From Robertkochia solimangrovi (GTDB taxonomy: Bacteria > Bacteroidota > Bacteroidia > Flavobacteriales > Flavobacteriaceae), in assembly GCF_007279655.1 (NCBI RefSeq), contig NZ_QKWN01000006.1, forward strand, positions 264,033 through 328,032: 64,000 bases of DNA. The letters run 5' to 3'. The notes below the pieces were generated by a model that saw only the letters and a program-made list of their open reading frames with translations, did no database searches and was not told where the DNA came from. This document shows positions 1-64,000 of this stretch, piece after piece (positions within the stretch are counted from its first letter, which is position 1; the number at the start of each line of letters is the position of its first letter). The position numbers were made by a program, and so were the translations under genes.

Positions 1-315
1 CCAGTCGAGACTATCATCAACTTCTACCTTTTTCTGCAGCGACACGTTTTCATCTTTGTAATTACTGTGTACCAGCTTCAGATTCGACGCCTGTTTCGAT
101 TTTAATCGGTCCAGGCAATAATTCTTGGTCATGGTCATCGCAAATGCTTCCACATTACGATACTTTTCCATGCTGTTACTATTGGTCCATAATTTCAGGA
201 GAACTTCCTGGGTGGCGTCTTCTGCTTCTTCAGTCGATACCAGTAATCGTTTCGCCATTCGAAATAATTTATCTCTGAAGGGCATTACAATATTTATAAA
301 TTCCGACTGTTGCAT
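1..315 (-). CDS. ECF-type RNA polymerase sigma factor (3' part cut off by window edge)
   Basis: Reading the minus strand from ATG at 315 gives 105 open residues that run off the left edge. Seen: an N-terminal sigma region 2 pattern, with FRDKLFRMAKRLL, then the acidic segment STEEAEDATQEVLLKLWTN, then the region 2.3/2.4-like YRNVEAFAMTMTKNYCLDRL. This order matches extracytoplasmic-function sigma-70 factors, which direct RNA polymerase to a small regulon. Region 4 (the -35-binding helix-turn-helix) lies outside the window. The gene is divergent from the S41 protease at 462. No anti-sigma gene can be seen on this side, so its signal is unknown. A plus-strand open frame over the same bases is a shadow. 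Confidence 0.85.
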   Translation of the reverse strand, partial: MQQSEFINIVMPFRDKLFRMAKRLLVSTEEAEDATQEVLLKLWTNSNSMEKYRNVEAFAMTMTKNYCLDRLKSKQASNLKLVHSNYKDENVSLQKKVEVDDSLDW

Positions 316-461
316 TATTTTTGGTTCGTTATTTGGTCCTTAAATCGGCTCTATAAAAGGAAGACGAGACAAGTCAAAAAATGTTACAAGAAATTTTTAT
401 TCTCAATAAATGTAAGTATTATTGCGTTTACTTCTTTATGGAAGCATTAATCGAAAATATT

Positions 462-2015
462 ATGAAAAACTCCTCAAACTTATTGTTAACCATACTCTTG
501 TCACTATTCATTGTGTCGTGTAGTAAGGATGACGACCCGGGAACCGGAAACGGCGAAGGACAGGGAAATGGAAATGAAGTTGAACTGAACAGCGAGATCA
601 ATGATTTCGTATGGAAAGCGATGAACTTCTGGTATTACTGGCAATCGGATGTTACCGCTCTTGCCGATTCCAAAGATGATGATCAGGATGATTATTATAC
701 CTACCTCAATGGATATTCTGACTCAGAAGACCTTTTTGATGATTTGGTGTATCAGCCCGGAGTGGTCGATGATTTCTCCTGGTATATACCGGACGTTGAA
801 GAACAGCTTAACGAATTCCGCGGAATTTCTTACACCTATGGAATCAACCTGGGCTATTATCTGGTACGTGTATCCAGTGACAGTGATGATGCGGTTGTTT
901 ATGTGACCTATGTTGTTCCCGGTTCTCCGGCAGAAGCAGCTGGAATTACCAGAGGAGACCTGATCTATAGTGTTGATGGTACCGTGCTTACCGTAAACAA
1001 CGTAAATTCAGCGATCGGTCCGTTATATTATAACCCTACTGTGTCCCTGGGAATCGCAAAGATCGAAGATGGTAACTATACGCCACAGGGCGATGACATC
1101 GAGATCAGTGCCGCAGAGATCACTGAGAATCCTGTGTTTTATCATAGTGTCATAGAAAAAGAAGGCAAAAAGATCGGCTATCTGATGTATAATGGCTTCA
1201 GAAGTACTTTCCACAAGGAACTAAATGATGTATTCGGAGAATTTAAATCTGCCGGAGTTGAGGAACTTGTGCTTGACCTTAGATATAACGGTGGTGGATC
1301 TGTTCTAACCTCTGCCTACCTCGCCAGTATGATCAGTGGCAAAATGAGCACAGAATCTGTTTTCGCCAGCCTGAAGTACAACAGTAAAAGAAATGAAGCA
1401 AACGGATATACGTTCCCTTTCTATAATAATGCAGCGGTATTTGATAAAACTACCGGACTTTATACCGGTGAGAGTGTTACCATAAATCGTTTGTCAAACC
1501 TGACAAGACTTTATGTGATCACTACCCGCAGAACTGCTTCTGCAAGTGAAATGATTATTAACGGACTGCGCCCGAGCATGGAAGTGATCACTATTGGAGA
1601 AACCACTGTGGGTAAAAATGAAGGCTCTAATACACTTGTCGATTCTCCTCCGACATCTGCCAGCGATGAAGAGGCTTATCTTGATGTTGACAATCGTAAT
1701 CCAGCTCATGAAGTAGGATTACAACCGATCACCTTCAGAATCTACAACTCCCTTGGTCAAAGCGAATACACCGATGGATTTGAGCCTAAAGAAACCGTTG
1801 TGGAAGCCGATTATGTGAGTGGTCCGTTATTGCCGATTGGTGATCCGGAAGAAGGGCTCCTAAAGGCAGTTCTCGATGATATGTTCGGTATTAGTGCTAA
1901 ATCAGCCTTACAACGACCTGGAACAACCACCAGTAAACTGAGCACCATCAAAGGCAAAAAATTCGATTCTGAAATGTTCGTTCTCCCCGGAGAAATGGAA
2001 TATCTTGAAAAATAA
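462..2015 (+). CDS. S41 family C-terminal-processing-like peptidase lipoprotein
   Basis: Predicted serine protease of the S41 (CtpA/Prc/tricorn-core) family, 518 residues from the ATG at 462. The frame is open upstream to 381, but only the 462 start gives a proper lipoprotein signal (hydrophobic LLLTILLSLFIV then SCS). The Cys is followed by KDDD, resembling the acidic lipoprotein export signal of Bacteroidota surface lipoproteins. In order it has an N-terminal helical region, a PDZ-like segment (VVPGSPAEAAGITRGDLIYSVDG), and the S41 core with LDLRYNGGG. The catalytic Ser (about 360, TASASE) and Lys (about 385, TVGKNEG) are 25 residues apart, as in Prc. The substrate is unknown. A paralogue follows downstream, separated by a terminator. 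Confidence 0.9.
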   Translation: MKNSSNLLLTILLSLFIVSCSKDDDPGTGNGEGQGNGNEVELNSEINDFVWKAMNFWYYWQSDVTALADSKDDDQDDYYTYLNGYSDSEDLFDDLVYQPGVVDDFSWYIPDVEEQLNEFRGISYTYGINLGYYLVRVSSDSDDAVVYVTYVVPGSPAEAAGITRGDLIYSVDGTVLTVNNVNSAIGPLYYNPTVSLGIAKIEDGNYTPQGDDIEISAAEITENPVFYHSVIEKEGKKIGYLMYNGFRSTFHKELNDVFGEFKSAGVEELVLDLRYNGGGSVLTSAYLASMISGKMSTESVFASLKYNSKRNEANGYTFPFYNNAAVFDKTTGLYTGESVTINRLSNLTRLYVITTRRTASASEMIINGLRPSMEVITIGETTVGKNEGSNTLVDSPPTSASDEEAYLDVDNRNPAHEVGLQPITFRIYNSLGQSEYTDGFEPKETVVEADYVSGPLLPIGDPEEGLLKAVLDDMFGISAKSALQRPGTTTSKLSTIKGKKFDSEMFVLPGEMEYLEK

Positions 2016-2030
2016 GTGATACAGACTCAT

Positions 2031-2059
2031 AAAAAAAACGCTCCCAGAGCGTTTTTTTT
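2031..2059 (+). terminator. Rho-independent terminator between the two S41 genes
   Basis: An A-run, then stem CGCTC, loop CCA, stem GAGCG, then eight T. The A/T flanks extend the stem. It lies 15 nt after the first S41 stop codon and 16 nt before the second S41 start. Confidence 0.75.
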
Positions 2060-2074
2060 ATACCTTAACCTAAG

Positions 2075-3493
2075 ATGAAAGAACTTAGATCAATCCTCCC
2101 CTTTTGCCTACTATTTCTCACCCTTGCAGGGTGTGATGACCTCGACGACAAAATATATACTCCGGATAATACTCTGGAAGTTCAGGACTTCATCTGGAAA
2201 GGACTAAACCATTATTATTACTGGCAGGAAAGTGTTGGAGATCTTAGTGATAACAGATTCCCCTCTAATGAAGCTTATACTGATTTTCTGGAGAACTATA
2301 CCGATCCGGAAGCGCTCTTTGACCATTTATTATCCGATGAAGATCGTTTTAGCTACATCACCAGTGATTATCGAGAACTTCAGAATTCTCAGGCCGGAAC
2401 CGATCTTTCCAGCGGTATGGAATTCGGACTGGTTCGTGTCTCGGGCACTGATGATGTTCTGGGATATGTACGATACATCATTCCCGGTTCCAATGCCGCC
2501 TCCAAACCTGTTAAACGAGGTGACCTTTTTAACAGCATTAATGGAATTCATTTAACCATTGATAATTATTATGATCTGTTATATAATGATGCTATATCCT
2601 TTACTATTGGAAAGGCGACCTTAGATAATTCAGGTACAGTAATCGACACCGGGGAAACGGTGGAACTGTTAAAATTACAGCTTACTGAAAATCCTGTTTT
2701 AATCGCTAAGGTTTTACAGGCAGGAGACCTTTCGGTGGGTTATCTGATGTATAATCGATTCACCAGAACTTTCGAAAATGAACTGAATCAGGCATTTGGG
2801 GATCTGGCACGTGAAAATATTCAGGAGTTGATCATCGATCTAAGATATAACCCTGGCGGATCGATCAGTACCGCAACGCTGCTTGCGAGTCTGATTACCG
2901 GACAATTCAATGGCAAGTTATTTACCAGATTGGTATATAACAGCAAAGTGCAGCAAGAGATCAGTTCCGGCAACAGTGAATATCATTTATCTGACCGGAT
3001 CGACGGAATTTCACTGAATCAACTCAGTCTGAACCGGGTCTATATCATAACCAGTTCCCGAACCGCATCAGCCAGTGAACTGATAATTAATGGTCTTAAC
3101 CCGTATATCGATATTATAAAAGTAGGTGATGTAACAACTGGTAAGAACGAAGCCTCGATAACCCTTTACGATTCTCCGAGTTTTGGTTTTGATGATCCAG
3201 GTTTAAATCCGAATCATACCTGGGCAATGCAACCCTTGGTTTCACGGAATCAGAATGCCGATGGTTTCTCTGACTATACGGATGGATTTCAACCCGACTA
3301 CCTCCTGAAAGAAAACCTCCGGGATCTGGGGATACTTGGAGAAACGGATGAACCCTTACTGGCCAGAACACTGGAATTGATCACTTCTGTTTCTTCCAAA
3401 ATCACCACTAAATATCCACCGTATCCCGCCGATCCTATCGATGGCTCTGAGAATAAGGGTCCGGCATCCGGAAATATGCTTGACGACCAATAA
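2075..3493 (+). CDS. S41 family peptidase lipoprotein (paralogue of upstream gene)
   Basis: A 472-residue S41 serine protease closely similar in layout to the preceding gene: lipoprotein signal (FCLLFLTLAGC), the same motif around FIWKGLNHYYYWQESV, a PDZ-like segment (IIPGSNAASKPVKRGDLFNSING), and the S41 core with IDLRYNPGG. The catalytic Ser is in TASASELIINGLNP and the Lys in TTGKNEAS, again 25 residues apart. The residues after Cys (DDLDD) are acidic, so surface display is plausible. It starts just after the upstream terminator, so it may need read-through or its own weak promoter. The pair looks like a tandem duplication followed by divergence. Substrate unknown. Confidence 0.9.
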   Translation: MKELRSILPFCLLFLTLAGCDDLDDKIYTPDNTLEVQDFIWKGLNHYYYWQESVGDLSDNRFPSNEAYTDFLENYTDPEALFDHLLSDEDRFSYITSDYRELQNSQAGTDLSSGMEFGLVRVSGTDDVLGYVRYIIPGSNAASKPVKRGDLFNSINGIHLTIDNYYDLLYNDAISFTIGKATLDNSGTVIDTGETVELLKLQLTENPVLIAKVLQAGDLSVGYLMYNRFTRTFENELNQAFGDLARENIQELIIDLRYNPGGSISTATLLASLITGQFNGKLFTRLVYNSKVQQEISSGNSEYHLSDRIDGISLNQLSLNRVYIITSSRTASASELIINGLNPYIDIIKVGDVTTGKNEASITLYDSPSFGFDDPGLNPNHTWAMQPLVSRNQNADGFSDYTDGFQPDYLLKENLRDLGILGETDEPLLARTLELITSVSSKITTKYPPYPADPIDGSENKGPASGNMLDDQ

Positions 3494-3530
3494 AAAAGGC
3501 CGGTTGCGCATTTGCAGACCGGCCCTTTTA
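3494..3530. terminator. Bidirectional terminator between convergent genes
   Basis: A perfect 7-bp stem GGCCGGT/ACCGGCC (3498-3504 with 3518-3524) is flanked by A-rich and T-rich runs on both sides. It sits between the S41 stop (3493) and the minus-strand beta-propeller stop (3546), so it can serve both transcripts. Confidence 0.8.
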
Positions 3531-3545
3531 CCATTGCTTCCAGAA

Positions 3546-4601
3546 TTAATCGTTGAAATAAACTCCACCAGGAATGATTCCAGCGGTAAAAGTTTGTACT
3601 TGATTAAAGTTCGTAATATCAAAGATGATCACAGATCCGCGACTTGCATAATCTCCCGCATCGGTTCCAAACAAATATCCGTCATGTGCGGTCAACGAAT
3701 AGAATGACCCCTCGAATGCAGCCGTATCAGGTAAAGCTTGCGTTGAGACCGTAGTTTGATAAACGCCCCCATTAAGCGTATAGAACATATTACTTCCCGC
3801 TGCTGTCAGATTAGAAGGGTGATCTGTTACTCCGAAAGCCAAATTAAGAGTCACCTCATTCGTGGTCATATCTATTTTCACCAGTTCTCCGGCAGTTTCT
3901 TCATCAGCATAAGAAGGTTTTCCTCCACATAGTACCCATAACGTATTTCCGGAAATGACCATGCTATTAGGACTGTAGGCTACGGTAATGGTTTTTACCA
4001 CCGTTTCATCTGTAGGATCGATCACCGAAATCAGGTTATTCTGACCGTATCCACCCTGATGAGCCACATAGATATAAGTCCCGTTATAAAGAATTTTTTC
4101 AGGTCCGAAATCAACAGGAATTTCTCCGGTAACAGTCTTTGAGTCCAGATCGATAACCGACACAAAATCATCATCATTATCATAAGGGTCTCCCCAGTTG
4201 GTTACAAATCCTTTGTCATTAGTTCCTGCGAAGGCTCTTGGCTGTAATTGACCTTCCTCAATCGTTGCTGTATTTTCCAAGGTATAACGATCTGCAACGA
4301 CAATTCGGTTTGAATTGTTCACAACCACATATGCATCATCACCGGCAAAACCAAGTGATTGTACTATATTTCCAAGTTCTTCATCGTTTACTCCCTGATA
4401 CACCTCATTCTCGATCTGTGAAAGATCCTGAGGAATGAAGCTGAGTGTTCCAGTACCGTTATTGAACGGACCTTCATTGGTTATCAGTATACCATTCGCA
4501 TAATCACCTGTGATGATTTCTGTAGTATCATCATCATTACTACAGGAAACTAAAAACAGGACACCCAGTAAAGCAAAACCGAATCTTTTAAATTGTTTCA
4601 T
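3546..4601 (-). CDS. YncE/DUF5074-like beta-propeller lipoprotein, candidate BtuG-type B12-binding surface protein
   Basis: A 351-residue lipoprotein: signal LLGVLFLVSCS, Cys followed by SNDDD (surface export-like). The rest is repetitive beta-propeller sequence of the YncE/DUF5074 type, with repeated units such as ILYNGTYIYVAHQGG, SVIDPTDETVVKTI and NSMVISGNTLWVLCGG. Its start is 2 nt downstream of the btuB stop, so the two are almost certainly cotranscribed behind the cobalamin riboswitch. In gut Bacteroides, BtuG is a surface beta-propeller lipoprotein that binds B12 tightly and docks on BtuB. Position, fold and riboswitch control support the same role here. The assignment is inference: no ligand-contact residues were checked, and YncE-like propellers also accompany other TonB receptors. 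Confidence 0.75.
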   Translation of the reverse strand: MKQFKRFGFALLGVLFLVSCSNDDDTTEIITGDYANGILITNEGPFNNGTGTLSFIPQDLSQIENEVYQGVNDEELGNIVQSLGFAGDDAYVVVNNSNRIVVADRYTLENTATIEEGQLQPRAFAGTNDKGFVTNWGDPYDNDDDFVSVIDLDSKTVTGEIPVDFGPEKILYNGTYIYVAHQGGYGQNNLISVIDPTDETVVKTITVAYSPNSMVISGNTLWVLCGGKPSYADEETAGELVKIDMTTNEVTLNLAFGVTDHPSNLTAAGSNMFYTLNGGVYQTTVSTQALPDTAAFEGSFYSLTAHDGYLFGTDAGDYASRGSVIIFDITNFNQVQTFTAGIIPGGVYFND

Positions 4602-4603
4602 TA

Positions 4604-6439
4604 TTAATTTATATTATAGGTTAATTGAAATTGAAAGTTTCTTCCCGGCATCGGTCTGTAGGCCACATTTTCATAATACTTATCAAAAATGTTAGCGATT
4701 CGGAGTCCAAGGGTTAATCCATGATCTCTTTGAAAGAACCGGTAATTGATTCCCAGATTAGCAACCATATAGGCATCTACAGTATCCGAATTATCTGTGG
4801 TAGTATAGACTTCGCCGTTCATCAGAAACTGATAATAGGCATTCCATCTTCTGAAACTATAATCCGCTAATCCGGTGATCTTATGATAAGGCACATAGAT
4901 CAGTTGTTTATCGGTATTATTATCAATGGCTTTGGTATAGGCATAAGATGCATTAAAATGCAACTGATGCTCTCCAATCGAAATTTTATATTTACCCCTT
5001 AATTCAAGACCATAATTGGTTGCAGAGGCTACATTAACGGGCACCCATTGACCACTCGTATCCGGTTGCCATTTGATCATATCCTTTGCTTTGATATAAA
5101 ATAGATTTACGGTAAAACGGAATGGATGAAAATTCAAAATGTTACCGAGTTCATACTGCATGGAATGTTCAGGTTCCAGATCTTCATTTCCTCCGGTATC
5201 CCAGAAAAGATCATTAAAGGTGGGTACTCTGTAATTCCGTGAGATGTTTGCCTTGATGGAATATTCCGGCAACACCCGATAGATCGTATAGGCTGAAAAA
5301 ACCATTGGATTATCGAATTCATTTAAAAATTCCTGCCTTAGGTTTATCCCATACTTCCAGTGTTCACTCAGTGTGTGATCCGCCATTAATCCTACGGCAA
5401 GTGTATTACGGTTGTTATCCCCAATATTACTGCCATCTGCTGAAACGGAAGTATAGTTGAGAAGGAGACTCGTCTTGATCCTGCTGGAAATATGATAGTC
5501 TAAATTATAATCTGCAATGGCCGAATGTTGTCTTCCGAACGTATACCGATCTGATTCATGGTCTGCATAATACTCATATCTTTCAAACAGATATGCAATT
5601 CTAAGCTCCGACTCATAAGATCTTCCTGTATTAGTCCATTTAAGCATAGACCTAATATTTTTATCTGCGTATTTATCACTTGCAGGTGCGGTAAGAGTTC
5701 CTGAGAAATTGCGATCACTATCACCGAACATGCCAAAAAAACCTAAGGTATTTTTATCATCGAGTTTGTACCCGGTATTCAGACTTAGATTTAAGTGCTC
5801 AAACGCTCCGTTCCTGTTACGGATCCCGGTACCCGGATATTCATAATCATTATCGGATGTGATGCGGTCAATACCGGCATCCAGATAAGAATTCTTACCA
5901 GAAAGTTGTGACCTTAAATTATAGCTTAATGTATTGAACGACCCGTAACGCACCTGATAGCGATGACTGTCATCTTCATCAAATGCTATTCTGTTTTCGA
6001 GATGAACACTTCCACCTACCGCACCACTCCCATATTGCACACTCCCTCCACCACTGCGTATGGTCACTGCATCATAAGCGTTTGTCATAACGGTATTAAA
6101 GTCAACCTGGCCATTGATCGGAGAATTGATATTGATCCCGTTCCATATCACTGCAGTCTGAGCTGCATTCGTACCCCGAAAAGAAGGCGAAGAAACCATT
6201 CCATATCCATTTTCTTTGAAATATATAAGCGAATTAAAAGTGAGCAGGTCGGTTAAAGTGGCTGTATTTCTTTGTAGAACAGAATCCTTTAAGGTCTCTG
6301 TTTTTAAATTCTGAGAGAACTTATACAATCTGGAATCGGATACTACAACCTCTCCCAGATCATAGATCGTATCCTGCTGTGCCTGAACACTGGCAACTAC
6401 CGCAAGCATTAAAAATAGAATATATCCGAATCGCTTCAT
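4604..6439 (-). CDS. btuB: TonB-dependent outer-membrane receptor, BtuB-like (cobalamin)
   Basis: A 611-residue outer-membrane receptor. The start is set at 6439 (MKRFGYILFLMLAVVASVQAQ, a clear Sec signal). The frame stays open to 6622, but that extension is riboswitch sequence, not protein. Next come a TonB box-like segment (DLGEVVVSDSRL), a plug domain (NGYGMVSSPSFRGTNAAQTAVIWNG, SGGGSVQYGSGAVGGSVHL) and a long beta-barrel ending in the aromatic strand NFQFQLTYNIN. It is short for a SusC protein and fits the size of vitamin-type receptors. The cobalamin riboswitch directly upstream specifies the likely substrate. It is followed after 2 nt by the BtuG-like lipoprotein, and BtuFCD-like genes run divergently. 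Confidence 0.9.
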   Translation of the reverse strand: MKRFGYILFLMLAVVASVQAQQDTIYDLGEVVVSDSRLYKFSQNLKTETLKDSVLQRNTATLTDLLTFNSLIYFKENGYGMVSSPSFRGTNAAQTAVIWNGININSPINGQVDFNTVMTNAYDAVTIRSGGGSVQYGSGAVGGSVHLENRIAFDEDDSHRYQVRYGSFNTLSYNLRSQLSGKNSYLDAGIDRITSDNDYEYPGTGIRNRNGAFEHLNLSLNTGYKLDDKNTLGFFGMFGDSDRNFSGTLTAPASDKYADKNIRSMLKWTNTGRSYESELRIAYLFERYEYYADHESDRYTFGRQHSAIADYNLDYHISSRIKTSLLLNYTSVSADGSNIGDNNRNTLAVGLMADHTLSEHWKYGINLRQEFLNEFDNPMVFSAYTIYRVLPEYSIKANISRNYRVPTFNDLFWDTGGNEDLEPEHSMQYELGNILNFHPFRFTVNLFYIKAKDMIKWQPDTSGQWVPVNVASATNYGLELRGKYKISIGEHQLHFNASYAYTKAIDNNTDKQLIYVPYHKITGLADYSFRRWNAYYQFLMNGEVYTTTDNSDTVDAYMVANLGINYRFFQRDHGLTLGLRIANIFDKYYENVAYRPMPGRNFQFQLTYNIN

Positions 6440-6445
6440 AGGGTA

Positions 6446-6462
6446 ACCTTTATCCCGAAGGT
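6446..6462 (-). promoter_or_regulatory. Expression-platform hairpin covering the btuB ribosome-binding site
   Basis: On the minus strand ACCTT (6462-6458) can pair with AAGGT (6450-6446) across a 7-nt loop, CGGGATA. The 3' arm contains AAGG, a good Shine-Dalgarno match 7 nt before the btuB ATG. This suggests translational control: the helix would block ribosome access when B12 is bound. Pairing of the loop with the aptamer is expected for this riboswitch class but was not worked out. Confidence 0.55.
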
Positions 6463-6485
6463 ATTTTCTTGTTGTATTATCTTTC

Positions 6486-6677
6486 CGGCAGGTCTCCTGG
6501 CTTGCATCTTTATCACTTCCTTCCCGTCTTTCAACAGTGGAAACCGAAGTGTGATAAGTACCGTAAATACGGCTGAGCTTACAGTTGCGGGAACAGCTCC
6601 GGAATCTCCTTCCAAGGATCACCGGATTCCCTTTTAATCCGATTCTGATGGTTCAGAACCGAAACCGAAATCTGCCG
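6486..6677 (-). ncRNA. Cobalamin (AdoCbl-type) riboswitch upstream of btuB
   Basis: Read on the minus strand, the leader contains the known conserved blocks in order: GGGAATCCGGTG, then GTTCCCGCAACTGTAA, then CCACTG, and the B12 box AAGCCAGGAGACCTGCC ending near 6487. Closing-stem partners CGGCAG (6677-6672) and CTGCCG (6491-6486) pair perfectly, which gives the limits used here. The 5' limit is uncertain because a promoter-like element abuts it. The family represses btuB and other B12 genes when cobalamin is plentiful. It controls the btuB/BtuG-like operon; no copy precedes the divergent btuF. Confidence 0.95.
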
Positions 6678-6685
6678 CAAAAATA
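6678..6685 (-). promoter_or_regulatory. Possible -7 element for the btuB transcript
   Basis: The minus strand reads TATTTTTG, a match to the Bacteroidota TAnnTTTG element, with TTTG (6713-6710) 24 nt upstream. The spacing is longer than usual, and the predicted start would fall inside the aptamer's closing stem, so the real promoter may lie further upstream. Confidence 0.35.
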
Positions 6686-6726
6686 GTTATTTTGTTTAAC
6701 TTTTCTCGCCAAAGGGTAAATAATAT

Positions 6727-6734
6727 TAACTTTG
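6727..6734 (+). promoter_or_regulatory. Probable -7 promoter element of the btuF-btuC-btuD operon
   Basis: TAACTTTG fits TAnnTTTG exactly, 65 nt before the btuF ATG. No convincing -33 TTTG is placed 19 nt upstream. The short leader that would result holds no riboswitch. Confidence 0.5.
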
Positions 6735-6798
6735 TCGATATCTATTTCGATCGGTGATCCGGCCTTCGGTTATCCCTTCCATCAATCTAAAACCATCT

Positions 6799-7950
6799 AT
6801 GAAAAGAGGTATTTCACTAATTATCATACTATTACTATATTCCTGTAAACAGAATCCGGATACGGATACTACTCCTACAAATACTTCTGAAATCGGTCTG
6901 GAAAATACGATTACATATGCCAACGGATTTCGAATCCGACATGTTGAAGGATACACCGAGGTAGATGTTCTCAAACCATGGACCAACAGTGAACAGGAAT
7001 TTCACTATGTTTTTATTCCGGATAGTATCCAGTCTCAGGTTTTGATTGATTCGTCAGCTTATGATGCGATCGTTACCACCCCTGTAAAAAGTATTGTGGT
7101 AACCTCAACCACACATATCCCTGTATTGGAAGCGCTGGGCGTTGAGAATTTACTGCAAGGTTTTCCAGACACCCGATACATTTCCTCTCCAAAAACGGCT
7201 ACCCTTGTCAAAGAAGGGGTTATTACAGAATTAGGGATCAATGAGGCGATCAATACAGAAGTTCTGGTAGCTTTGGATCCGGATGTAGTTGTTGGGTTTT
7301 CGATCAACAATCAGAACCGAACCTACGACAAGATCGCTCATGCGGGTATTCCCGTAGTTTATAATGGCGATTGGGTGGAAGAACATCCACTTGGTAAAGC
7401 TGAATGGATACGATTCTTTGGAGTAATTTTTGAAAAGGAAGCGCTTGCAGACAGCCTTTTCAATTCGATCACCGAGAACTATAACGCAGCGGTAAAATTA
7501 GCCACCCTTGCTCATGAGACCCCCACGGTAATGAGCGGTGCCATGTTTAAGGATATTTGGTATTTACCGGCCGGAAAGAGTTGGGCCGCCCAATTTTTCA
7601 AAGATGCCAATGCCGATTATCTATGGGCAGAGACCGCTGGAAGCGGAAGTCTTTCGCTGAATTTCGAAAGTGTTCTTGCCACCGGTAGAAATGCCGATTA
7701 TTGGATAGGTACTGCAGGCTTTACGTCGTATGCCGATCTCGATGGGATGAACAATCATTACAAAGAATTCGATGCGTATAAAAATCGCCGAACTTTTACC
7801 TTTAGCAAAGTTAAAGGTGAAGGCGGTGGCGTACTGTATTACGAACTGGCACCGAATCGACCGGATCTGGTTTTAAAGGATCTGATTCGTGTACTGCATC
7901 CTGATCTTCTCGAAGCCTATGAGCCCGTATTCATTAAACCACTCGACTAA
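6799..7950 (+). CDS. btuF: ABC transporter substrate-binding lipoprotein, BtuF/FecB-like
   Basis: A 383-residue periplasmic binding lipoprotein (helical-backbone metal-receptor class). The start is placed at 6799 (MKRGISLIIILLLYSCKQN) because it gives the lipoprotein signal; the frame is open to 6754. Seen: the typical first-lobe sequence SIVVTSTTHIPVLEALGVENLLQGFPDTRYI, then LVALDPDVVVGF, then a second lobe ending WYLPAGKSWAAQFFKDANADYLW. It overlaps no neighbour and is followed after 2 nt by a BtuC-like permease. The family binds cobalamin, haem or ferric siderophores. B12 is inferred from the divergent riboswitch-btuB unit. Confidence 0.8.
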   Translation: MKRGISLIIILLLYSCKQNPDTDTTPTNTSEIGLENTITYANGFRIRHVEGYTEVDVLKPWTNSEQEFHYVFIPDSIQSQVLIDSSAYDAIVTTPVKSIVVTSTTHIPVLEALGVENLLQGFPDTRYISSPKTATLVKEGVITELGINEAINTEVLVALDPDVVVGFSINNQNRTYDKIAHAGIPVVYNGDWVEEHPLGKAEWIRFFGVIFEKEALADSLFNSITENYNAAVKLATLAHETPTVMSGAMFKDIWYLPAGKSWAAQFFKDANADYLWAETAGSGSLSLNFESVLATGRNADYWIGTAGFTSYADLDGMNNHYKEFDAYKNRRTFTFSKVKGEGGGVLYYELAPNRPDLVLKDLIRVLHPDLLEAYEPVFIKPLD

Positions 7951-7952
7951 AC

Positions 7953-8984
7953 TTGACGCCTAATTCGACATATAAGTTCAGTTTTTTACTGCTTTTTGCG
8001 GTTATGATAGTACTATTTCTGTTAAACATAAGTCTGGGATCCGTTTCCATACCCTTTACAGCTGTAGTTAACATTTTAACAGGCGGAGATGGTGGGAACG
8101 AAAACTGGGCCTATATTCTGATGCATTATCGTTTACCCAAAGCCTTTACTGCAATCCTGGCAGGAAGTTCACTGGCTTTGAGCGGACTCCTGATGCAGAC
8201 TTTATTTCGCAATCCTCTTGCCGGTCCTTTTGTACTGGGAATCAGTTCAGGAGCTAGTCTGGGCGTTGCACTGCTTATCATGGGGACATCCCTCCTGCCG
8301 GGAATAGGTACTGGTATAATGACCGGAAGTGTAGCCATGGCCATTGCTGCCAGTTTAGGTAGTTTTGTGGTACTGCTTTGTATTTTCATAATGGCTTCCC
8401 GGGTAAGAGACACCATGGCTTTGCTGATCATCGGACTTATGTTCGGGAGTCTTACCGCTGCCATTGTTAGCGTGCTATCCTATTTCTCAAACATGGAACA
8501 GCTTCAAAGATATATATTCTGGTCATTCGGAAATCTTGGAGATCTCAGTTGGTCACAAGTCGTGATATTCATCGTGATCGTTTTTTCCGGAATAACGATA
8601 AGCATCCTTTGTATAAAACCGTTGAACGGATTGCTTTTAGGGGAGAACTATGCCCGTAGCATGGGAATGAACGTAAAAAAAGTTCGTTATCTTATTATCA
8701 TTGCGACCAGTTTACTTGCCGGAAGTGTTACGGCATTTGCAGGGCCCGTAGCATTTATCGGCCTGGCTGTACCGCACCTGAGCCGTCAGATCTTCAGAAC
8801 TCCTGATCATCGAATTCTGATGCCTGCAGTGCTGATCTCCGGTGCGATATTGATGCTGGTATGCGACACGGTAGCACAATTGCCATTTTCGGCCTATTCC
8901 CTACCGATCAATGCGGTGACTTCCCTTATTGGAGCTCCTGTAGTAATCTGGTTATTGGTAAGAAAACGTAAACTATTGTTTTAA
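7953..8984 (+). CDS. btuC: ABC transporter permease, BtuC/FecCD family
   Basis: A 343-residue polytopic membrane protein with about ten hydrophobic segments. It has the FecCD signature stretches HYRLPKAFTAILAGSSLALSG and LMQTLFRNPLAGPFVLGISSGA, and the coupling region VTAFAGPVAFIGLAVPHLSRQ. The start codon is TTG, 2 nt after the btuF stop; a later Met would cut into the first membrane helix. It forms the inner-membrane channel that partners the BtuF-like protein and the downstream ATPase. Substrate by context: cobalamin. Confidence 0.88.
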   Translation: MTPNSTYKFSFLLLFAVMIVLFLLNISLGSVSIPFTAVVNILTGGDGGNENWAYILMHYRLPKAFTAILAGSSLALSGLLMQTLFRNPLAGPFVLGISSGASLGVALLIMGTSLLPGIGTGIMTGSVAMAIAASLGSFVVLLCIFIMASRVRDTMALLIIGLMFGSLTAAIVSVLSYFSNMEQLQRYIFWSFGNLGDLSWSQVVIFIVIVFSGITISILCIKPLNGLLLGENYARSMGMNVKKVRYLIIIATSLLAGSVTAFAGPVAFIGLAVPHLSRQIFRTPDHRILMPAVLISGAILMLVCDTVAQLPFSAYSLPINAVTSLIGAPVVIWLLVRKRKLLF

Positions 8985-8994
8985 CCGATTTATC

Positions 8995-9792
8995 ATGGCA
9001 GAAAAAAAATTATCAGAGAAGATTCTCGAGGTGGAAAACCTGAATACCGGTTATCGTACCGGGAAACGCACTGTCAGCCTCCATAAGGATCTTCGATTTG
9101 AACTTTCCCGTGGAGAATTGATCGCCATGGTTGGCCCCAATGGTATCGGAAAATCTACTTTGTTACGCACACTTTCCGGAATACTCCCACCTTTAGGAGG
9201 TTCTATTTATCTGGAAGATAAAAGGATCTCAGAATATACACCATTAGCACTCGCAGAAAAGATGAGTCTGGTACTTACCGAACAAATTCCGGCAAAAGCT
9301 CTGAAAGTAAAAGAAGTGATCGCGCTGGGACGTCAACCCTACACCAATTGGATAGGACATTTGAGTAAAACAGATCTTTCCATAATCGGCAGAACGATCG
9401 AACAACTGGGACTTGAAGAAATCAGAGAATTACCTTGTTACGAATTAAGTGACGGGCAATTTCAGCGAGTAATGATCGGTCGGGCTTTAGCTCAGGATAC
9501 CGGACTTATTATACTCGATGAACCTACTACACATTTGGATATCTACCATAAGGCCTATATTTTGAAATTACTGAAAAGAATCGCTCACGAAAATAACAAA
9601 TGTGTTCTTTTTTCTTCCCACGAGATTCATCTGGTAAATCAATTATGTGATAAGGTGCTGGTCTTACAAAAAGATGATTATGATTTTGATCAACCCTGCA
9701 ACCTTATAGAAAAAGGGAGTTATCAAAAACTCTTTCCGGGTGATCTCATCGATTTTGACAGTAATACCGGTAGTTTTCGGATCAGGAATTGA
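8995..9792 (+). CDS. btuD: ABC transporter ATP-binding protein, BtuD/FecE-like
   Basis: A 265-residue ATPase that energises the FecCD-type importer. Walker A GPNGIGKST (near residue 50), signature LSDGQFQR (Asp where LSGGQ has Gly), Walker B LIILDEPTTHLD and the switch His in SSHEIH are all present. It starts 10 nt after btuC. The last 40 or so residues are an extension after the core ATPase. The downstream 3' end faces the PUL operon's 3' end. Confidence 0.88.
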   Translation: MAEKKLSEKILEVENLNTGYRTGKRTVSLHKDLRFELSRGELIAMVGPNGIGKSTLLRTLSGILPPLGGSIYLEDKRISEYTPLALAEKMSLVLTEQIPAKALKVKEVIALGRQPYTNWIGHLSKTDLSIIGRTIEQLGLEEIRELPCYELSDGQFQRVMIGRALAQDTGLIILDEPTTHLDIYHKAYILKLLKRIAHENNKCVLFSSHEIHLVNQLCDKVLVLQKDDYDFDQPCNLIEKGSYQKLFPGDLIDFDSNTGSFRIRN

Positions 9793-10005
9793 AGAAAATT
9801 ATTAATTATGGATTAATTGAAAATTGAGAATGGAGAATTGATCCACTGAAACCGTTCAATCTTTTAAAATCACTGCCAGCTGTGAAGGCACTTCCAACAC
9901 GGGCCAGGGTTATAAACACTGAAAAGCGATGACACGTGTCGTGCCGTCACGTCAGCAAATGAAATGATTTTAACCAGACAAACCAGAAATATTATCTAAC
10001 AGCTA
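9793..10005. other. Non-coding gap between convergent operons
   Basis: 213 bp with no credible gene. It holds an AT-rich stretch of near-repeats of AATTGA (about 9805-9842) and a perfect 10-bp palindrome GACACGTGTC at 9931-9940. No clear terminator hairpin with a T-run was seen for either operon. Confidence 0.5.
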
Positions 10006-10851
10006 TTATTTACCCTCAAATCTAATATGGGTTAAAACCGGAAAATGATCAGAAATGAATCGTGCATCAATGGTTTCCGATAAGGTTGCCTGCCTGATCA
10101 CTTTCCATTGATCTCTGGAAAGAAATATATAATCGATCCTTTTTTCAGGTACTTCCGATATCTCAAACCCATTGAAGGTAGCTATCGGCCCAAACCGATG
10201 CTCTTTTGCGAGTAGGAAGGAATCATCAAAAACTTCATTAAGTTTACGAATGGGTTCACTTTCAGGAGTCAGATTCAAATCCCCCATAACGATCACTGGT
10301 AAATGATCCGGATTCATGACGGTGGCCTTATTAATAATTAAGGCTGCACTATTGACACGGGCTTCATTTCCGATATGATCAAAATGTGTATTAAATACCA
10401 TAAATTCTCTACCGGTTTCCAAATGCTTTAATCGCAGTACCGTACAGATCCTGTTCAGGGCAGCGTCCCAACCTTTGGAGGGTTTTTCGGGGGTTGCGGA
10501 TAGCCAGAAAGTTTCCTGATGTAATAGCGCAAATGCTTTTTTACGATAGAAAACAGCGGTAAACTCTCCCTTATCATTCCCTTCATCACGTCCGATACCC
10601 ACATAATCATACCCTTTAAGTCCGGATTTCAAATCCTCCAGCTGATGTTTAAGCCCTTCCTGGGTCCCAAAGATATCCGGACTGAAATACTGAAGCTGAT
10701 CGATCATAAAAGCTTTACGATGGTCCCAGTTATTCAAACTGTCGCCTGGATTGTCATATTTGATGTTGTAGGTCATTACCGAAATTTCCTGAGCTGAAAG
10801 CATCAGGGAGAGATGCAGGCATAGTAGTAATAGTAGTGATGTTCTTTTCAT
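10006..10851 (-). CDS. Secreted endonuclease/exonuclease/phosphatase (EEP) family protein
   Basis: A 281-residue protein with a Sec signal (LLLLLCLHLSLMLSAQ). All EEP metal and catalytic motifs are visible in order: TYNIKYD, TQEG, NTHFDHIG, GDLNLTPES, RIDYIF and the terminal SDHFPV. The superfamily hydrolyses phosphodiester or phosphomonoester bonds in nucleic acids, sugar phosphates or lipids. Here it is the last gene of a polysaccharide locus, overlapping the sulfatase by 4 nt (ATGA), so a carbohydrate-linked phosphate ester is a better guess than DNA. That is inference. Periplasmic or outer-surface location is expected from the signal peptide. Confidence 0.88.
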   Translation of the reverse strand: MKRTSLLLLLCLHLSLMLSAQEISVMTYNIKYDNPGDSLNNWDHRKAFMIDQLQYFSPDIFGTQEGLKHQLEDLKSGLKGYDYVGIGRDEGNDKGEFTAVFYRKKAFALLHQETFWLSATPEKPSKGWDAALNRICTVLRLKHLETGREFMVFNTHFDHIGNEARVNSAALIINKATVMNPDHLPVIVMGDLNLTPESEPIRKLNEVFDDSFLLAKEHRFGPIATFNGFEISEVPEKRIDYIFLSRDQWKVIRQATLSETIDARFISDHFPVLTHIRFEGK

Positions 10852-12485
10852 TCCATGGGCTTACCACGTAAGCGTTTAAATAGTTCGTAAGATTTATTGA
10901 TTTGTTCCTGTGAGGCTGTTTCAAATTCACGGTCGGTAACCTTGTAAACATCCTGTACAGAATCCAGTTTCCGTTGTAGTTCTGCAATGATATCCTCATA
11001 TTCGGGATCGTCGATCAGATTTTTAAGTTCTTCAGGATCCGAAGTAAGATCATAGAATTCCCAGGCATCGATATCATCGTAGAAGTGCATCAATTTATAG
11101 CGACCGGTTTTTATACCATAATGTTTCTTAACCATATGGAATGCCGGGTAATCATAATAGTGATAATATAAAATATTGCGAAAATCTGCTTCTTTCATCG
11201 TTCCTGTCAACATAGGTTTCAAAGATTCGCCTTGCATATCTTTCTTATATTGCGAAGCTCCGGCAAAGTCCAGGAAAGTCTCTGCGAAATCCAGGTTCTG
11301 CACCATGGCATCGTTTTCAGTACCCGGTGCAATAACTTTTGGATAACGCATCAGTAATGGGGTTCTGAATGACTCCTCATACATAAATCGCTTATCGAAC
11401 CACCCCTTTTCGCCAAGATAAAAGCCTTGGTCCGAAGTGTACACTACCAGTGTATTTTCAGCTAATCCGTTTGCTTCCAGATAATCCAGTAAACTCCCCA
11501 CACTTTCATCAACAGCAGCTACTGTCGCCAGATAATCGTGTAAATAACGCTGCCCTTTCCATTCAGCCAGTGCTCTTCCTTTTAAGTTTGCGCGATGGAA
11601 GGCGTCATTCTTTGCCTGATACGCTTCATCCCAGACTTCCCGTTGTTCCGGACTCATCCGGTCAAAATCTGTGGTCCACGGATTATTTGCCAGTTCCGAA
11701 CTCCCTTCAGCTATCGTAAGTTTCAGATCATGACCTTCATACATGTCCTTATAGATCGTCTGTAATTGTTGTTGTGCAGCTTTCTGCCCCACATGGTCTG
11801 CGAAATAGGTGTCAGGAAGCGGAAATTTTATACTGTCATATTTATTGATATGACGTAAGGCAGGCATCCAGTTTCTATGAGGTGCCTTATGTTGAACCAT
11901 CAGTAAAAAGGGTTTACTTTTTTCTCTTGAATCCAGCCATTTGATAGCATCTTCGGTTATGAGGTCAGTAGCATATCCCTTAATAACGGTGGTATCTCCG
12001 TCTTTGATAAAGTTGGGGTTATAATAATTTCCCTGATCCTGAATTATATTCCAGTAATCAAAGCCCTGCGGATATCCGTGAAGATGCCATTTTCCGATCA
12101 TTGCCGTTTGATAACCCTCCTTCTGCAGAAACTTCGGAAAGGTGGGCTGGTCGCCATTGAAACGGTCTCCGTTTTGTCGAAAACCGTTGATATGACTATG
12201 TTTACCCGTAAGAATAACTGCTCTGCTCGGACCACAAATTGAGTTGGTCACATAGGCTTTGTTGAATTTCACTCCTTCTTCAGCAATCCTGTCGATGTTC
12301 GGTGTAGGCGCGAGTTTTGAGAGCGGATGGCCATAAGCAGAGATCGCCTGAAAAGCGTGGTCATCAGACATTATAAAAAGAATATTGGGCCGGCTATCAG
12401 CAATAGTATCCGTTACTGTACTGTCTTGTTGCTTTTTACAACCGAACAGGCAACTTAGAACGATTATAGCCCAAATACTTTTCAT
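10848..12485 (-). CDS. Formylglycine-dependent sulfatase lipoprotein (S1 family)
   Basis: A 545-residue member of the alkaline phosphatase/sulfatase superfamily. Lipoprotein signal IIVLSCLFGC. Metal-binding start RPNILFIMSDDH. Active-site motif Cys84-GPSR followed by AVILTG, the canonical C-x-P-S-R form converted to formylglycine. Further support: GKWHLHG, VQHKAPHRNW and VYTSDQGFYLGEKGWFDKRFMYEESFRTPL. The overall pattern resembles GlcNAc-6-sulfatase/S1_11-like enzymes, but subfamily and substrate are not certain; formylglycine phosphodiesterases share the fold. It needs a maturase, which is not in the window. It lies within the PUL operon, 10 nt after the upstream alpha/beta hydrolase. Confidence 0.9.
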   Translation of the reverse strand: MKSIWAIIVLSCLFGCKKQQDSTVTDTIADSRPNILFIMSDDHAFQAISAYGHPLSKLAPTPNIDRIAEEGVKFNKAYVTNSICGPSRAVILTGKHSHINGFRQNGDRFNGDQPTFPKFLQKEGYQTAMIGKWHLHGYPQGFDYWNIIQDQGNYYNPNFIKDGDTTVIKGYATDLITEDAIKWLDSREKSKPFLLMVQHKAPHRNWMPALRHINKYDSIKFPLPDTYFADHVGQKAAQQQLQTIYKDMYEGHDLKLTIAEGSSELANNPWTTDFDRMSPEQREVWDEAYQAKNDAFHRANLKGRALAEWKGQRYLHDYLATVAAVDESVGSLLDYLEANGLAENTLVVYTSDQGFYLGEKGWFDKRFMYEESFRTPLLMRYPKVIAPGTENDAMVQNLDFAETFLDFAGASQYKKDMQGESLKPMLTGTMKEADFRNILYYHYYDYPAFHMVKKHYGIKTGRYKLMHFYDDIDAWEFYDLTSDPEELKNLIDDPEYEDIIAELQRKLDSVQDVYKVTDREFETASQEQINKSYELFKRLRGKPME

Positions 12486-12495
12486 TTGAAAAAAT

Positions 12496-13389
12496 TTATT
12501 TTTCCATTATGACCTCCTCATTGACGATCTTATCGCCAACCATAGTTTCTCTGATAAATGCTGCGATCTCCTTGGTCTGATCATATCCCTTTCCAGACCA
12601 CTCATGTCCACCACCGGGAATAGAAACCAACTTGCTGGAAACCCCTAGTTCTCGGAGCTTTTTAGCCATTGAGGAAGAACCATCAAGGGGCAGATATCCC
12701 GCAGCGTTCGTTTTACAAAAATGATGTGGAGCACTCCCATAAGGAACGAGTTTATCGTTCGTACCATGAACAAAATAAGAAGGTACTGCATTCTCCTCCG
12801 TGATATAATCAACATCGAGTATTGCCCCCGCCAATGAAATTACTCCCACGATCCCTTCAGGTCGTTCGATCTGATGTCCATAAGCCGGATAGTTCAGCAT
12901 AAAAGCAGTATTCAGAATTCCTTCTGCGCCGGCAGAACTACCGGCCAGAATGATCTTATCGGGATCAAATCCCAGATCATTACTATGTTCCTTTAAATAA
13001 TCAAGTGCCTGAGCGATATTCCTACTGGCGTGTCCAAAAGTATTCACCTTATCTTCGGAAGGGCAATCACAACTGAAACTCCGTCCCTTCATGGTCAGAT
13101 CATAACTTATCGAAGCTACATTAAATCCTTCCATACTCATCGCTTTGCTGAATTCCACTTCTTTCTGACCGTCACGTGTACCCACTGCAAAACCTCCCCC
13201 ATGCATCAAAAGAATTAATGGCTTCGGATCAGATTTATCCAGGTCTGTCACCCGATAATAATCCAGCTTTAAGGTATCTTTATAAATATAAGTAACAGGA
13301 CGAATACCGGATAGTGAAGCACTCGACTGGGCTTCCGATAAAAGAGGAAGCATCAGTATAAACAGCAATAACGATTGGAACTTACGCAT
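12496..13389 (-). CDS. Secreted alpha/beta hydrolase, esterase-like
   Basis: 297 residues with a Sec signal (FILMLPLLSEAQ). Alpha/beta-hydrolase motifs: oxyanion LMHGGGFAVG, nucleophile GSSAGAEG, acid HGTNDKLVP and the His in PGGGHEW. The insertion FSCDCPSED has two closely spaced Cys that could form a disulfide. The family includes feruloyl/acetyl esterases and BD-FAE-like enzymes found in PULs. A role in removing acyl groups from the imported or surface-bound glycan is inferred from its position between the GH3 and sulfatase genes, with gaps of 5 and 10 nt. Confidence 0.8.
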   Translation of the reverse strand: MRKFQSLLLFILMLPLLSEAQSSASLSGIRPVTYIYKDTLKLDYYRVTDLDKSDPKPLILLMHGGGFAVGTRDGQKEVEFSKAMSMEGFNVASISYDLTMKGRSFSCDCPSEDKVNTFGHASRNIAQALDYLKEHSNDLGFDPDKIILAGSSAGAEGILNTAFMLNYPAYGHQIERPEGIVGVISLAGAILDVDYITEENAVPSYFVHGTNDKLVPYGSAPHHFCKTNAAGYLPLDGSSSMAKKLRELGVSSKLVSIPGGGHEWSGKGYDQTKEIAAFIRETMVGDKIVNEEVIMEK

Positions 13390-13394
13390 AAATT

Positions 13395-15656
13395 TTATTT
13401 CATTTCAACCGTTACTTTACGGTCGGTTGTGGCATCTTTTCCTACAAATATCTCGAAAGTTCCCGGTTCTGCAATAAATTCTAGCTCACTATTATAGAAT
13501 TTAAAACTATCGGGTTTCAGATCAAAGGTTACCGTTTGCTCCTCGCCACTTTTCAGCAGAATTTTTTTAAACGCCTTCAATTCACGGGATGGAGGGGTAA
13601 TACTTCTCACAACATCTCTGATGTAAAGCTGTACCACTTCCTCTCCTTCTCTGTCACCGGTATTTTTCACATTTACACTTACCTGTACTCCGGAATTTAA
13701 TCCGATCTCACTTTTACTTATTTTCAAACCTGAATATTCAAAATCCGTATAACTAAGCCCATAACCAAACGGGATCAGCGGTGAGTTCGGTGCATCAAGA
13801 TAGTTGGATCTGAATTTCTGAAACGTGTCCGTCCCGGGTCTTCCGGTGATCTTCATACTATAATATACGGGTATTTGCCCTACATTTCTCGGCCAGCTGG
13901 TGGTCAGTCTTCCTGAAGGATTATAATCTCCGAATAACACATCAGCAACAGCATTTCCAGCCTCCACACCTGGATGCCATATCTGGAGAATACTCACAGG
14001 GAGAGCAAATTCTTCGGAGATATCCATTGGTCGTCCACTCATCAATACGAGTACTACAGGCTTGCCGGTTTTTACCAGCGCCCGGATCAGTACTTTTTGT
14101 GATTCCGGAATTTGAATATCGGTTCGGCTTGCAGCTTCACCGGTCATCTCCGATGCTTCTCCGACGACTGCTACCACAACATCTGCTTTAGCGGCATTGT
14201 CAAGTGCTTCCTTTAACATCGCTTCCGAAGTTTTTGAATCTACCGTAACTCTCAGACCGAAAACATTGATCTTTTCTGCCAGAGCTTTATCATCCGTAAT
14301 ATTTGCTCCTTTTGCATAAGAGATCGATGCCTGTGGAGCTACTGCTTTCAACCCTTCCATTATCGGAACAGCATACTGAATATCTCCGGTTGGAGCCCAG
14401 GTTCCTAACATATTGTTCTTTTCATTCGCCATGGCACCTATCAGCGCGATCTTAGCATTTTTCGCTAACGGCAAAACATCGTTTTCATTTTTCAGCAGAA
14501 CAAAGGAATGAGCTGCCACTTTACGTGCGATCGCCCTGTGTTCAGCAGAAAGAATATCCTTTGCCGGACGAGAGGAATCATTATACTTGAAAGGATCATC
14601 AAAAAGTCCGAGCTTATATTTTGCTTCGAGGATCCGTCTGCACGCTACCGTAATTTCTTCTTCTGTAACTTTTCCCTCTTCCAGTGATTTTTTAAGTGTG
14701 GTGAGAAATCCTTCCCCTACCATATCCATATCGAGACCAGCCTTAAGCGCCAGGGCAGAAACCGCTTGAAGGTCACCGAGCCCGTGATCGATCATTTCAT
14801 TCACCGAGGTATAATCTGAAACTACAAAACCTTTGAATCCCCACCGTTCTCTCAGCAGATCGGTTAGCAACCATTTATTTCCTGTCGCTGGTATTCCATC
14901 GATATCATTAAAGGAACTCATGGCACTTCCTACCCCTGCATCGACCGCAGCCTGATAGGGTGGCAGATACTGATTGAACATTTTCACACGACTCATATCA
15001 ACAGAATTATAATCTCTCCCGGCCTCTGCGGCTCCATACAACGCCAGGTGTTTTACACAAGCCATCATCGTATTTGAAGCGGCAAGGTCATCTCCCTGAT
15101 AACCTTTTACCATAGCAATCGCCACTTGTGACCCTAAATAAGGATCCTCTCCGGCTCCCTCCGCTATTCTGCCCCATCTCGGATCCCGGGCAATATCGAC
15201 CATCGGTGAAAAGTTCCAGCAGATTCCATCTGCGGTAGCTTCGGTTGCTGCAACTCTGGCAACCTGCTCCACTAATCCCATATCCCAACTACAGGAAATT
15301 CCCAAAGGAATGGGAAACGTAGTTTTATACCCATGAATGACATCGGAACCGATGATCAACGGAATTTTTAGCCGGCTGTTCTTTACAGCGATCTCCTGAG
15401 CCTGTCGTACCCTGTCAGGACCAGCTACTCCAAAGAGACCACCTACCTGACCTGCTTTGATCTTTGCTTCTACATTTTCACTGACCACCGCACCAGTGGC
15501 CACTCCTCCACCCGGTGTCAGCAGATTTAACTGACCTATCTTTTCTTCCAGGGTCATTTTTGATAATAGTTCTTCCACCTCAGGAATTGAAGATTGTTGT
15601 GCTGTCACCGTAATAATGGTGAACAATAGAAGCACGATAATTGAATTTTTTTTCAT
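13395..15656 (-). CDS. bglX: Glycoside hydrolase family 3 beta-glucosidase (BglX-like)
   Basis: 753 residues with a Sec signal (MKKNSIIVLLLFTIITVTAQ). The start is set at 15656; an in-frame ATG at 15668 would overlap the previous gene. Domains: GH3 N-terminal barrel with the nucleophile Asp in VVSDYTSVNE (about residue 280), GH3 C-terminal domain with the acid/base region GEASEMTGEAASR, and a C-terminal fibronectin III-like domain (VNVKNTGDREGEEVVQLYI). GH3 BglX-type enzymes release glucose from beta-glucooligosaccharides; some PUL members prefer sophoro-oligosaccharides (beta-1,2). The adjacent GH144 pair makes beta-1,2-glucooligosaccharides the likely substrate. Predicted periplasmic. Confidence 0.92.
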   Translation of the reverse strand: MKKNSIIVLLLFTIITVTAQQSSIPEVEELLSKMTLEEKIGQLNLLTPGGGVATGAVVSENVEAKIKAGQVGGLFGVAGPDRVRQAQEIAVKNSRLKIPLIIGSDVIHGYKTTFPIPLGISCSWDMGLVEQVARVAATEATADGICWNFSPMVDIARDPRWGRIAEGAGEDPYLGSQVAIAMVKGYQGDDLAASNTMMACVKHLALYGAAEAGRDYNSVDMSRVKMFNQYLPPYQAAVDAGVGSAMSSFNDIDGIPATGNKWLLTDLLRERWGFKGFVVSDYTSVNEMIDHGLGDLQAVSALALKAGLDMDMVGEGFLTTLKKSLEEGKVTEEEITVACRRILEAKYKLGLFDDPFKYNDSSRPAKDILSAEHRAIARKVAAHSFVLLKNENDVLPLAKNAKIALIGAMANEKNNMLGTWAPTGDIQYAVPIMEGLKAVAPQASISYAKGANITDDKALAEKINVFGLRVTVDSKTSEAMLKEALDNAAKADVVVAVVGEASEMTGEAASRTDIQIPESQKVLIRALVKTGKPVVLVLMSGRPMDISEEFALPVSILQIWHPGVEAGNAVADVLFGDYNPSGRLTTSWPRNVGQIPVYYSMKITGRPGTDTFQKFRSNYLDAPNSPLIPFGYGLSYTDFEYSGLKISKSEIGLNSGVQVSVNVKNTGDREGEEVVQLYIRDVVRSITPPSRELKAFKKILLKSGEEQTVTFDLKPDSFKFYNSELEFIAEPGTFEIFVGKDATTDRKVTVEMK

Positions 15657-15657
15657 G

Positions 15658-16452
15658 TTAGTTGTCATTTAGTTGTTTTGAGAACATCCAGGGCAGAAAA
15701 TCAGGTTCTGCAAAGGCTGGATCCCAGCTGTTATGATTAGCAGTGTCGTATAATGTAAATTTAGGGTGTGCTCCGGCTTTGAGCAAAGCTTCAACCATCG
15801 TAAGTGAATACACTGGATCCACAACGTCATCCATAGCTCCGTGAATCACCCACATGTCGGTATGTTGTGCATACTGTTCTACCATTTCCGGATCACCACC
15901 ACCACATATGGCGATCGCAGCCGCAAAAACATCCGGACGACGCCATAACATTTCAAAGGTTCCCATGCCTCCCATCGATAACCCGGCTATATAAACACGG
16001 GACTTATCTATATAGGATTCTTTCAGTGTTTGATCCAACAGGTCAAGAACCATTCTCAATGCCTTTGACGGGGCTACATTGCTATTGAACTTCAACTTCA
16101 CACCGGTTTCAGATCGATCAACAGTAGCATTTGACCAGTAATCCTCTTTCGAACATTGCGGAAAAATCACGATCGCAGGGAAGTGTTTTCGATTTAATGG
16201 ATCTGCAAAAACTTTTCCCCCATGTACGAGTTGAGCGTTGTTATCATCTCCTCTTTCCCCTGCGCCATGCAGGAACACTACCAGAGGATAACTTTTGGTT
16301 TTATCCATGTTCTCAGGATACATGATACGATAGAACAGGGAATCGGAATCCCTGACCAGCACTTTACTTTCATATAAAGAATCCTCCTGAGCCATTACTG
16401 GTAGCGCGACAAACCATAATAGCAAGACTAAATAAAATAAGCGAGTTTCCAT
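15658..16452 (-). CDS. Secreted carbohydrate esterase-like alpha/beta hydrolase (LpqC/CE1-like)
   Basis: 264 residues, Sec signal (LFYLVLLLWFVALPVMAQ). Alpha/beta-hydrolase features: LVVFLHGAGERGDD (oxyanion region), GLSMGGMG (nucleophile Ser), HGAMDDVVDP (acid) and DTANHNSWD (His). This is the compact PHB-depolymerase/CE1-like subgroup common in polysaccharide loci, where members remove acyl groups. It ends 1 nt before the GH3 start and begins 9 nt after the GH144 gene, so cotranslation is likely. The acyl group and substrate are not known. Confidence 0.8.
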   Translation of the reverse strand: METRLFYLVLLLWFVALPVMAQEDSLYESKVLVRDSDSLFYRIMYPENMDKTKSYPLVVFLHGAGERGDDNNAQLVHGGKVFADPLNRKHFPAIVIFPQCSKEDYWSNATVDRSETGVKLKFNSNVAPSKALRMVLDLLDQTLKESYIDKSRVYIAGLSMGGMGTFEMLWRRPDVFAAAIAICGGGDPEMVEQYAQHTDMWVIHGAMDDVVDPVYSLTMVEALLKAGAHPKFTLYDTANHNSWDPAFAEPDFLPWMFSKQLNDN

Positions 16453-16461
16453 TAATATAGT

Positions 16462-17847
16462 TTAGTAATTAAATCCTAGTAAATCCAATCCATCGGTAAC
16501 ATCGGTATTCTTCATGAACAAGTCCCATAACAAACCACTCCTGTAATTTTCAATCATAATGATCTGAGGACCCTGATCGATGGCCAAATAGGCCTGAGCC
16601 ACCCAAAAATCAAATTCCGGACTAAACGCATCATAAAATCCTGCAGGACCGAGCAATTTGGTTCGGTTCTTATAAAAATAATGCATTGCAGCCAGAGAAT
16701 GCTCAGGCGTATAAGGAATAGAACTAATGGCGGCTGTAGGTGAGATCACACCCGTATCGTTAGCAGGACTATGTGCGGAATAGCCCAGAGACCCATCATT
16801 ATTTCGAGAATAACTCGCTGTAAGTCCCCAACAATCTTCGCCATAATCGGCAAAGCCCTTAGAGTTCTCCACACAATATTGATAATTGATCAACGTATGA
16901 AATCCATTTACCTCCATATAATTTGCATAGCCGTCACTCAATCTTCGGGGATCCAGGCCAAGATAAGAATAATGTGCCCAGAATAACGGACCTCCATAGG
17001 CCTCATTGCCCTGATGTTTAACTAAAAGCGGATATCCATATTTCGAGTTTGAACTAATGATATTTCCGTTATCGGCCCACCCATTATCGTATACATCTTT
17101 TGTGATGCCATGCTCCGGCGAAGCGGCAGCCAACACATAGGCGATCAAGGTTTCATTATATCCCTTTAAAGGGAGTCCGATTGCAAAACCATTATTCGGA
17201 CTCCAATGCCAGTACAACGTATTCGTTCCATTGGTATACCAATCCCACTCCACTCCTTTCCACAAAGCTTCAGCCTGTCCGGAAAGTTCCTGCTGACTTG
17301 ACGTGCCTTCACGTAAATATTCAGCCAGTGTAATCAATCCCTGAACAAGAAAAGCAGTTTCCACTATATCTCCTCCATCATCAAGACTACTGAAAGGAAT
17401 AACAGCACCCGAACGACCGTCTATCCAATGGGGCCAGGCACCATGGAAACGATCTGCGCTTTCAAGAAAGTCAAGAATCTTTGCAAAACGTGACTCTGCG
17501 TCGCCAATACTGATGAAACCACGCTCAACCCCTGCAATTATGGCCATGATTCCAAAACCAGTCCCACCGGTTGCCACCACGTGAGCATCGGCATCGGGGT
17601 TGGATAACAGGTATCGCTCTCTTGCAGCTCCAGATTCAGATTCCGCATAATCCCAAAAATAGCGCAGGGTCTGTTCCTGAACAAGATCCATGATCTCTTC
17701 ATCGGACAGGCTTTCATCACCCCCATTATCTCCACCACAGTCCAAACCACTGGTTCCCGGCTCATTACAAGGATTAGAGTCATCTGAAGAAGAGCAAGAC
17801 CACAATATCAGTGTAAAAAATATGACAAGGAATTTATGACATTTCAT
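16462..17847 (-). CDS. GH144-type glucanase lipoprotein, copy 2 (endo-beta-1,2-glucanase candidate)
   Basis: 461 residues, lipoprotein signal LVIFFTLILWSCS, then an acidic linker (SDDSNPCNEPG) typical of surface display. The glycoamylase/GH144 domain fills the rest: LRYFWDYAESESGAARERY, VATGGTGFGIMAII, GAWPHWIDG, DDGGDIVETAFLVQGL, EWDWYTNG, KGYNETLIAYVLAA, FWAHYSYLGLDPR, GVISPTAAISSIPYTPEHS and IMIENYRSGLLWDLFM. The founding characterised GH144 enzyme is an endo-beta-1,2-glucanase; acids in DGGDxVETAF and GYNE are strongly conserved. The start overlaps the end of copy 1 by 4 nt. It differs from copy 1 mainly in the linker and insertions. Confidence 0.88.
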   Translation of the reverse strand: MKCHKFLVIFFTLILWSCSSSDDSNPCNEPGTSGLDCGGDNGGDESLSDEEIMDLVQEQTLRYFWDYAESESGAARERYLLSNPDADAHVVATGGTGFGIMAIIAGVERGFISIGDAESRFAKILDFLESADRFHGAWPHWIDGRSGAVIPFSSLDDGGDIVETAFLVQGLITLAEYLREGTSSQQELSGQAEALWKGVEWDWYTNGTNTLYWHWSPNNGFAIGLPLKGYNETLIAYVLAAASPEHGITKDVYDNGWADNGNIISSNSKYGYPLLVKHQGNEAYGGPLFWAHYSYLGLDPRRLSDGYANYMEVNGFHTLINYQYCVENSKGFADYGEDCWGLTASYSRNNDGSLGYSAHSPANDTGVISPTAAISSIPYTPEHSLAAMHYFYKNRTKLLGPAGFYDAFSPEFDFWVAQAYLAIDQGPQIIMIENYRSGLLWDLFMKNTDVTDGLDLLGFNY

Positions 17848-19211
17848 AGATGCGGACTTTTAAAACCAAGCTTTCGCAATCCATTCATGACATCTTCGTT
17901 CTTCATGAAAAGATCCCATAACATTCCGGTTCGATAATTCTCGATCATTACCGGAATCGGTCCCTGATCAATGGCCAGATATCTTGGTAAATACCATTGA
18001 TTCTGAAAACTGAAGGCATCATAAGGCCCATATTTACCGATAAGTGAATCCTGATCCCGATACATAAATCGCAAAAAGTCCATACTCTCCTTAGGAGTAT
18101 AAGGCATGGAAGACAAAGCTGCTGTCGGAGAGATCACTCCAAGATCGGCTCCCGGTCTGTGTCCTGCATAACCCTTCATCGAATAGCTGGATGTAAGTCC
18201 CCAGCATTCGGGACCATACCCCTTAAAATTTTCAGGATTATCCACACAATACCGATAATGAATCAGAGCGTGGTTTTTGTTCAATTCCCAATAATCCGCA
18301 TATTGATCGGAAAGTCCTCTCGGATCCAAGCCCAAATAGGAATAATGCGCCCAAAACAACGGACCAGTCGGGTAATCATCATGCTCGTAGAAATTGAGCA
18401 CTGTGGGCAGTCCGTAGTAGGTCGTATCTTTTGCTATTGCTCCATCTCTCGCCCATCCCCTTTCATAGACCTCTTTGGAAACTCCATGGGTGGGTGAGGA
18501 AGCAGCAAGCACGTACATGATCAGGCATTCGTTATAGCCTCCCACCGGAAAATTCATATCCCATCCATAGTTCTCAGACCAATGCCAGTACAAAACATCC
18601 TTTCCTCCCTGTGTATACCAGTCCCATTCAACCTCCTTCCACAATTTCTGAATGCGGTCGACCAGGTTTAATTCGCGTTCGCTACCATTTTTAAAATACT
18701 CTCCGACGGTTAATAATCCCTGAATCAAAAATGCGGTTTCAACCAGATCGCCTCCATCATCCTTTTTACTGAAGGGTTTCGTCTTTCCGGTTTCTCCATT
18801 CAACCAATGTGGCCATGCACCATGGAACCGGTCTGCCTTTTCAAGAAAACCGATCATTTTCTCGTAGCGCTCCAATGCCTGCTCTCTGGTGATAAAACCT
18901 CTTTCCACACCAACCAGAATCGCCATAAGTCCGAATCCTGTTCCCCCAATGGTTACTATATTCTTATCATCGGAAGGATATATGTTATCCAGATGGATCC
19001 GTTCCGGAGCCAAACCGGAATTAGGTTCGGCTCCATCCCAGAAATAATCGAAAGTTTGTCGCTGTACCAGGTCCAGCATACCCACGCTGTCGGCAACCGC
19101 TGTATCTTCAACGACCACCCCAGTTTCCGCTTCTGTCTGTTTGGGTTCTGATTTACAGGCGAACAGACCTATTACCAGGGTGATCAAAATTGATTTTAGA
19201 AAAGTTCTCAT
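17844..19211 (-). CDS. GH144-type glucanase lipoprotein, copy 1 (endo-beta-1,2-glucanase candidate)
   Basis: 455 residues, lipoprotein signal ILITLVIGLFACK. Same domain as the next gene: FDYFWDGAEPNSGLAPERIH, TIGGTGFGLMAILVGVERGF, GAWPHWLNGETG, DDGGDLVETAFLIQGL, EWDWYTQGG, VGGYNECLIMYVLAASSPTHG, FWAHYSYLGLDPRGLSD, LGVISPTAALSSMPYTP and MIENYRTGMLWDLFM. It lacks the DD-rich post-Cys tract of its paralogue, so the two may sit on different faces of the outer membrane (for example one surface, one periplasmic). Likely role: cutting beta-1,2-glucan or its oligosaccharides. Copies 1 and 2 look like an old tandem duplication. Confidence 0.88.
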   Translation of the reverse strand: MRTFLKSILITLVIGLFACKSEPKQTEAETGVVVEDTAVADSVGMLDLVQRQTFDYFWDGAEPNSGLAPERIHLDNIYPSDDKNIVTIGGTGFGLMAILVGVERGFITREQALERYEKMIGFLEKADRFHGAWPHWLNGETGKTKPFSKKDDGGDLVETAFLIQGLLTVGEYFKNGSERELNLVDRIQKLWKEVEWDWYTQGGKDVLYWHWSENYGWDMNFPVGGYNECLIMYVLAASSPTHGVSKEVYERGWARDGAIAKDTTYYGLPTVLNFYEHDDYPTGPLFWAHYSYLGLDPRGLSDQYADYWELNKNHALIHYRYCVDNPENFKGYGPECWGLTSSYSMKGYAGHRPGADLGVISPTAALSSMPYTPKESMDFLRFMYRDQDSLIGKYGPYDAFSFQNQWYLPRYLAIDQGPIPVMIENYRTGMLWDLFMKNEDVMNGLRKLGFKSPHL

Positions 19212-19226
19212 ACTCTCAAAGCTGAA

Positions 19227-20966
19227 TTATTCATCATTCATAATCGTTTGGATCTCTTCTTGTGAAAGTACCTTCTCAAAGATTCTCAGGTCATCGATAT
19301 AACTCAGATCCGATAAATGATCCCATTCTATGAAACGTGGTGCTCCGGAAGCTATGGAAAGTAAATCACATCCTGTCCAGTCTACGGCCGCATAGGATCC
19401 CTGTGCAACGACTTCCCCGTTTATATAGAGAATTGCCGTGGTTTGAGACATGGTAAAGGCGATATGTATATACTCACCGGCTGTGGCATCGACCGTTGCT
19501 GTAGCACCACCATCCACCCAGGTTTCTCCGGATCCGTTTCCTACATTGAGTTTAATGATCTGTTCCGTTTCACTTCCCTCCCTGAAAAGTCGGAATCCAC
19601 TGGTTCGTATGTTTTGTGCATCAGGATTATCAGGATCCGGTTGGCTCATCGTCAGAATTCCAGCACGGGTTGGATCAGGATCCACCTTATACCAAAGACT
19701 GGCACTGAATTCATCGGAGGTAAGATTACCGGCCGGAAAGGTGAGATAAGAATCTGTTGCACCCGCATAAGCCTGAGACCCACTGAGACCATCATCGGTA
19801 AATCCGGGTGATCCCACTTCAGTTGCAGATATTCCTGAAGCCAGATCGATATTGTCTCCATTGAAAGGCATATAGAACACCTCGCCATCATATTCAGGTT
19901 CATAATCAGTTCCTCCTCCCATAACCAACTGAATTTCGGTTTCTGAAAGTGCCTTATTAAAGAATCTCAGGTCATCCATCGGACTACTATCCGAAAAGTG
20001 ATCCCAATAACTAAACGTTTCTCCTCCCGAGCCAATGGTAATGGTTTCGCAACCGGTCCAATCGATAGGCGCCGGTAATGTTGAAGACAACATTTCCTGT
20101 CCGTTGAAATAGATCTTGCTTTCGGTCTGAGAAATGGTAAAAGCGACGTGCACCCATTCCCCATCTGCAACATTAAGTACGCCACCATCATTCCAACTTT
20201 CCCCATCACCAGTTCCAACGTTCAATTTAATTTGTTGATTAGCGCCGTCTCCTTCTCGGAATAACCGGAATCCCTGATTCCTGTCTTCAGCATCATCTCC
20301 GATCACTATGATCCCTGCCCGGGTAGGATCTCCACTCACTTTGTACCAGAAAGTACCACTGAATTCATCCGTGGTCAGAAGTCCTTCGGTTGGATAGGTC
20401 AGATAAGAATCCTGTGAACCCTTGTAAGCATTGGTACCTGCATAGGATTCATTAGCAAATCCGGGAGTCCCAACTTTATCGGCATCACGTAAGTTGACGA
20501 GATCAAAGAAATTCCCATCAAAGGCCATATAGAAGATCTCTCCGTCGAACATCGGTTCATAGGCCGGTATCTTTTCAAAGTTTACGGTTGAAGAAGAATT
20601 CTTTCCGTCGAGGTCGGTAGCAGTTACGGTCATCGTATGTTGTCCATCGGTAAGGCCCTGATAGAGGTATTCCTGAAGGAATATCCTGTAATCCTTAAAA
20701 TTATCCCAGGTTTCCAATTGGCTGCCATCCATCGTTAAAGTCACGGTACCTAATTCGATATCGTCTTCCACTCTAAAATCGATATTCAAAGTGGTTATCG
20801 CTTCAAGCACCTGAATGCTCGTACCTTCATTCGGATAATTTATGGTTATTTCAGGCGCCGTTTCATCGTCACCCGGCTCAACCCTTGTGATAGAGTCTAT
20901 ACCATTATCACAGCCCGACAAGCATAAAATAAGAAACAGGCTTACTATATATTTTAAAGTTTTCAT
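19227..20966 (-). CDS. Lipoprotein with Ig-like domain and two tandem LamG lectin-like domains (surface glycan-binding candidate)
   Basis: 579 residues, lipoprotein signal VSLFLILCLSGC. N-terminal Ig-like segment (about 30-130; APEITINYPNEGTSI, LTMDGSQLETW). Then two homologous LamG/concanavalin-like repeats, about 140-350 and 355-579. Both share YDGEVFYMPFNG/FDGEIFYMAFDG, DEFSxxxWYKV, DPTRAGI, GFRLFREG, IKLNVGxGxGExW and WTGC. The gene sits just after SusD, the usual place of SusE/F-type surface glycan-binding proteins, and encodes no catalytic motif, so binding of the PUL glycan is likely. The exact ligand is unknown. Confidence 0.82.
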   Translation of the reverse strand: MKTLKYIVSLFLILCLSGCDNGIDSITRVEPGDDETAPEITINYPNEGTSIQVLEAITTLNIDFRVEDDIELGTVTLTMDGSQLETWDNFKDYRIFLQEYLYQGLTDGQHTMTVTATDLDGKNSSSTVNFEKIPAYEPMFDGEIFYMAFDGNFFDLVNLRDADKVGTPGFANESYAGTNAYKGSQDSYLTYPTEGLLTTDEFSGTFWYKVSGDPTRAGIIVIGDDAEDRNQGFRLFREGDGANQQIKLNVGTGDGESWNDGGVLNVADGEWVHVAFTISQTESKIYFNGQEMLSSTLPAPIDWTGCETITIGSGGETFSYWDHFSDSSPMDDLRFFNKALSETEIQLVMGGGTDYEPEYDGEVFYMPFNGDNIDLASGISATEVGSPGFTDDGLSGSQAYAGATDSYLTFPAGNLTSDEFSASLWYKVDPDPTRAGILTMSQPDPDNPDAQNIRTSGFRLFREGSETEQIIKLNVGNGSGETWVDGGATATVDATAGEYIHIAFTMSQTTAILYINGEVVAQGSYAAVDWTGCDLLSIASGAPRFIEWDHLSDLSYIDDLRIFEKVLSQEEIQTIMNDE

Positions 20967-20994
20967 ATTTCTGGTTTTTCAACGTATGTATATG

Positions 20995-22533
20995 TTATTG
21001 AAGATCCTGTAATAACGGAAATCTGTCTACCTGTGACTGCGGATAAGGCAGATAGGTTTTGTCAGCCGAAAAAGTTCTACCATCATAGCTCAACTCATCG
21101 ATACGACCATTTCGGATCAAATCAAAATAGCGTTTCCCCCATTCCATGCTCAGCTCGGCATATTTCTCATCCAACACCTGGTCCAGTGTCACACCACTCA
21201 AGGCAGACATGCCAGCTCTGGCCCTTACAGCATTTACTGCAGCATCTGCAGACATTCCACTACCGGAAGCTCCCTGGGTAATGGCTTCAGCGTACATCAA
21301 AAGGATCTCAGCATAGCGAATGATATTATAATTCTTATTACTTCCATATTCGGTTCTACCCGGGATCAATTGATTAGAGGGCAGATAATGTTTCCCACTC
21401 GCAAACAATGCCCTTGAATAATCATTGATAACATCTCCATCTCGTGTGGTATTGGATACAAAGGAAGGTAACGTTGCATAGGCCGGGTCCGATTTGATCT
21501 CGTTGATTCCCCGATTTGTAAAAAGTACGGAAGTCTCAAGACGATCGGTTTCTCCCCGGTCCAGCATAAACTTAATAAACTTCATACTAGGTTCGAAGAA
21601 ACCCCATCCACTTCCGGCTCCTGCCACTGCAGGTGTCCAGTTCTGCGGACCATAGGGTTGAAATAAATGTCCTTCCCGGTCGCCGGTTCCCATTCCAAAA
21701 TCGGAATATTGCAATTCAAGGATCACTTCATTACACAGTTTTCCGGGAGTTTTAAATAACTCGTAAAAATCCGGATAGAGCTCAAATTTCCCTGAGTTTA
21801 TGATCTCAGCGCAGGAATTTGCCACCTCCTGATAATTTGCCAATTCCTGATTTGCCAACGCTTTTACGGCAAGTGCTGTATATTTCGTAACCCCTCCGGG
21901 AACATCCAATCGCTCATTTGGCCTCATATCGGGCAGTAATGAGATCGCTTCATCCATTTGATCCGAAATATGTTGCATCACCTCTTCTTTGGTCGGTAAT
22001 TCAGTTACCAGTAATAAGGCATCGGTGTCTGAGGTTTCCGGAATGAAGATATCGCCCCATACCAATGACAGCTGATATAGCATGATACCCCTTAAAACCT
22101 TGATCTCTGCAATGTATTCTTCTCCCTGCTGCACTCCATCGGCATCGGCAAATTCCTGATAACGCGCGATCTGCTCCATGGCAGTATGACAACTGATCAC
22201 ATCCGCATATACATTCTCCCAGAGAAAGTTATACATCCAATAATCCTTATTATAATTGAACAGGTCGGTTTCTGCATAATCCTGCTGATCACCCAGCCCC
22301 CCGGCATTTACATCATCGCCTCTTACAGCGATCAACATGGGTTGTTCCCATCCCCTGGACTGAAAGGCTGCATAAGCTCCGATCAGCGAGAGTTCCATAT
22401 CTTCGGTCTTACCGAAATCGGTTCCTCCGGCGAAGTTGTTGTTCAACTGTGGCTCATCCAGTTTATCGGTACAACCGGAGATCAACAATCCCAGTAAAAA
22501 AACTATTAGCTTATATTTTATATTTGGTTTCAT
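20995..22533 (-). CDS. susD: SusD/RagB-like nutrient-binding outer-membrane lipoprotein
   Basis: 512 residues, lipoprotein signal FLLGLLISGC. SusD features: the N-terminal helical TPR-like region (LSLIGAYAAFQSRGWEQP, NVYADVISCHTAMEQI), EYIAEIKVLRGIMLYQL, and the C-terminal signature YNIIRYAEILLMYAEAI followed by VNAVRARAGM and EWGKRYFDLIRNGR. It forms the lid of the SusC transporter at the cell surface. It starts 11 nt after the SusC stop. Confidence 0.95.
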   Translation of the reverse strand: MKPNIKYKLIVFLLGLLISGCTDKLDEPQLNNNFAGGTDFGKTEDMELSLIGAYAAFQSRGWEQPMLIAVRGDDVNAGGLGDQQDYAETDLFNYNKDYWMYNFLWENVYADVISCHTAMEQIARYQEFADADGVQQGEEYIAEIKVLRGIMLYQLSLVWGDIFIPETSDTDALLLVTELPTKEEVMQHISDQMDEAISLLPDMRPNERLDVPGGVTKYTALAVKALANQELANYQEVANSCAEIINSGKFELYPDFYELFKTPGKLCNEVILELQYSDFGMGTGDREGHLFQPYGPQNWTPAVAGAGSGWGFFEPSMKFIKFMLDRGETDRLETSVLFTNRGINEIKSDPAYATLPSFVSNTTRDGDVINDYSRALFASGKHYLPSNQLIPGRTEYGSNKNYNIIRYAEILLMYAEAITQGASGSGMSADAAVNAVRARAGMSALSGVTLDQVLDEKYAELSMEWGKRYFDLIRNGRIDELSYDGRTFSADKTYLPYPQSQVDRFPLLQDLQ

Positions 22534-22544
22534 CGTAACGCTTT

Positions 22545-25500
22545 TTAAATTTTAAAATTGACACCAATGGTATACACGGCCGGAATAGGATAGGTTTGAT
22601 TATCCACTCCATCCGGGACTTCCGGATTGAATCCGTTATAGTCGAAAACGGTCAGTGGTTTTTCCGCTGTCAGATAGATCCTTGTCTGCGGAAATCCCTT
22701 GTTTTCCCTTCCTCTATTGATGGTATACCCTACCGTAATGTTTTGAATACGGAAGAATCCTCCTTCCTCAACAAAGTAATCGTTCAGACGCTGATTCCAC
22801 CCCTTTCTGATACCGGCTGCTGAAGGGTAACTGTTCGTAGTTCCCTCACCATGCCAGCGATTGATAGCGAAATCACGGTCGACGTTGGTATCGTTAGTAA
22901 AGATTACTTCTCCCCGTTTACGGTTCAGAATATGATTTCCACCCTGTCCTAAGGCATTCAATGAAAAGTCCAGATTCTTATAGGTAAATCCTAAATTGAA
23001 GCCGTAATAATAAGTTGGCAGATAAGACCCTAGTACAGTTCGGTCATCATCGGTAATATCACCGTCGCCATTGAGATCTTTATATTTAAAATCTCCCGGT
23101 GCCAGGTTATTGGCTACCGCTACGGGATCAGCATCAACTTCTGCCTGAGTTTGATATACTCCTTCGATCTCACGGCCAAAAAATGCAAAAATGGGTTCTC
23201 CTACCATGGATCGCTGACGAAATTCAGCGGATCCAGCATCTATATATTCGGCATCCCCCAGATCGAGCACTTCATTCTTAAGCGTTGAAAAATTAACTCC
23301 AAAATAATAACTGAATTCCGGTGATACGACTTTATTGTAATCGAGCGTTACCTCGAATCCTGAATTTCGAATCTTTCCGACATTCTGACGGGTAGTTCCA
23401 GGTATCAGTGCTCGTTCCACCGGAATAACCGCATCTTTGGTATCTCTTCGGAAATAATCGAATTCCAGTGAAAGGTCGTTACCGAAGAATCGGGCAGATA
23501 GTCCGGCATTGATCTCTTCGGTAACCTCCCATTTCAGTGCCGTAAAATCACTACTGGTATTTAAACCGCTGTAGCGAACATCGCCAAGTGCTGTATAGAC
23601 CACCTCTGATGTAATAGAACCTTCACTGGAAGGAACCTTGTCATTACCAAGTTTACCCCAGCTACCTCTGATCTTCAGGTAGTCGAATATTCCGTTCTCA
23701 TCCATAAAATCTTCTTCGGTTACCACCCATCCGGCACCTACGGTTGGAAAATATCCCCATTTCTCCTGGTACTTGTTCGTACCGTCAGCTCTGAAGGTTC
23801 CATACAGCAGATATCGATTATCGTAATTATAGGAGATCCTGGTAAAATATGAGAAACCAAATTCTCTGGAGGCATCGTCATAGGTTTCTAAGGGATCGAT
23901 CACCTCAGCCTGATCTAGATAATAGGATTCTTTTCCTGTTTCGGGAAACCCATTCCCCAATGCACGTAACATCTCAAAGGATTCATCTCTGTAAGAAGTA
24001 CCGATCATAGCTGTTAGATTATGATTTCCGAATGAATCGGTATAGGTAAGGGTATTATCCCAGATCTGATTGGAAATCGCTTCCTTTCGGTTCAATATGG
24101 AATTCGGATTTCTTTGAAAATTCTCACTTATATAATAAGAGAAGCGTAATTCTCTTCTATCTTCTGAGGTAAAGTTGTGATTATAGGCCGTACGGAAGGT
24201 CAGTTTACTGGGTACCAGCTGAAATTCTGCATAAAAATTTACCAAAACTTCTCTTATCCTGGAACGTAATTCACTAAAATCCATGGTCGGAAAAGGATTT
24301 TGTCCGCCCCGGTATCCCAGATCCTGTGCATTTGCATACGGTATCGGAATCGCATCGGTATTCTGAGGGTCGAGTACCGGCATGGTTGGCACCGCATAAT
24401 AAGCAAGGCGCCAGGCTGATTCTTCAGGGTCATATCGTGTCGCGTTACTGAAAATAACATTACCACCGATCTTCATCCAGTCGTTCGCTTTAAAATCGAT
24501 CTTCGATCGAAGGTTAAAACGTTCATATTCATTTTTCATCTTCAGAATCCCCTCTTGTCCAAAATAACTGGCTCCGAGGGCATAGGTGGCTTGCTCACTA
24601 CCTCCGGTAACGCCTAGGTTATGATTCTGAACGAAGCCGTGTCTTATGATTTCCTTATACCAATCGGTATTTGGTGCAGGCACATTCGGATTAACCCGGC
24701 TTCTGCCATAGCGTTGCATGGCATTCAGGATAAATTGTTCGTCAGGTTCAGAACCCGATTCCCGGGCTATGGTGGCGAATTGTTCGGAATTTGCCACTTT
24801 CAGTACATTCTGAGCGACCTGGATCCCGGAATAACCATCATAAGTAATCTCTGGTTTTTGATTATAGGTACCCGATTTAGTTTCTATCAGGACCACTCCA
24901 TTAGCTGCTCTTACCCCATAGATAGCCGCAGCCGATGCATCCTTTAAGACCGACATGGACGCTATATCTGAAGGGTTGAGAAAATCGATGTCGTTAAAAA
25001 ATGCTCCGTCGACTACATATAACGGTCCGGAAGCATCGGTATCATAAGATCCGATACCCCGGATTCTTACCGTAGGAGATTTCCCGGGAGAACCGGCATT
25101 AACGACCTGTAATCCTGCAACCTTACCTTGTAAAGCCTGCATGGCCTGGCCGGTCGGCACTTTCTGAATCTCTTCTGATTTTACAGTGGAAATAGCGGAT
25201 GTCAGGTCTTTTACAGTAGTGGTACCATAACCGATTACTACTACTTCATCCAATTGATTTTCGGCGACTGACAATGAAATATCCAAAGGATTTTCATCTT
25301 TGATAACGACCTCCTGAGATGTTAATCCCACATAAGAAATCACCAACGTTTCACCGATCTCTGCATCCAGGGAAAAATTCCCATCGAAGTCGGTCTGAGT
25401 ACCCCTTGAAGTACCCTTGACCAGCACGGATGCACCCGGCAATGGCATGTCAAACTCATCTTTGACGGTTCCGGTAATCGTAACCTGTTGGGCATGGACA

Positions 25501-25550
25501 TAGGTACCCACCCAACCAAACAAAGCTAAAACTAGTAGTTTAATCTTCAT
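22545..25550 (-). CDS. susC: SusC/RagA family TonB-linked outer-membrane transporter
   Basis: 1001 residues with a Sec signal ending AQQ. Order: CarboxypepD_reg-like domain (about 22-105; GTVKDEFDMPLPGASVLVKGTSRGT), TonB-box region ENQLDEVVVIGYGT, plug domain with PTVRIRGIGSYDTDASGPLYVVDG and SVLKDASAAAIYGVRAANGVVLIET, and then the large barrel ending PIPAVYTIGVNFKI. No N-terminal STN domain is present, so sigma/anti-sigma signalling through this protein is not expected. First gene of the ten-gene PUL operon. The 287-bp upstream gap shared with rmuC must hold its promoter; no clear TAnnTTTG was found there. Confidence 0.97.
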   Translation of the reverse strand: MKIKLLVLALFGWVGTYVHAQQVTITGTVKDEFDMPLPGASVLVKGTSRGTQTDFDGNFSLDAEIGETLVISYVGLTSQEVVIKDENPLDISLSVAENQLDEVVVIGYGTTTVKDLTSAISTVKSEEIQKVPTGQAMQALQGKVAGLQVVNAGSPGKSPTVRIRGIGSYDTDASGPLYVVDGAFFNDIDFLNPSDIASMSVLKDASAAAIYGVRAANGVVLIETKSGTYNQKPEITYDGYSGIQVAQNVLKVANSEQFATIARESGSEPDEQFILNAMQRYGRSRVNPNVPAPNTDWYKEIIRHGFVQNHNLGVTGGSEQATYALGASYFGQEGILKMKNEYERFNLRSKIDFKANDWMKIGGNVIFSNATRYDPEESAWRLAYYAVPTMPVLDPQNTDAIPIPYANAQDLGYRGGQNPFPTMDFSELRSRIREVLVNFYAEFQLVPSKLTFRTAYNHNFTSEDRRELRFSYYISENFQRNPNSILNRKEAISNQIWDNTLTYTDSFGNHNLTAMIGTSYRDESFEMLRALGNGFPETGKESYYLDQAEVIDPLETYDDASREFGFSYFTRISYNYDNRYLLYGTFRADGTNKYQEKWGYFPTVGAGWVVTEEDFMDENGIFDYLKIRGSWGKLGNDKVPSSEGSITSEVVYTALGDVRYSGLNTSSDFTALKWEVTEEINAGLSARFFGNDLSLEFDYFRRDTKDAVIPVERALIPGTTRQNVGKIRNSGFEVTLDYNKVVSPEFSYYFGVNFSTLKNEVLDLGDAEYIDAGSAEFRQRSMVGEPIFAFFGREIEGVYQTQAEVDADPVAVANNLAPGDFKYKDLNGDGDITDDDRTVLGSYLPTYYYGFNLGFTYKNLDFSLNALGQGGNHILNRKRGEVIFTNDTNVDRDFAINRWHGEGTTNSYPSAAGIRKGWNQRLNDYFVEEGGFFRIQNITVGYTINRGRENKGFPQTRIYLTAEKPLTVFDYNGFNPEVPDGVDNQTYPIPAVYTIGVNFKI

Positions 25551-25837
25551 TTTTGTTCTATTTAAGTTAGCTTAATTAAAATATTACCAGCAGTAGACGG
25601 ACTGATATTAATCCTGAGCAGGAAAAACACACAGAAATAGTGTTAGGGTTACGAAAATATACAACAAAAAGTTTAATTTATTGGAAATCTGTAATTTAAT
25701 GTTAATTAAATTAATAATTTTTTAATAATCCATTAAGAAATGATGTGTAGAGAGACTCTTATTCGCCCGTGTGAATTCATACAAAGTAGTATATTTACAA
25801 TCGCTGTTTAAGGACAAATCATAAACCTGTTTTTTAC

Positions 25838-27214
25838 ATGAATCAAACGCTGCTAATTCTACTGATCGCGATCGGGACTTCTATACTCGGGCTCGTCCTG
25901 GGAATTTATATTCAAAAACTGAAGAACAATGCATTGAAAAGTGCAGCCGCCGCCAGTGCTGATCAGCTCCGGACTTCTATCGAAGAATTGAAATCCAGTT
26001 TGAAGGAGGTAAGAGAAGAGCGGGAACGACTTCGTTCAGATAAAGAACAGATCGCCATTCAACTTTCCCGCAGAGATACCGAAATGGAGAACCTCAAAGT
26101 ACGCCTTGAGGAAGAAAAACAGGAAGTAGAACAATTACAAATAAGATTCCAAAAAGAATTTCAAATACTGGCCAATAAGATTTTAGAAGAGAAATCAGAG
26201 AAGTTCACCCTGCAAAACAAGGAAAATCTAAAAAACATCCTTACCCCTCTACAGGAAAAGATCATGCTTTTCGAGAAAAGAGTAGAAGACACCAATAAAG
26301 AGAATATCGTACGTCACTCTTCCCTTCAGGAGCAATTGAAGAATCTTAAGGAGCTCAATCAACAAATCACTAAAGAAGCCTCTAACCTTACCCGAGCTTT
26401 AAAAGGAGATACAAAGATGCAGGGTAACTGGGGAGAACTGGTACTGGAGCGGGTTCTTGAAAAATCAGGTCTTGAAAAAGACAGTGAATACTTTGTTCAG
26501 AATAGCTTCACGACAGAAGACGGTCGACGCGTACTTCCGGATGTCATCATCAATCTTCCTGATAATAAGAAAATGATCATCGATTCCAAGGTATCGCTGA
26601 TCGCTTATGAACGTTACGTCAATGCAGATGATGAGCAACTACGCCCTGCACTGCTGAAAGATCATGTGAATTCTATCAATAAACATGTGGAACAACTCTC
26701 CTCCAAAAACTATCATCAGTTATATGAAATGGAGAGTCCTGATTTCGTATTGCTTTTCATCCCACTGGAACCGGCCTTTGCGCTGGCCTCACAAAGTGAT
26801 CCGCAATTATATAATACGGCCTTTGAGAAGAATATCGTAATCGTTACCCCATCTACGTTGCTGGCAACACTCAGAACTATTGACAGCATGTGGCAGCATG
26901 ACAAGCAACACAAACATGCAATGGACATCGCTACACAGGCCGGAAGATTATATGACCAGTTCAAAAATCTGCTGGATGATCTGGAAAAGATCGGTAAGCA
27001 ATTACAAACTGTACAGAACTCATACGCTTCATCGATGACCAAACTAACCGGTAGAGGCAATCTACTCGGCAAGGTTGAAAAATTACGTAAACTCGGAGCT
27101 AAAGCCAGCAAGCAGATCGATCAAAAATGGCTGAACCGAATTGAAGAAGAGGACGATGATGAGCAGGAATCACTTCATGATCAGAACACTACCAGTAACC
27201 CGTTGAAAAACTAA
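25838..27214 (+). CDS. rmuC: DNA recombination protein RmuC
   Basis: 458 residues. N-terminal membrane helix (LLILLIAIGTSILGLVLGIYI), then a long coiled coil (about 40-190, rich in E/K/R), then the RmuC nuclease-like core: GNWGELVLERVLEKSGL, RVLPDVIINLPDNKKMIIDSKVSL and FIPLEPAFALA. The core resembles the restriction-endonuclease fold (D...DSK). RmuC limits inversions at short repeats and has been linked to DNA-defence and recombination in other bacteria. It is divergent from the susC operon, and its stop is directly followed by the satD operator array. Confidence 0.93.
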   Translation: MNQTLLILLIAIGTSILGLVLGIYIQKLKNNALKSAAAASADQLRTSIEELKSSLKEVREERERLRSDKEQIAIQLSRRDTEMENLKVRLEEEKQEVEQLQIRFQKEFQILANKILEEKSEKFTLQNKENLKNILTPLQEKIMLFEKRVEDTNKENIVRHSSLQEQLKNLKELNQQITKEASNLTRALKGDTKMQGNWGELVLERVLEKSGLEKDSEYFVQNSFTTEDGRRVLPDVIINLPDNKKMIIDSKVSLIAYERYVNADDEQLRPALLKDHVNSINKHVEQLSSKNYHQLYEMESPDFVLLFIPLEPAFALASQSDPQLYNTAFEKNIVIVTPSTLLATLRTIDSMWQHDKQHKHAMDIATQAGRLYDQFKNLLDDLEKIGKQLQTVQNSYASSMTKLTGRGNLLGKVEKLRKLGAKASKQIDQKWLNRIEEEDDDEQESLHDQNTTSNPLKN

Positions 27215-27215
27215 T

Positions 27216-27291
27216 TATCGCTTAATTAAACGATATTAAATTTTATCGCTTTTTTAAACGATATTTTGAAATATCATATTTTTAGACGATA
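27216..27291 (+). promoter_or_regulatory. Array of three 20-bp palindromes, predicted operator of satD
   Basis: Three copies of TATCG-N10-CGATA start at 27216, 27244 and 27272 (the third begins TATCA). The spacing is exactly 28 bp, and conserved bases extend into the N10 (copies 1 and 2 share CTT and TTAAA) and after it (TATT). The array fills the gap between the rmuC stop and satD, ending 9 bp before the satD ATG. Possible -7 elements (TAAATTTT at 27237, TATTTTTA at 27277) lie within it, so binding would block transcription. SatD carries a C-terminal helix-turn-helix and is the obvious candidate binder (inference). Confidence 0.75.
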
Positions 27292-27300
27292 TTTACCCTT

Positions 27301-27924
27301 ATGACAAGTGTAATAACCGGAGATATCGTTAATTCCAGAGGCGTTTCAGACCCTCAGAAATGGCTAAAACCATTGAAAAAACTACTTGCAGATCGTGTTG
27401 AAGACGAACTGAAGTGGGAAATCTTCAGAGGTGATAGTTTTCAGGCTGAAATAACCGATCCTGCCAAAGCGTTTGAAATGATCGTATTGATCAAATCGAC
27501 CATAAAGATGATCAAAGGTCTCGATGTACGAATGGCACTAGGGATCGGAGTTAAGGAAGGAGAGCCGGTAAACATAGCAGAGGCCCGTGGAGAGGTCTAC
27601 CTGCATTCCGGAGCATTATTTGAGTCTCTGAAACAGGAGAAGCTGAGTATTGCCCTAAAATCGAATGATCCGGAAATGGATGAAGAACTGAATCTGATGT
27701 TTCAGTTAGGATGTATCGCGATGGATAACTGGACCCCAAATTCAGCAGAGATAGTACGTCTGAGCATTTTGAACCCGACTTTATCACAAACCGAACTCGG
27801 AATGCTTATCGGAATCAGACAGAATACCGTTAGCGAACGACAGAAACGTGCGTATCTCGATGAAGTACTGGCCATAAGAGATCATTACAAAAAAAGAATT
27901 GACCACTTTATTGATAAAAACTGA
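27301..27924 (+). CDS. SatD family protein with C-terminal helix-turn-helix
   Basis: 207 residues with the SatD-family N-terminal opening TSVITGDIVNSRGV, a mid region WEIFRGDSFQAEI, and LGIGVKEGEPVNIAEARGEVYLHSG. These resemble a nucleotide-cyclase-like or GGDEF-like fold in outline. The last 60 residues form a probable HTH (PTLSQTELGMLIGIRQNTVSERQKRAYLDEV). SatD was named from a streptococcal acid-tolerance locus, but its biochemical role is not known. It is 2 nt upstream of a DUF3307 membrane protein, a pairing that suggests one system. The palindromic array before it suggests autoregulation. Confidence 0.8.
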   Translation: MTSVITGDIVNSRGVSDPQKWLKPLKKLLADRVEDELKWEIFRGDSFQAEITDPAKAFEMIVLIKSTIKMIKGLDVRMALGIGVKEGEPVNIAEARGEVYLHSGALFESLKQEKLSIALKSNDPEMDEELNLMFQLGCIAMDNWTPNSAEIVRLSILNPTLSQTELGMLIGIRQNTVSERQKRAYLDEVLAIRDHYKKRIDHFIDKN

Positions 27925-27926
27925 CC

Positions 27927-28640
27927 ATGGAACTATTCTTAAAACTGCTTATCGCGCATCTGCTGGGAGATTTTGTATTGCAACCGTACAGCTGGGTACA
28001 GGACAAGAACCTTAAAAAACTCCGATCCCCCCGACTGTATTTACATACCGGAGTTCATCTCATATTGACCTTACTCATGCTGAGCACTGAACTTTCGTTA
28101 TGGTATCTGGCTGTTATCATCGCTATCACCCATTTCCTGATCGATGCAATGAAACTTAAACTACAAAATGAAAAAAACGGCAGACTCCTATTTTTTATCG
28201 ATCAGCTATTACACCTACTCGTCATAATCGTCATAGCCCTATTCTTTGTCGATACGATCTCGCTACCGGATCTGAATAATTCACAATGGTTCACCATTTG
28301 CGGACTCCTCTTCCTGACGCAACCGGCTTCGATCATTATCAAGACCCTTATTTCGGTATATACCCCTAAAACGGAAATGGAAGCCGATGATTCATTGCAA
28401 AATGCCGGTAAGTATATCGGGATCATCGAGCGGATACTCGTACTAATTTTTATCATGACAAACCATTGGGAAGGTGTCGGATTCCTGATCGCTGCCAAAT
28501 CGATTTTCAGGTTCAGCGACCTGACTCAGGCAAAAGACCGGAAGCTCACAGAATATATTCTGATTGGAACCTTATTGAGTTTTGGCTTTGCAATCGTAAC
28601 AGGACTAATCGTAATGCATTTTGTCAGGACCGCTGCTTGA
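27927..28640 (+). CDS. DUF3307 family integral membrane protein
   Basis: 237 residues, with about six or seven hydrophobic segments. The family-typical N-terminus LLIAHLLGDFVLQPYSWVQDK contains conserved H, D and Q residues, followed by LYLHTGVHLILTL and ITHFLIDAMKL with more His/Asp. The His/Asp pattern in membrane segments is reminiscent of metal-binding or membrane hydrolase sites, but no function is established. It is translationally coupled to satD (2 nt gap). Its 3' end overlaps the end of the convergent secreted-protein gene by 17 nt. Confidence 0.85.
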   Translation: MELFLKLLIAHLLGDFVLQPYSWVQDKNLKKLRSPRLYLHTGVHLILTLLMLSTELSLWYLAVIIAITHFLIDAMKLKLQNEKNGRLLFFIDQLLHLLVIIVIALFFVDTISLPDLNNSQWFTICGLLFLTQPASIIIKTLISVYTPKTEMEADDSLQNAGKYIGIIERILVLIFIMTNHWEGVGFLIAAKSIFRFSDLTQAKDRKLTEYILIGTLLSFGFAIVTGLIVMHFVRTAA

Positions 28641-29004
28641 CAAATTTACCGAGTAGAATTCGCTCTTCAGAAATGATCTTTATAATGTAACTACCGGATT
28701 TAAGGGTAGAAATATCCATATCCCGATCAGAACTGAATTCATTTTCCAGCAAAGGTATTCCCATCATATCCTGTATGATTACTTTGGAGAAACGAACATT
28801 CTCCTCCAGAATTACCCTGAGAAATTTACCGGAAGGAAGAATCCGCAGGTTACCTGCCTTTAACTTTTCTACCTTTACATTGTTCCAGACACTAATTTGC
28901 TCATCCTGTTCCAAAAAAGCAACAGCGTCTATTTCCTGAGCATTACCCAATCCAAAAACGCAAATTACAAAAGCGAAGAGTACTATTTTATTCACATGAC
29001 ACAA
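28624..29004 (-). CDS. Small secreted protein with type IX sorting-domain-like C-terminus
   Basis: 126 residues from ATG 29004 (a GTG at 28995, giving VNKIVLF, is an alternative). Signal peptide KIVLFAFVICVFGLGNAQ. The mature part of about 100 residues is mostly a single beta domain: KVEKLKAGNLRILPSGKFLRVILEENVRFSKVIIQDMMGIPLLENE, then DISTLKSGSYIIKIISEERILLGKFVKQRS. The last part matches the type A C-terminal sorting domain pattern (DxSxLxxGxYxxxI...xxKFVK). There is almost no cargo domain, which is unusual for a type IX substrate. Its 3' end overlaps the DUF3307 gene. Confidence 0.65.
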   Translation of the reverse strand: MCHVNKIVLFAFVICVFGLGNAQEIDAVAFLEQDEQISVWNNVKVEKLKAGNLRILPSGKFLRVILEENVRFSKVIIQDMMGIPLLENEFSSDRDMDISTLKSGSYIIKIISEERILLGKFVKQRS

Positions 29005-29104
29005 TTTACCGTTAAGTTACTGATAAAGCGCGACTTACACTAACCCAAGAACAATAATTACGATTAATGACACAGAAGATAAAATCTGATGAATTCTCTG
29101 CAAT

Positions 29105-29139
29105 AAAAAAGGCTGTTTCCCGAAATTTAGGAAACAGCC
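29105..29139 (-). terminator. Terminator of carB
   Basis: A perfect 10-bp stem GGCTGTTTCC/GGAAACAGCC (29111-29120 with 29130-29139) with a T-run on the minus strand (A6 at 29105-29110), 23 nt after the carB stop. Confidence 0.85.
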
Positions 29140-29161
29140 TCTGTATTTAAACCTGCTGCAA

Positions 29162-32014
29162 TTACTTGCTCAGGTACATTTTTCTTCTTTGATACAACTC
29201 GTAGAATTCATCATCCTTGAGTGAATCGATGAACAGGATACTCTCCCCTGTACTCTTCATTTCAGGTCCGAGTTTCTTATTCACGTTCGGGAATTTGTTG
29301 AACGAGAACACTGGTTGCTTGATCGCATAACCTTCAAGATGCGGTTTAAAATCGAAATCCTTTAGTTTATTGTGACCTAGCATCACTTTGGTCGCATAAT
29401 TCACATAAGGTTCTTTATACGCTTTAGAGATGAACGGAACGGTTCTCGATGCTCTTGGGTTTGCTTCGATGATATAAACCTTATCATCTTTGATAGCAAA
29501 CTGAATATTGATAAGTCCCACAGTGTTCAGTGACAATGCGATCTTACGGGTATGGTCTTTAATTTGTTCCAGTACCAGATCTCCCAGGTTGAACGGTGGC
29601 AGGGTAGCATTTGAATCACCTGAGTGGATACCACAAGGTTCGATATGCTCCATGATCCCGATAATGTAAACATCCTCTCCATCACAGATAGCATCAGCTT
29701 CTGCTTCGATCGCTCCATCAAGATAATGGTCGAGCAACAATTTATTGTTCGGTATCTTTCTCAGCAGATCAACGACATGTTCTTCCAGTTCCTGTTTATT
29801 GATCACGATTTTCATCCCCTGTCCTCCAAGAACATAGGAAGGACGAACCAAAATCGGGAAATTAAGATCATCAGCAAGTTTTAAAGCTTCATCTGCCGTT
29901 TCAGCAACCCCAAATTCCGGATAAGGGATATCGTTATCTTTCAACAGGGTTGAGAAACTACCTCTGTCTTCTGCAAGATCCAGAGACTCAAAACTAGTTC
30001 CAATGATCTTAATTCCGTATTTATCAAGTTTCTCAGCAAGTTTCAGTGCGGTTTGACCACCAAGCTGAACGATCACGCCTTCCGGTTTTTCATGTCGTAT
30101 GATATCATAGATATGTTCCCAGAAAACAGGCTCGAAATATAGTTTATCAGCGGTATCGAAATCGGTTGATACGGTTTCAGGGTTACAGTTGATCATAATG
30201 GTTTCATATCCACATTCCGCTGCGGCTAATACCCCATGTACACAACTGTAATCGAACTCGATTCCCTGTCCGATACGGTTTGGTCCGGATCCGAGCACCA
30301 CAATTTTCTTCTTATCGGTCACCTTACTTTCGTTATCAGCAAAAACTCTTCCGTCTTTCGTTTTAACGACATCCTCAAAGGTTGAGTAATAATAAGGTGT
30401 AACTGCTTTAAATTCTGCAGCACAGGTATCCACGAGTTTATAAACCCTGTTGATACCCAGTTCATCACGTTTGTTATAAACCTCACTCTCCCAGCAACCA
30501 AGCATATGTGCGATCTGTCTGTCTGCAAATCCTTTTTGCTTAGCTTCCAGTAAAAGGTCTTTTTGTATGGTCTCAATCTTATAGGTTGAGATCTCCATTT
30601 CCAATTGATGTAGTTCCTCATATTGTTTCAGGAACCACATATCGATCTTTGTGATCTCATGTATCCTGCTCAAAGGAATACCCATTTGTATAGCATCATA
30701 GATCACAAATACACGATCCCAACTCGCATATTTAAGTTTGTCCATGATCACATCATAGTTCTTATAGCCTTTTCCATCAGCTCCAAGTCCATTTCTTTTG
30801 ATCTCCAGCGATTGGGTAGCCTTGTGCAGTGCTTCCTGGAATGAACGACCGATACCCATCACCTCACCAACACTCTTCATCTGGAGTCCGAGTTCGCGAT
30901 TAGATCCTTCGAACTTATCAAAGTTCCAGCGTGGGATCTTAACGATCACATAATCGAGAGTAGGCTCAAACAGCGCCGAAGTTGATTTGGTGATCTGGTT
31001 ATCCAGTTCATCCAGCGTATAACCGATCGCTAGTTTGGCAGCGATCTTTGCAATCGGATAACCGGTAGCTTTCGAAGCAAGTGCTGAAGAACGCGACACC
31101 CTTGGATTAATCTCAATCGCGATAATATCTTCTTTTTCATCCGGACTAACTGCAAACTGAACATTACATCCACCTGCGAAGTCCCCGATATTACGCATCA
31201 TTTTGATCGCCATATCACGCATGCGCTGGAATGTACGATCTGAAAGTGTCATTGCAGGCGCTACCGTGATAGAGTCTCCGGTATGGATTCCCATCGGATC
31301 CATATTCTCGATGGTACAGATAATTACTACGTTATCATTCTTATCCCGTAACAACTCGAGCTCATATTCTTTCCACCCCATAAGGGCCTTATCGATCATC
31401 ACCTCATGAATAGGCGAAATCTCGAGACCGCGACTCAACAATTCATCAAAATCTTCTTTTTTGTGTACGATAGAAGCTCCTGCCCCTCCAAGCGTATAGG
31501 AAGCACGAATCACGAGCGGGAAACCAAACTCCTGCGCGATCTCCTTACCTTTTAGGAAAGATGAAGCGGTAGCCTGAGGAGCCATACCCACTCCGATCTT
31601 CAACATCAGTTCCCGGAACTGTTCACGATCTTCGGTAATGTTTATCGCGTTGATATCAACTCCGATGATCTCAACCCCATGATCTTTCCAAATTCCTTTT
31701 TCGTCAGCTTCAATACAAAGGTTCAGGGCTGTTTGTCCTCCCATGGTCGGGAGAACTGCATCAATATTCGGATGCTTTTCTAAAATCTCCACCAGTGAAC
31801 GGGTGGTTAATGGCTTGAGATAAACATGGTCAGCCATCGAAGGATCGGTCATAATTGTAGCCGGGTTGCTGTTGATCAACACGGTCTCTATTCCGTCTTC
31901 TCTTAGGGATCGCAGTGCCTGAGATCCTGAATAATCGAACTCACAGGCCTGTCCGATAACGATCGGTCCTGAACCGATAATTAAAATAGAATTAAGGTCT
32001 TTTCTTTTCGGCAT
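29162..32014 (-). CDS. carB: Carbamoyl-phosphate synthase large subunit
   Basis: 950 residues. Makes carbamoyl phosphate from bicarbonate, ammonia (from CarA) and two ATP, for arginine and pyrimidine synthesis. Both ATP-grasp halves are present: LIIGSGPIVIGQACEFDYSG, AIEINPRVSRSSALASKATGYPIAKIAAKLA, then the oligomerisation region, and the second half with VVLGSGPNRIGQGIEFDYSCVHG and IIEANPRASRTVPFISKA. The usual bacterial form is about 1070 residues. Here the protein ends shortly after the second ATP-grasp (ELYQRRKMYLSK), so the C-terminal MGS-like allosteric domain is missing. carA is not in the window. It lies downstream of rpmH but behind a terminator. Confidence 0.96.
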   Translation of the reverse strand: MPKRKDLNSILIIGSGPIVIGQACEFDYSGSQALRSLREDGIETVLINSNPATIMTDPSMADHVYLKPLTTRSLVEILEKHPNIDAVLPTMGGQTALNLCIEADEKGIWKDHGVEIIGVDINAINITEDREQFRELMLKIGVGMAPQATASSFLKGKEIAQEFGFPLVIRASYTLGGAGASIVHKKEDFDELLSRGLEISPIHEVMIDKALMGWKEYELELLRDKNDNVVIICTIENMDPMGIHTGDSITVAPAMTLSDRTFQRMRDMAIKMMRNIGDFAGGCNVQFAVSPDEKEDIIAIEINPRVSRSSALASKATGYPIAKIAAKLAIGYTLDELDNQITKSTSALFEPTLDYVIVKIPRWNFDKFEGSNRELGLQMKSVGEVMGIGRSFQEALHKATQSLEIKRNGLGADGKGYKNYDVIMDKLKYASWDRVFVIYDAIQMGIPLSRIHEITKIDMWFLKQYEELHQLEMEISTYKIETIQKDLLLEAKQKGFADRQIAHMLGCWESEVYNKRDELGINRVYKLVDTCAAEFKAVTPYYYSTFEDVVKTKDGRVFADNESKVTDKKKIVVLGSGPNRIGQGIEFDYSCVHGVLAAAECGYETIMINCNPETVSTDFDTADKLYFEPVFWEHIYDIIRHEKPEGVIVQLGGQTALKLAEKLDKYGIKIIGTSFESLDLAEDRGSFSTLLKDNDIPYPEFGVAETADEALKLADDLNFPILVRPSYVLGGQGMKIVINKQELEEHVVDLLRKIPNNKLLLDHYLDGAIEAEADAICDGEDVYIIGIMEHIEPCGIHSGDSNATLPPFNLGDLVLEQIKDHTRKIALSLNTVGLINIQFAIKDDKVYIIEANPRASRTVPFISKAYKEPYVNYATKVMLGHNKLKDFDFKPHLEGYAIKQPVFSFNKFPNVNKKLGPEMKSTGESILFIDSLKDDEFYELYQRRKMYLSK

Positions 32015-32056
32015 CTTAATCTGTTGTAGTAAATGATCGTAACTTAATATATGGGT

Positions 32057-32090
32057 AAAAAAAAGGTGTTACCTTAAAAAGTAACACCTT
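32057..32090 (-). terminator. Terminator of rpmH
   Basis: 10-bp stem AAGGTGTTAC/GTAACACCTT (32063-32072 with 32081-32090), loop CTTAAAAA. The minus-strand T-run is the A8 at 32057-32064. It separates rpmH from carB. Confidence 0.85.
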
Positions 32091-32111
32091 AATATTTTAA
32101 ATGACTATGCA

Positions 32112-32270
32112 TTATTTCTTATGTCTTGGTTCAGATGAAACAGACAATTTCTTTCTTCCTTTAGCTCTTCTGCTGGCAAGCACTTTTCTACCATTAGCAG
32201 TAGCCATTCTTTCTCGGAAACCGTGCTTATTTCTTCTTTTTCTCTTAGAGGGTTGAAACGTTCTTTTCAT
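32112..32270 (-). CDS. rpmH: 50S ribosomal protein L34
   Basis: A 52-residue basic protein read from the sequence directly: it starts [20 protein letters not shown] and continues with [25 protein letters not shown]. This is the invariant L34 pattern, with a short C-terminal tail (EPRHKK). A structural protein of the large ribosomal subunit. It is monocistronic: a strong promoter 70 nt upstream and a terminator after it. rnpA and dnaA, common neighbours elsewhere, are not adjacent here. Confidence 0.97.
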
Positions 32271-32340
32271 TACAATATTTCTTTATCTACTTGGTAAATC
32301 TGTTACTAACGGCTTAATTCTGCTTCACAAAATCGCGGGG

Positions 32341-32371
32341 CAAATATACAAAGAGTTTTTACATTGACAAA
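32341..32371 (-). promoter_or_regulatory. rpmH promoter (-33/-7)
   Basis: On the minus strand TTTG (32371-32368), exactly 19 nt, then TATATTTG (32348-32341). This is a full match to the Bacteroidota primary-sigma consensus TTTG-N19-TAnnTTTG. It is the best promoter in the window. Confidence 0.85.
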
Positions 32372-32404
32372 CCCTAATTAAAAAATAATTTTGTTTGTTT
32401 TTAT

Positions 32405-32412
32405 TACCTTTG
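32405..32412 (+). promoter_or_regulatory. -7 promoter element of the TPR membrane-protein gene
   Basis: TACCTTTG matches TAnnTTTG, 22 nt before the ATG at 32435. TTTG at 32394-32397 is too close to be a proper -33 element. Confidence 0.65.
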
Positions 32413-32434
32413 CCGAGCAAAATAAATCTCCAAA

Positions 32435-32950
32435 ATGTTCAACAAAAATATTAAAATAATTCTTGCCGTACTAGTCTTCGGTTACGCAGTCTATCAATTT
32501 ATTGAAGGGAACATCGGAAATGGCATTTTCCTTATCCTACTCGCACTGATCTTCGTTTTCCTGTATTTCAGAAACGAAATGATCCTGCTGGCTTTTCTTC
32601 GTATGCGTAAACAAGATATGGAAGGTACGAAAAAATGGCTCGATAAAATTAAGAATCCCGAAGCTGCACTGATCACAAAACAACAAGGTTATTACAACTA
32701 CCTTCATGGAATCATGGCTTCGCAGACCAACCTAACCGAAGCCGAGAAATATTTTAAGAAAGCACTTAAACTTGGACTCTCAATGGATTATGATGTAGCT
32801 ATGGCTAAATTAAGTCTGGCAGGTATCGCCATGCAGAAAAGAAGAAAAAGAGAGGCTACCATACTACTCAACGAAGCAAAGAAACTTGATAAACAAAATA
32901 TGCTGAAAGATCAGATCAAAATGATGCAACAGCAAATGAAGAGAATCTGA
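32435..32950 (+). CDS. Small membrane protein with TPR-like repeats
   Basis: 171 residues. Two adjacent hydrophobic segments at the N-terminus (IKIILAVLVFGYAVYQFI and GIFLILLALIFVFLYF) are followed by a cytoplasmic helical region. There TPR-type pairs are visible: GYYNYLHGIMASQTNLTEAEKYFKKALKLG and VAMAKLSLAGIAMQKRRKREATILLNEAKKLD. A lysine/glutamine-rich tail ends it. No enzymatic motif. TPRs mediate protein-protein contacts; the partner is unknown. It is divergent from rpmH and convergent with cls. Confidence 0.85.
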   Translation: MFNKNIKIILAVLVFGYAVYQFIEGNIGNGIFLILLALIFVFLYFRNEMILLAFLRMRKQDMEGTKKWLDKIKNPEAALITKQQGYYNYLHGIMASQTNLTEAEKYFKKALKLGLSMDYDVAMAKLSLAGIAMQKRRKREATILLNEAKKLDKQNMLKDQIKMMQQQMKRI

Positions 32951-32977
32951 TCATCATATTCCTGATGCTCAGTCTGA

Positions 32978-33049
32978 GGTTATTAGTGGTACTTTAGCGA
33001 TTCATCTGCCAACTTATCACTAATAACCTTTAAATTTATCACTAATAAC
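32978..33049. repeat. Three copies of a 10-bp core, one inverted and two direct, between convergent genes
   Basis: GGTTATTAGTG (32978-32988) is an exact inverted copy of CACTAATAACC (33018-33028). TTATCACTAATAAC occurs twice in direct orientation (33014-33027 and 33036-33049), 22 bp apart. The whole lies in the 117-bp gap between the TPR gene and cls. The inverted pair can form an 11-bp stem with a long loop, but there is no clean T-run, so a classic terminator is doubtful. Confidence 0.7.
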
Positions 33050-33067
33050 TCTTCCCCTTCCTGTCTC

Positions 33068-34525
33068 CTATAATAACGGAGCCCAAAGCCTGCAAAACGA
33101 TTCCTTTAACTTCTGGATCATTTTACGTTCATACCAGGCATTCGGATCAACACGTTCACATTCCTGCAGATCGTTATTAAAGGTATTGACCATTTTGTTG
33201 GCCAGCTTATTATCATACAAGAGCGCATTGATCTCGAAATTGATATTGAAACTCCTGTAATCAAGGTTGGAGGTTCCCACAGTCGAGAAAATATCATCGA
33301 TCACCATCGTCTTCGCATGTATGACTCCTTTTTTATACAGATAAACCTCCACCCCAGCCCTTAAAAGATCCTCGATATAGGAAAAGCTGGCGTATTTAGC
33401 AGCCCAGGAATCACCATTTTTAGGAATGATCAGCTTTATTTGGACACCACTCTTAGCAGAGGCCTGCAAAGCAGTAATGATCTCATCATTTGGAATGAAA
33501 TATGGAGTCGTGATGTACACATATTTTTCTGCAGTGGTGATCGCCAGGAAATAAGCCTCCATAATATTCGCCCAATCCGTGTCAGGTCCACTGGCCGCGA
33601 TCTGAACTGCCGTTTCATGGGTTATTTCATTTTCGGGAAACCAATCTTCCTCGATCTTCTCCACATGGTGATCGCATACGAAATCCCAGTTCAACAGAAA
33701 GTTCACCTGCAAAACACCAACAGCCTCCCCGGTAAGCCGAAGATGCGTATCTCTCCAAAATCTTTTCTTTTCACCATTTACATATTCATCGCCCACATTA
33801 ATCCCTCCAACATAACCTATCTTACCATCGATGATTGCAATCTTCCGATGGTTCCGATAATTTAATTTACTGGCAAGTCTGGGAAAATATACCGGCATGA
33901 ACGGGTAAAATTCAATATTATTTTGCGTGAGACAGTTCCTGGCCTTAGCGGAAAGACTACTGGCCACAAAATCATAGTTGATTTTGATTTCTACGCCGGC
34001 CGCTGCCCTTTCACACAATGCATCGATCAGCTGATTTCCGATCTCATCATCACGGATTATATAGTATTCAAGATGTATAGAGTGTTGAGCTGTCTTAATA
34101 TCTTCGAATAAACGCTTGAATTTCTCTTCCCCGTTTATCAGGATATCCACTTCATTATGCAAGGTAAGTGGTGACCGCTCGCTGTTATGCACCAATTTGA
34201 CAAGCTTAAATTTCTCCTTCAGGAAGTCCTTCTCGATCTTTTCCAGTTCCCTTTTATTCAGCATCAGTGATTGATGCCATTTTTGAATATTCTTCTGATT
34301 CAGGATGTTTTTGCGTTTAAAAATCTTGGACTTTCGGTATTCCTGACCAAAAAGAAAATAGACGATGAGGCCTACATAAGGAAAAACCAGTAAAATCAGG
34401 ACATATGATAATGTCTTGGTAGGATTTACATTTTTGAGAAGAATAGTGACAGCTGCCCCAATAGCCAGCACATAGTTCAGTACTATGAGCAGCTGCCAGA
34501 AATTATCTTTTATCAGACTCCACAT
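33068..34525 (-). CDS. cls: Cardiolipin synthase (phospholipase D family)
   Basis: 485 residues. Two N-terminal membrane helices (LLIVLNYVLAIGAAVTILL and LSYVLILLVFPYVGLIVYFLFG) are followed by two PLD domains with HKD motifs: His226-x-Lys in HRKIAIIDGKIGYVGG and His403-x-Lys in HAKTMVIDD, each with downstream GG/GTSN. It condenses two phosphatidylglycerol molecules to cardiolipin at the inner membrane. Length is typical of ClsA-type enzymes. It starts immediately after the lytic transglycosylase stop, so the two envelope genes are cotranscribed. Confidence 0.93.
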   Translation of the reverse strand: MWSLIKDNFWQLLIVLNYVLAIGAAVTILLKNVNPTKTLSYVLILLVFPYVGLIVYFLFGQEYRKSKIFKRKNILNQKNIQKWHQSLMLNKRELEKIEKDFLKEKFKLVKLVHNSERSPLTLHNEVDILINGEEKFKRLFEDIKTAQHSIHLEYYIIRDDEIGNQLIDALCERAAAGVEIKINYDFVASSLSAKARNCLTQNNIEFYPFMPVYFPRLASKLNYRNHRKIAIIDGKIGYVGGINVGDEYVNGEKKRFWRDTHLRLTGEAVGVLQVNFLLNWDFVCDHHVEKIEEDWFPENEITHETAVQIAASGPDTDWANIMEAYFLAITTAEKYVYITTPYFIPNDEIITALQASAKSGVQIKLIIPKNGDSWAAKYASFSYIEDLLRAGVEVYLYKKGVIHAKTMVIDDIFSTVGTSNLDYRSFNINFEINALLYDNKLANKMVNTFNNDLQECERVDPNAWYERKMIQKLKESFCRLWAPLL

Positions 34526-35476
34526 CTATTCTGCCGGTGGATAAAAACCTGCTTTAGGAATCTTGATTTCATATAATTTTCGGGAAGCATTGTTCAGGTT
34601 TGCTTCACGAAGCCATGGATTGTGAATCTTCAGGATTTTATAATTAATATCGAATTTCTGAGCAAAATCCGCAAAATTGGTCACTGCAGTATCCACTTTT
34701 ACCTCCTTAGTAGGAACCAATTCATACATATCGTCATTTTCTACGTGGAAACCATATTTTGCCGGATCTGATAAGATCTCCTTGATCGCCAGAATACGAA
34801 AAACATAGCGCCCGGTCTCTTCTCCAAGCAGGACATCGTAGTAATCATCCACCTGTTGACGCTCCAGTTGCTTAAACATTCCAAACTGACCGGCATTATA
34901 AGCCGCTGCAGCCATCGTCCAACTTCCAAATCGTTCCTTTGCTTTCGTCAGATAATCACAGGCAACTTCCGTTGATTTTTCAATATGATATCGTTCATCC
35001 ACATTATCATTTACTTCAAGTCCGTATTCTCGGGCAGTTGATTTAAGAAGCTGCCAAAATCCGGTGGCCCCCGCAGGAGATACCGCATTGGTAAGTCCGC
35101 TCTCGATAACAGCAAGATATTTAAAATCATCAGGAACCCCTTTCTCTTTCAGAATAGGCTCAATGATCGGAAAAAACTTGTTCGCTCTTTTAATAAGAAG
35201 AATGGCATTTGATTGCCAATAGGTATTAACGAGTAATTCCCGGTCAAGTCTTTCTCTGACATCCGGATCGTTCAATGGCACCTGCTCCCCGGAAAAAGTA
35301 ATATTATCGGGTAACTTAAGGGCTTTGATCTGATATTTACCGGCGACGGAATCCTTGGTTTCCGTTTCATTTCTTACAACAGTTCCACTTGCTGCGTCGG
35401 TCTGCACAGCATTGATAAAAACGGCCGACAACAAAGTAACACCGCCTATCATTACAATACTCTTCATGTTCATCAT
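34526..35476 (-). CDS. Membrane-bound lytic murein transglycosylase (MltD-like)
   Basis: 316 residues from ATG 35476. Two more in-frame ATGs follow within 10 nt, and the upstream open frame to 35533 is probably leader. Signal-like segment SIVMIGGVTLLSAVFINAV. SLT domain: catalytic Glu125 in YLAVIESGLTNAVSPAGATGFWQL, then YNAGQFGMFKQL, as in MltD/Slt family 1. The C-terminal NFAQKF..YKILKIHNPWL region looks like a degenerate LysM. It cleaves peptidoglycan glycan strands with 1,6-anhydro formation (known for the family). Directly followed by cls. Confidence 0.9.
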   Translation of the reverse strand: MMNMKSIVMIGGVTLLSAVFINAVQTDAASGTVVRNETETKDSVAGKYQIKALKLPDNITFSGEQVPLNDPDVRERLDRELLVNTYWQSNAILLIKRANKFFPIIEPILKEKGVPDDFKYLAVIESGLTNAVSPAGATGFWQLLKSTAREYGLEVNDNVDERYHIEKSTEVACDYLTKAKERFGSWTMAAAAYNAGQFGMFKQLERQQVDDYYDVLLGEETGRYVFRILAIKEILSDPAKYGFHVENDDMYELVPTKEVKVDTAVTNFADFAQKFDINYKILKIHNPWLREANLNNASRKLYEIKIPKAGFYPPAE

Positions 35477-35629
35477 CACATATTTTTTGCTAAATATACA
35501 AAATGTAATGAAAGTTCCCAGAGGGAACACCACCGATGTTAAAGCTGTAAATGTTAAATATTTAGTGTCTGAAAAATCCTAAGCCTTCTCATTTCTGAAC
35601 CGTTGGTATCAAAAAGTTGTAAAGGCATC

Positions 35630-36295
35630 TTAACTGCCTTCGATCAACTCGGGAAGATGGGAATTGAACCAGGTATATCTGCTGATGATAGCGATATGGG
35701 TTGCCCCCTTTACAAGGATACAGTCTCTGATATTCTTAATCGGAAATACCGGGTCTTTTTCACCCTGAATGTGGATCGTATTCTGCAAAGGCGCTTCCTG
35801 ATCCCAGTTTACGATTTTATCCACCGACCAACGAATATAGTATGGGTCACGAACCGAAAGATATTTCTCATAGAGTGAGAGCCTTTTTTTTACCGCTTCC
35901 CCAAAAGCATATTGAGCAAGTACTTCGACATTCCGGACAACTCCGGCAGGAAGTAACTTATGTACCCCGGTTAAAGCAGAATAACGCATTCTTCGGGGAA
36001 GTTCGTACTTACTTTTAACACTGGAGACCACGATCAGCTTTTCAACCGCTATATGTTTTGCCATCTCCTGAATGATAATCCCCCCAAAAGACACACCCAG
36101 CAATACCGGTCTTTCATGATGTACTTCTTCACACATTCGTTTTGCATACGCCGAAACAGACTCTCCTCTAAGCGGAATTTTCCATTCAAGAAAATGCATC
36201 ATAAAGCGATCTTCCGGTAAACGGATATGTTCGAAAATATCCTTATTAGCGGCCATTCCCGGCATAAAGTATATATGTCTAAGGCTGTTTTCCAT
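35630..36295 (-). CDS. Cytoplasmic alpha/beta hydrolase
   Basis: 221 residues, no signal peptide. Alpha/beta-hydrolase pattern: IYFMPGMAANKDIF at the oxyanion position, nucleophile LGVSFGGIIIQEMA, acid in GEKDPVFPI, and His in GATHIAI. The cap is small. Many flavobacteria carry this short hydrolase near mltD or cls; its substrate is not known. It is divergent from the GNAT gene at 36505. Confidence 0.8.
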   Translation of the reverse strand: MENSLRHIYFMPGMAANKDIFEHIRLPEDRFMMHFLEWKIPLRGESVSAYAKRMCEEVHHERPVLLGVSFGGIIIQEMAKHIAVEKLIVVSSVKSKYELPRRMRYSALTGVHKLLPAGVVRNVEVLAQYAFGEAVKKRLSLYEKYLSVRDPYYIRWSVDKIVNWDQEAPLQNTIHIQGEKDPVFPIKNIRDCILVKGATHIAIISRYTWFNSHLPELIEGS

Positions 36296-36338
36296 TGATT
36301 TATAGGCGGGTATAAGTTATCAGTAAAGATATTTTTCG

Positions 36339-36346
36339 TACCTTTG
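36339..36346 (+). promoter_or_regulatory. -7 promoter element of the GNAT gene
   Basis: TACCTTTG fits TAnnTTTG, 158 nt before the ATG at 36505, which implies a long leader of about 150 nt. No good -33 box. Confidence 0.55.
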
Positions 36347-36434
36347 CAAAGGCAAAAATATTGAATTCTTCATCAACCAAAAGCAGGGCCAAAAAAAATA
36401 ATCGACGATCGATCAGACCCTGAATCGGATAGCT

Positions 36435-36449
36435 TCCTGATATTCAGGA
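36435..36449 (+). other. Hairpin in the long 5' leader of the GNAT gene
   Basis: TCCTGA-TAT-TCAGGA is a perfect 6-bp stem with a 3-nt loop. A second weaker hairpin follows (ACTG...CAGT, about 36457-36470). No known riboswitch motif was recognised in this leader. Confidence 0.4.
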
Positions 36450-36504
36450 TCTTAACTGTTTTATACAGTGTATATGGTTAAAGGCATCAATAAACCTCAC
36501 AATA

Positions 36505-36798
36505 ATGAATGAAGTAGTAATAAATGACAATGAATTTTTGCGTCAGTTTGAAACTAAGGTCGACGGAAAACTAGCCAAGATCGAGTACGCTTCTCAGGAG
36601 CGCAAAGTTTTTTTAACGAAATTAGTCATCCCTGAAGAACTGAACGAACCTGAATTCAGAAATGAATTTATCAAAGCAGTACTTACACATATCGAAGCAA
36701 AAAACCTAAGCGTCGTCCCTACAAGTCCGCAAATTGCAGGCTTTTTAAGAAGACATAAAGAATTCAAAGGTCTGCTTCCGGTAGGAATCAGAATATGA
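36505..36798 (+). CDS. Short GNAT-like N-acetyltransferase (YjdJ/CG type)
   Basis: 97 residues, the length of the single-domain Acetyltransf_CG group. Seen: FLRQFETKVDGKLAKIEYASQERKVFLTKLVIPEEL, FIKAVLTHIEAKNLSVVPTSPQIAGFLRRHKEF. These match the family strands and the pantetheine-binding region, although the usual C-terminal Y...H stretch is replaced by FLRRHKEFKGLLP. The acetyl acceptor is unknown. Confidence 0.75.
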   Translation: MNEVVINDNEFLRQFETKVDGKLAKIEYASQERKVFLTKLVIPEELNEPEFRNEFIKAVLTHIEAKNLSVVPTSPQIAGFLRRHKEFKGLLPVGIRI

Positions 36799-36805
36799 AA
36801 AACAA

Positions 36806-36830
36806 AACCGTGTAATTACACGGTTTTTTT
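36806..36830. terminator. Bidirectional terminator (GNAT / mtaB)
   Basis: A perfect 20-bp palindrome with arms AACCGTGTAA/TTACACGGTT, followed by T7 on the plus strand. The minus strand has a T-rich run too. It lies between convergent stops at 36798 and 36854. Confidence 0.85.
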
Positions 36831-36853
36831 ATGGTATTATATTTAGCTTCTGA

Positions 36854-38194
36854 CTACACCGAAACCGACACTTCCGATTCTACGAATTCAAATCGCACCA
36901 ATCCATCCTCATCGATCCTGTCCAGTTTAACGCGATGCAGTTCATTTACCAATTCCGGATTCCAGGGAGCCTTCACTTTCACATAGTTCTCAGTAAAACC
37001 ATGGATATATCCTTCTTTATTCTCTCCTTCGAACAACACCACCCTTTCAGAGCCGAGCTGTTTCTCATAGAAAGCTCTGCGTTTTTTCACCGATAACCCA
37101 CGAAGCATCTTACTTCTTTTCGCTCTGACATTTCCGGGCACTACCCCATCCATCCCGGCAGCTATTGTATTATCGCGTTCCGAATAAGTGAAAACATGTA
37201 AATACGAGATATCCAGATCGGCTAAAAATTTATAGGTTTCCAGGAACAATTCATCGGTTTCCCCAGGAAAACCAACGATCACATCCACCCCGATACAAGC
37301 ATGAGGCATCACCTCACGAATTCTGGCAACTCGCTCCACATACAACTCCCGCTGATAGCGTCTTCTCATGAGTCCGAGTATCTTATTACTTCCACTTTGC
37401 AGCGGTATATGGAAATGCGGTACAAACGTTCTGCTGGCCGCAACAAAATCAATAGTCTCGTTTTTCAGAAGATTAGGCTCGATGGAGGATATACGTAATC
37501 TTTCGATACCCGCTACCTCATCAAGCGCCTGCACCAATTCAAAGAATGTATGTTCATGTTTCTTATTACCGAACTCTCCTTTTCCATAATCACCGATATT
37601 CACACCGGTGAGTACGATCTCTTTAATATCCTGTGCTGCGATCTCCCCTGCGTTCTTCAGTACATTTTCGAGCGCATCCGATCTGCTTATTCCTCTTGCC
37701 AGCGGAATGGTACAATAAGTGCACTTATAATCACAACCATCCTGAACTTTTAAAAATGCACGGGTTCTGTCGCCGATGGAATAACTACCCACATAAAAAT
37801 CTGCTTCCGAGATCTCACAGCTGTGAACCTCACCGAAATCATTTTTACTAAGATCATTTATATAGTCGGTAATTTTAAATTTTTCGGTAGCCCCCAATAC
37901 AAGGTCTACTCCGTCTACTGCGGCGAGTTCCTCCGGCTTCAATTGCGCATAACAACCAACTGCAGCCACGAAAGCATCAGGATTTGACTTTTGCGCCTGC
38001 TTTACGATCGTCTTAAAACGTTTATCAGCATTTTCGGTAACCGAACAAGTATTGATGACATAGATATCTGCAGGCTCAGAAAAATCTACCCTGTCGAATC
38101 CTTCATCAGAAAAATTACGGGCTATAGTTGAAGTCTCTGAAAAATTCAGCTTACAACCAAGCGTATAAAATGCAACCTTCTTACGATCGTTCAT
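36854..38194 (-). CDS. mtaB: tRNA (t6A37) methylthiotransferase MtaB
   Basis: 446 residues. Radical-SAM enzyme that converts t6A37 to ms2t6A37 in tRNAs reading ANN codons. UPF0004 N-terminal domain with three cluster Cys (TLGCKLN, NTCSVTE, VGCYAQ), then the radical SAM motif GCDYKCTYCTIP (CxxxCxxC), GEIVLTGVNIGDYG-type SAM-binding region, LQSGSNKIL, VGFPGE, and a C-terminal TRAM domain (about 380-440). The GCKLNFSE start and ANTCSVT pattern favour MtaB over MiaB or RimO. Confidence 0.93.
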   Translation of the reverse strand: MNDRKKVAFYTLGCKLNFSETSTIARNFSDEGFDRVDFSEPADIYVINTCSVTENADKRFKTIVKQAQKSNPDAFVAAVGCYAQLKPEELAAVDGVDLVLGATEKFKITDYINDLSKNDFGEVHSCEISEADFYVGSYSIGDRTRAFLKVQDGCDYKCTYCTIPLARGISRSDALENVLKNAGEIAAQDIKEIVLTGVNIGDYGKGEFGNKKHEHTFFELVQALDEVAGIERLRISSIEPNLLKNETIDFVAASRTFVPHFHIPLQSGSNKILGLMRRRYQRELYVERVARIREVMPHACIGVDVIVGFPGETDELFLETYKFLADLDISYLHVFTYSERDNTIAAGMDGVVPGNVRAKRSKMLRGLSVKKRRAFYEKQLGSERVVLFEGENKEGYIHGFTENYVKVKAPWNPELVNELHRVKLDRIDEDGLVRFEFVESEVSVSV

Positions 38195-38268
38195 AGCAAT
38201 ACATTTACTGCATTTATTACCGAAACAACAAAATCGGTATGATTAAATATTAATAATAAAAACGGGCA

Positions 38269-38276
38269 CAAATATA
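38269..38276 (-). promoter_or_regulatory. -7 promoter element of mtaB
   Basis: The minus strand reads TATATTTG, 74 nt upstream of the mtaB ATG. The sequence 19 nt further upstream is TTTT, one base off the TTTG box. Confidence 0.6.
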
Positions 38277-38365
38277 CGACTAATTATCGCATCTTAAAAT
38301 TGCCTGAAAGTACTTTTAACAGATTAACTGATTGCTTTTCAAGACACTAACAGTAAAGTCTATGT

Positions 38366-39052
38366 TTATTTGGAAACTTCCACAGTATTTTGCTCCAACA
38401 TTCCGAGAATAATCAGATACTGAGCAAGTCCGTAACCGGACAAAACAAAGATACTGCTGGAGGAGAATGGCCTCATTTCTGAATGAAACACAAAGACGGT
38501 TTCTGAAACAAGAAAAAGGATAGCTCCTGACATAACCAGCCAAAAGCTTCTCGGATCGACCCGATCAAAACGGAGATATGCAAATTTGACCACAATAAGA
38601 GCGAATACCAGAAACAAAAATGCCGGTAAATGACCGGGGAGATCATAAAGAAAATAAATCACCGTTAAAGAATACAGGGTCGTAAATACCAGATATGGCA
38701 ATATCCGGTCGATATCATAGTCTACCCGGTAGATAAAGGCACAACAATAGAGAAGTTTAGAAAATACGATGAGAATACATCCAATCGTAAAAATATCAAT
38801 TGTACTACCGGCCATGATAAAATATTCACCTGCAAGAAACGCGATAAGAGCTAAAGTAATAAAGCCCCTTTCGAAACGATTCAGGTTACCGGAATTCAGC
38901 AGAAAAAATGTCAGCAAAAAGACCAGCAATACCAGCTTACTGGTATAACCGTACAATTCCATTCCCGCGATATTGTTCAATACGATATCGATGATGAGCA
39001 TGGCTATAAACAGGATTGTGAAGCCCCTTTCTGACCTGAATAGCATTAACAT
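38366..39052 (-). CDS. YhhN-like integral membrane protein (lysoplasmalogenase family candidate)
   Basis: 228 residues, almost entirely hydrophobic, about seven or eight membrane helices. The end (SFWLVMSGAILFLVSETVFVFHSEMRPF...SSIFVLSGYGLAQYLIILGML) matches the YhhN/TMEM86 pattern, with an acidic residue in the SETV helix and the GLAQYLI helix. TMEM86 proteins hydrolyse lysoplasmalogens; bacterial substrates are less certain. Monocistronic, with a short gap to mtaB. Confidence 0.7.
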   Translation of the reverse strand: MLMLFRSERGFTILFIAMLIIDIVLNNIAGMELYGYTSKLVLLVFLLTFFLLNSGNLNRFERGFITLALIAFLAGEYFIMAGSTIDIFTIGCILIVFSKLLYCCAFIYRVDYDIDRILPYLVFTTLYSLTVIYFLYDLPGHLPAFLFLVFALIVVKFAYLRFDRVDPRSFWLVMSGAILFLVSETVFVFHSEMRPFSSSSIFVLSGYGLAQYLIILGMLEQNTVEVSK

Positions 39053-39393
39053 CTGATTTACATAGTAGTGACAGAAAATTAAAAATACTACTCAGAAGGC
39101 GATTCTGTCAAAGATTCGGTCGCTTTTCGATAAGTTGCTGTAAAACACCTGTTAAATATACGATTTTTCCGACGAATGAATGGTGACGAAAATGTTTGAA
39201 TCAGGTGCGTCAAATACAGATATTACGCTAAAAATCTATCCTGTAAAATGGCCGTTCCCCACCGCAGGCAAACTTCACCCGCTAACGATTAACACCGGAA
39301 ACAAACAACATCAAACCACCCGTTCAACCCAATTGTCACCATTGCCACCAGTAGCACCAGTATCACAAATGCCCCTTATATCATTAATTATAA
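39053..39393. other. 341-bp non-coding gap
   Basis: No credible gene, RNA or repeat was recognised. It holds the upstream region of the YhhN gene on one side and the 3' flank of the GlmU-like gene on the other. One open plus-strand frame (39180-39416) has unlikely composition (HQTTRSTQLSPLPPVAPVS) and runs antisense into the GlmU-like gene. Confidence 0.5.
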
Positions 39394-40572
39394 TTATGTC
39401 CCTTTACGCCATTTAGCGCTTTCTTCGAAGACATGATCCATTATCGCTTTATCGAGATCTGTGAATTCAAGTCCTCTCCTTCCCATCATAGCCCGGGCAG
39501 TTTCATAAGCCTTCACCGGAAGATATGGGGTAAACCCAGAAGCACCCCCCCATGAAAAGCTGGGGATAAAATTCCGGGGAAATCCACTCCCGAAGATATT
39601 AGCACTTACACCGATAACGGTTCCGGTATTGAACATGGTATTGATCCCACATTTACTGTGATCTCCCATCATCAATCCACAGAACTGTAATCCGGTACGG
39701 GCGAAACGCTCGGTTTCATAATCCCACAAGCGAACCTCAGCATAATTATTCTTCATATTCGAACTGTTGGTATCAGCTCCAAAATTACACCATTCGCCAA
39801 CTACCGAATTTCCGAGAAACCCGTCATGACCTTTATTGGAATAGGCGAACATAACCACATTATTGATCTCTCCACCAATTTTACAATGCGGACCGAACGT
39901 ACTGGGTCCGTAGAACCTTCCACCCATTTTCGCAAGTCCTTTTTCGCCGAGAGAAAATCCGTTACGAATCATACAACCCTCCATTACGAGAGCATCCTTC
40001 CCGATATAGATTGGTCCATCTGAAGCATTCAGTGTACAGAATTCAACAACCGCACCTTCTTCCAGAAAGATATTTTCAGGATTGATCACATTATTCGTAG
40101 GTGAGATCGGCTGACTTCGCCTACCTGCGGTGATCAATTCAAAATCTGCCTCCAAAGCCTCGCCATTCTTAGTAAAGATATCCCATGTGTTCTCGACATG
40201 TGTATAATCTCCCTCAAATTCCAGAGCCTCATAAGTGCTTAGGTCGATATCTTCCTGTGCTTCTGTGGTAAAAAAAGCGATCACCTCCTCCTGGCAAAAA
40301 ATGGCCTGATTAGGCTGAAGTTCACGAATCATCTCTACCATTTCTTCGTTAGGAAGGAAAGCAGCATTGATGAGAATATTCTCTTCCAGCTCTACCATCG
40401 GGTATTTTTCCGAAAGATATTCTTCTGTGATTGTAGTAGTGGTATAACCGAGATAACGTTCCCATTTTTCCCGGATGGTCAGGATACCGATCCTGATATC
40501 TGCAACGGGACGTGTGTAAGTAAATGGCAATAAAGCTCGTCGTACCGGTCCGTCAAAAAGGATATAGTTCAT
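39394..40572 (-). CDS. GlmU-like putative sugar nucleotidyltransferase with left-handed beta-helix
   Basis: 392 residues. N-terminal NTP_transf_4-type domain (YILFDGPVRRALLPFTYTRPVADIRIGILTIREKWE, about 1-180), then hexapeptide repeats of an acyltransferase beta-helix (INPENIFLEEGAVVEFCTLNASDGPIYIGKDALVMEGCMIR..., about 185-350). The classic GlmU motif LAAGxGTRM is absent; the N-terminal half is the divergent Bacteroidota form. The exact reaction is unproven. It lies downstream of rpmE2, behind a terminator. Confidence 0.82.
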   Translation of the reverse strand: MNYILFDGPVRRALLPFTYTRPVADIRIGILTIREKWERYLGYTTTTITEEYLSEKYPMVELEENILINAAFLPNEEMVEMIRELQPNQAIFCQEEVIAFFTTEAQEDIDLSTYEALEFEGDYTHVENTWDIFTKNGEALEADFELITAGRRSQPISPTNNVINPENIFLEEGAVVEFCTLNASDGPIYIGKDALVMEGCMIRNGFSLGEKGLAKMGGRFYGPSTFGPHCKIGGEINNVVMFAYSNKGHDGFLGNSVVGEWCNFGADTNSSNMKNNYAEVRLWDYETERFARTGLQFCGLMMGDHSKCGINTMFNTGTVIGVSANIFGSGFPRNFIPSFSWGGASGFTPYLPVKAYETARAMMGRRGLEFTDLDKAIMDHVFEESAKWRKGT

Positions 40573-40677
40573 TGGGTGGAATTTTAATTTAAAGATAAGG
40601 GATTTAGCGGAAAATAAATGGTGTTAACTGTTCAGTTATCATTTTCCTCGGTGTACGGAAAGATTGATTACAGCCAA

Positions 40678-40707
40678 CAAAAAAACCCCTGAATAGATCA
40701 GAGGTTT
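40678..40707 (-). terminator. Terminator of rpmE2
   Basis: Stem AAACCCCTGA/TCAGAGGTTT with one mismatch, 5-nt loop, and a minus-strand T-run (A8 at 40678-40685), 22 nt after the rpmE2 stop. Confidence 0.75.
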
Positions 40708-40729
40708 GATTCGGTATGTTAAAGCAAAA

Positions 40730-40981
40730 TTACTTCTTGAACTTTGCGTATTTGTTCTTGAACTTATCAATTCTACCAGCAGTATCCACAAGTTTGGATT
40801 TTCCTGTGTAGTAAGGGTGTGATGATCTGGAAATCTCCAGTTTAATCAAAGGATACTCCACACCATCTATTTCAATGCTCTCTCTTGTATCAGCAGTAGA
40901 CTTGGTGATAAATACGTCTTCATTTGACATATCCTTAAATGCTACCAATCTGTAATTTTCCGGATGTATATCTTTTTTCAT
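40730..40981 (-). CDS. rpmE2: 50S ribosomal protein L31 type B
   Basis: 83 residues: KKDIHPENYRLVAFKDMSN, FITKSTADTRESIEIDG, YPLIKLEISRSSHPYYTGKS, GRIDKFKNKYAKFKK. This is the zinc-free (C-) paralogue: no CxxC pair. Type B proteins usually replace the zinc form under zinc shortage, but in many Bacteroidota the type B form is the regular one. It has its own good promoter and terminator. No Zur-box-like site was identified. Confidence 0.96.
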   Translation of the reverse strand: MKKDIHPENYRLVAFKDMSNEDVFITKSTADTRESIEIDGVEYPLIKLEISRSSHPYYTGKSKLVDTAGRIDKFKNKYAKFKK

Positions 40982-41022
40982 CGTCCTTATGTTGTCTTTA
41001 ACTTCAGAATTTTTTCGAGGTG

Positions 41023-41053
41023 CAAATTTATGTAATTATTTTTGATACACAAT
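41023..41053 (-). promoter_or_regulatory. rpmE2 promoter (-33/-7)
   Basis: The minus strand shows ATTG (41053-41050), exactly 19 nt, then TAAATTTG (41030-41023), 41 nt before the ATG. Same layout and spacing as the rpmH promoter. Confidence 0.75.
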
Positions 41054-41158
41054 CATTTTTAAGCAAATTTTATTTGAGTGAAATTAAATTTCGTCAAACT
41101 GTAACAAAATATACGTTAATATTACATATCTTTTGTAACAACTTAAATCAACTTCAAA

Positions 41159-41677
41159 ATGGAAAATTTACAACCTTCCACTGGCAAATATGCTTTAAAA
41201 TTTGGAATTATCCTCGCGGTAGCCGGAATCGCTTTCAGTTTACTGCTGCATTTCAATGATCTGCAATATTCGCAAAGCTGGGCAAATTCCCTGGTATCAA
41301 CACTAATGCTGATCATAATCCTGGTACTTGCGATCTATCAGTTCAAAAAGGATAATGGGGGGTATCTTAGCCTGAGTCAGGCACTGAAAGTAGGTATTGG
41401 TGCAGCTATGATCGCCGGGATCATCTCAGTGATTTACCTCATGCTTTATGTAAATGTGATCGAACCTGAATTCATGGATCGTACAGCAGAAATCACCAAA
41501 AGTACCTTACAACAAAATCCGGATCTGACTCCGGAGCAGATCGAAACTGCACTGAAGAATCAAAAAGAATATTTCTGGATCACCTACCCGATCGTACTGA
41601 TTTTTAATTTATTCCTCGGTTTTGTGTTTTCATTGATCACAGGACTTATTATGAAAAAGGAGAAAAGTGATTACTAA
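41159..41677 (+). CDS. DUF4199 family membrane protein
   Basis: 172 residues with three to four membrane helices: YALKFGIILAVAGIAFSLLLHF, STLMLIIILVLAIYQF, AAMIAGIISVIYLMLYVNV and YPIVLIFNLFLGFVFSLITGLIM. A soluble loop (EFMDRTAEITKSTLQQNPDLTPEQIETAL) lies between helices 3 and 4. The GGYLSLSQALKVGIGAAMIAG segment is the family signature. Function unknown. It commonly precedes the GT2 glycosyltransferase gene seen next, 41 nt downstream. Confidence 0.85.
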   Translation: MENLQPSTGKYALKFGIILAVAGIAFSLLLHFNDLQYSQSWANSLVSTLMLIIILVLAIYQFKKDNGGYLSLSQALKVGIGAAMIAGIISVIYLMLYVNVIEPEFMDRTAEITKSTLQQNPDLTPEQIETALKNQKEYFWITYPIVLIFNLFLGFVFSLITGLIMKKEKSDY

Positions 41678-41681
41678 TTTA

Positions 41682-41689
41682 TATCTTTG
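41682..41689 (+). promoter_or_regulatory. -7 promoter element of the GT2 gene
   Basis: TATCTTTG fits TAnnTTTG, 30 nt before the ATG at 41719. No TTTG box at the expected distance. It suggests that the glycosyltransferase can be transcribed separately from DUF4199. Confidence 0.5.
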
Positions 41690-41718
41690 GTTCCTTAAGT
41701 TTCACTCAGCACACATAC

Positions 41719-42666
41719 ATGAACGTATCAGTAGTAATACCACTACTTAACGAAGAGGAATCACTCACCGAATTATACGATTGGATCGCTAGTGTTATGC
41801 GGTCCAATCGCTTTTCTTATGAAATCATTTTCATCGACGATGGGAGTACCGACAATTCCTGGAATATCATTTCCGGTCTCAGTGCTGCTCATCCTGAAGT
41901 CAAGGCGATCCGATTCATGAAAAACTTCGGCAAATCTCAGGCGCTGCATGCGGGTTTTGAGATTGCCTCAGGCGATGTGGTGATCACCATGGATGCAGAC
42001 CTTCAGGACAATCCTGAAGAGATACCTGAACTCTATAAAATGATCAGTGAAGACCACCTGGATCTGGTCTCTGGCTGGAAAAAAAAGCGCTATGATTCCA
42101 TCATAGCCAAGAACCTGCCTTCGAAATTATTCAACTGGGCCGCACGAAGAACCTCAGGAGTACGACTTCATGATTTTAATTGCGGACTTAAAGCCTATCG
42201 TCAGGCCGTGATTAAGAACATCGATGTTCACGGAGAAATGCACCGCTACATCCCGGTACTCGCCAAAAATGCAGGGTTTAGTAAGATCGAGGAAAAGGTC
42301 GTTCAGCACCAGGCCCGAAAATATGGGAAGACCAAATTTGGAATAGAGCGATTCATCAACGGATTTCTGGATCTCATAACGATCTGGTTCATCTCCCGAT
42401 TTGGAAGACAACCCATGCACCTTTTTGGGGCACTGGGTGTGTTTATGTTCTTTATCGGTTTTAGTTTCGCTGCCTATCTGGGTATCGATAAAATGTTCTT
42501 CCATAAATCCGGAAGATTGATCACAGAACGCCCTCAATTTTACATAGCCCTTACCGCAATGATCATCGGTACCCAACTCTTTATTGCCGGCTTTCTCGGA
42601 GAACTTATCCTGCGTTCCAGAAAAACAGGGGAACGCTATCGCATTGCTGAGCGCGCAAATCTGTAA
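41719..42666 (+). CDS. Family 2 glycosyltransferase (polyprenyl-phosphate type)
   Basis: 315 residues. GT2 GT-A domain: VSVVIPLLNEEESLTELYDWI, IIFIDDGSTDNSWNII, MKNFGKSQALHAGFEIASGDVVITMDADLQDNPEEIPEL (DxD in MDADLQD), and DFNCGLKAYRQAV. Two C-terminal membrane helices (FGALGVFMFFIGFSFAAYLGI; LTAMIIGTQLFIAGFLGELILR). This is the DPM1/GtrB/ArnC-like arrangement that transfers a sugar to a polyprenyl phosphate at the inner membrane. The sugar is unknown. A DUF4199 gene precedes it and a phosphohexomutase follows. Confidence 0.9.
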   Translation: MNVSVVIPLLNEEESLTELYDWIASVMRSNRFSYEIIFIDDGSTDNSWNIISGLSAAHPEVKAIRFMKNFGKSQALHAGFEIASGDVVITMDADLQDNPEEIPELYKMISEDHLDLVSGWKKKRYDSIIAKNLPSKLFNWAARRTSGVRLHDFNCGLKAYRQAVIKNIDVHGEMHRYIPVLAKNAGFSKIEEKVVQHQARKYGKTKFGIERFINGFLDLITIWFISRFGRQPMHLFGALGVFMFFIGFSFAAYLGIDKMFFHKSGRLITERPQFYIALTAMIIGTQLFIAGFLGELILRSRKTGERYRIAERANL

Positions 42667-42706
42667 AGAAAATAGTAATTTGTTAAAGGGATAAGTTCAA
42701 TCTTAG

Positions 42707-42714
42707 TAAATTTG
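42707..42714 (+). promoter_or_regulatory. -7 promoter element of the phosphohexomutase gene
   Basis: TAAATTTG matches TAnnTTTG, 15 nt before the ATG at 42729. The nearest TTTG (42679-42682) is 24 nt away, longer than the usual spacer. Confidence 0.55.
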
Positions 42715-42728
42715 AAAAAAATAAATTC

Positions 42729-44453
42729 ATGGACATTAGCATTGACCAAATAGTAGAGAATGCCAAAAATTGGCTCGATGATTTTTTTGATGATGACACC
42801 AGAAAATCGGTGCAATCTTTGATCGATACAGATCAGGAAGAACTCAAAGAACGGTTTTATAAGAATCTGGAATTCGGAACCGGTGGAATGCGCGGTACCA
42901 TGGGGGTAGGAACCAATCGGATCAACAAATATACCCTGGGAAAGAATACTCAGGGACTCAGTAACTATCTCAAAAGAGCATTTCCAGACACGGAACTGAA
43001 AGTTGCGATCGCTTATGACTGCCGACATAACAGTGACACCCTGGCAAAAGTAGTAGCAGAGGTATTCGCTGCGAACGGCATCCGAGTTTATCTATTTTCG
43101 GAACTGCGTCCTACCCCTGAACTATCTTTTGCAGTAAAACATCTCAACTGTCAATGTGGAGTAGTATTAACTGCTTCTCACAACCCTCCTGAATACAATG
43201 GTTATAAGGTATACTGGGAAGACGGAGGCCAGATCGTTCCTCCTCAGGACGGGGAAATAATCGAAGAAATTGAAAGCCTGGACTTTAAAGACATAAAATT
43301 CAATGCCGATGCTTCACTTATCGAATTGATCGACAAAGAAGTAGATGAAGCTTTTATCAATGCATCGGTTGCTAATGGTAGTATCGGAGCCAAAGGTAAG
43401 GATGACTTTAGTATTGTATTCACTTCTCTTCACGGAACTTCCATCACCGTACTCCCGGAAACTTTAAAAAGAGCTGGCTTCAAAAATGTACATATCGTCG
43501 AAGAGCAGGCAAAACCCGATGGAAACTTCCCGACGGTTGCCTCCCCTAATCCGGAAGAACCGGCAGCACTCGAAATGGCGATGAAAAAAGCCGATGAAGT
43601 CGGTGCAGATATGGTGATCGGTACCGATCCGGATTGTGACCGACTCGGTATCGCCGTGCGAAATAATGAAGGCCAAATGACCTTGCTCAACGGAAATCAG
43701 ACCATGATCCTCATGACCCGCTTCCTCCTGGATAAATGGAAAAAAGAAGGTCGTATCAATGGCAAACAATTCATAGCTTCTACAATCGTTTCGACACCTA
43801 TGATGAAGAACCTTGCAGATGCTTACAAAGTTGATTACAAGGAAGGACTTACAGGATTCAAATGGATCGCCAAAATGATCGTGGATTTTCCTAATGAAGA
43901 ATTTATCGGAGGAGGTGAAGAAAGTTTTGGTTATATGGTTGGGGATTTCGTTCGTGATAAGGACGCTGTAACCTCTTCCCTACTGGCTTGTGAGATCGCT
44001 GCAGAAGCAAAAGCAGCCAACAGCTCCTTCTACAAAGAACTACTGAAGTGTTATTTAGATTTCGGATTCTTTAAGGAAAAACTGGTTTCCCTTACCAAGA
44101 AAGGAATGAGTGGAGCCGCTGAAATCAAACAGATGATGGTCGATTTCAGAGAAAACCCACCGGCCACTTTGGATGGGTCCAAAGTAATACGTGTAGAAGA
44201 TTATGCAGACAGCACCGCTACCGATACAGCAACAGGCACAAAAACCATCCTGGATATTCCAAAATCCAATGTACTAATTCTGATCACAGAAGACGGTACT
44301 AAGATCGCTGCCCGCCCCAGTGGTACGGAACCGAAAATAAAGTTCTATTTCAGCGTAAACGGAAAATTATCAGACCCCTCAGAATTCAAGGAAGCAGAAA
44401 AGAGCCTGAACGATAAACTCGATCGCATTATCGACGAGCTAAAGATCAAATAA
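42729..44453 (+). CDS. Phosphoglucomutase/phosphomannomutase (alpha-D-phosphohexomutase)
   Basis: 574 residues. Interconverts hexose 1- and 6-phosphates. Four family sites are visible: phosphoserine loop TASHNPPEYNGYKVYW (Ser near residue 150), metal loop GTDPDCDRLGIA, sugar loop GGGEESFGYMVG, and phosphate-binding RPSGTEPKIKFYF. Length and the N-terminal ELKERFYKNLEFGTGGMRGTMG are typical of the long PGM2-like form of Bacteroidota and eukaryotes. It would supply sugar-1-phosphates for nucleotide sugars used by the neighbouring glycosyltransferase, but the link is only positional. Confidence 0.93.
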   Translation: MDISIDQIVENAKNWLDDFFDDDTRKSVQSLIDTDQEELKERFYKNLEFGTGGMRGTMGVGTNRINKYTLGKNTQGLSNYLKRAFPDTELKVAIAYDCRHNSDTLAKVVAEVFAANGIRVYLFSELRPTPELSFAVKHLNCQCGVVLTASHNPPEYNGYKVYWEDGGQIVPPQDGEIIEEIESLDFKDIKFNADASLIELIDKEVDEAFINASVANGSIGAKGKDDFSIVFTSLHGTSITVLPETLKRAGFKNVHIVEEQAKPDGNFPTVASPNPEEPAALEMAMKKADEVGADMVIGTDPDCDRLGIAVRNNEGQMTLLNGNQTMILMTRFLLDKWKKEGRINGKQFIASTIVSTPMMKNLADAYKVDYKEGLTGFKWIAKMIVDFPNEEFIGGGEESFGYMVGDFVRDKDAVTSSLLACEIAAEAKAANSSFYKELLKCYLDFGFFKEKLVSLTKKGMSGAAEIKQMMVDFRENPPATLDGSKVIRVEDYADSTATDTATGTKTILDIPKSNVLILITEDGTKIAARPSGTEPKIKFYFSVNGKLSDPSEFKEAEKSLNDKLDRIIDELKIK

Positions 44454-44462
44454 AGACTTACA

Positions 44463-44485
44463 GATCCCGCAGTCACTGCGGGATC
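44463..44485 (+). terminator. Strong hairpin after the phosphohexomutase, terminator candidate
   Basis: A perfect 10-bp stem GATCCCGCAG/CTGCGGGATC with a TCA loop, 9 nt after the stop. The downstream run is only GTCATAT, so intrinsic termination may be incomplete and the ABC exporter could be reached by read-through. Confidence 0.6.
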
Positions 44486-44522
44486 GTCATATATCGACAA
44501 CAGGATTCACTTTTAATAAGAC

Positions 44523-46346
44523 ATGAACTATTTTAAAAAAATACTGCATTTCGCAGCGCCCTACCGCAAATACGGTATACTCAATATCTTTTTTAATATT
44601 CTTTACGCTTTGTTCAGCGCCGTCTCTTTCGTTGCGCTGATCCCAATGTTGGACGTTCTGTTCGGAGAGAATCAAAAGGTTTACAGTAAACCCGAATATA
44701 CCGGACTGGGAGATTTGAAGAATTATCTTCAGGATTACCTCAATTTCAAAGTTACCGAATTCGCCGGGGAGGATCAGATGAAAGCTTTGGTACTGGTGAT
44801 CTCACTGGTCATCGTACTATTCTTGCTTAAGAATCTGTTCAACTACCTGGCTATGTATTTCATCACCTTTCTGAGAAACGGTGTATTACGGGATATCAGA
44901 GATGCGATGTTCAAAAAGGTGACCAGTTTGCCTATCGCATACTATTCAGAAAAAAGAAAAGGAGATATTATCGCTCGTATCACCTCCGATGTGTTGGAAA
45001 TACAGCATTCTTTCCTGTCCATTCTCGAATTGATCGTTCGGGAACCCCTGACTATTCTGTTCACTATCATCGTGATGTTCGGAATAAGTACCAAACTCAC
45101 CCTTTTCGTATTCATCTTCATTCCGATTGCCGGAATGCTCATATCGCGAATCGGAAAATCTTTAAAAAAACAATCAGACAAGGCACAGAAGGAACAAGGT
45201 GACTTTTTATCCATCATCGAAGAAACACTGGGTGGCTTACGTGTTATAAAAGCTTTCAATGCCGAAGGTCGGTTCAACGAGAAGTTCGGAGCTTCCACCA
45301 CCCGATTCTTCAGGTTTTCCAACAGTGTCCTGAACCGCCAGAATCTGGCTTCTCCTACCAGCGAATTTCTGGGTATTCTGGTTATAGGAATACTCCTATG
45401 GTTTGGCGGTAAAATGGTTTTGATCGACAAAACCCTTGACCCCTCTTCTTTTATCGCCTATATGGGTCTTGCCTATAATATTCTGACTCCTGCAAAATCC
45501 ATCAGTAAAGCTTCTTACGGAGTTAAGAAAGGGAATGCTGCCGCTGAAAGAGTACTGGAGGTCCTGGAAACAGAAAACACCATTAAGGATGCGCCGGATG
45601 CCATCATAAAATCTGAATTTGAAGATAAGATCACTATTGAAAAAATAAGTTTCGCATATGAAGATGATCTTGTTCTGAAAGAATTCAGTCTGGACATCCC
45701 CAAAGGAAGTACCGTTGCCCTGGTCGGTCAATCCGGAAGTGGAAAAAGTACAATTGCAAATCTTGTAACCCGTTTTTATGATGTTAATCAGGGAGCCATC
45801 AAGATCGATGGAACTGACATCAGAAACATCACTAAATCCAGCCTGCGAGAATTGATGGGAATCGTAACTCAGGATAGCATCCTTTTTAATGATTCCGTCG
45901 CTAACAATATCCGTCTGGGAAAACCCGATGCCACCATGGAAGAGATCGAAGAGGCAGCAAAAATCGCAAATGCCTACGATTTCATCATGGATCTTCCCGA
46001 AAAGTTCGATACTAATATCGGAGATTCCGGTGGTAAATTAAGCGGTGGACAAAAACAACGTTTATCCATCGCCAGAGCGGTACTTAAAAACCCTCCGATC
46101 ATGATTCTGGACGAAGCTACTTCAGCACTGGATACCGAAAGTGAAAAACTCGTACAGGTAGCTCTCGAGAATATGATGCGTAACCGTACCTCCATCGTGA
46201 TCGCTCACCGTCTTTCTACTATTCAAAATGCAGATCAGATCATTGTCATGCAAAAAGGGAAGATCGTGGAACAGGGCGACCATCAGAAATTGCTGGAAAA
46301 TGGCAATGTCTATAAAAAACTCGTGGAAATGCAATCATTCGGGTAG
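44523..46346 (+). CDS. ABC exporter, MsbA-like (fused membrane and ATPase domains)
   Basis: 607 residues. An N-terminal six-helix export domain (about 1-330; LIPMLDVLFGE, ISLVIVLFLLKNLFNYLAMYF, IPIAGMLISRIGKSLKK) is followed by the ATPase: Walker A VGQSGSGKST, Q-loop VTQDSILFNDSV, signature LSGGQKQR, Walker B IMILDEATSALD and the switch His in IAHRLST. Likely a homodimeric lipid or lipid A flippase (MsbA type), though multidrug exporters share this pattern. A terminator follows. Confidence 0.88.
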   Translation: MNYFKKILHFAAPYRKYGILNIFFNILYALFSAVSFVALIPMLDVLFGENQKVYSKPEYTGLGDLKNYLQDYLNFKVTEFAGEDQMKALVLVISLVIVLFLLKNLFNYLAMYFITFLRNGVLRDIRDAMFKKVTSLPIAYYSEKRKGDIIARITSDVLEIQHSFLSILELIVREPLTILFTIIVMFGISTKLTLFVFIFIPIAGMLISRIGKSLKKQSDKAQKEQGDFLSIIEETLGGLRVIKAFNAEGRFNEKFGASTTRFFRFSNSVLNRQNLASPTSEFLGILVIGILLWFGGKMVLIDKTLDPSSFIAYMGLAYNILTPAKSISKASYGVKKGNAAAERVLEVLETENTIKDAPDAIIKSEFEDKITIEKISFAYEDDLVLKEFSLDIPKGSTVALVGQSGSGKSTIANLVTRFYDVNQGAIKIDGTDIRNITKSSLRELMGIVTQDSILFNDSVANNIRLGKPDATMEEIEEAAKIANAYDFIMDLPEKFDTNIGDSGGKLSGGQKQRLSIARAVLKNPPIMILDEATSALDTESEKLVQVALENMMRNRTSIVIAHRLSTIQNADQIIVMQKGKIVEQGDHQKLLENGNVYKKLVEMQSFG

Positions 46347-46377
46347 ACCCTACCGAATTATGTTAAAAGATCTAATG

Positions 46378-46415
46378 AACCAGACAATGACTCAAACATT
46401 TGTCTGGTTTATTGT
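46378..46415 (+). terminator. Terminator of the ABC exporter gene
   Basis: A perfect 10-bp stem AACCAGACAA/TTGTCTGGTT (46378-46387 with 46400-46409) with a T-rich tail (TTTATTGTTT), 31 nt after the stop. Confidence 0.75.
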
Positions 46416-46609
46416 TTATGGAGATTATCGATCAAACAAAATGTGCTATCCGGTGAGGGTCATTCCTACATACAAAACAGGCTCCTGCGATCAAGTGATC
46501 TGCAAACGCCCTGGTATACACCAGCGAACTTCACGGGCTCTTTAACATTATTCATCATTCATTTTAAACCTTTTTATTAATTTGTAGTCTTACTTTAAAA
46601 TCCTATTGA

Positions 46610-47152
46610 TTGGAGGCGCAGGAACTGGTAAACGAATTACAGGATAAACGAACGCAGGAAGCAGCGTTCCGCAAGCTTGTACAACTCTATAAAGAAAGGT
46701 TGTACTGGCATATCCGTCGGATCGTACTTGATCATCACGATACCGACGATGTACTGCAAAATACGTTTATCAAAGTGTACACCAACATCAATGGTTTCAG
46801 AGGAGAGAGTTCGATCTATTCCTGGATGTACAGGATCGCCACTAATGAAGCAATCAGTTTTCTGAATGCTCAGGCACGAAAGAACAATATAACCAATGAG
46901 GAACTCAAGAGTCAGAAGATCAAAAACCTCAGAGCCGATGTATATTTTGAAGGAGATGAAATACAGTACAAATTACAGGAAGCATTAGCGCAGTTACCTG
47001 AAAAACAATTGTTGGTTTTTAACATGCGTTATTACGATGAAATGAAGTATGAGGATATATCCAGAATACTCCATACATCCGTGGGAGCCTTAAAAGCATC
47101 CTATCATCATGCAGCAAAAAAAATTGAAGAATATCTGAAAAACACAGATTGA
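46610..47152 (+). CDS. ECF-type sigma-70 factor
   Basis: 180 residues. The start codon is TTG at 46610: an in-frame TGA lies immediately before it and the first Met is far inside region 2. Region 2: FRKLVQLYKERLYWHIRRIVLDHHDTDDVLQNTFIKVYTNINGFRGESSIYSWMYRIATNEAISFL. Region 4: LQEALAQLPEKQLLVFNMRYYDEMKYEDISRILHTSVGALKASYHHAAKKIEEYL. First gene of a three-gene set with a membrane protein and a Spy-like periplasmic protein, which fits a sigma/anti-sigma/sensor module. Spacing to the next gene is only 2 nt. Confidence 0.92.
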   Translation: MEAQELVNELQDKRTQEAAFRKLVQLYKERLYWHIRRIVLDHHDTDDVLQNTFIKVYTNINGFRGESSIYSWMYRIATNEAISFLNAQARKNNITNEELKSQKIKNLRADVYFEGDEIQYKLQEALAQLPEKQLLVFNMRYYDEMKYEDISRILHTSVGALKASYHHAAKKIEEYLKNTD

Positions 47153-47154
47153 AA

Positions 47155-47679
47155 ATGATACCCGAAGATCTAAATAATAAAAATAAAGGGTTTAAAGTTC
47201 CCGACGATTATTTTCGGGACTTTGAAGATGACCTCTTGAGCCGTGCGCGACTTAAGGATTCTCTTCCCGATGACGAAGGTTTTAAGGTCAACCCCGCATA
47301 CTGGGATCGGTTTGAAAAGGAATTGTTCGAAAAGATCGAATCTAAGAAATCCGGACGTGTTATTTCCCTCTACAAAATACTTGGTCCGGTTGCAGCGGCG
47401 GTCATCGTTATTGTAATGACTGTATATTTTACCCGTAACGATAATTTCCCTTCCGCGCAGGATGCTGTGGCTTCCGGAAATGAAACAGAATCAAGCCTTG
47501 AATCTGACTATCTGGATTTCATTCCTTATAGTCTACTTTTTGAAGACATAGACGCTCAGGATCTGGAGGAGTTATCTCTAACAAAAGAACTGGTAGATGA
47601 GGATGCTATTCTCGATTACCTTTATGATAACACAGACATTTACAATGTCGTAAGCTTTGAAAATTTAAATGAAAATTAA
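47155..47679 (+). CDS. Single-pass membrane protein, putative anti-sigma factor
   Basis: 174 residues from ATG 47155; a TTG at 47149 overlapping the sigma stop is an alternative. Cytoplasmic N-terminus with two similar motifs, GFKVPDDYFRDFEDDLLSRA and GFKVNPAYWDRFEKELFEKI. One membrane helix (ILGPVAAAVIVIVMTVYF, about 74-92) and an acidic exported C-terminus (DIDAQDLEELSLTKELVDEDAILDYLYDNTDIY). No known anti-sigma domain was recognised, but the topology and position directly after the ECF sigma gene fit that role. Function is inferred from context only. Confidence 0.75.
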   Translation: MIPEDLNNKNKGFKVPDDYFRDFEDDLLSRARLKDSLPDDEGFKVNPAYWDRFEKELFEKIESKKSGRVISLYKILGPVAAAVIVIVMTVYFTRNDNFPSAQDAVASGNETESSLESDYLDFIPYSLLFEDIDAQDLEELSLTKELVDEDAILDYLYDNTDIYNVVSFENLNEN

Positions 47680-47695
47680 AAAACAACATACGATC

Positions 47696-48139
47696 ATGAA
47701 ATATATCCTAACTGCAATGGTCATCCTATTTTGCTTTTCCGGCCAGGCTCAGGAAAGCAAGCGTGATAAGATCAGAGCCATGAAGGTTGCCTTCATCACC
47801 GAAAAGCTGGAACTCTCTTCCGCTGAAGCGGAGAAATTCTGGCCAGTTCACAATAAATACGATGATCTCCTATTTCAACTCAAAGTTCGGGAACATGGAA
47901 AATTAATGCGAGACCTTCGCAAAAGTGGATTGTCAGGAATCACCGATCAGGAATCCAGAGAAATATCAAAGCAATTAAAGACACTGGAGACCAAAATCTT
48001 TGAGACTGAACAAGCCTACTATGACAATGTAGAAAAAGTGCTTTCTTCCAAAAAGGCTATCTATCTCAGAGTTTTAGAGGAAGATTTTAAACGAGAACTC
48101 TACAGGCAATTAAAGGAAATGCATCGAAAAAAAGAATAA
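47696..48139 (+). CDS. Spy/CpxP-like periplasmic protein (sensor of ECF-type sigma factor)
   Basis: 147 residues from ATG 47696, chosen because it gives a clean signal peptide (MKYILTAMVILFCFSGQAQ); the frame opens 27 nt earlier inside the previous gene. The mature part is all helical and highly charged: KRDKIRAMKVAFITEKLELSSAEAEKFWPVHNKYDDLLFQL, KLMRDLRKSGL, ISKQLKTLETKIFETEQAYYDNVEKVLSSKKAIYLRVLEEDFKRELYRQL. The pattern LELSSAEAEKFWPV resembles the LT/Q motifs of Spy-like chaperones. In flavobacteria such proteins are annotated as sensors for the linked sigma factor; the mechanism is not established. A strong terminator follows. Confidence 0.8.
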   Translation: MKYILTAMVILFCFSGQAQESKRDKIRAMKVAFITEKLELSSAEAEKFWPVHNKYDDLLFQLKVREHGKLMRDLRKSGLSGITDQESREISKQLKTLETKIFETEQAYYDNVEKVLSSKKAIYLRVLEEDFKRELYRQLKEMHRKKE

Positions 48140-48148
48140 ATTGAAATC

Positions 48149-48182
48149 CACCGGTTAAAGAAATTTAACCGGTGTTTTTTTT
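48149..48182 (+). terminator. Terminator of the ECF sigma operon
   Basis: A perfect 11-bp stem CACCGGTTAAA/TTTAACCGGTG (48149-48159 with 48164-48174), a 4-nt loop and T8, 9 nt after the last stop codon. Confidence 0.9.
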
Positions 48183-48210
48183 TAGGATTGTCTCCGGATA
48201 AGCTCCTGGA

Positions 48211-49242
48211 TTATTTGAATTCAAGCCTGGATATTCGATCCTTTCCTGCGGCATAAGCCGTGGAATCTGTATCGAATCTTAACGTATAAAAACCTTCATC
48301 AGATAATTTTATCCATGAATCGCCTGCAGTAGAAGAATAATAGATTCCATTGAATCCAACCGCTACCAATTCAGAGGCCTGACCTCCGGGTACATATTGT
48401 ACACAAGAAAGGTATCCGGGTTCAATTCCATCGGCAACGGTTTTCCAAGTCTTACCTCCATCAGTTGTTTTAAGCTTATTGGCAGTATTTCCTGTAGGCT
48501 CGGTATAATCGCCTCCTATAGCAAATCCGTTCATAGCATCATAAAAGGCCACTGAATACATTCCCGTAGTTTCCTTGCCTTTAACCACTGGCACCTCGAT
48601 CGATTCCCAGGTCTGTCCTCGGTCTGCAGAATGCAGAATCCTCGATTCAACACCACCGGTGGCGATCCAGGCATGATCCCCATTGACAGCAATATTGGTA
48701 TTACTGGCTGCAAATGCACCTTCCTTATCGGATGCCGGTAATTTTTCACATGGCACTTTGGCCCATGTATTACCGCCGTCACGGGTAACGATCACAGACA
48801 TACAACCACCTACAGGATCACCCACGGCAATACCGTCCAAATCATCCCAAAAGGTCATCGCATCATAAAAAACACCTTCACCCTCTTCCTTATAAACCAG
48901 TTCCATCTTACCCTGATCACCCGTTTTAAACAACAAAGCAGGACTTTCGATCGATAATACGAAGAAATCATTTGAAGTAGCAGCCACGGCTCTGAACTGC
49001 AATTTCAGAGAGTCGTGTTCGATCTTTGAGGTTCGAACCAGATTCCTGGAATTATCATAAAGACCATATAGATTATCGGTACCTGCAAAACCGAGATTCT
49101 TACCCATCATCGTTATGGCCCGAATACTCACGCTGTCTTCATAAACAGGTTCGATTTTTACCGTGGTATAATTATTTTTTACAGATTCGGTTTTACCGGC
49201 ACAAGAGGCCAGAAGACATAAAAGTAGGATGTATCGGATCAT
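48211..49242 (-). CDS. YCF48/BNR-repeat-like lipoprotein
   Basis: 343 residues from ATG 49242 (MIRYILLLCLLASCAGK, lipobox); the frame upstream to 49302 lies in the rsmB promoter. A beta-propeller of the YCF48/sialidase-like type: MTFWDDLDGIAVGDPVGG, IVTRDGGNTWAKVPCEKLP, ILHSADRGQTWESIEV, KLKTTDGGKTWKTVADG and YYSSTAGDSWIKLSDEGFYTLRF, with Asp-box signatures (SxDxGxTW). Known YCF48 helps photosystem II assembly, which cannot apply here; in Bacteroidota such proteins are called oxidoreductases without proof. Function unknown. Confidence 0.82.
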   Translation of the reverse strand: MIRYILLLCLLASCAGKTESVKNNYTTVKIEPVYEDSVSIRAITMMGKNLGFAGTDNLYGLYDNSRNLVRTSKIEHDSLKLQFRAVAATSNDFFVLSIESPALLFKTGDQGKMELVYKEEGEGVFYDAMTFWDDLDGIAVGDPVGGCMSVIVTRDGGNTWAKVPCEKLPASDKEGAFAASNTNIAVNGDHAWIATGGVESRILHSADRGQTWESIEVPVVKGKETTGMYSVAFYDAMNGFAIGGDYTEPTGNTANKLKTTDGGKTWKTVADGIEPGYLSCVQYVPGGQASELVAVGFNGIYYSSTAGDSWIKLSDEGFYTLRFDTDSTAYAAGKDRISRLEFK

Positions 49243-49287
49243 AATCAGAATTTGGACTAAAAATAAGTTTAATAGCCGACAAAGCAA

Positions 49288-49295
49288 TACCTTTG
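49288..49295 (+). promoter_or_regulatory. -7 promoter element of rsmB
   Basis: TACCTTTG fits TAnnTTTG and ends 18 nt before the rsmB ATG at 49314, which leaves only a very short leader. This supports the 49314 start over an upstream open frame. Confidence 0.65.
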
Positions 49296-49313
49296 CGGTC
49301 AATTTTATTTTTT

Positions 49314-50528
49314 ATGAAACTTCACAGAAATCTGGTTTTTGCAGTAATCGACGGATTGAACGAAATATTCAACGGAGACAAATATGCCGATAAGGTGGTG
49401 GAACAATTACTCAAACGCGATAAAAGATGGGGTGCCCGTGATCGTGGATTCATCGCGGAAACAACCTATGATATCGTTCGTTGGAAAAGACTTTATGCTG
49501 CTATCGCCGATGTAAATGAACCCTTCAGCCGCGAAAACCTCTGGAGAATCTTTGGAGTTTGGGCTGTCTTAAGAGGTATACGCCTTCCCGACTGGCCGCA
49601 TTTAAAGGACACCCCTTCCCGAAGAATCAAAGGTAGATTTGATGAACTTTCCAAGATCAGAAAATATCGCGAATCCATCCCTGACTGGATGGATGAACTG
49701 GGCGTTAAGGAACTCGGTGAAAAGGTTTGGACCAAAGAACTCAATGCGCTCAATGAACAAGCCGATGTGATCATAAGAGCTAACTCGCTCAAAACCGATG
49801 TAAATTCATTACAAAAAAGACTTCTTGAAGAAGATATTCAATCGAAACCGCTAAAAGGATACCCGGACGCACTGGTGTTAGCGGAAAGGGCAAATATCTT
49901 TAAAACGGAAGCATTTCAGCAAGGCCTCTTTGAAGTACAGGACGCATCTTCCCAACTGGTGGCCGATTTTGTGGATGCTGCTCCGGGAATGCGAGTGGTT
50001 GATACCTGTGCAGGTGCCGGGGGGAAAACACTTCACCTCGCTGCCAGAATGGAAAACAAAGGTCAGATCATTGCGATGGATATATTCGGAAACAAACTTT
50101 CCGAACTCAAACGAAGAGCCCGAAGAAATGGAGCGCACAATGTTGAAACGCGTGTGATCGACTCATCAAAAGTGATCAAAAAATTAAAGGAAAGTGCAGA
50201 CAGAGTATTGATCGATGCTCCCTGTAGCGGACTCGGCGTATTGAGAAGAAATCCTGATGCGAAATGGAAACTGCAACCCGAATTTCTGGATTCTATAAAA
50301 GAAACTCAGCAACAGATCCTGAAAGATTACTCAACCATGGTTAAAAAGGGAGGTAAAATGGTCTATGCTACCTGCTCGATCCTTCCTTCAGAAAATCGCG
50401 CTCAGGTAGAACAATTCCTTAAATCGGAATCCGGGGCTAATTTCAAACTGGTAAAAGACAAAAGTATCCTTGCTTCAGAAGCCGGATTTGACGGTTTCTA
50501 TATGGCCCTGCTCGAAAAAAAGGATTAA
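49314..50528 (+). CDS. rsmB: RsmB-type rRNA (cytosine-C5) methyltransferase
   Basis: 404 residues from ATG 49314. N-terminal NusB-like domain (about 1-130), then the SAM-dependent methyltransferase: motif I VVDTCAGAGGKTLHLAARM, IIAMDIFGNKLSELKRRA, catalytic region IDAPCSGLGVLRRNPDAKW (Cys near 303) and YATCSILPSENRAQ (Cys near 352). The pair of Cys is the hallmark of RNA m5C methyltransferases of the NOP2/RsmB type. Position C967 of 16S rRNA is the classical target. Confidence 0.9.
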   Translation: MKLHRNLVFAVIDGLNEIFNGDKYADKVVEQLLKRDKRWGARDRGFIAETTYDIVRWKRLYAAIADVNEPFSRENLWRIFGVWAVLRGIRLPDWPHLKDTPSRRIKGRFDELSKIRKYRESIPDWMDELGVKELGEKVWTKELNALNEQADVIIRANSLKTDVNSLQKRLLEEDIQSKPLKGYPDALVLAERANIFKTEAFQQGLFEVQDASSQLVADFVDAAPGMRVVDTCAGAGGKTLHLAARMENKGQIIAMDIFGNKLSELKRRARRNGAHNVETRVIDSSKVIKKLKESADRVLIDAPCSGLGVLRRNPDAKWKLQPEFLDSIKETQQQILKDYSTMVKKGGKMVYATCSILPSENRAQVEQFLKSESGANFKLVKDKSILASEAGFDGFYMALLEKKD

Positions 50529-50666
50529 GCAGAAAGCACAAAAGACAGGTATAACTTTACGCAAACGCTAATACATTGCGTTTCAACTGGTTTAACAATA
50601 GTTAAACATCAGCATACAATTCGTATTTACCACTATAAAATAGGCGGAAATTTAAACGGAAAATTT

Positions 50667-50674
50667 TACCTTTG
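50667..50674 (+). promoter_or_regulatory. -7 promoter element of purL
   Basis: TACCTTTG matches TAnnTTTG, 58 nt before the purL ATG. No clear -33 box. Confidence 0.6.
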
Positions 50675-50695
50675 CGCTTTCAATAAAAAATTATC

Positions 50696-50717
50696 AGTTC
50701 GCTACCTAAAGCGGACT
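50696..50717 (+). other. Hairpin in the purL leader
   Basis: AGTTCGCT and AGCGGACT can form an 8-bp stem (one G-U) around a 6-nt loop, lying between the promoter and the ATG, 15 nt before the start codon. No T-run follows, so it is not a terminator. It might modulate translation or bind a regulator; no known purine or PRPP riboswitch motif was seen. Confidence 0.4.
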
Positions 50718-50732
50718 AAAACACTGACATTT

Positions 50733-53700
50733 ATGATCGTTTTCTTCGGAAACCCAAAGGAAAAGGTTTTTGCAGTTCAAACCTCTAAAGAACTGTCGGC
50801 AGAAGATAATTCCAGACTGATCTGGTTGTTCGGTAACCAACCGAACTTAGGTGCGGCGTCCGTTGACGCCTTTTTTGTTGGTCCCCGTGCCACGATGATC
50901 ACTCCATGGAGTACCAATGCTGTTGAGATCACCCAGAATATGGGTATTGAAGGAATTCTCCGCATAGAAGAGTTTTTTCCTTGCGAAGAAGACAGTCACG
51001 ATTATGATCCGATGCTTTCGCAGAAATTTGCGAAACTGGATCAAAACCTCTTCAAAATAGAGATCGAACCGCAGCCTATTATGGAGATCGAAGATATCTC
51101 GGCATACAATGATAAGGAAGGCCTTTCACTTAGCGAGGAAGAGGTTAGCTACTTAAACGGACTTGCTGAAAAGCTTGGACGAAAGCTTACCGATTCTGAA
51201 GTTTACGGCTTCGCACAGATCAATTCTGAACACTGCCGCCATAAGATCTTTAACGGTACCTTTGTGATCGATGGTGAAGAAAAGCCTACTTCGCTTTTCA
51301 AACTGATCAAAAAGACCTCTGAAGAACACCCGAACGATATCGTTTCGGCTTATAAAGACAACGTTGCCTTTCTGAAAGGCCCAAAGGTTACTCAATTCGC
51401 TCCTAAGAGTGGTGATAAACCTGATTATTATACTGAAAAAGAATTCGATTCTGTTATATCCATCAAAGCGGAAACACATAATTTTCCTACTACCGTAGAG
51501 CCTTTTAATGGAGCTGCAACGGGTTCAGGAGGTGAAATCAGAGACCGCCTTGCCGGTGGAAAAGGATCATTACCGCTTGCAGGAACCGCGGTATATATGA
51601 CCTCGTATTCCCGACTGGAAGAAAATCGACCCTGGGAAAACCAAATGGATGAAAGAAAATGGTTATACCAAACCCCGATGGATATCCTTATCAAAGCATC
51701 CAACGGAGCTTCCGACTTTGGAAATAAATTCGGTCAGCCACTGATCGCAGGTTCCGTACTTACCTTCGAACATGAAGAAGAAGCAAGGAAGCTGGGATTT
51801 GATAAAGTGATCATGCTTGCCGGTGGAATCGGATATGGTAAAATCGATCAATCGATAAAAGCAACTCCTAAAACCGGCGATAAGATCGTGGTGATGGGTG
51901 GTGATAACTATCGTATCGGAATGGGGGGTGCTGCAGTATCATCTGCCGATACCGGTGAATTCAGCAGTGGAATCGAACTCAATGCCGTACAACGTTCGAA
52001 TCCTGAAATGCAAAAACGTGTTGCGAACGCTGTAAGAGCCATGGTGGAAAGCGATGATAATGATATTGTTTCCATTCATGACCATGGTGCCGGAGGACAC
52101 TTAAACTGTCTTTCCGAACTTGTGGAAGATACCGGTGGAAGAATCGAGATCGATAAGCTTCCAGTTGGAGATCCAACCCTTTCCCTGAAAGAACTCATCG
52201 GAAATGAAAGTCAGGAGCGAATGGGACTGGTAATCGGAAAAGAACATACCGAGAGACTCAAAAGGATCGCAGATCGTGAAAGATCACCGATGTATGAGGT
52301 AGGTGATGTTACCGGAGATGACCATTTCTCCTTTGAATCATCATCTCGTGGAGTAAAACCTATGAATCTTGATCTCAGCGATATGTTCGGAAGTTCTCCG
52401 AAAACAATCATGAACGATCGTAAGATCAATAGAAATTATAAATCGCCGGAATATAATGCCGGTGCTATCACGGAGTACCTGGAACAGGTACTGCAATTGG
52501 AAGCCGTGGCGAGTAAAGACTGGTTGACCAATAAAGTAGACCGATGTGTAAGCGGCCGTGTTGCAACACAACAATGTACCGGACCGTTACAACTTCCCCT
52601 TAACAATTGTGGCGTCATGGCTCTTGATTACAAAGGGAAGGAAGGAATTGCAACCGCAATAGGTCATGCGCCTGTCTCTGCTTTGGTTGATCCGGTTGCA
52701 GGAAGCCGTAATTCAATAGCAGAGTCTCTGACCAATATTATCTGGGCTCCCTTAGAAGAAGGAATCAAGTCTGTTTCCCTTTCTGCAAACTGGATGTGGC
52801 CGTGTAAGAATGAAGGAGAAGATGCCAGACTTTATGATGCAGTAGAAGGTTGTTCAGATTTTGCAATAGCCTTGGGTATCAATATCCCAACCGGAAAAGA
52901 CTCGTTGTCGATGAAACAAAAATATCCGAACGAAGAAGTGATCGCTCCGGGTACGGTTATCATCTCCGCAGCAGGACACTGTTCCGATATCACAAAAACT
53001 GTTTCACCTACCCTTCATATAGAAGGTGGAAGTATCTACTATATCAACCTTTCCGGTGACGATTTCAAACTTGGCGGATCATCTTTTGCTCAAGTTAGAA
53101 ATGCTATTGGTAATGAAGTTCCTACGATCAAAGATGCTGCAATGTTTAAGCAAGCCTTTAATACGATTCAGGAACTCATCAAAAAAGACCTGATCCTTGC
53201 AGGACATGATGTTGCCAGTGGCGGACTTATTACTACCTTGTTGGAAATGTGTTTTGCCGATGTGCATACAGGTGCTCTTATCGATCTTTCCCCGTTACAG
53301 GAGTCGGATGCGGTAAAGGCTTTATTCAACGAAAATTCAGGGATTGTATTCCAGGTTGCCGATGATGCCAAAGCAGAAGCCATGCTTCAAGAGGCCGGAA
53401 TCACCTTTATAAAGATCGGAAGTGCCGTTGAAGGTGATCGACTTCAACTTAAGAACGGAGATCAGAACTTCTCATTCAGCATCTCCCGCTTAAGAGATAT
53501 TTGGTTTAAAACCTCTCACCTTCTGGATGCTAAGCAAAGTGGAGTTAAGAAAGCGGATGAAAGAGCTAACAATTATAAGATTCAACCCTTAACGTATAGT
53601 TTCCCTGCAGATTTCGACGGCAAAAAACCGATTTTGGACTCTAGTAAACCAAGGATCAAGGCTGCGATAATCAGGGAAAAAGGAAGTAACTCAGAAAGAG

Positions 53701-54401
53701 AGATGGCCAATGCCATGTATCTGGCAGGTTTTGATGTAAAAGACGTGCATATGACCGACCTTATAAGCGGACGTGAGACACTGGAGGATATTCAGTTTAT
53801 CGCTGCCGTGGGTGGATTCTCAAACTCAGACGTATTGGGAAGTGCAAAAGGATGGGCCGGAGCCTTCTTATACAACGAAAAGGCCAATAAAACCCTTAAG
53901 GCATTCTTCGATAGAAATGACACCCTTTCCTTAGGCGTTTGTAACGGATGTCAATTGTTCGTGGAACTCGGATTGATCAACCCTGACCATGAAGACAAAC
54001 CGAAAATGCTACATAACGAATCTCATAAATTCGAATGTAACTTTACGTCCGTGAAGATCCAGGAGAACAATTCTGTTATGCTTTCCGGACTTGCAGGAAG
54101 TACGCTCGGTATCTGGGCTGCACATGGTGAAGGTAAGTTCAGCTTCCCTTATGATGAATCAAAATACAACATCGTTGGTAAGTACGGATACGAAGGGTAT
54201 CCGGCGAATCCTAATGGTTCAGATTTCAATACTGCGATGATGACCGATGATAGCGGAAGACACCTTGTAATGATGCCTCACCTTGAACGTTCTACATTCC
54301 CTTGGAACTGGGCTCATTATCCAAACGACCGAAATGACGAAGTATCGCCATGGCTAACGGCTTTTGTCAATGCCAGAAAATGGCTGGAAGCAAAGAAATA
54401 A
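50733..54401 (+). CDS. purL: Phosphoribosylformylglycinamidine synthase (large PurL)
   Basis: 1222 residues. Converts FGAR, glutamine and ATP to FGAM, the fourth step of purine synthesis. The single-chain form is complete: N-terminal PurS-like region, linker, two AIRS-like ATP domains (QINSEHCRHKIFNG, KAETHNFPTTVEPFNGAATGSGGEIRD, IHDHGAGGHLNCLSELVED, LPVGDPTLSLKELIGNES), and the glutaminase domain with the nucleophile Cys near 1070 (LGVCNGCQLFVELG), then HGEGKFSF and MPHLERSTFPWNWA. It has its own promoter and terminator. Confidence 0.97.
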   Translation: MIVFFGNPKEKVFAVQTSKELSAEDNSRLIWLFGNQPNLGAASVDAFFVGPRATMITPWSTNAVEITQNMGIEGILRIEEFFPCEEDSHDYDPMLSQKFAKLDQNLFKIEIEPQPIMEIEDISAYNDKEGLSLSEEEVSYLNGLAEKLGRKLTDSEVYGFAQINSEHCRHKIFNGTFVIDGEEKPTSLFKLIKKTSEEHPNDIVSAYKDNVAFLKGPKVTQFAPKSGDKPDYYTEKEFDSVISIKAETHNFPTTVEPFNGAATGSGGEIRDRLAGGKGSLPLAGTAVYMTSYSRLEENRPWENQMDERKWLYQTPMDILIKASNGASDFGNKFGQPLIAGSVLTFEHEEEARKLGFDKVIMLAGGIGYGKIDQSIKATPKTGDKIVVMGGDNYRIGMGGAAVSSADTGEFSSGIELNAVQRSNPEMQKRVANAVRAMVESDDNDIVSIHDHGAGGHLNCLSELVEDTGGRIEIDKLPVGDPTLSLKELIGNESQERMGLVIGKEHTERLKRIADRERSPMYEVGDVTGDDHFSFESSSRGVKPMNLDLSDMFGSSPKTIMNDRKINRNYKSPEYNAGAITEYLEQVLQLEAVASKDWLTNKVDRCVSGRVATQQCTGPLQLPLNNCGVMALDYKGKEGIATAIGHAPVSALVDPVAGSRNSIAESLTNIIWAPLEEGIKSVSLSANWMWPCKNEGEDARLYDAVEGCSDFAIALGINIPTGKDSLSMKQKYPNEEVIAPGTVIISAAGHCSDITKTVSPTLHIEGGSIYYINLSGDDFKLGGSSFAQVRNAIGNEVPTIKDAAMFKQAFNTIQELIKKDLILAGHDVASGGLITTLLEMCFADVHTGALIDLSPLQESDAVKALFNENSGIVFQVADDAKAEAMLQEAGITFIKIGSAVEGDRLQLKNGDQNFSFSISRLRDIWFKTSHLLDAKQSGVKKADERANNYKIQPLTYSFPADFDGKKPILDSSKPRIKAAIIREKGSNSEREMANAMYLAGFDVKDVHMTDLISGRETLEDIQFIAAVGGFSNSDVLGSAKGWAGAFLYNEKANKTLKAFFDRNDTLSLGVCNGCQLFVELGLINPDHEDKPKMLHNESHKFECNFTSVKIQENNSVMLSGLAGSTLGIWAAHGEGKFSFPYDESKYNIVGKYGYEGYPANPNGSDFNTAMMTDDSGRHLVMMPHLERSTFPWNWAHYPNDRNDEVSPWLTAFVNARKWLEAKK

Positions 54402-54424
54402 ATTGATATATTTACATAATAATT

Positions 54425-54456
54425 AAGGAGTTGGTAATAATCAACTCCTTTTTTTT
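54425..54456 (+). terminator. Terminator of purL
   Basis: A perfect 9-bp stem AAGGAGTTG/CAACTCCTT, 8-nt loop, T8, 23 nt after the purL stop. Confidence 0.9.
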
Positions 54457-54516
54457 AATTCCTAATGAAAATAATGCACATTTTTTTATAATTTGCAATT
54501 TTGTAAAACGAATAAA

Positions 54517-56292
54517 ATGATAAAGGTTTCCCGTCTTTTTGACATACCTGCCTATCAACTTGAGAAACATAATCTCGATGATGCTTTGGTAACCAAATAC
54601 GGTAATGAATGGGTCAAAACCTCTTCTGCCGAATATGTTGCACTCTCGAACCAGGTAAGTCGGGGTCTTCTGAGATCCGGAATTAATCCCAATGATAAAA
54701 TTGCTGTTATATCTTCCAATAACCGTACAGAATGGCATATTGCAGATATTGGTATACTTCAGGTAGGTGCTCAGAATGTGCCAATCTATCCTACCATCGC
54801 TGAAGAAGATTATGCCTATATTCTTAACCATTCAGAATCGGTAATCTGTATCGTTTCTGATCAGGAGGTCTATAACAAGCTTAACAGTGTTCGTGATCAG
54901 ATCCCGAAATTAAGGGAAGTTTATTCCTTTAACGAGATCAAAGGAGTCAAGAATTTTCGCGAAATTCTGGAATTGGGTAAAGATGACAGCAACCAGCATG
55001 AAGTAGAAGCAAGAAAGGCAGTTGTAACTGAAGACGATCTGGCTACGATTATTTATACTTCAGGAACCACAGGTCGCCCTAAAGGCGTGATGCTTTCTCA
55101 TAAGAATATCACATCCAATGTAATGGCAAGTCATGAGCGTGTTCCTTTGGAACCGGGAGACAAAGCTCTTAGCTTCCTCCCTATTTGTCACATTTTTGAG
55201 AGAATGCTCGTATACCTCTACCAATATTTTGGCATAAGAGTCTATTTCGCAGAATCCATTGACAAGATGAGTGATAACCTTAAAGAAGTCAAACCCGAGG
55301 TAATGAGTGTGGTGCCAAGACTTCTTGAAAAAGTATACGACAAGATCTACGCCAAAGGGTCAGAACTGACCGGAATCAAGAAAAAACTTTTCTTTTGGGC
55401 TGTAGAACTGGGTCATCATTTTGAACCCTATAATGCCAATGGAAGCTGGTATGGCTTTCAGCTGGAGATCGCTAGAAAACTTATTTTCAGTAAATGGCAG
55501 GAGGCATTAGGCGGAAATCTGAAGATCCTGGTTAGTGGAAGTGCTGCATTGCAACCAAGACTTTCCAGAGTTTTCGGAGCTGCAGGAATTCCAGTTATGG
55601 AAGGCTACGGACTCACGGAAACATCTCCGGTGATTGCAGTTAATGACCAGAACAACAGAGGATGGAAAATTGGTACCGTAGGAAGAGTTTTGAACGGAGT
55701 TGAAGTAAAGATAGCCGAAGATGGTGAGATTCTTTGTAAAGGTCCGAATGTAATGATGGGATATTACAAAGATCCGGAACGCACGGAAGAGGCATTAAAA
55801 GACGGCTATTTCCATACCGGTGATATCGGTGAGATCGATAAGGAAGGATTCCTGAGAATTACCGATCGCAAGAAGGAAATGTTCAAGACATCAGGCGGAA
55901 AATATGTCGCACCTCAGCTTATAGAAAACGAGATGAAACAATCCAGGTTCATCGAACAGATCATGGTGATCGGAGAAGGCGAAAAGATGCCCGCTGCCCT
56001 GATACAACCCAATTTTGACTTTGTTCGGGAATGGGCACGCCGCCACAATGTTCAATTGAACGGAGATGATGCTTCCTTAGTCAGCAATCAGCAGGTCATA
56101 GCCCGTTTTCAGGAAGAAGTAGACCGGTATAATCAGAAGTTCGGGCACTGGGAACGCGTTAAAAAGTTTGAACTCACTCCGGATGCTTGGAGTACAGAAG
56201 GCGGACAACTCACCCCTACCCTCAAATTAAAAAGAAAGATTATCAAACAAATTTATCAGGATCTATATAATAAGATCTATGATAGAGCATAA
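54517..56292 (+). CDS. Long-chain acyl-CoA synthetase (AMP-forming)
   Basis: 591 residues from ATG 54517 (MIKVSRLFDIPAYQLEKH); the 24-nt upstream extension is promoter-like. Adenylate-forming family: P-loop TIIYTSGTTGRPKGVMLSHKN, VSGSAALQPRLSRVFGAAGIPVMEGYGLTETSPV, then GYFHTGDIGEIDKEGFLRITDRKKEMFKTSGGKYVAPQ and the C-terminal Lys region (TPTLKLKRKII). Activates fatty acids to acyl-CoA for lipid synthesis or beta-oxidation. It lies just upstream of the marR-fad operon but has its own terminator. Confidence 0.92.
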   Translation: MIKVSRLFDIPAYQLEKHNLDDALVTKYGNEWVKTSSAEYVALSNQVSRGLLRSGINPNDKIAVISSNNRTEWHIADIGILQVGAQNVPIYPTIAEEDYAYILNHSESVICIVSDQEVYNKLNSVRDQIPKLREVYSFNEIKGVKNFREILELGKDDSNQHEVEARKAVVTEDDLATIIYTSGTTGRPKGVMLSHKNITSNVMASHERVPLEPGDKALSFLPICHIFERMLVYLYQYFGIRVYFAESIDKMSDNLKEVKPEVMSVVPRLLEKVYDKIYAKGSELTGIKKKLFFWAVELGHHFEPYNANGSWYGFQLEIARKLIFSKWQEALGGNLKILVSGSAALQPRLSRVFGAAGIPVMEGYGLTETSPVIAVNDQNNRGWKIGTVGRVLNGVEVKIAEDGEILCKGPNVMMGYYKDPERTEEALKDGYFHTGDIGEIDKEGFLRITDRKKEMFKTSGGKYVAPQLIENEMKQSRFIEQIMVIGEGEKMPAALIQPNFDFVREWARRHNVQLNGDDASLVSNQQVIARFQEEVDRYNQKFGHWERVKKFELTPDAWSTEGGQLTPTLKLKRKIIKQIYQDLYNKIYDRA

Positions 56293-56336
56293 CTCATTTA
56301 CTATTCAAACTGAGTTCCATTTTGACAAAATTTATG

Positions 56337-56367
56337 AAAACTCCCCATATTCTGGGGAGTTTTTTTA
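56337..56367 (+). terminator. Terminator of the acyl-CoA synthetase gene
   Basis: Stem AACTCCCCA/TGGGGAGTT (56339-56347 with 56353-56361), 5-nt loop, T-run to 56367. Confidence 0.88.
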
Positions 56368-56421
56368 TTAAATTATCTTAAAAGACACCCTTAGATTTAA
56401 AACTTACTAAGTTTATTATAA

Positions 56422-56443
56422 TTTACTATGCATGCATAGTAAA
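56422..56443 (+). promoter_or_regulatory. 22-bp perfect palindrome, predicted MarR operator
   Basis: Half-site TTTACTATGCA followed directly by its exact complement TGCATAGTAAA. It covers the -33 region and much of the spacer upstream of the TATATTTG element. A 22-bp dyad suits a MarR dimer. The regulator starts 34 nt downstream, which implies autorepression and control of fadN-fadA-fadE. No second copy was seen elsewhere in the window. Confidence 0.75.
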
Positions 56444-56450
56444 ATTTTCA

Positions 56451-56458
56451 TATATTTG
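56451..56458 (+). promoter_or_regulatory. -7 promoter element of the marR-fadNAE operon
   Basis: TATATTTG is a full TAnnTTTG match, 19 nt before the marR ATG. The -33 position falls in the palindrome and lacks a TTTG, consistent with a promoter that is weak or depends on release of a repressor. Confidence 0.7.
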
Positions 56459-56477
56459 ATGCTAGACCTATTCAACA

Positions 56478-56936
56478 ATGAAAGATAAGACCATAGATTA
56501 TTTGCTTCGGGCAACCTGGCAGGCAGTTACCAAAATGTATAACGAAGAAGCCTCCAAGTTCGATAGCACCATGGCAACGGGTTTTACACTGTTAAGCATC
56601 GATCCCGAACATGGATCGCCATCTACCACGCTCGGGCCACGGATGGGCATGGAAGCGACCAGCCTTTCACGTATTCTGAAAAACATGGAGAATAAGGGGT
56701 TGATCACCAGAAAACCAAATCCGGAAGATGGCCGTGGAGTTTTGATTTGTCTTACACCTTTCGGACAGGAGAAAAGAACCGTTTCTAAAGAAGTTGTACT
56801 AAAATTCAATGACATTGTAAAAAAGAATGTTACTGATGAAGATCTAAAAGGTTTTATAAAAGTTACAGAGACTATCAACGAACTCATATCAGAGAAAAAG
56901 ATTTACCATAACGAAAACACCAAAAACAACGAGTAG
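56478..56936 (+). CDS. MarR family transcriptional regulator
   Basis: 152 residues with the MarR winged-helix layout: ATWQAVTKMYNEEASKFDSTMATGFTLLSID, recognition region TTLGPRMGMEATSLSRILKNMENKGLITRKPNPEDGRGVLICLTPFGQEKR (helix-turn-helix then beta wing with DGR), and C-terminal dimer helices. First gene of the fad operon, with only 3 nt to fadN. MarR-type repressors of fatty-acid genes commonly respond to acyl-CoA; that ligand is inferred. Confidence 0.92.
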   Translation: MKDKTIDYLLRATWQAVTKMYNEEASKFDSTMATGFTLLSIDPEHGSPSTTLGPRMGMEATSLSRILKNMENKGLITRKPNPEDGRGVLICLTPFGQEKRTVSKEVVLKFNDIVKKNVTDEDLKGFIKVTETINELISEKKIYHNENTKNNE

Positions 56937-56939
56937 ACA

Positions 56940-59345
56940 ATGACGCGAAGAATCAAAAAAGTAGCGGTGATCGGATCCGGTATCATGGGTAGTGGTATAG
57001 CATGCCATTTCGCCAATATCGGTGCAGAAGTATTACTGCTGGATATCGTTCCCAGAGAATTGAATGAAAAAGAAAAAGCCAAAGGACTCACTCTAGATGA
57101 TAAAGCAGTACGCAATCGAATCGTCAATGAGAACCTTCAGACTGCGATAAAATCAAAACCCTCTCCTATTTATCATCAGAAGTTCACCACTCGGATCAAA
57201 ACCGGAAATCTGGATGATGACCTGAAACGAATTGCTGATGTGGATTGGGTGATCGAGGTAGTTGTAGAAAGGCTCGATATCAAAAAAAGTGTCTTTGAAA
57301 AGATCGAACAATTCCGAAAACCGGGAACCCTAATCACTTCCAACACTTCAGGTATTCCCATACATTTTATGAATGAGGGAAGAAGTGAAGACTTCAGAAA
57401 GCATTTTGCTGTAACGCATTTCTTTAATCCACCGCGTTATTTAAAACTTTTTGAAGTTGTTCCAGGTCCTGATTGCAAACAGGAAGTAACTGACTTTCTA
57501 TTAAGTTATGGAGAAAAATTCCTGGGCAAAACCAGTGTTCTGGCTAAGGATACTCCCGCTTTCATCGGAAACAGGATTGGAATCTTCGGAATCCAAAGCT
57601 TGTTTCATCAGGTAAAAGAAATGGGATTATCGGTTGAAGAAGTGGATAAGCTTACCGGCCCAGTTATTGGTCGACCAAAATCTGCTACCTTCCGTACCGT
57701 TGATGTCGTAGGATTGGATACTTTGGTTCATGTGGCAAACGGAATCTTTGAAAATTGCCCTGAAGATGAAGCACATGAACTGTTTAAATTACCGGGATTC
57801 ATCCAGACCATGATGGAAAAAAAATGGTTGGGAAGTAAAACCGGTCAAGGTTTCTATAAAAAAGTAACCGGTGATGACGGAAAGAGTCAGATTCTATCAC
57901 TCGATCTGGACACCATGGAATATACGCCTTCCAAAAAAGCATCCTTTGCCACATTGGAACTCACCAAAACCATAGATAAGGTCATCGACCGTTTTCCGAT
58001 ATTGGTCAATGGAAAAGATAAGGCTGGTGAATTCTACAGAAAGAATTTCGCTTCATTATTTGCCTACGTCCAAAATAGAATTCCTGAGATTTCCGATGAA
58101 CTATACCGTATCGATGATGCTATGAAAGCCGGATTCGGATGGGAACATGGTCCTTTCGAGATCTGGAATGCTATTGGGGTAAAGAAAGGGATCGAATTGA
58201 TGGAGGCCGAAGGACTCCAACCGGCTGCCTGGGTAACCGAAATGCTGGCCACCGGAAATGAGACCTTTTATACCGTTACGGATGGAGCTACGTATTATTA
58301 TGATATTCCATCCAGGAAACAAACGAAAAAACCAGGACAGGATGCTTTTATAATCCTGGATAATATTCGCAAATCCAAAGAGGTCTGGAAAAACAGCGGC
58401 GTTGTGATTGAAGACCTCGGAGACGGAATTCTAAATGTCGAATTCCAGTCAAAAATGAATACCATCGGAGGCGATGTGCTTGCCGGACTGAATAAAGGAA
58501 TCGATCTTGCTGAAAAAGACTTCCAGGGACTTGTCGTAGGTAACCAGGGAGCCAATTTCTCGGTCGGCGCCAATATTGGAATGATCTTTATGATGGCTGT
58601 TGAACAGGAATATGATGAATTGAACATGGCCATTAAAATGTTTCAGGACACCATGATGCGCATGCGCTATTCCTCAATTCCAACCATTTCCGCTCCTCAT
58701 GGAATGACCCTCGGTGGCGGATGTGAATTATCCCTGCACGCCGATAAAGTGGTTGCTGCAGCAGAAACCTACATGGGACTCGTCGAGTTCGGAGTAGGAG
58801 TTATTCCGGGTGGAGGAGGTTCTAAGGAAATGACCCTAAGAGCAGCCGACACTTTCAAAAAAGATGATGTTGAACTAAACGTTCTCCGTGAATATTTCCT
58901 GAGCATCGGTATGGCAAAAGTATCGACCTCCGCTTATGAAGCCTTTGACACCGGAGTTCTTCAAAAAGGTAAGGATGTAGTTGTGGTCAATAAAGACCGC
59001 CAGATCGCAGAAGCGAAAAAGCACGCGTTATTATTGGCTGAAGCCGGTTACACCCAGCCCCCAAAACGTCATGATATAAAAGTGCTCGGAAAACAAGCAT
59101 TGGGTATGTTCATGGTGGGAACAGATTCCATGGAGGCCGGTCATTATATCTCGGAACATGATAAGAAGATCGCTAATAAACTTGCCTGGGTGATGGCAGG
59201 AGGTGATCTCTCCGAACCCAATTATGTGAGTGAGCAATACCTGCTCGATCTTGAACGGGAAGCTTTCCTTTCTTTATGTACAGAGCGAAAAACTCTGGAA
59301 AGGATTCAGCATATGTTGAAAACAGGAAAACCACTGAGAAATTAA
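56940..59345 (+). CDS. fadN: Bifunctional 3-hydroxyacyl-CoA dehydrogenase / enoyl-CoA hydratase (FadN-like)
   Basis: 801 residues. N-terminal NAD-binding domain (VAVIGSGIMGSGIACHFANIGAEVLLLD), with catalytic His in AVTHFFNPPRYLKLFEVVPG and the dehydrogenase C domain (DTPAFIGNRIGI, GRPKSATFRTVDVVGLD). C-terminal crotonase domain: GLVVGNQGANFSVGANI (oxyanion), HGMTLGGGCELSLHADKVVAA and MGLVEFGVGVIPGGGG with the catalytic Glu. The domain order (dehydrogenase first) and length match Bacillus FadN, not the reverse-order E. coli FadB. Performs the hydration and second oxidation steps of beta-oxidation. Confidence 0.93.
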   Translation: MTRRIKKVAVIGSGIMGSGIACHFANIGAEVLLLDIVPRELNEKEKAKGLTLDDKAVRNRIVNENLQTAIKSKPSPIYHQKFTTRIKTGNLDDDLKRIADVDWVIEVVVERLDIKKSVFEKIEQFRKPGTLITSNTSGIPIHFMNEGRSEDFRKHFAVTHFFNPPRYLKLFEVVPGPDCKQEVTDFLLSYGEKFLGKTSVLAKDTPAFIGNRIGIFGIQSLFHQVKEMGLSVEEVDKLTGPVIGRPKSATFRTVDVVGLDTLVHVANGIFENCPEDEAHELFKLPGFIQTMMEKKWLGSKTGQGFYKKVTGDDGKSQILSLDLDTMEYTPSKKASFATLELTKTIDKVIDRFPILVNGKDKAGEFYRKNFASLFAYVQNRIPEISDELYRIDDAMKAGFGWEHGPFEIWNAIGVKKGIELMEAEGLQPAAWVTEMLATGNETFYTVTDGATYYYDIPSRKQTKKPGQDAFIILDNIRKSKEVWKNSGVVIEDLGDGILNVEFQSKMNTIGGDVLAGLNKGIDLAEKDFQGLVVGNQGANFSVGANIGMIFMMAVEQEYDELNMAIKMFQDTMMRMRYSSIPTISAPHGMTLGGGCELSLHADKVVAAAETYMGLVEFGVGVIPGGGGSKEMTLRAADTFKKDDVELNVLREYFLSIGMAKVSTSAYEAFDTGVLQKGKDVVVVNKDRQIAEAKKHALLLAEAGYTQPPKRHDIKVLGKQALGMFMVGTDSMEAGHYISEHDKKIANKLAWVMAGGDLSEPNYVSEQYLLDLEREAFLSLCTERKTLERIQHMLKTGKPLRN

Positions 59346-59388
59346 TGAACAGGTTAAGAGCAGAGAAATCACCACAAAAAACAAGAAA

Positions 59389-60576
59389 ATGAAACAAAGA
59401 ACAGCATATATAGTCAAAGCTTACAGAACTGCTGTAGGTAAAGCACCCCGCGGTCTATTCCGGTTCAAAAGACCTGATGAACTTGCCGCAGAAACCATCG
59501 CGTATCTTTTAAAGGAGATTCCTCAACTGGACAAGAAACGCATCGATGATGTGATAGTCGGAAATGCGATGCCAGAAGCAGAACAGGGTCTTAATATGGG
59601 ACGCCTGATCTCTCTGATGGGACTCAAGATCGAAGATGTACCCGGAGTAACGGTAAACCGTTACTGTGCGTCTGGCCTGGAAACAATTGGTATTGCCACC
59701 GCAAAAATTCAATCCGGAATGGCCGATTGTATCATTGCAGGAGGTGCCGAAAGTATGAGTTATATTCCGATGGGCGGTTACAAACCCGTTCCCGATTATA
59801 AATTGGCAAAAGAAGGAAATGAAGATTATTACTGGGGCATGGGGCTCACTGCTGAGGCCGTAGCCAATCAGTACAAGGTTTCGCGGGAAGATCAGGATGA
59901 ATTTGCCTTTAATTCCCATATGAAAGCGCTGAATGCTATCAAGGAAGGTAAGTTCAAAGATCAGGTTGTTCCAATCGATATTCATGAAGTGTATGTAGGC
60001 GGTGACGGCAAAAAAGCCGAAAAGAATTATATCGTAGACACCGATGAAGGCCCGCGTGCCGATACCTCCATGGAAGTATTGTCAAGACTTAAACCTGTTT
60101 TTGCTCAGGGAGGTAGTGTGACGGCTGGTAATTCTTCTCAAATGAGCGACGGAGCAGCATTTACACTCGTAATGAGTGAAGATATGGTTAAAGAACTCAA
60201 TCTGGAGCCTATCGCAAGACTTGTTTCTTATGCAGCCGTAGGTGTAGAGCCAAGAATCATGGGAATCGGCCCAGTTAAAGCCATTCCAAAAGCATTGGCA
60301 CAGGCAGGAATGAAACAAAATGATATTGAACTGATAGAGTTGAACGAAGCCTTTGCTTCACAATCTCTTGCAGTAATTCGTGAACTCGGATTAAATCCGG
60401 AAATCGTCAATGTTAACGGAGGAGCAATCGCATTAGGACATCCGCTGGGATGTACCGGTGCAAAACTTTCTGTACAGCTGTTTGACGAAATGAAAAGAAG
60501 AAATAACAAATATGGTATCGTTACCATGTGTGTAGGAACCGGCCAAGGTGCTGCAGGGGTTTACGAACTCCTCTAA
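59389..60576 (+). CDS. fadA: Acetyl-CoA acyltransferase (3-ketoacyl-CoA thiolase)
   Basis: 395 residues. Thiolase with nucleophile Cys93 ([19 protein letters not shown]), [38 protein letters not shown], the His of [15 protein letters not shown], and the second Cys in [14 protein letters not shown]. It cleaves 3-ketoacyl-CoA with CoA, the final step of each beta-oxidation turn. 43 nt after fadN, presumably in the same transcript. Confidence 0.95.
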
Positions 60577-60647
60577 AGACAACCAAACTTTGATTCGGAC
60601 CGATATTTAATTTATTAGACATATTTACTTAAAATAACTGATTAGAA

Positions 60648-62450
60648 ATGCAAACCACTGATAAAGAATTAACACGAGGCGGCCAGTTTCTGGTAAAGGA
60701 AACTCCGGCTGAAGATGTCTTCACTCCGGAAGATTTTTCGGAAGAACAACAAATGATGCGCGATTCCGTCAAGGAATTTGTTGACCGGGAAATATGGGCA
60801 AAAAAAGAACAGTTCGAAAAGAAGGATTATGCATTGACCAAATCCGTAATGGATAAGGCCGCGGAACTCGGACTTCTTGGTGTTGCCGTTCCGGAGGAAT
60901 ATGAAGGTTTGGGTATGGGATTCGTAACCACTATGCTGGTATGTGATTATATCTCAGGGGCAACCGGATCCTTTGCCACAGCATTTGGGGCACACACCGG
61001 TATCGGCACCATGCCGATCACGCTTTATGGTACAGAAGAACAAAAGCAAAAATATGTCCCTAAACTGGCGACCGGGGAATGGTATGGCGCATACTGCTTA
61101 ACAGAACCTGGAGCAGGTTCCGATGCTAACAGTGGAAAGACCAAGGCCGTGCTATCTGAAGATGGTACACACTATTTGATCAGCGGTCAGAAAATGTGGA
61201 TTTCGAATGCCGGATTTGCCAGTCTTTTCATTGTTTTTGCCAGAATTGAAGATGATAAAAACATCACTGGATTTATCGTTGAAAACGACCCTTCTAATGG
61301 CATTACGTTAGGAGAAGAAGAACATAAACTCGGAATTCATTCATCTTCTACCCGTCAGGTATTCTTTAGCGAAACGAAAGTTCCCGTAGAGAATATGTTA
61401 TCAGAAAGAGGAAACGGATTCAAGATCGCCATGAATGCATTGAACATCGGGAGGATCAAACTTGCCGCTGCCTGTCTTGATGCACAGCGCCGCGTAACAA
61501 CTGAAGCCGTTAAATATGCTAATGAAAGAATACAGTTCAAGACTCCTATCGCAAAATTCGGAGCGATCAAAGCAAAGCTGGCAGAGATGGCTACGAATGC
61601 CTATGTAGGTGAATCTGCTTGTTACCGTGCTGCTAAAGATATCGAGAACAGAATTGAGATCAGACTCTCCGACGGTGCTTCACATTCAGAAGCTGAACTA
61701 AAAGGAGTAGAAGAATATGCGATCGAATGTTCTATCCTTAAAGTAGCGGTATCAGAAGATTGTCAGCAATGTACAGACGAAGGAATTCAGATCTTCGGAG
61801 GGATGGGGTTCTCTGCAGATACCCCGATGGAATCTGCCTGGAGAGATGCCCGAATCTCAAGAATCTATGAAGGAACCAATGAGATCAATAGAATGCTTGC
61901 TGTAGGTATGCTGATCAAAAAAGCAATGAAGGGACATGTAGACCTTTTAGGTCCTGCCATGGCCGTTAAAGATGAATTGATGGGAATTCCTTCCTTTGAT
62001 ACACCCGATTATAGTGAAGCATTGAGTGAGGAGAAAGAAATGATCACCAAGCTTAAAAAAGCCTTCCTTATGGTTGCAGGTGCAGGCGTACAAAAATATG
62101 GACCGGAACTTGAAGAACATCAGCAACTATTGATGGCTGCTGCCGATATTCTGATCGAGATCTATATGGCTGAATCAGCCTTGTTAAGAACAGAAAAGAA
62201 TATAAAACGCTTTGGTGAAGAAAGTCAGGCACATCAGATCGCGATGACCAAACTCAATCTGTTCAATGCGGTTGAAAAGATCAACACCAAAGGTAAGGAA
62301 GGTATCGCAAGCCTTGCAGAAGGAGATGAACAGCGAATGATGTTGATGGGTCTTAAACGATTCACTAAATACACCAACCTGCCTAACGTGGTTGAATTGA
62401 GAAATAAGATCGCAGAAAAAGTAACTGCAGAAAATAAATATTGTTTTTAG
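60648..62450 (+). CDS. fadE: Acyl-CoA dehydrogenase, long form (FadE-like)
   Basis: 600 residues. FAD-dependent acyl-CoA dehydrogenase: YCLTEPGAGSDANSGKTKA (FAD/substrate), GQKMWISNAGFA, ERGNGFKIAMNALNIGRIKLAAACLDAQRR, GIQIFGGMGFSADTPMESAWRDARISRIYEGTNEINR with catalytic Glu408 in the YEGT motif. It carries about 190 extra C-terminal residues beyond the usual 400, as in Bacillus FadE/YusJ and VLCAD-like enzymes. It makes the first double bond of acyl-CoA. Last gene of the operon, 71 nt after fadA, with a terminator after it. Electron acceptor (ETF) genes are not in the window. Confidence 0.93.
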   Translation: MQTTDKELTRGGQFLVKETPAEDVFTPEDFSEEQQMMRDSVKEFVDREIWAKKEQFEKKDYALTKSVMDKAAELGLLGVAVPEEYEGLGMGFVTTMLVCDYISGATGSFATAFGAHTGIGTMPITLYGTEEQKQKYVPKLATGEWYGAYCLTEPGAGSDANSGKTKAVLSEDGTHYLISGQKMWISNAGFASLFIVFARIEDDKNITGFIVENDPSNGITLGEEEHKLGIHSSSTRQVFFSETKVPVENMLSERGNGFKIAMNALNIGRIKLAAACLDAQRRVTTEAVKYANERIQFKTPIAKFGAIKAKLAEMATNAYVGESACYRAAKDIENRIEIRLSDGASHSEAELKGVEEYAIECSILKVAVSEDCQQCTDEGIQIFGGMGFSADTPMESAWRDARISRIYEGTNEINRMLAVGMLIKKAMKGHVDLLGPAMAVKDELMGIPSFDTPDYSEALSEEKEMITKLKKAFLMVAGAGVQKYGPELEEHQQLLMAAADILIEIYMAESALLRTEKNIKRFGEESQAHQIAMTKLNLFNAVEKINTKGKEGIASLAEGDEQRMMLMGLKRFTKYTNLPNVVELRNKIAEKVTAENKYCF

Positions 62451-62491
62451 ATCTAAAGATATTCTATTAGGTTTTAGAATTTAGTTGTTTG

Positions 62492-62523
62492 AAAAAGGCT
62501 GCCTTTATTGGCAGCCTTTTTTT
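62492..62523 (+). terminator. Terminator of the fad operon
   Basis: Stem GGCTGCC/GGCAGCC (62497-62503 with 62510-62516), flanked by A5 and T7, 42 nt after fadE. Confidence 0.9.
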
Positions 62524-62594
62524 GTTCTGTTTAGTAATGTTGAATTTTTAAGTACCTGCCAGCACCAGTTTATGATGCTTCATTGCATTATAAA

Positions 62595-64000
62595 TTACTC
62601 GTCAAAGACATTCTTCAGAAAATCTGTGATATAGGTTATGGTAGGTTCATACCATGGGTTCACAAGCCAGAAGGAGTGCGGAGAATCCGGGATGGTATGC
62701 ACTTCTGAATAGATTCCTCTATTTTTTAATTCATTGATCATGGCATCACGGCCTGCATGAAATCGCGGTTGAGCACTGTTTACAAATAGTATCGGAGGTG
62801 TATTTTCACTTACATATTCCAAAGGTGAAGCCGCCTTCCATATTTCGAGGTTTTCCGATTTATAGCCGCCGAGCCATTTTGCAGCATATCGCCCCTCTTC
62901 AGCTTCCGGACTAACAAAGGACACGATTCCATCAATATTGATTATCGCTTGTACTTTAGAATTGCCCGTTCCGGTTACACCGGACAGGCTTGCAAGTTGT
63001 GCTCCGGCCGAAGCCCCCAGGACAGCCACCCTATCCGGATCAACATTAAATTCTTCGGCATGATTCCTGAGATAAGTCAGTGCCGCATGCAGATCATTTA
63101 AGGCAGCAGGATAAGGCTTTTCATCACTAAGTGTATAGGAAACGTTCATAGCTACATATCCAGCCCTGGCTAAATCATACGCGAGGATTTCCATGTTATC
63201 CTTACTTCCAGAGATCCATCCGCCTCCGTGAACTAATAAAACTGCCGGATGTGGTTTCCTTCCTTTATTCGGCAGAAATATATCTGCCTTTTTATCGGTT
63301 CCATCTCCAACCCGGTATATGATATCCTTTTTTAAATCTGTCTTCAATTTATCAGGCAATCCTGTTGGAGTAACATCTGGATAATATTTTTTAAGCTTCT
63401 CCGAAGTGGTCTGTATGGTATAGGGAGAAGGCTTCAGACTATCAAGCGCTAGTACTTTCAGCCCCTCAAATACTTGTTGTGCCACTGCCCTGGCACCATC
63501 CGGTTGAAAATGGGTGTTGTCGTTCTGTCCTTTAGGATAGGCTTCATATACCCCGGCTGGCAAATTCATAAAATAATGCTCCGAAACATATTCCTTCCCC
63601 TTCTTTGTGAAAAAAGCTCTTGAACGCATGTTAAGATCGATCAGTGGTACCTTCATTTCTAAAGCCACTTCTCTCGGCGCCAGATCATACATACCATGTA
63701 TATCTTCGAGAACTCCCTCTTTCCATGGATAATTTCTTGCTACTGGAGTCAGGATGATCGGGAAGGCTCCTTTTTCACGACTTTGCGAAACAAACAATCG
63801 TAAGAATTCCTTATATCCTGTTGTATCCACATACCGCTCCGGTTTGTTTTCAGCAGCATCGTTATGTCCGAATTGCATCATTACAATATCACCCGGTCGT
63901 AATGACTCATAGACCTTTCGCCATCTGCCTTCCTGAAAAAAGGTACGGGTACTCCTACCACCCCGAGCCCGGTCATCAACGATCACAGAATCCGTTCTGA
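62595..64000 (-). CDS. Two-domain esterase: CE12-like SGNH acetylesterase fused to alpha/beta hydrolase (5' end cut off)
   Basis: At least 468 residues in one frame; it continues past the right edge, since the codons before a GTG at 63986 are open (RTDS). Domain 1 (to about residue 190): VDDRARGGRSTRTFFQEGRW (block after the missing N-terminal GDS), MMQFGHNDAAENK (block III Gly-His-Asn-Asp) and NDNTHFQPDGA (catalytic D-x-x-H), as in rhamnogalacturonan acetylesterases (CE12). Domain 2: LLVHGGGWISGSKDN (oxyanion), VLGASAGAQLASL (nucleophile Ser) and PDSPHSFWLV (His). This is a bifunctional deacetylase of plant pectin or xylan type. A neighbouring pectin locus may lie beyond the edge. Confidence 0.88.
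   Translation of the reverse strand, partial: RTDSVIVDDRARGGRSTRTFFQEGRWRKVYESLRPGDIVMMQFGHNDAAENKPERYVDTTGYKEFLRLFVSQSREKGAFPIILTPVARNYPWKEGVLEDIHGMYDLAPREVALEMKVPLIDLNMRSRAFFTKKGKEYVSEHYFMNLPAGVYEAYPKGQNDNTHFQPDGARAVAQQVFEGLKVLALDSLKPSPYTIQTTSEKLKKYYPDVTPTGLPDKLKTDLKKDIIYRVGDGTDKKADIFLPNKGRKPHPAVLLVHGGGWISGSKDNMEILAYDLARAGYVAMNVSYTLSDEKPYPAALNDLHAALTYLRNHAEEFNVDPDRVAVLGASAGAQLASLSGVTGTGNSKVQAIINIDGIVSFVSPEAEEGRYAAKWLGGYKSENLEIWKAASPLEYVSENTPPILFVNSAQPRFHAGRDAMINELKNRGIYSEVHTIPDSPHSFWLVNPWYEPTITYITDFLKNVFDE

Follow-up and report, generated by a model that had tools for sequence, protein, structure and literature searches.

The satD gene of Robertkochia solimangrovi very probably encodes a protein that binds DNA sequence-specifically and regulates its own operon, satD-DUF3307, by acting on palindromic operator units placed directly in front of the gene. 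This reading, which comes from comparative sequence analysis, would assign the poorly described SatD family a specific molecular function that can be tested, and a gene that it probably regulates. The family is named after the sat operon of Streptococcus mutans, for "secretion and acid tolerance". Among the SatD titles in the literature matches listed, none concerned SatD autoregulation, an operator array or a DUF3307 partner. Searches on PF16264 and the S. mutans sat genes found no pertinent literature, and word searches on regulator-operator co-evolution gave nothing pertinent. In the excerpt of PMC10326533, the one paper found on the SatD family, the protein is linked to acid tolerance only.

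The probable operator array and its linkage to satD

The window is the whole stretch of DNA that was analysed, 64,000 nucleotides in length. Its array and the neighbouring genes are as follows.

27216-27235, no strand assigned: operator unit 1, exact TATCG-N10-CGATA
27244-27263, no strand assigned: operator unit 2, exact TATCG-N10-CGATA
27272-27291, no strand assigned: operator unit 3, TATCATATTTTTAGACGATA, one mismatch, left half-site TATCA
25838-27214, + strand: rmuC, upstream neighbour, outside the module
27301-27924, + strand: satD (PF16264), proposed autoregulator
27927-28640, + strand: DUF3307 membrane protein (PF11750), second gene of the presumed operon and partner of satD

The step between unit starts is exactly 28 bp, and the 76-bp array lies inside the 86-bp gap between rmuC and satD, ending 9 bp before the satD start codon. 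The initial annotation had described both the spacing and this placement correctly. Its count of three TATCG-N10-CGATA palindromes was a slight overstatement, as the window holds two exact copies (at 27216 and 27244, with 0.07 expected by chance) and the third unit has one mismatch. Scoring every place in the window for three units at period 28 gave 29 out of 30 at 27216 and 18 at the best non-overlapping place, and the same scan of 20 mononucleotide-shuffled windows, with starts at TAT only, gave a best place of 16-20 in each. A search of the whole genome for a TATC-type tandem pair (up to 3 mismatches) found the satD array alone, with a control count of 0, and a generic TAT-type tandem pattern gave the same count, as two overlapping matches. 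The exact single core TATCG-N10-CGATA occurs at 21 places in the genome versus 5 for the pattern read backwards, and among the 21 the central six bases are A/T-only in the two satD copies alone.

The other single-core places have mixed centres. A fourth half-site-like stretch, ATATCGTTA, lies at 27323-27331 of the window within satD, over the GDIVNS codons, and may be a codon coincidence.

A satD match was found in 2 of 5 genomes of the genus and in 217 of 397 genomes of the family. In the phylum the count was at least 79 of 395, obtained with a less sensitive Pfam model that missed satD genomes found by the family search (G131 and G320, for example). The family loci were the top of the match list, about half of the 217 genomes, and weaker orthologues are under-sampled apart from those loci fetched via DUF3307. 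The start rule reduced 127 family loci to 125 (L088 and L140 were lost), and removal of seven identical proteins left 118, of which 116 with at least one unit form the covariation set. L163 and L188 were dropped from a further locus set, and L196 (a SatD match without start motif) and L201 (no SatD found) from the DUF3307-fetched set.

In the 118 distinct Flavobacteriaceae loci the 150 bp upstream of satD match themselves at a shift of 28 with a mean of 0.531, and at other shifts between 5 and 60 with 0.27-0.36, except for shift 56 (0.449). The best shift was 28 or 29 in 110 of the 125 family loci, the seven duplicates included, versus 1 of 125 for a control stretch at −400 to −250. The same held for 36 of 48 phylum-wide loci and for 12 of 17 loci fetched via DUF3307, all of which carry a more divergent SatD. 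This test of the period is independent of the unit-picking rule. By that fixed rule at least one unit was found in 116 of the 118 distinct loci, with none in L084 and L109. The expectation that close satD orthologues carry the motif was hence borne out for the array architecture but not for the exact TATCG core, which is only one of many variants. More distant SatDs (L143-L172) were left unscored and their single chance units ignored, because the palindromes seen there are of AACC/GGTT or TTTCA/TGAAA form with no TAT/ATA ends and fall outside the unit-picking rule. In another family of the order (L173-L179) the arrays have a 29-bp step and carry AAG together with glutamine at SatD residue 179.

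The array follows satD, not rmuC. Of 177 satD loci, 66 have rmuC in front of satD and in the same orientation, with part of the set extending just 1.5 kb in that direction. DUF3307, the membrane partner of unknown function in the initial annotation, lies directly downstream of satD in 175 of the 177 (duplicate proteins still included), and the two loci without it, L148 and L157, were both shorter than requested. A generic double unit was found in 107 of 217 genomes with satD versus 8 of 180 without it; the control, the double unit read backwards, occurred in 9 and 4. DUF3307 was present in 67 of the 68 satD-containing genomes in a survey of 120. Seven genomes scored DUF3307 without SatD, and on retrieval a divergent SatD was recognised in six of them but not in the seventh.

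These six divergent SatDs (L195-L200) were matched at E values of 4e-20 to 1e-27, and a shift of 29 or 58 was best in the five upstream regions that were readable.

Promoter overlap and the sign of regulation

PMC2483708, PMC7366714, PMC6847099 and PMC9723704 give the Bacteroidetes −7 box as TAnnTTTG. TAnnTTGY appears as motif SM5 in PMC9723704, and the −33 element is described as much less evident in F. johnsoniae in PMC6847099. In the 200 bp upstream of the 116 loci we found 117 TAnnTTTG sites versus 20.8 expected, with at least one site in 78 loci. Ninety-five of the 117 sites lie at a single phase, in which the TA of the box forms the last two bases of a unit. A TTG ends 19-21 bases before the box at 53 of the 117 sites, a distance near that at which the preceding unit's box would lie given the 28-bp step. 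Furthermore, in 45 of the 116 loci no more than 10 bp separate the last unit from the start codon. The exact TAnnTTTG is absent from the region upstream of satD in the window (27151-27300), where we identified one weak candidate.

27262-27268, + strand: TATTTTG (TAnnTTG), a weak −7 box candidate that overlaps the last bases of unit 2

Since in many relatives the −7 box lies at a fixed phase over the unit end, occupied units would cover the promoter and block RNA polymerase. The effect on satD and DUF3307, which are presumably co-transcribed, is thus probably one of autorepression.

SatD could also bind the array as an activator, or could only position RNA polymerase there, and we regard this as unlikely. 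The array does contain promoter-like boxes, and the SatD helix-turn-helix resembles sigma-70 region 4 in profile matches that are weak and below the curated cut-offs (Sigma70_r4, E 0.08; sigma70-ECF, E 1.1e-5). However, both the fixed phase at which the −7 box overlaps the operator end and the closeness of the last unit to the start codon favour occlusion. SatD would also differ from region 4 in its target, which is proposed to be palindromic arrays at its own promoter and not the −35 boxes of many promoters.

Repression would place SatD among autorepressors with palindromic operators, of which the LacI/TetR-type regulators and the type II antitoxins are well known. The regulator gene stands first in a short operon here too, with palindromes over the promoter. 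In contrast to those systems, the SatD arrays commonly have three units at a rigid 28- or 29-bp step, and their half-site triplet has been rewired many times within one family.

Covariation of the operator triplet with the predicted recognition helix

Each 20-bp unit has the form TAT-NNN-N8-N'N'N'-ATA. At the outer ends TAT and ATA are retained in 94-99% of 338 units and positions 4-6 vary, mostly still paired with their mirror positions, although the unit-picking rule rewards both TAT/ATA ends and palindromy and so inflates these figures. Between lineages the inner triplet is CGT, CAC, TCC, TAG, CTG, TAC or one of several others. The triplet centres lie 11 bp apart within a unit, about one helical turn, and because of this we propose a symmetric dimer in which two C-terminal helix-turn-helix domains would bind each unit. 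Adjacent SatD dimers would then sit 28 bp apart (29 bp in some lineages), a strict spacing that suggests contacts between neighbouring dimers and possibly co-operative binding.

An AlphaFold2 model of SatD (pLDDT 93.3) predicts the C-terminal helix-turn-helix that the initial annotation had recognised, with helices at residues 146-157, 163-170 and 174-183. Residues 175, 176 and 179 are on the last of these. Comparison with solved structures by sequence gave only weak helix-turn-helix matches, the best at E 0.024.

27820-27849, + strand: predicted recognition helix, residues 174-183, with N175, T176 and E179
27835-27837, + strand: codon of E179, the residue covarying most with the operator triplet

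In a mutual information analysis of the 116 arrays, residue 179 explained 0.50, 0.67 and 0.60 of the entropy at DNA positions 4, 5 and 6, and ranked first of 352 variable SatD and DUF3307 columns for all three. The next-best SatD columns reached 0.28, 0.33 and 0.45, with residue 175 second each time. Columns of DUF3307, which serve as a linkage control because the neighbouring gene has nearly the same history, reached at most 0.20, 0.32 and 0.42. The pairing of residue 179 with the triplet is as follows.

K179 (n = 37): C at position 5 in 35 of 37; TCC 33, TAC 2, TCT 1, GCC 1
Q179 (n = 33): xAG in 32 of 33; TAG 21, AAG 10, CAG 1, TAT 1
E179 (n = 24): G or T at position 5 in 23 of 24; CGT 11, CTG 6, CGG 3, four others
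M, N, T, S or G179 (n = 19): CAx (CAC or CAT) in 16 of 19
R179 (n = 3): TAC 2, CAC 1

Residue 179 is an incomplete code for the triplet, as the departures given below show. The recognition helix would read the triplet chiefly through this residue, helped by residues 175 and 176. Pairings of lysine with G, glutamate with C and glutamine with A are familiar from other proteins.

In Fitch reconstructions on one quick tree (residues 1-150, built without the helix-turn-helix; branches weighted equally, ties broken arbitrarily), 25 of 230 branches bear a change of residue 179. Of the 39 triplet changes, 16 fall on these branches, versus 4.2 expected (hypergeometric 1.7e-8). For the whole triplet residue 179 came first, 176 second and 175 third of 150 columns, and the 312 DUF3307 columns gave a z of at most 2.8 versus 6.6 for residue 179. 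Taken by single positions, residue 179 was first for position 5 (z 5.2) and third for position 4 (z 3.7), behind L119 (4.5) and T176 (4.3). For position 6 it fell outside the first eight and T176 was first (z 3.8). An independent-pairs test restricted to well-supported branches yielded 1-4 pairs, too few for significance, with the traits opposite in 0.0 on average.

The pairings recur in lineages whose helices differ in context; examples for Q179 are the RQKRARLD and GLKRAGFDE types and the 29-bp arrays of L173-L179. The two loci recovered later, L088 (R179, TAC) and L140 (Q179, TAG/AAG), both fit the table. Among further loci with at least two units and a residue 179 already in the table, 11 of 14 fit, seven of the 11 being Q179 and six of these seven coming from one other family of the order. 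The three departures are L182 and L187 (G179 but CGT) and L183 (Q179 but AGT). One-unit loci gave two that fit (L174 and L186) and one that does not (L191; Q179, TAT/TAC). L180 is unreliable, with one unit that is not TAT, and L184 (L179) and L192 (H179) have residues outside the table. The tree test, the DUF3307 columns and the recurrence in varied contexts all speak against shared ancestry as the explanation of the covariation.

Given that the DNA variant covaries with the recognition helix of SatD, the regulator is likely to be SatD itself rather than another protein, in support of the initial proposal that SatD binds the array before its own gene. It is improbable that a different, unlinked transcription factor occupies the array and that SatD is merely the regulated gene. 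Such a factor would account for an array that precedes a gene, as any operator would, but not for a SatD residue that is the best of all the columns compared and changes together with the triplet on the tree; nor was a second tandem site found in the genome. The wider claim of the initial annotation, that satD and DUF3307 are a self-regulated two-gene module, appears well supported by these comparisons and can be extended to an operator code that keeps changing.

We consider it very improbable that the palindromes are hairpins of a 5' leader RNA, or cruciforms, and not a protein-binding site. The units could form stems of 6-7 bp with loops of 6-8 bases, and partner bases co-vary as they would in a stem. 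However, G.T mismatches are about as frequent as A.C mismatches (44 versus 55 at positions 4-6; 40 versus 53 at position 7), hence no strand is favoured and the pairing is not that of a one-strand RNA hairpin. The 28-bp period is moreover strict although the linkers of hairpins need not be, and covariation with a protein helix would be unexpected. Least credible of all is a neutral tandem, iteron-like or mobile repeat with no regulatory role: slippage can expand direct repeats and mixed arrays exist, but the period persists as sequences diverge across the family and phylum, paired changes maintain palindromy, and the array follows satD and not the upstream gene.

If SatD is the regulator, the loci form a natural data set: over 100 orthologous pairs of regulator and operator share one geometry, and about ten half-site triplets have changed together with the matching residues of the recognition helix. 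Joint change of specificity in a repressor and its operator would thereby become directly testable. Two triplet classes are mixed in 15 of the 112 arrays with at least two units, and these may be snapshots, or intermediates, of a specificity change. They also count against the proposed reading, in that a single SatD would have to accept both classes or pass over one of them.

Mixed arrays were seen in L031, L049, L039, L028 and L025, for example with a distal TATTCC and a proximal TATCAC. L026 has a TATTGG..CCAATA array, the only one of TGG type among the 116, beside one TATCGG..CCGATA unit, and its helix reads QSAVSER.

The SatD-DUF3307 pair as a candidate signalling module

SatD matches PF16264 over residues 5-186 (E 1.8e-9; 38 bits versus a curated cut-off of 29). 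Its N-terminal half is predicted to have the strand-helix order of a palm domain.

27301-27660, + strand: predicted N-terminal palm-like domain, approximately residues 1-120
27322-27324 and 27433-27435, + strand: codons of the invariant aspartates D8 and D45

In a Foldseek search with 878 matches, nearly all of the best 50 were palm-domain proteins, namely nucleotide cyclases, GGDEF domains, Cas10, GTP cyclohydrolase III and a few polymerases. Among the matches listed the best E value was 1.8e-3 and the TM-score by target length was at most 0.53. D8, in the first strand, and D45, in a hairpin, are shared by all SatDs compared (118 of 118 and 48 of 48), and from their position they may be metal ligands. 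With a palm-like domain and invariant aspartates, SatD might be expected to bind or produce a nucleotide, and the signal to which it responds may be a nucleotide. SatD resembles cyclase, GGDEF, Cas10 and GTP cyclohydrolase III palms in its predicted fold and its aspartate pair, but its palm-like domain is fused to a helix-turn-helix, no listed match has an E value at or under 1e-3 and catalysis is putative. The passages of PMC4886424 on uncharacterised cyclase-like proteins in Bacteroidetes concern DUF2652 and do not name SatD.

DUF3307 is helical, with H11, D15, Q19, H40, H44, H69, D73, D92, Q93 and H96 invariant in 16 sequences, and is perhaps a membrane metalloenzyme. Its model had a mean pLDDT of 78.4, and no structural match to it reached an E value under 1.0. 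DUF3307 does match one PHROG family, of membrane proteins (E 2.1e-16), and a search of phage records for DUF3307 found none.

In the model that we propose, the palm-like domain probably senses or makes a nucleotide, which would change the occupancy of the array and so release DUF3307. The invariant aspartate pair suggests a switch linked to nucleotides, in a phylum about whose regulators little has been learned. A broader possibility, which we put forward tentatively, is that SatD and DUF3307 form a widespread nucleotide-signalling module, carried in part on plasmids, in which a cyclase-like palm fused to a helix-turn-helix shuts its own operon on a rigid DNA-protein lattice and frees a membrane enzyme upon a nucleotide signal of stress or phage. 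If so, the code would have been rewired repeatedly because the regulator has a single target, and the family would offer a natural panel of regulators and operators with matched specificities.

Pycsar and Panoptes are cyclase-effector defence pairs, and SatD-DUF3307 resembles them in that a cyclase-like protein adjoins a membrane protein and, in one plasmid (L218), in lying near Pycsar-annotated genes. It differs in that SatD carries a helix-turn-helix, that SatD and DUF3307 matched 0 families of PADLOC-DB and that the pair is common in Flavobacteriaceae genomes. The likeness to a type II toxin-antitoxin module is in the two-gene layout only.

We inspected by eye the regions upstream of plasmid-borne copies. 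Outside Bacteroidota, on gammaproteobacterial plasmids, palindromes at a 28-bp step were seen on those of Vibrio lentus (L215) and Pseudoalteromonas (L216), and at a 29-bp step on an Enterobacter kobei plasmid (L221). Escherichia coli pEC34A (L220) has similar AACC/GGTT palindromes and L219 weak ones, and no clear array was apparent on plasmids L217, L218 and L222 or in L214 (Bacteroidota). The presence of SatD-DUF3307 on small plasmids hints at a self-contained mobile module. The SatD-like/DUF3307 stretch of pEC34A had no megablast match in complete E. coli genomes.

In pEC34A (3770 bp) the SatD-like gene and DUF3307, at 1792-3481, are the main cargo, the other annotated genes being Rop, MobA and one small hypothetical. 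The pair is also found on a 10.3-kb Pseudomonas fragi plasmid (L222). On the Sphingomonas insulae plasmid (L218) the SatD-like and DUF3307 genes lie within 659-3942, beside genes annotated as a Pycsar effector and an adenylate/guanylate cyclase.
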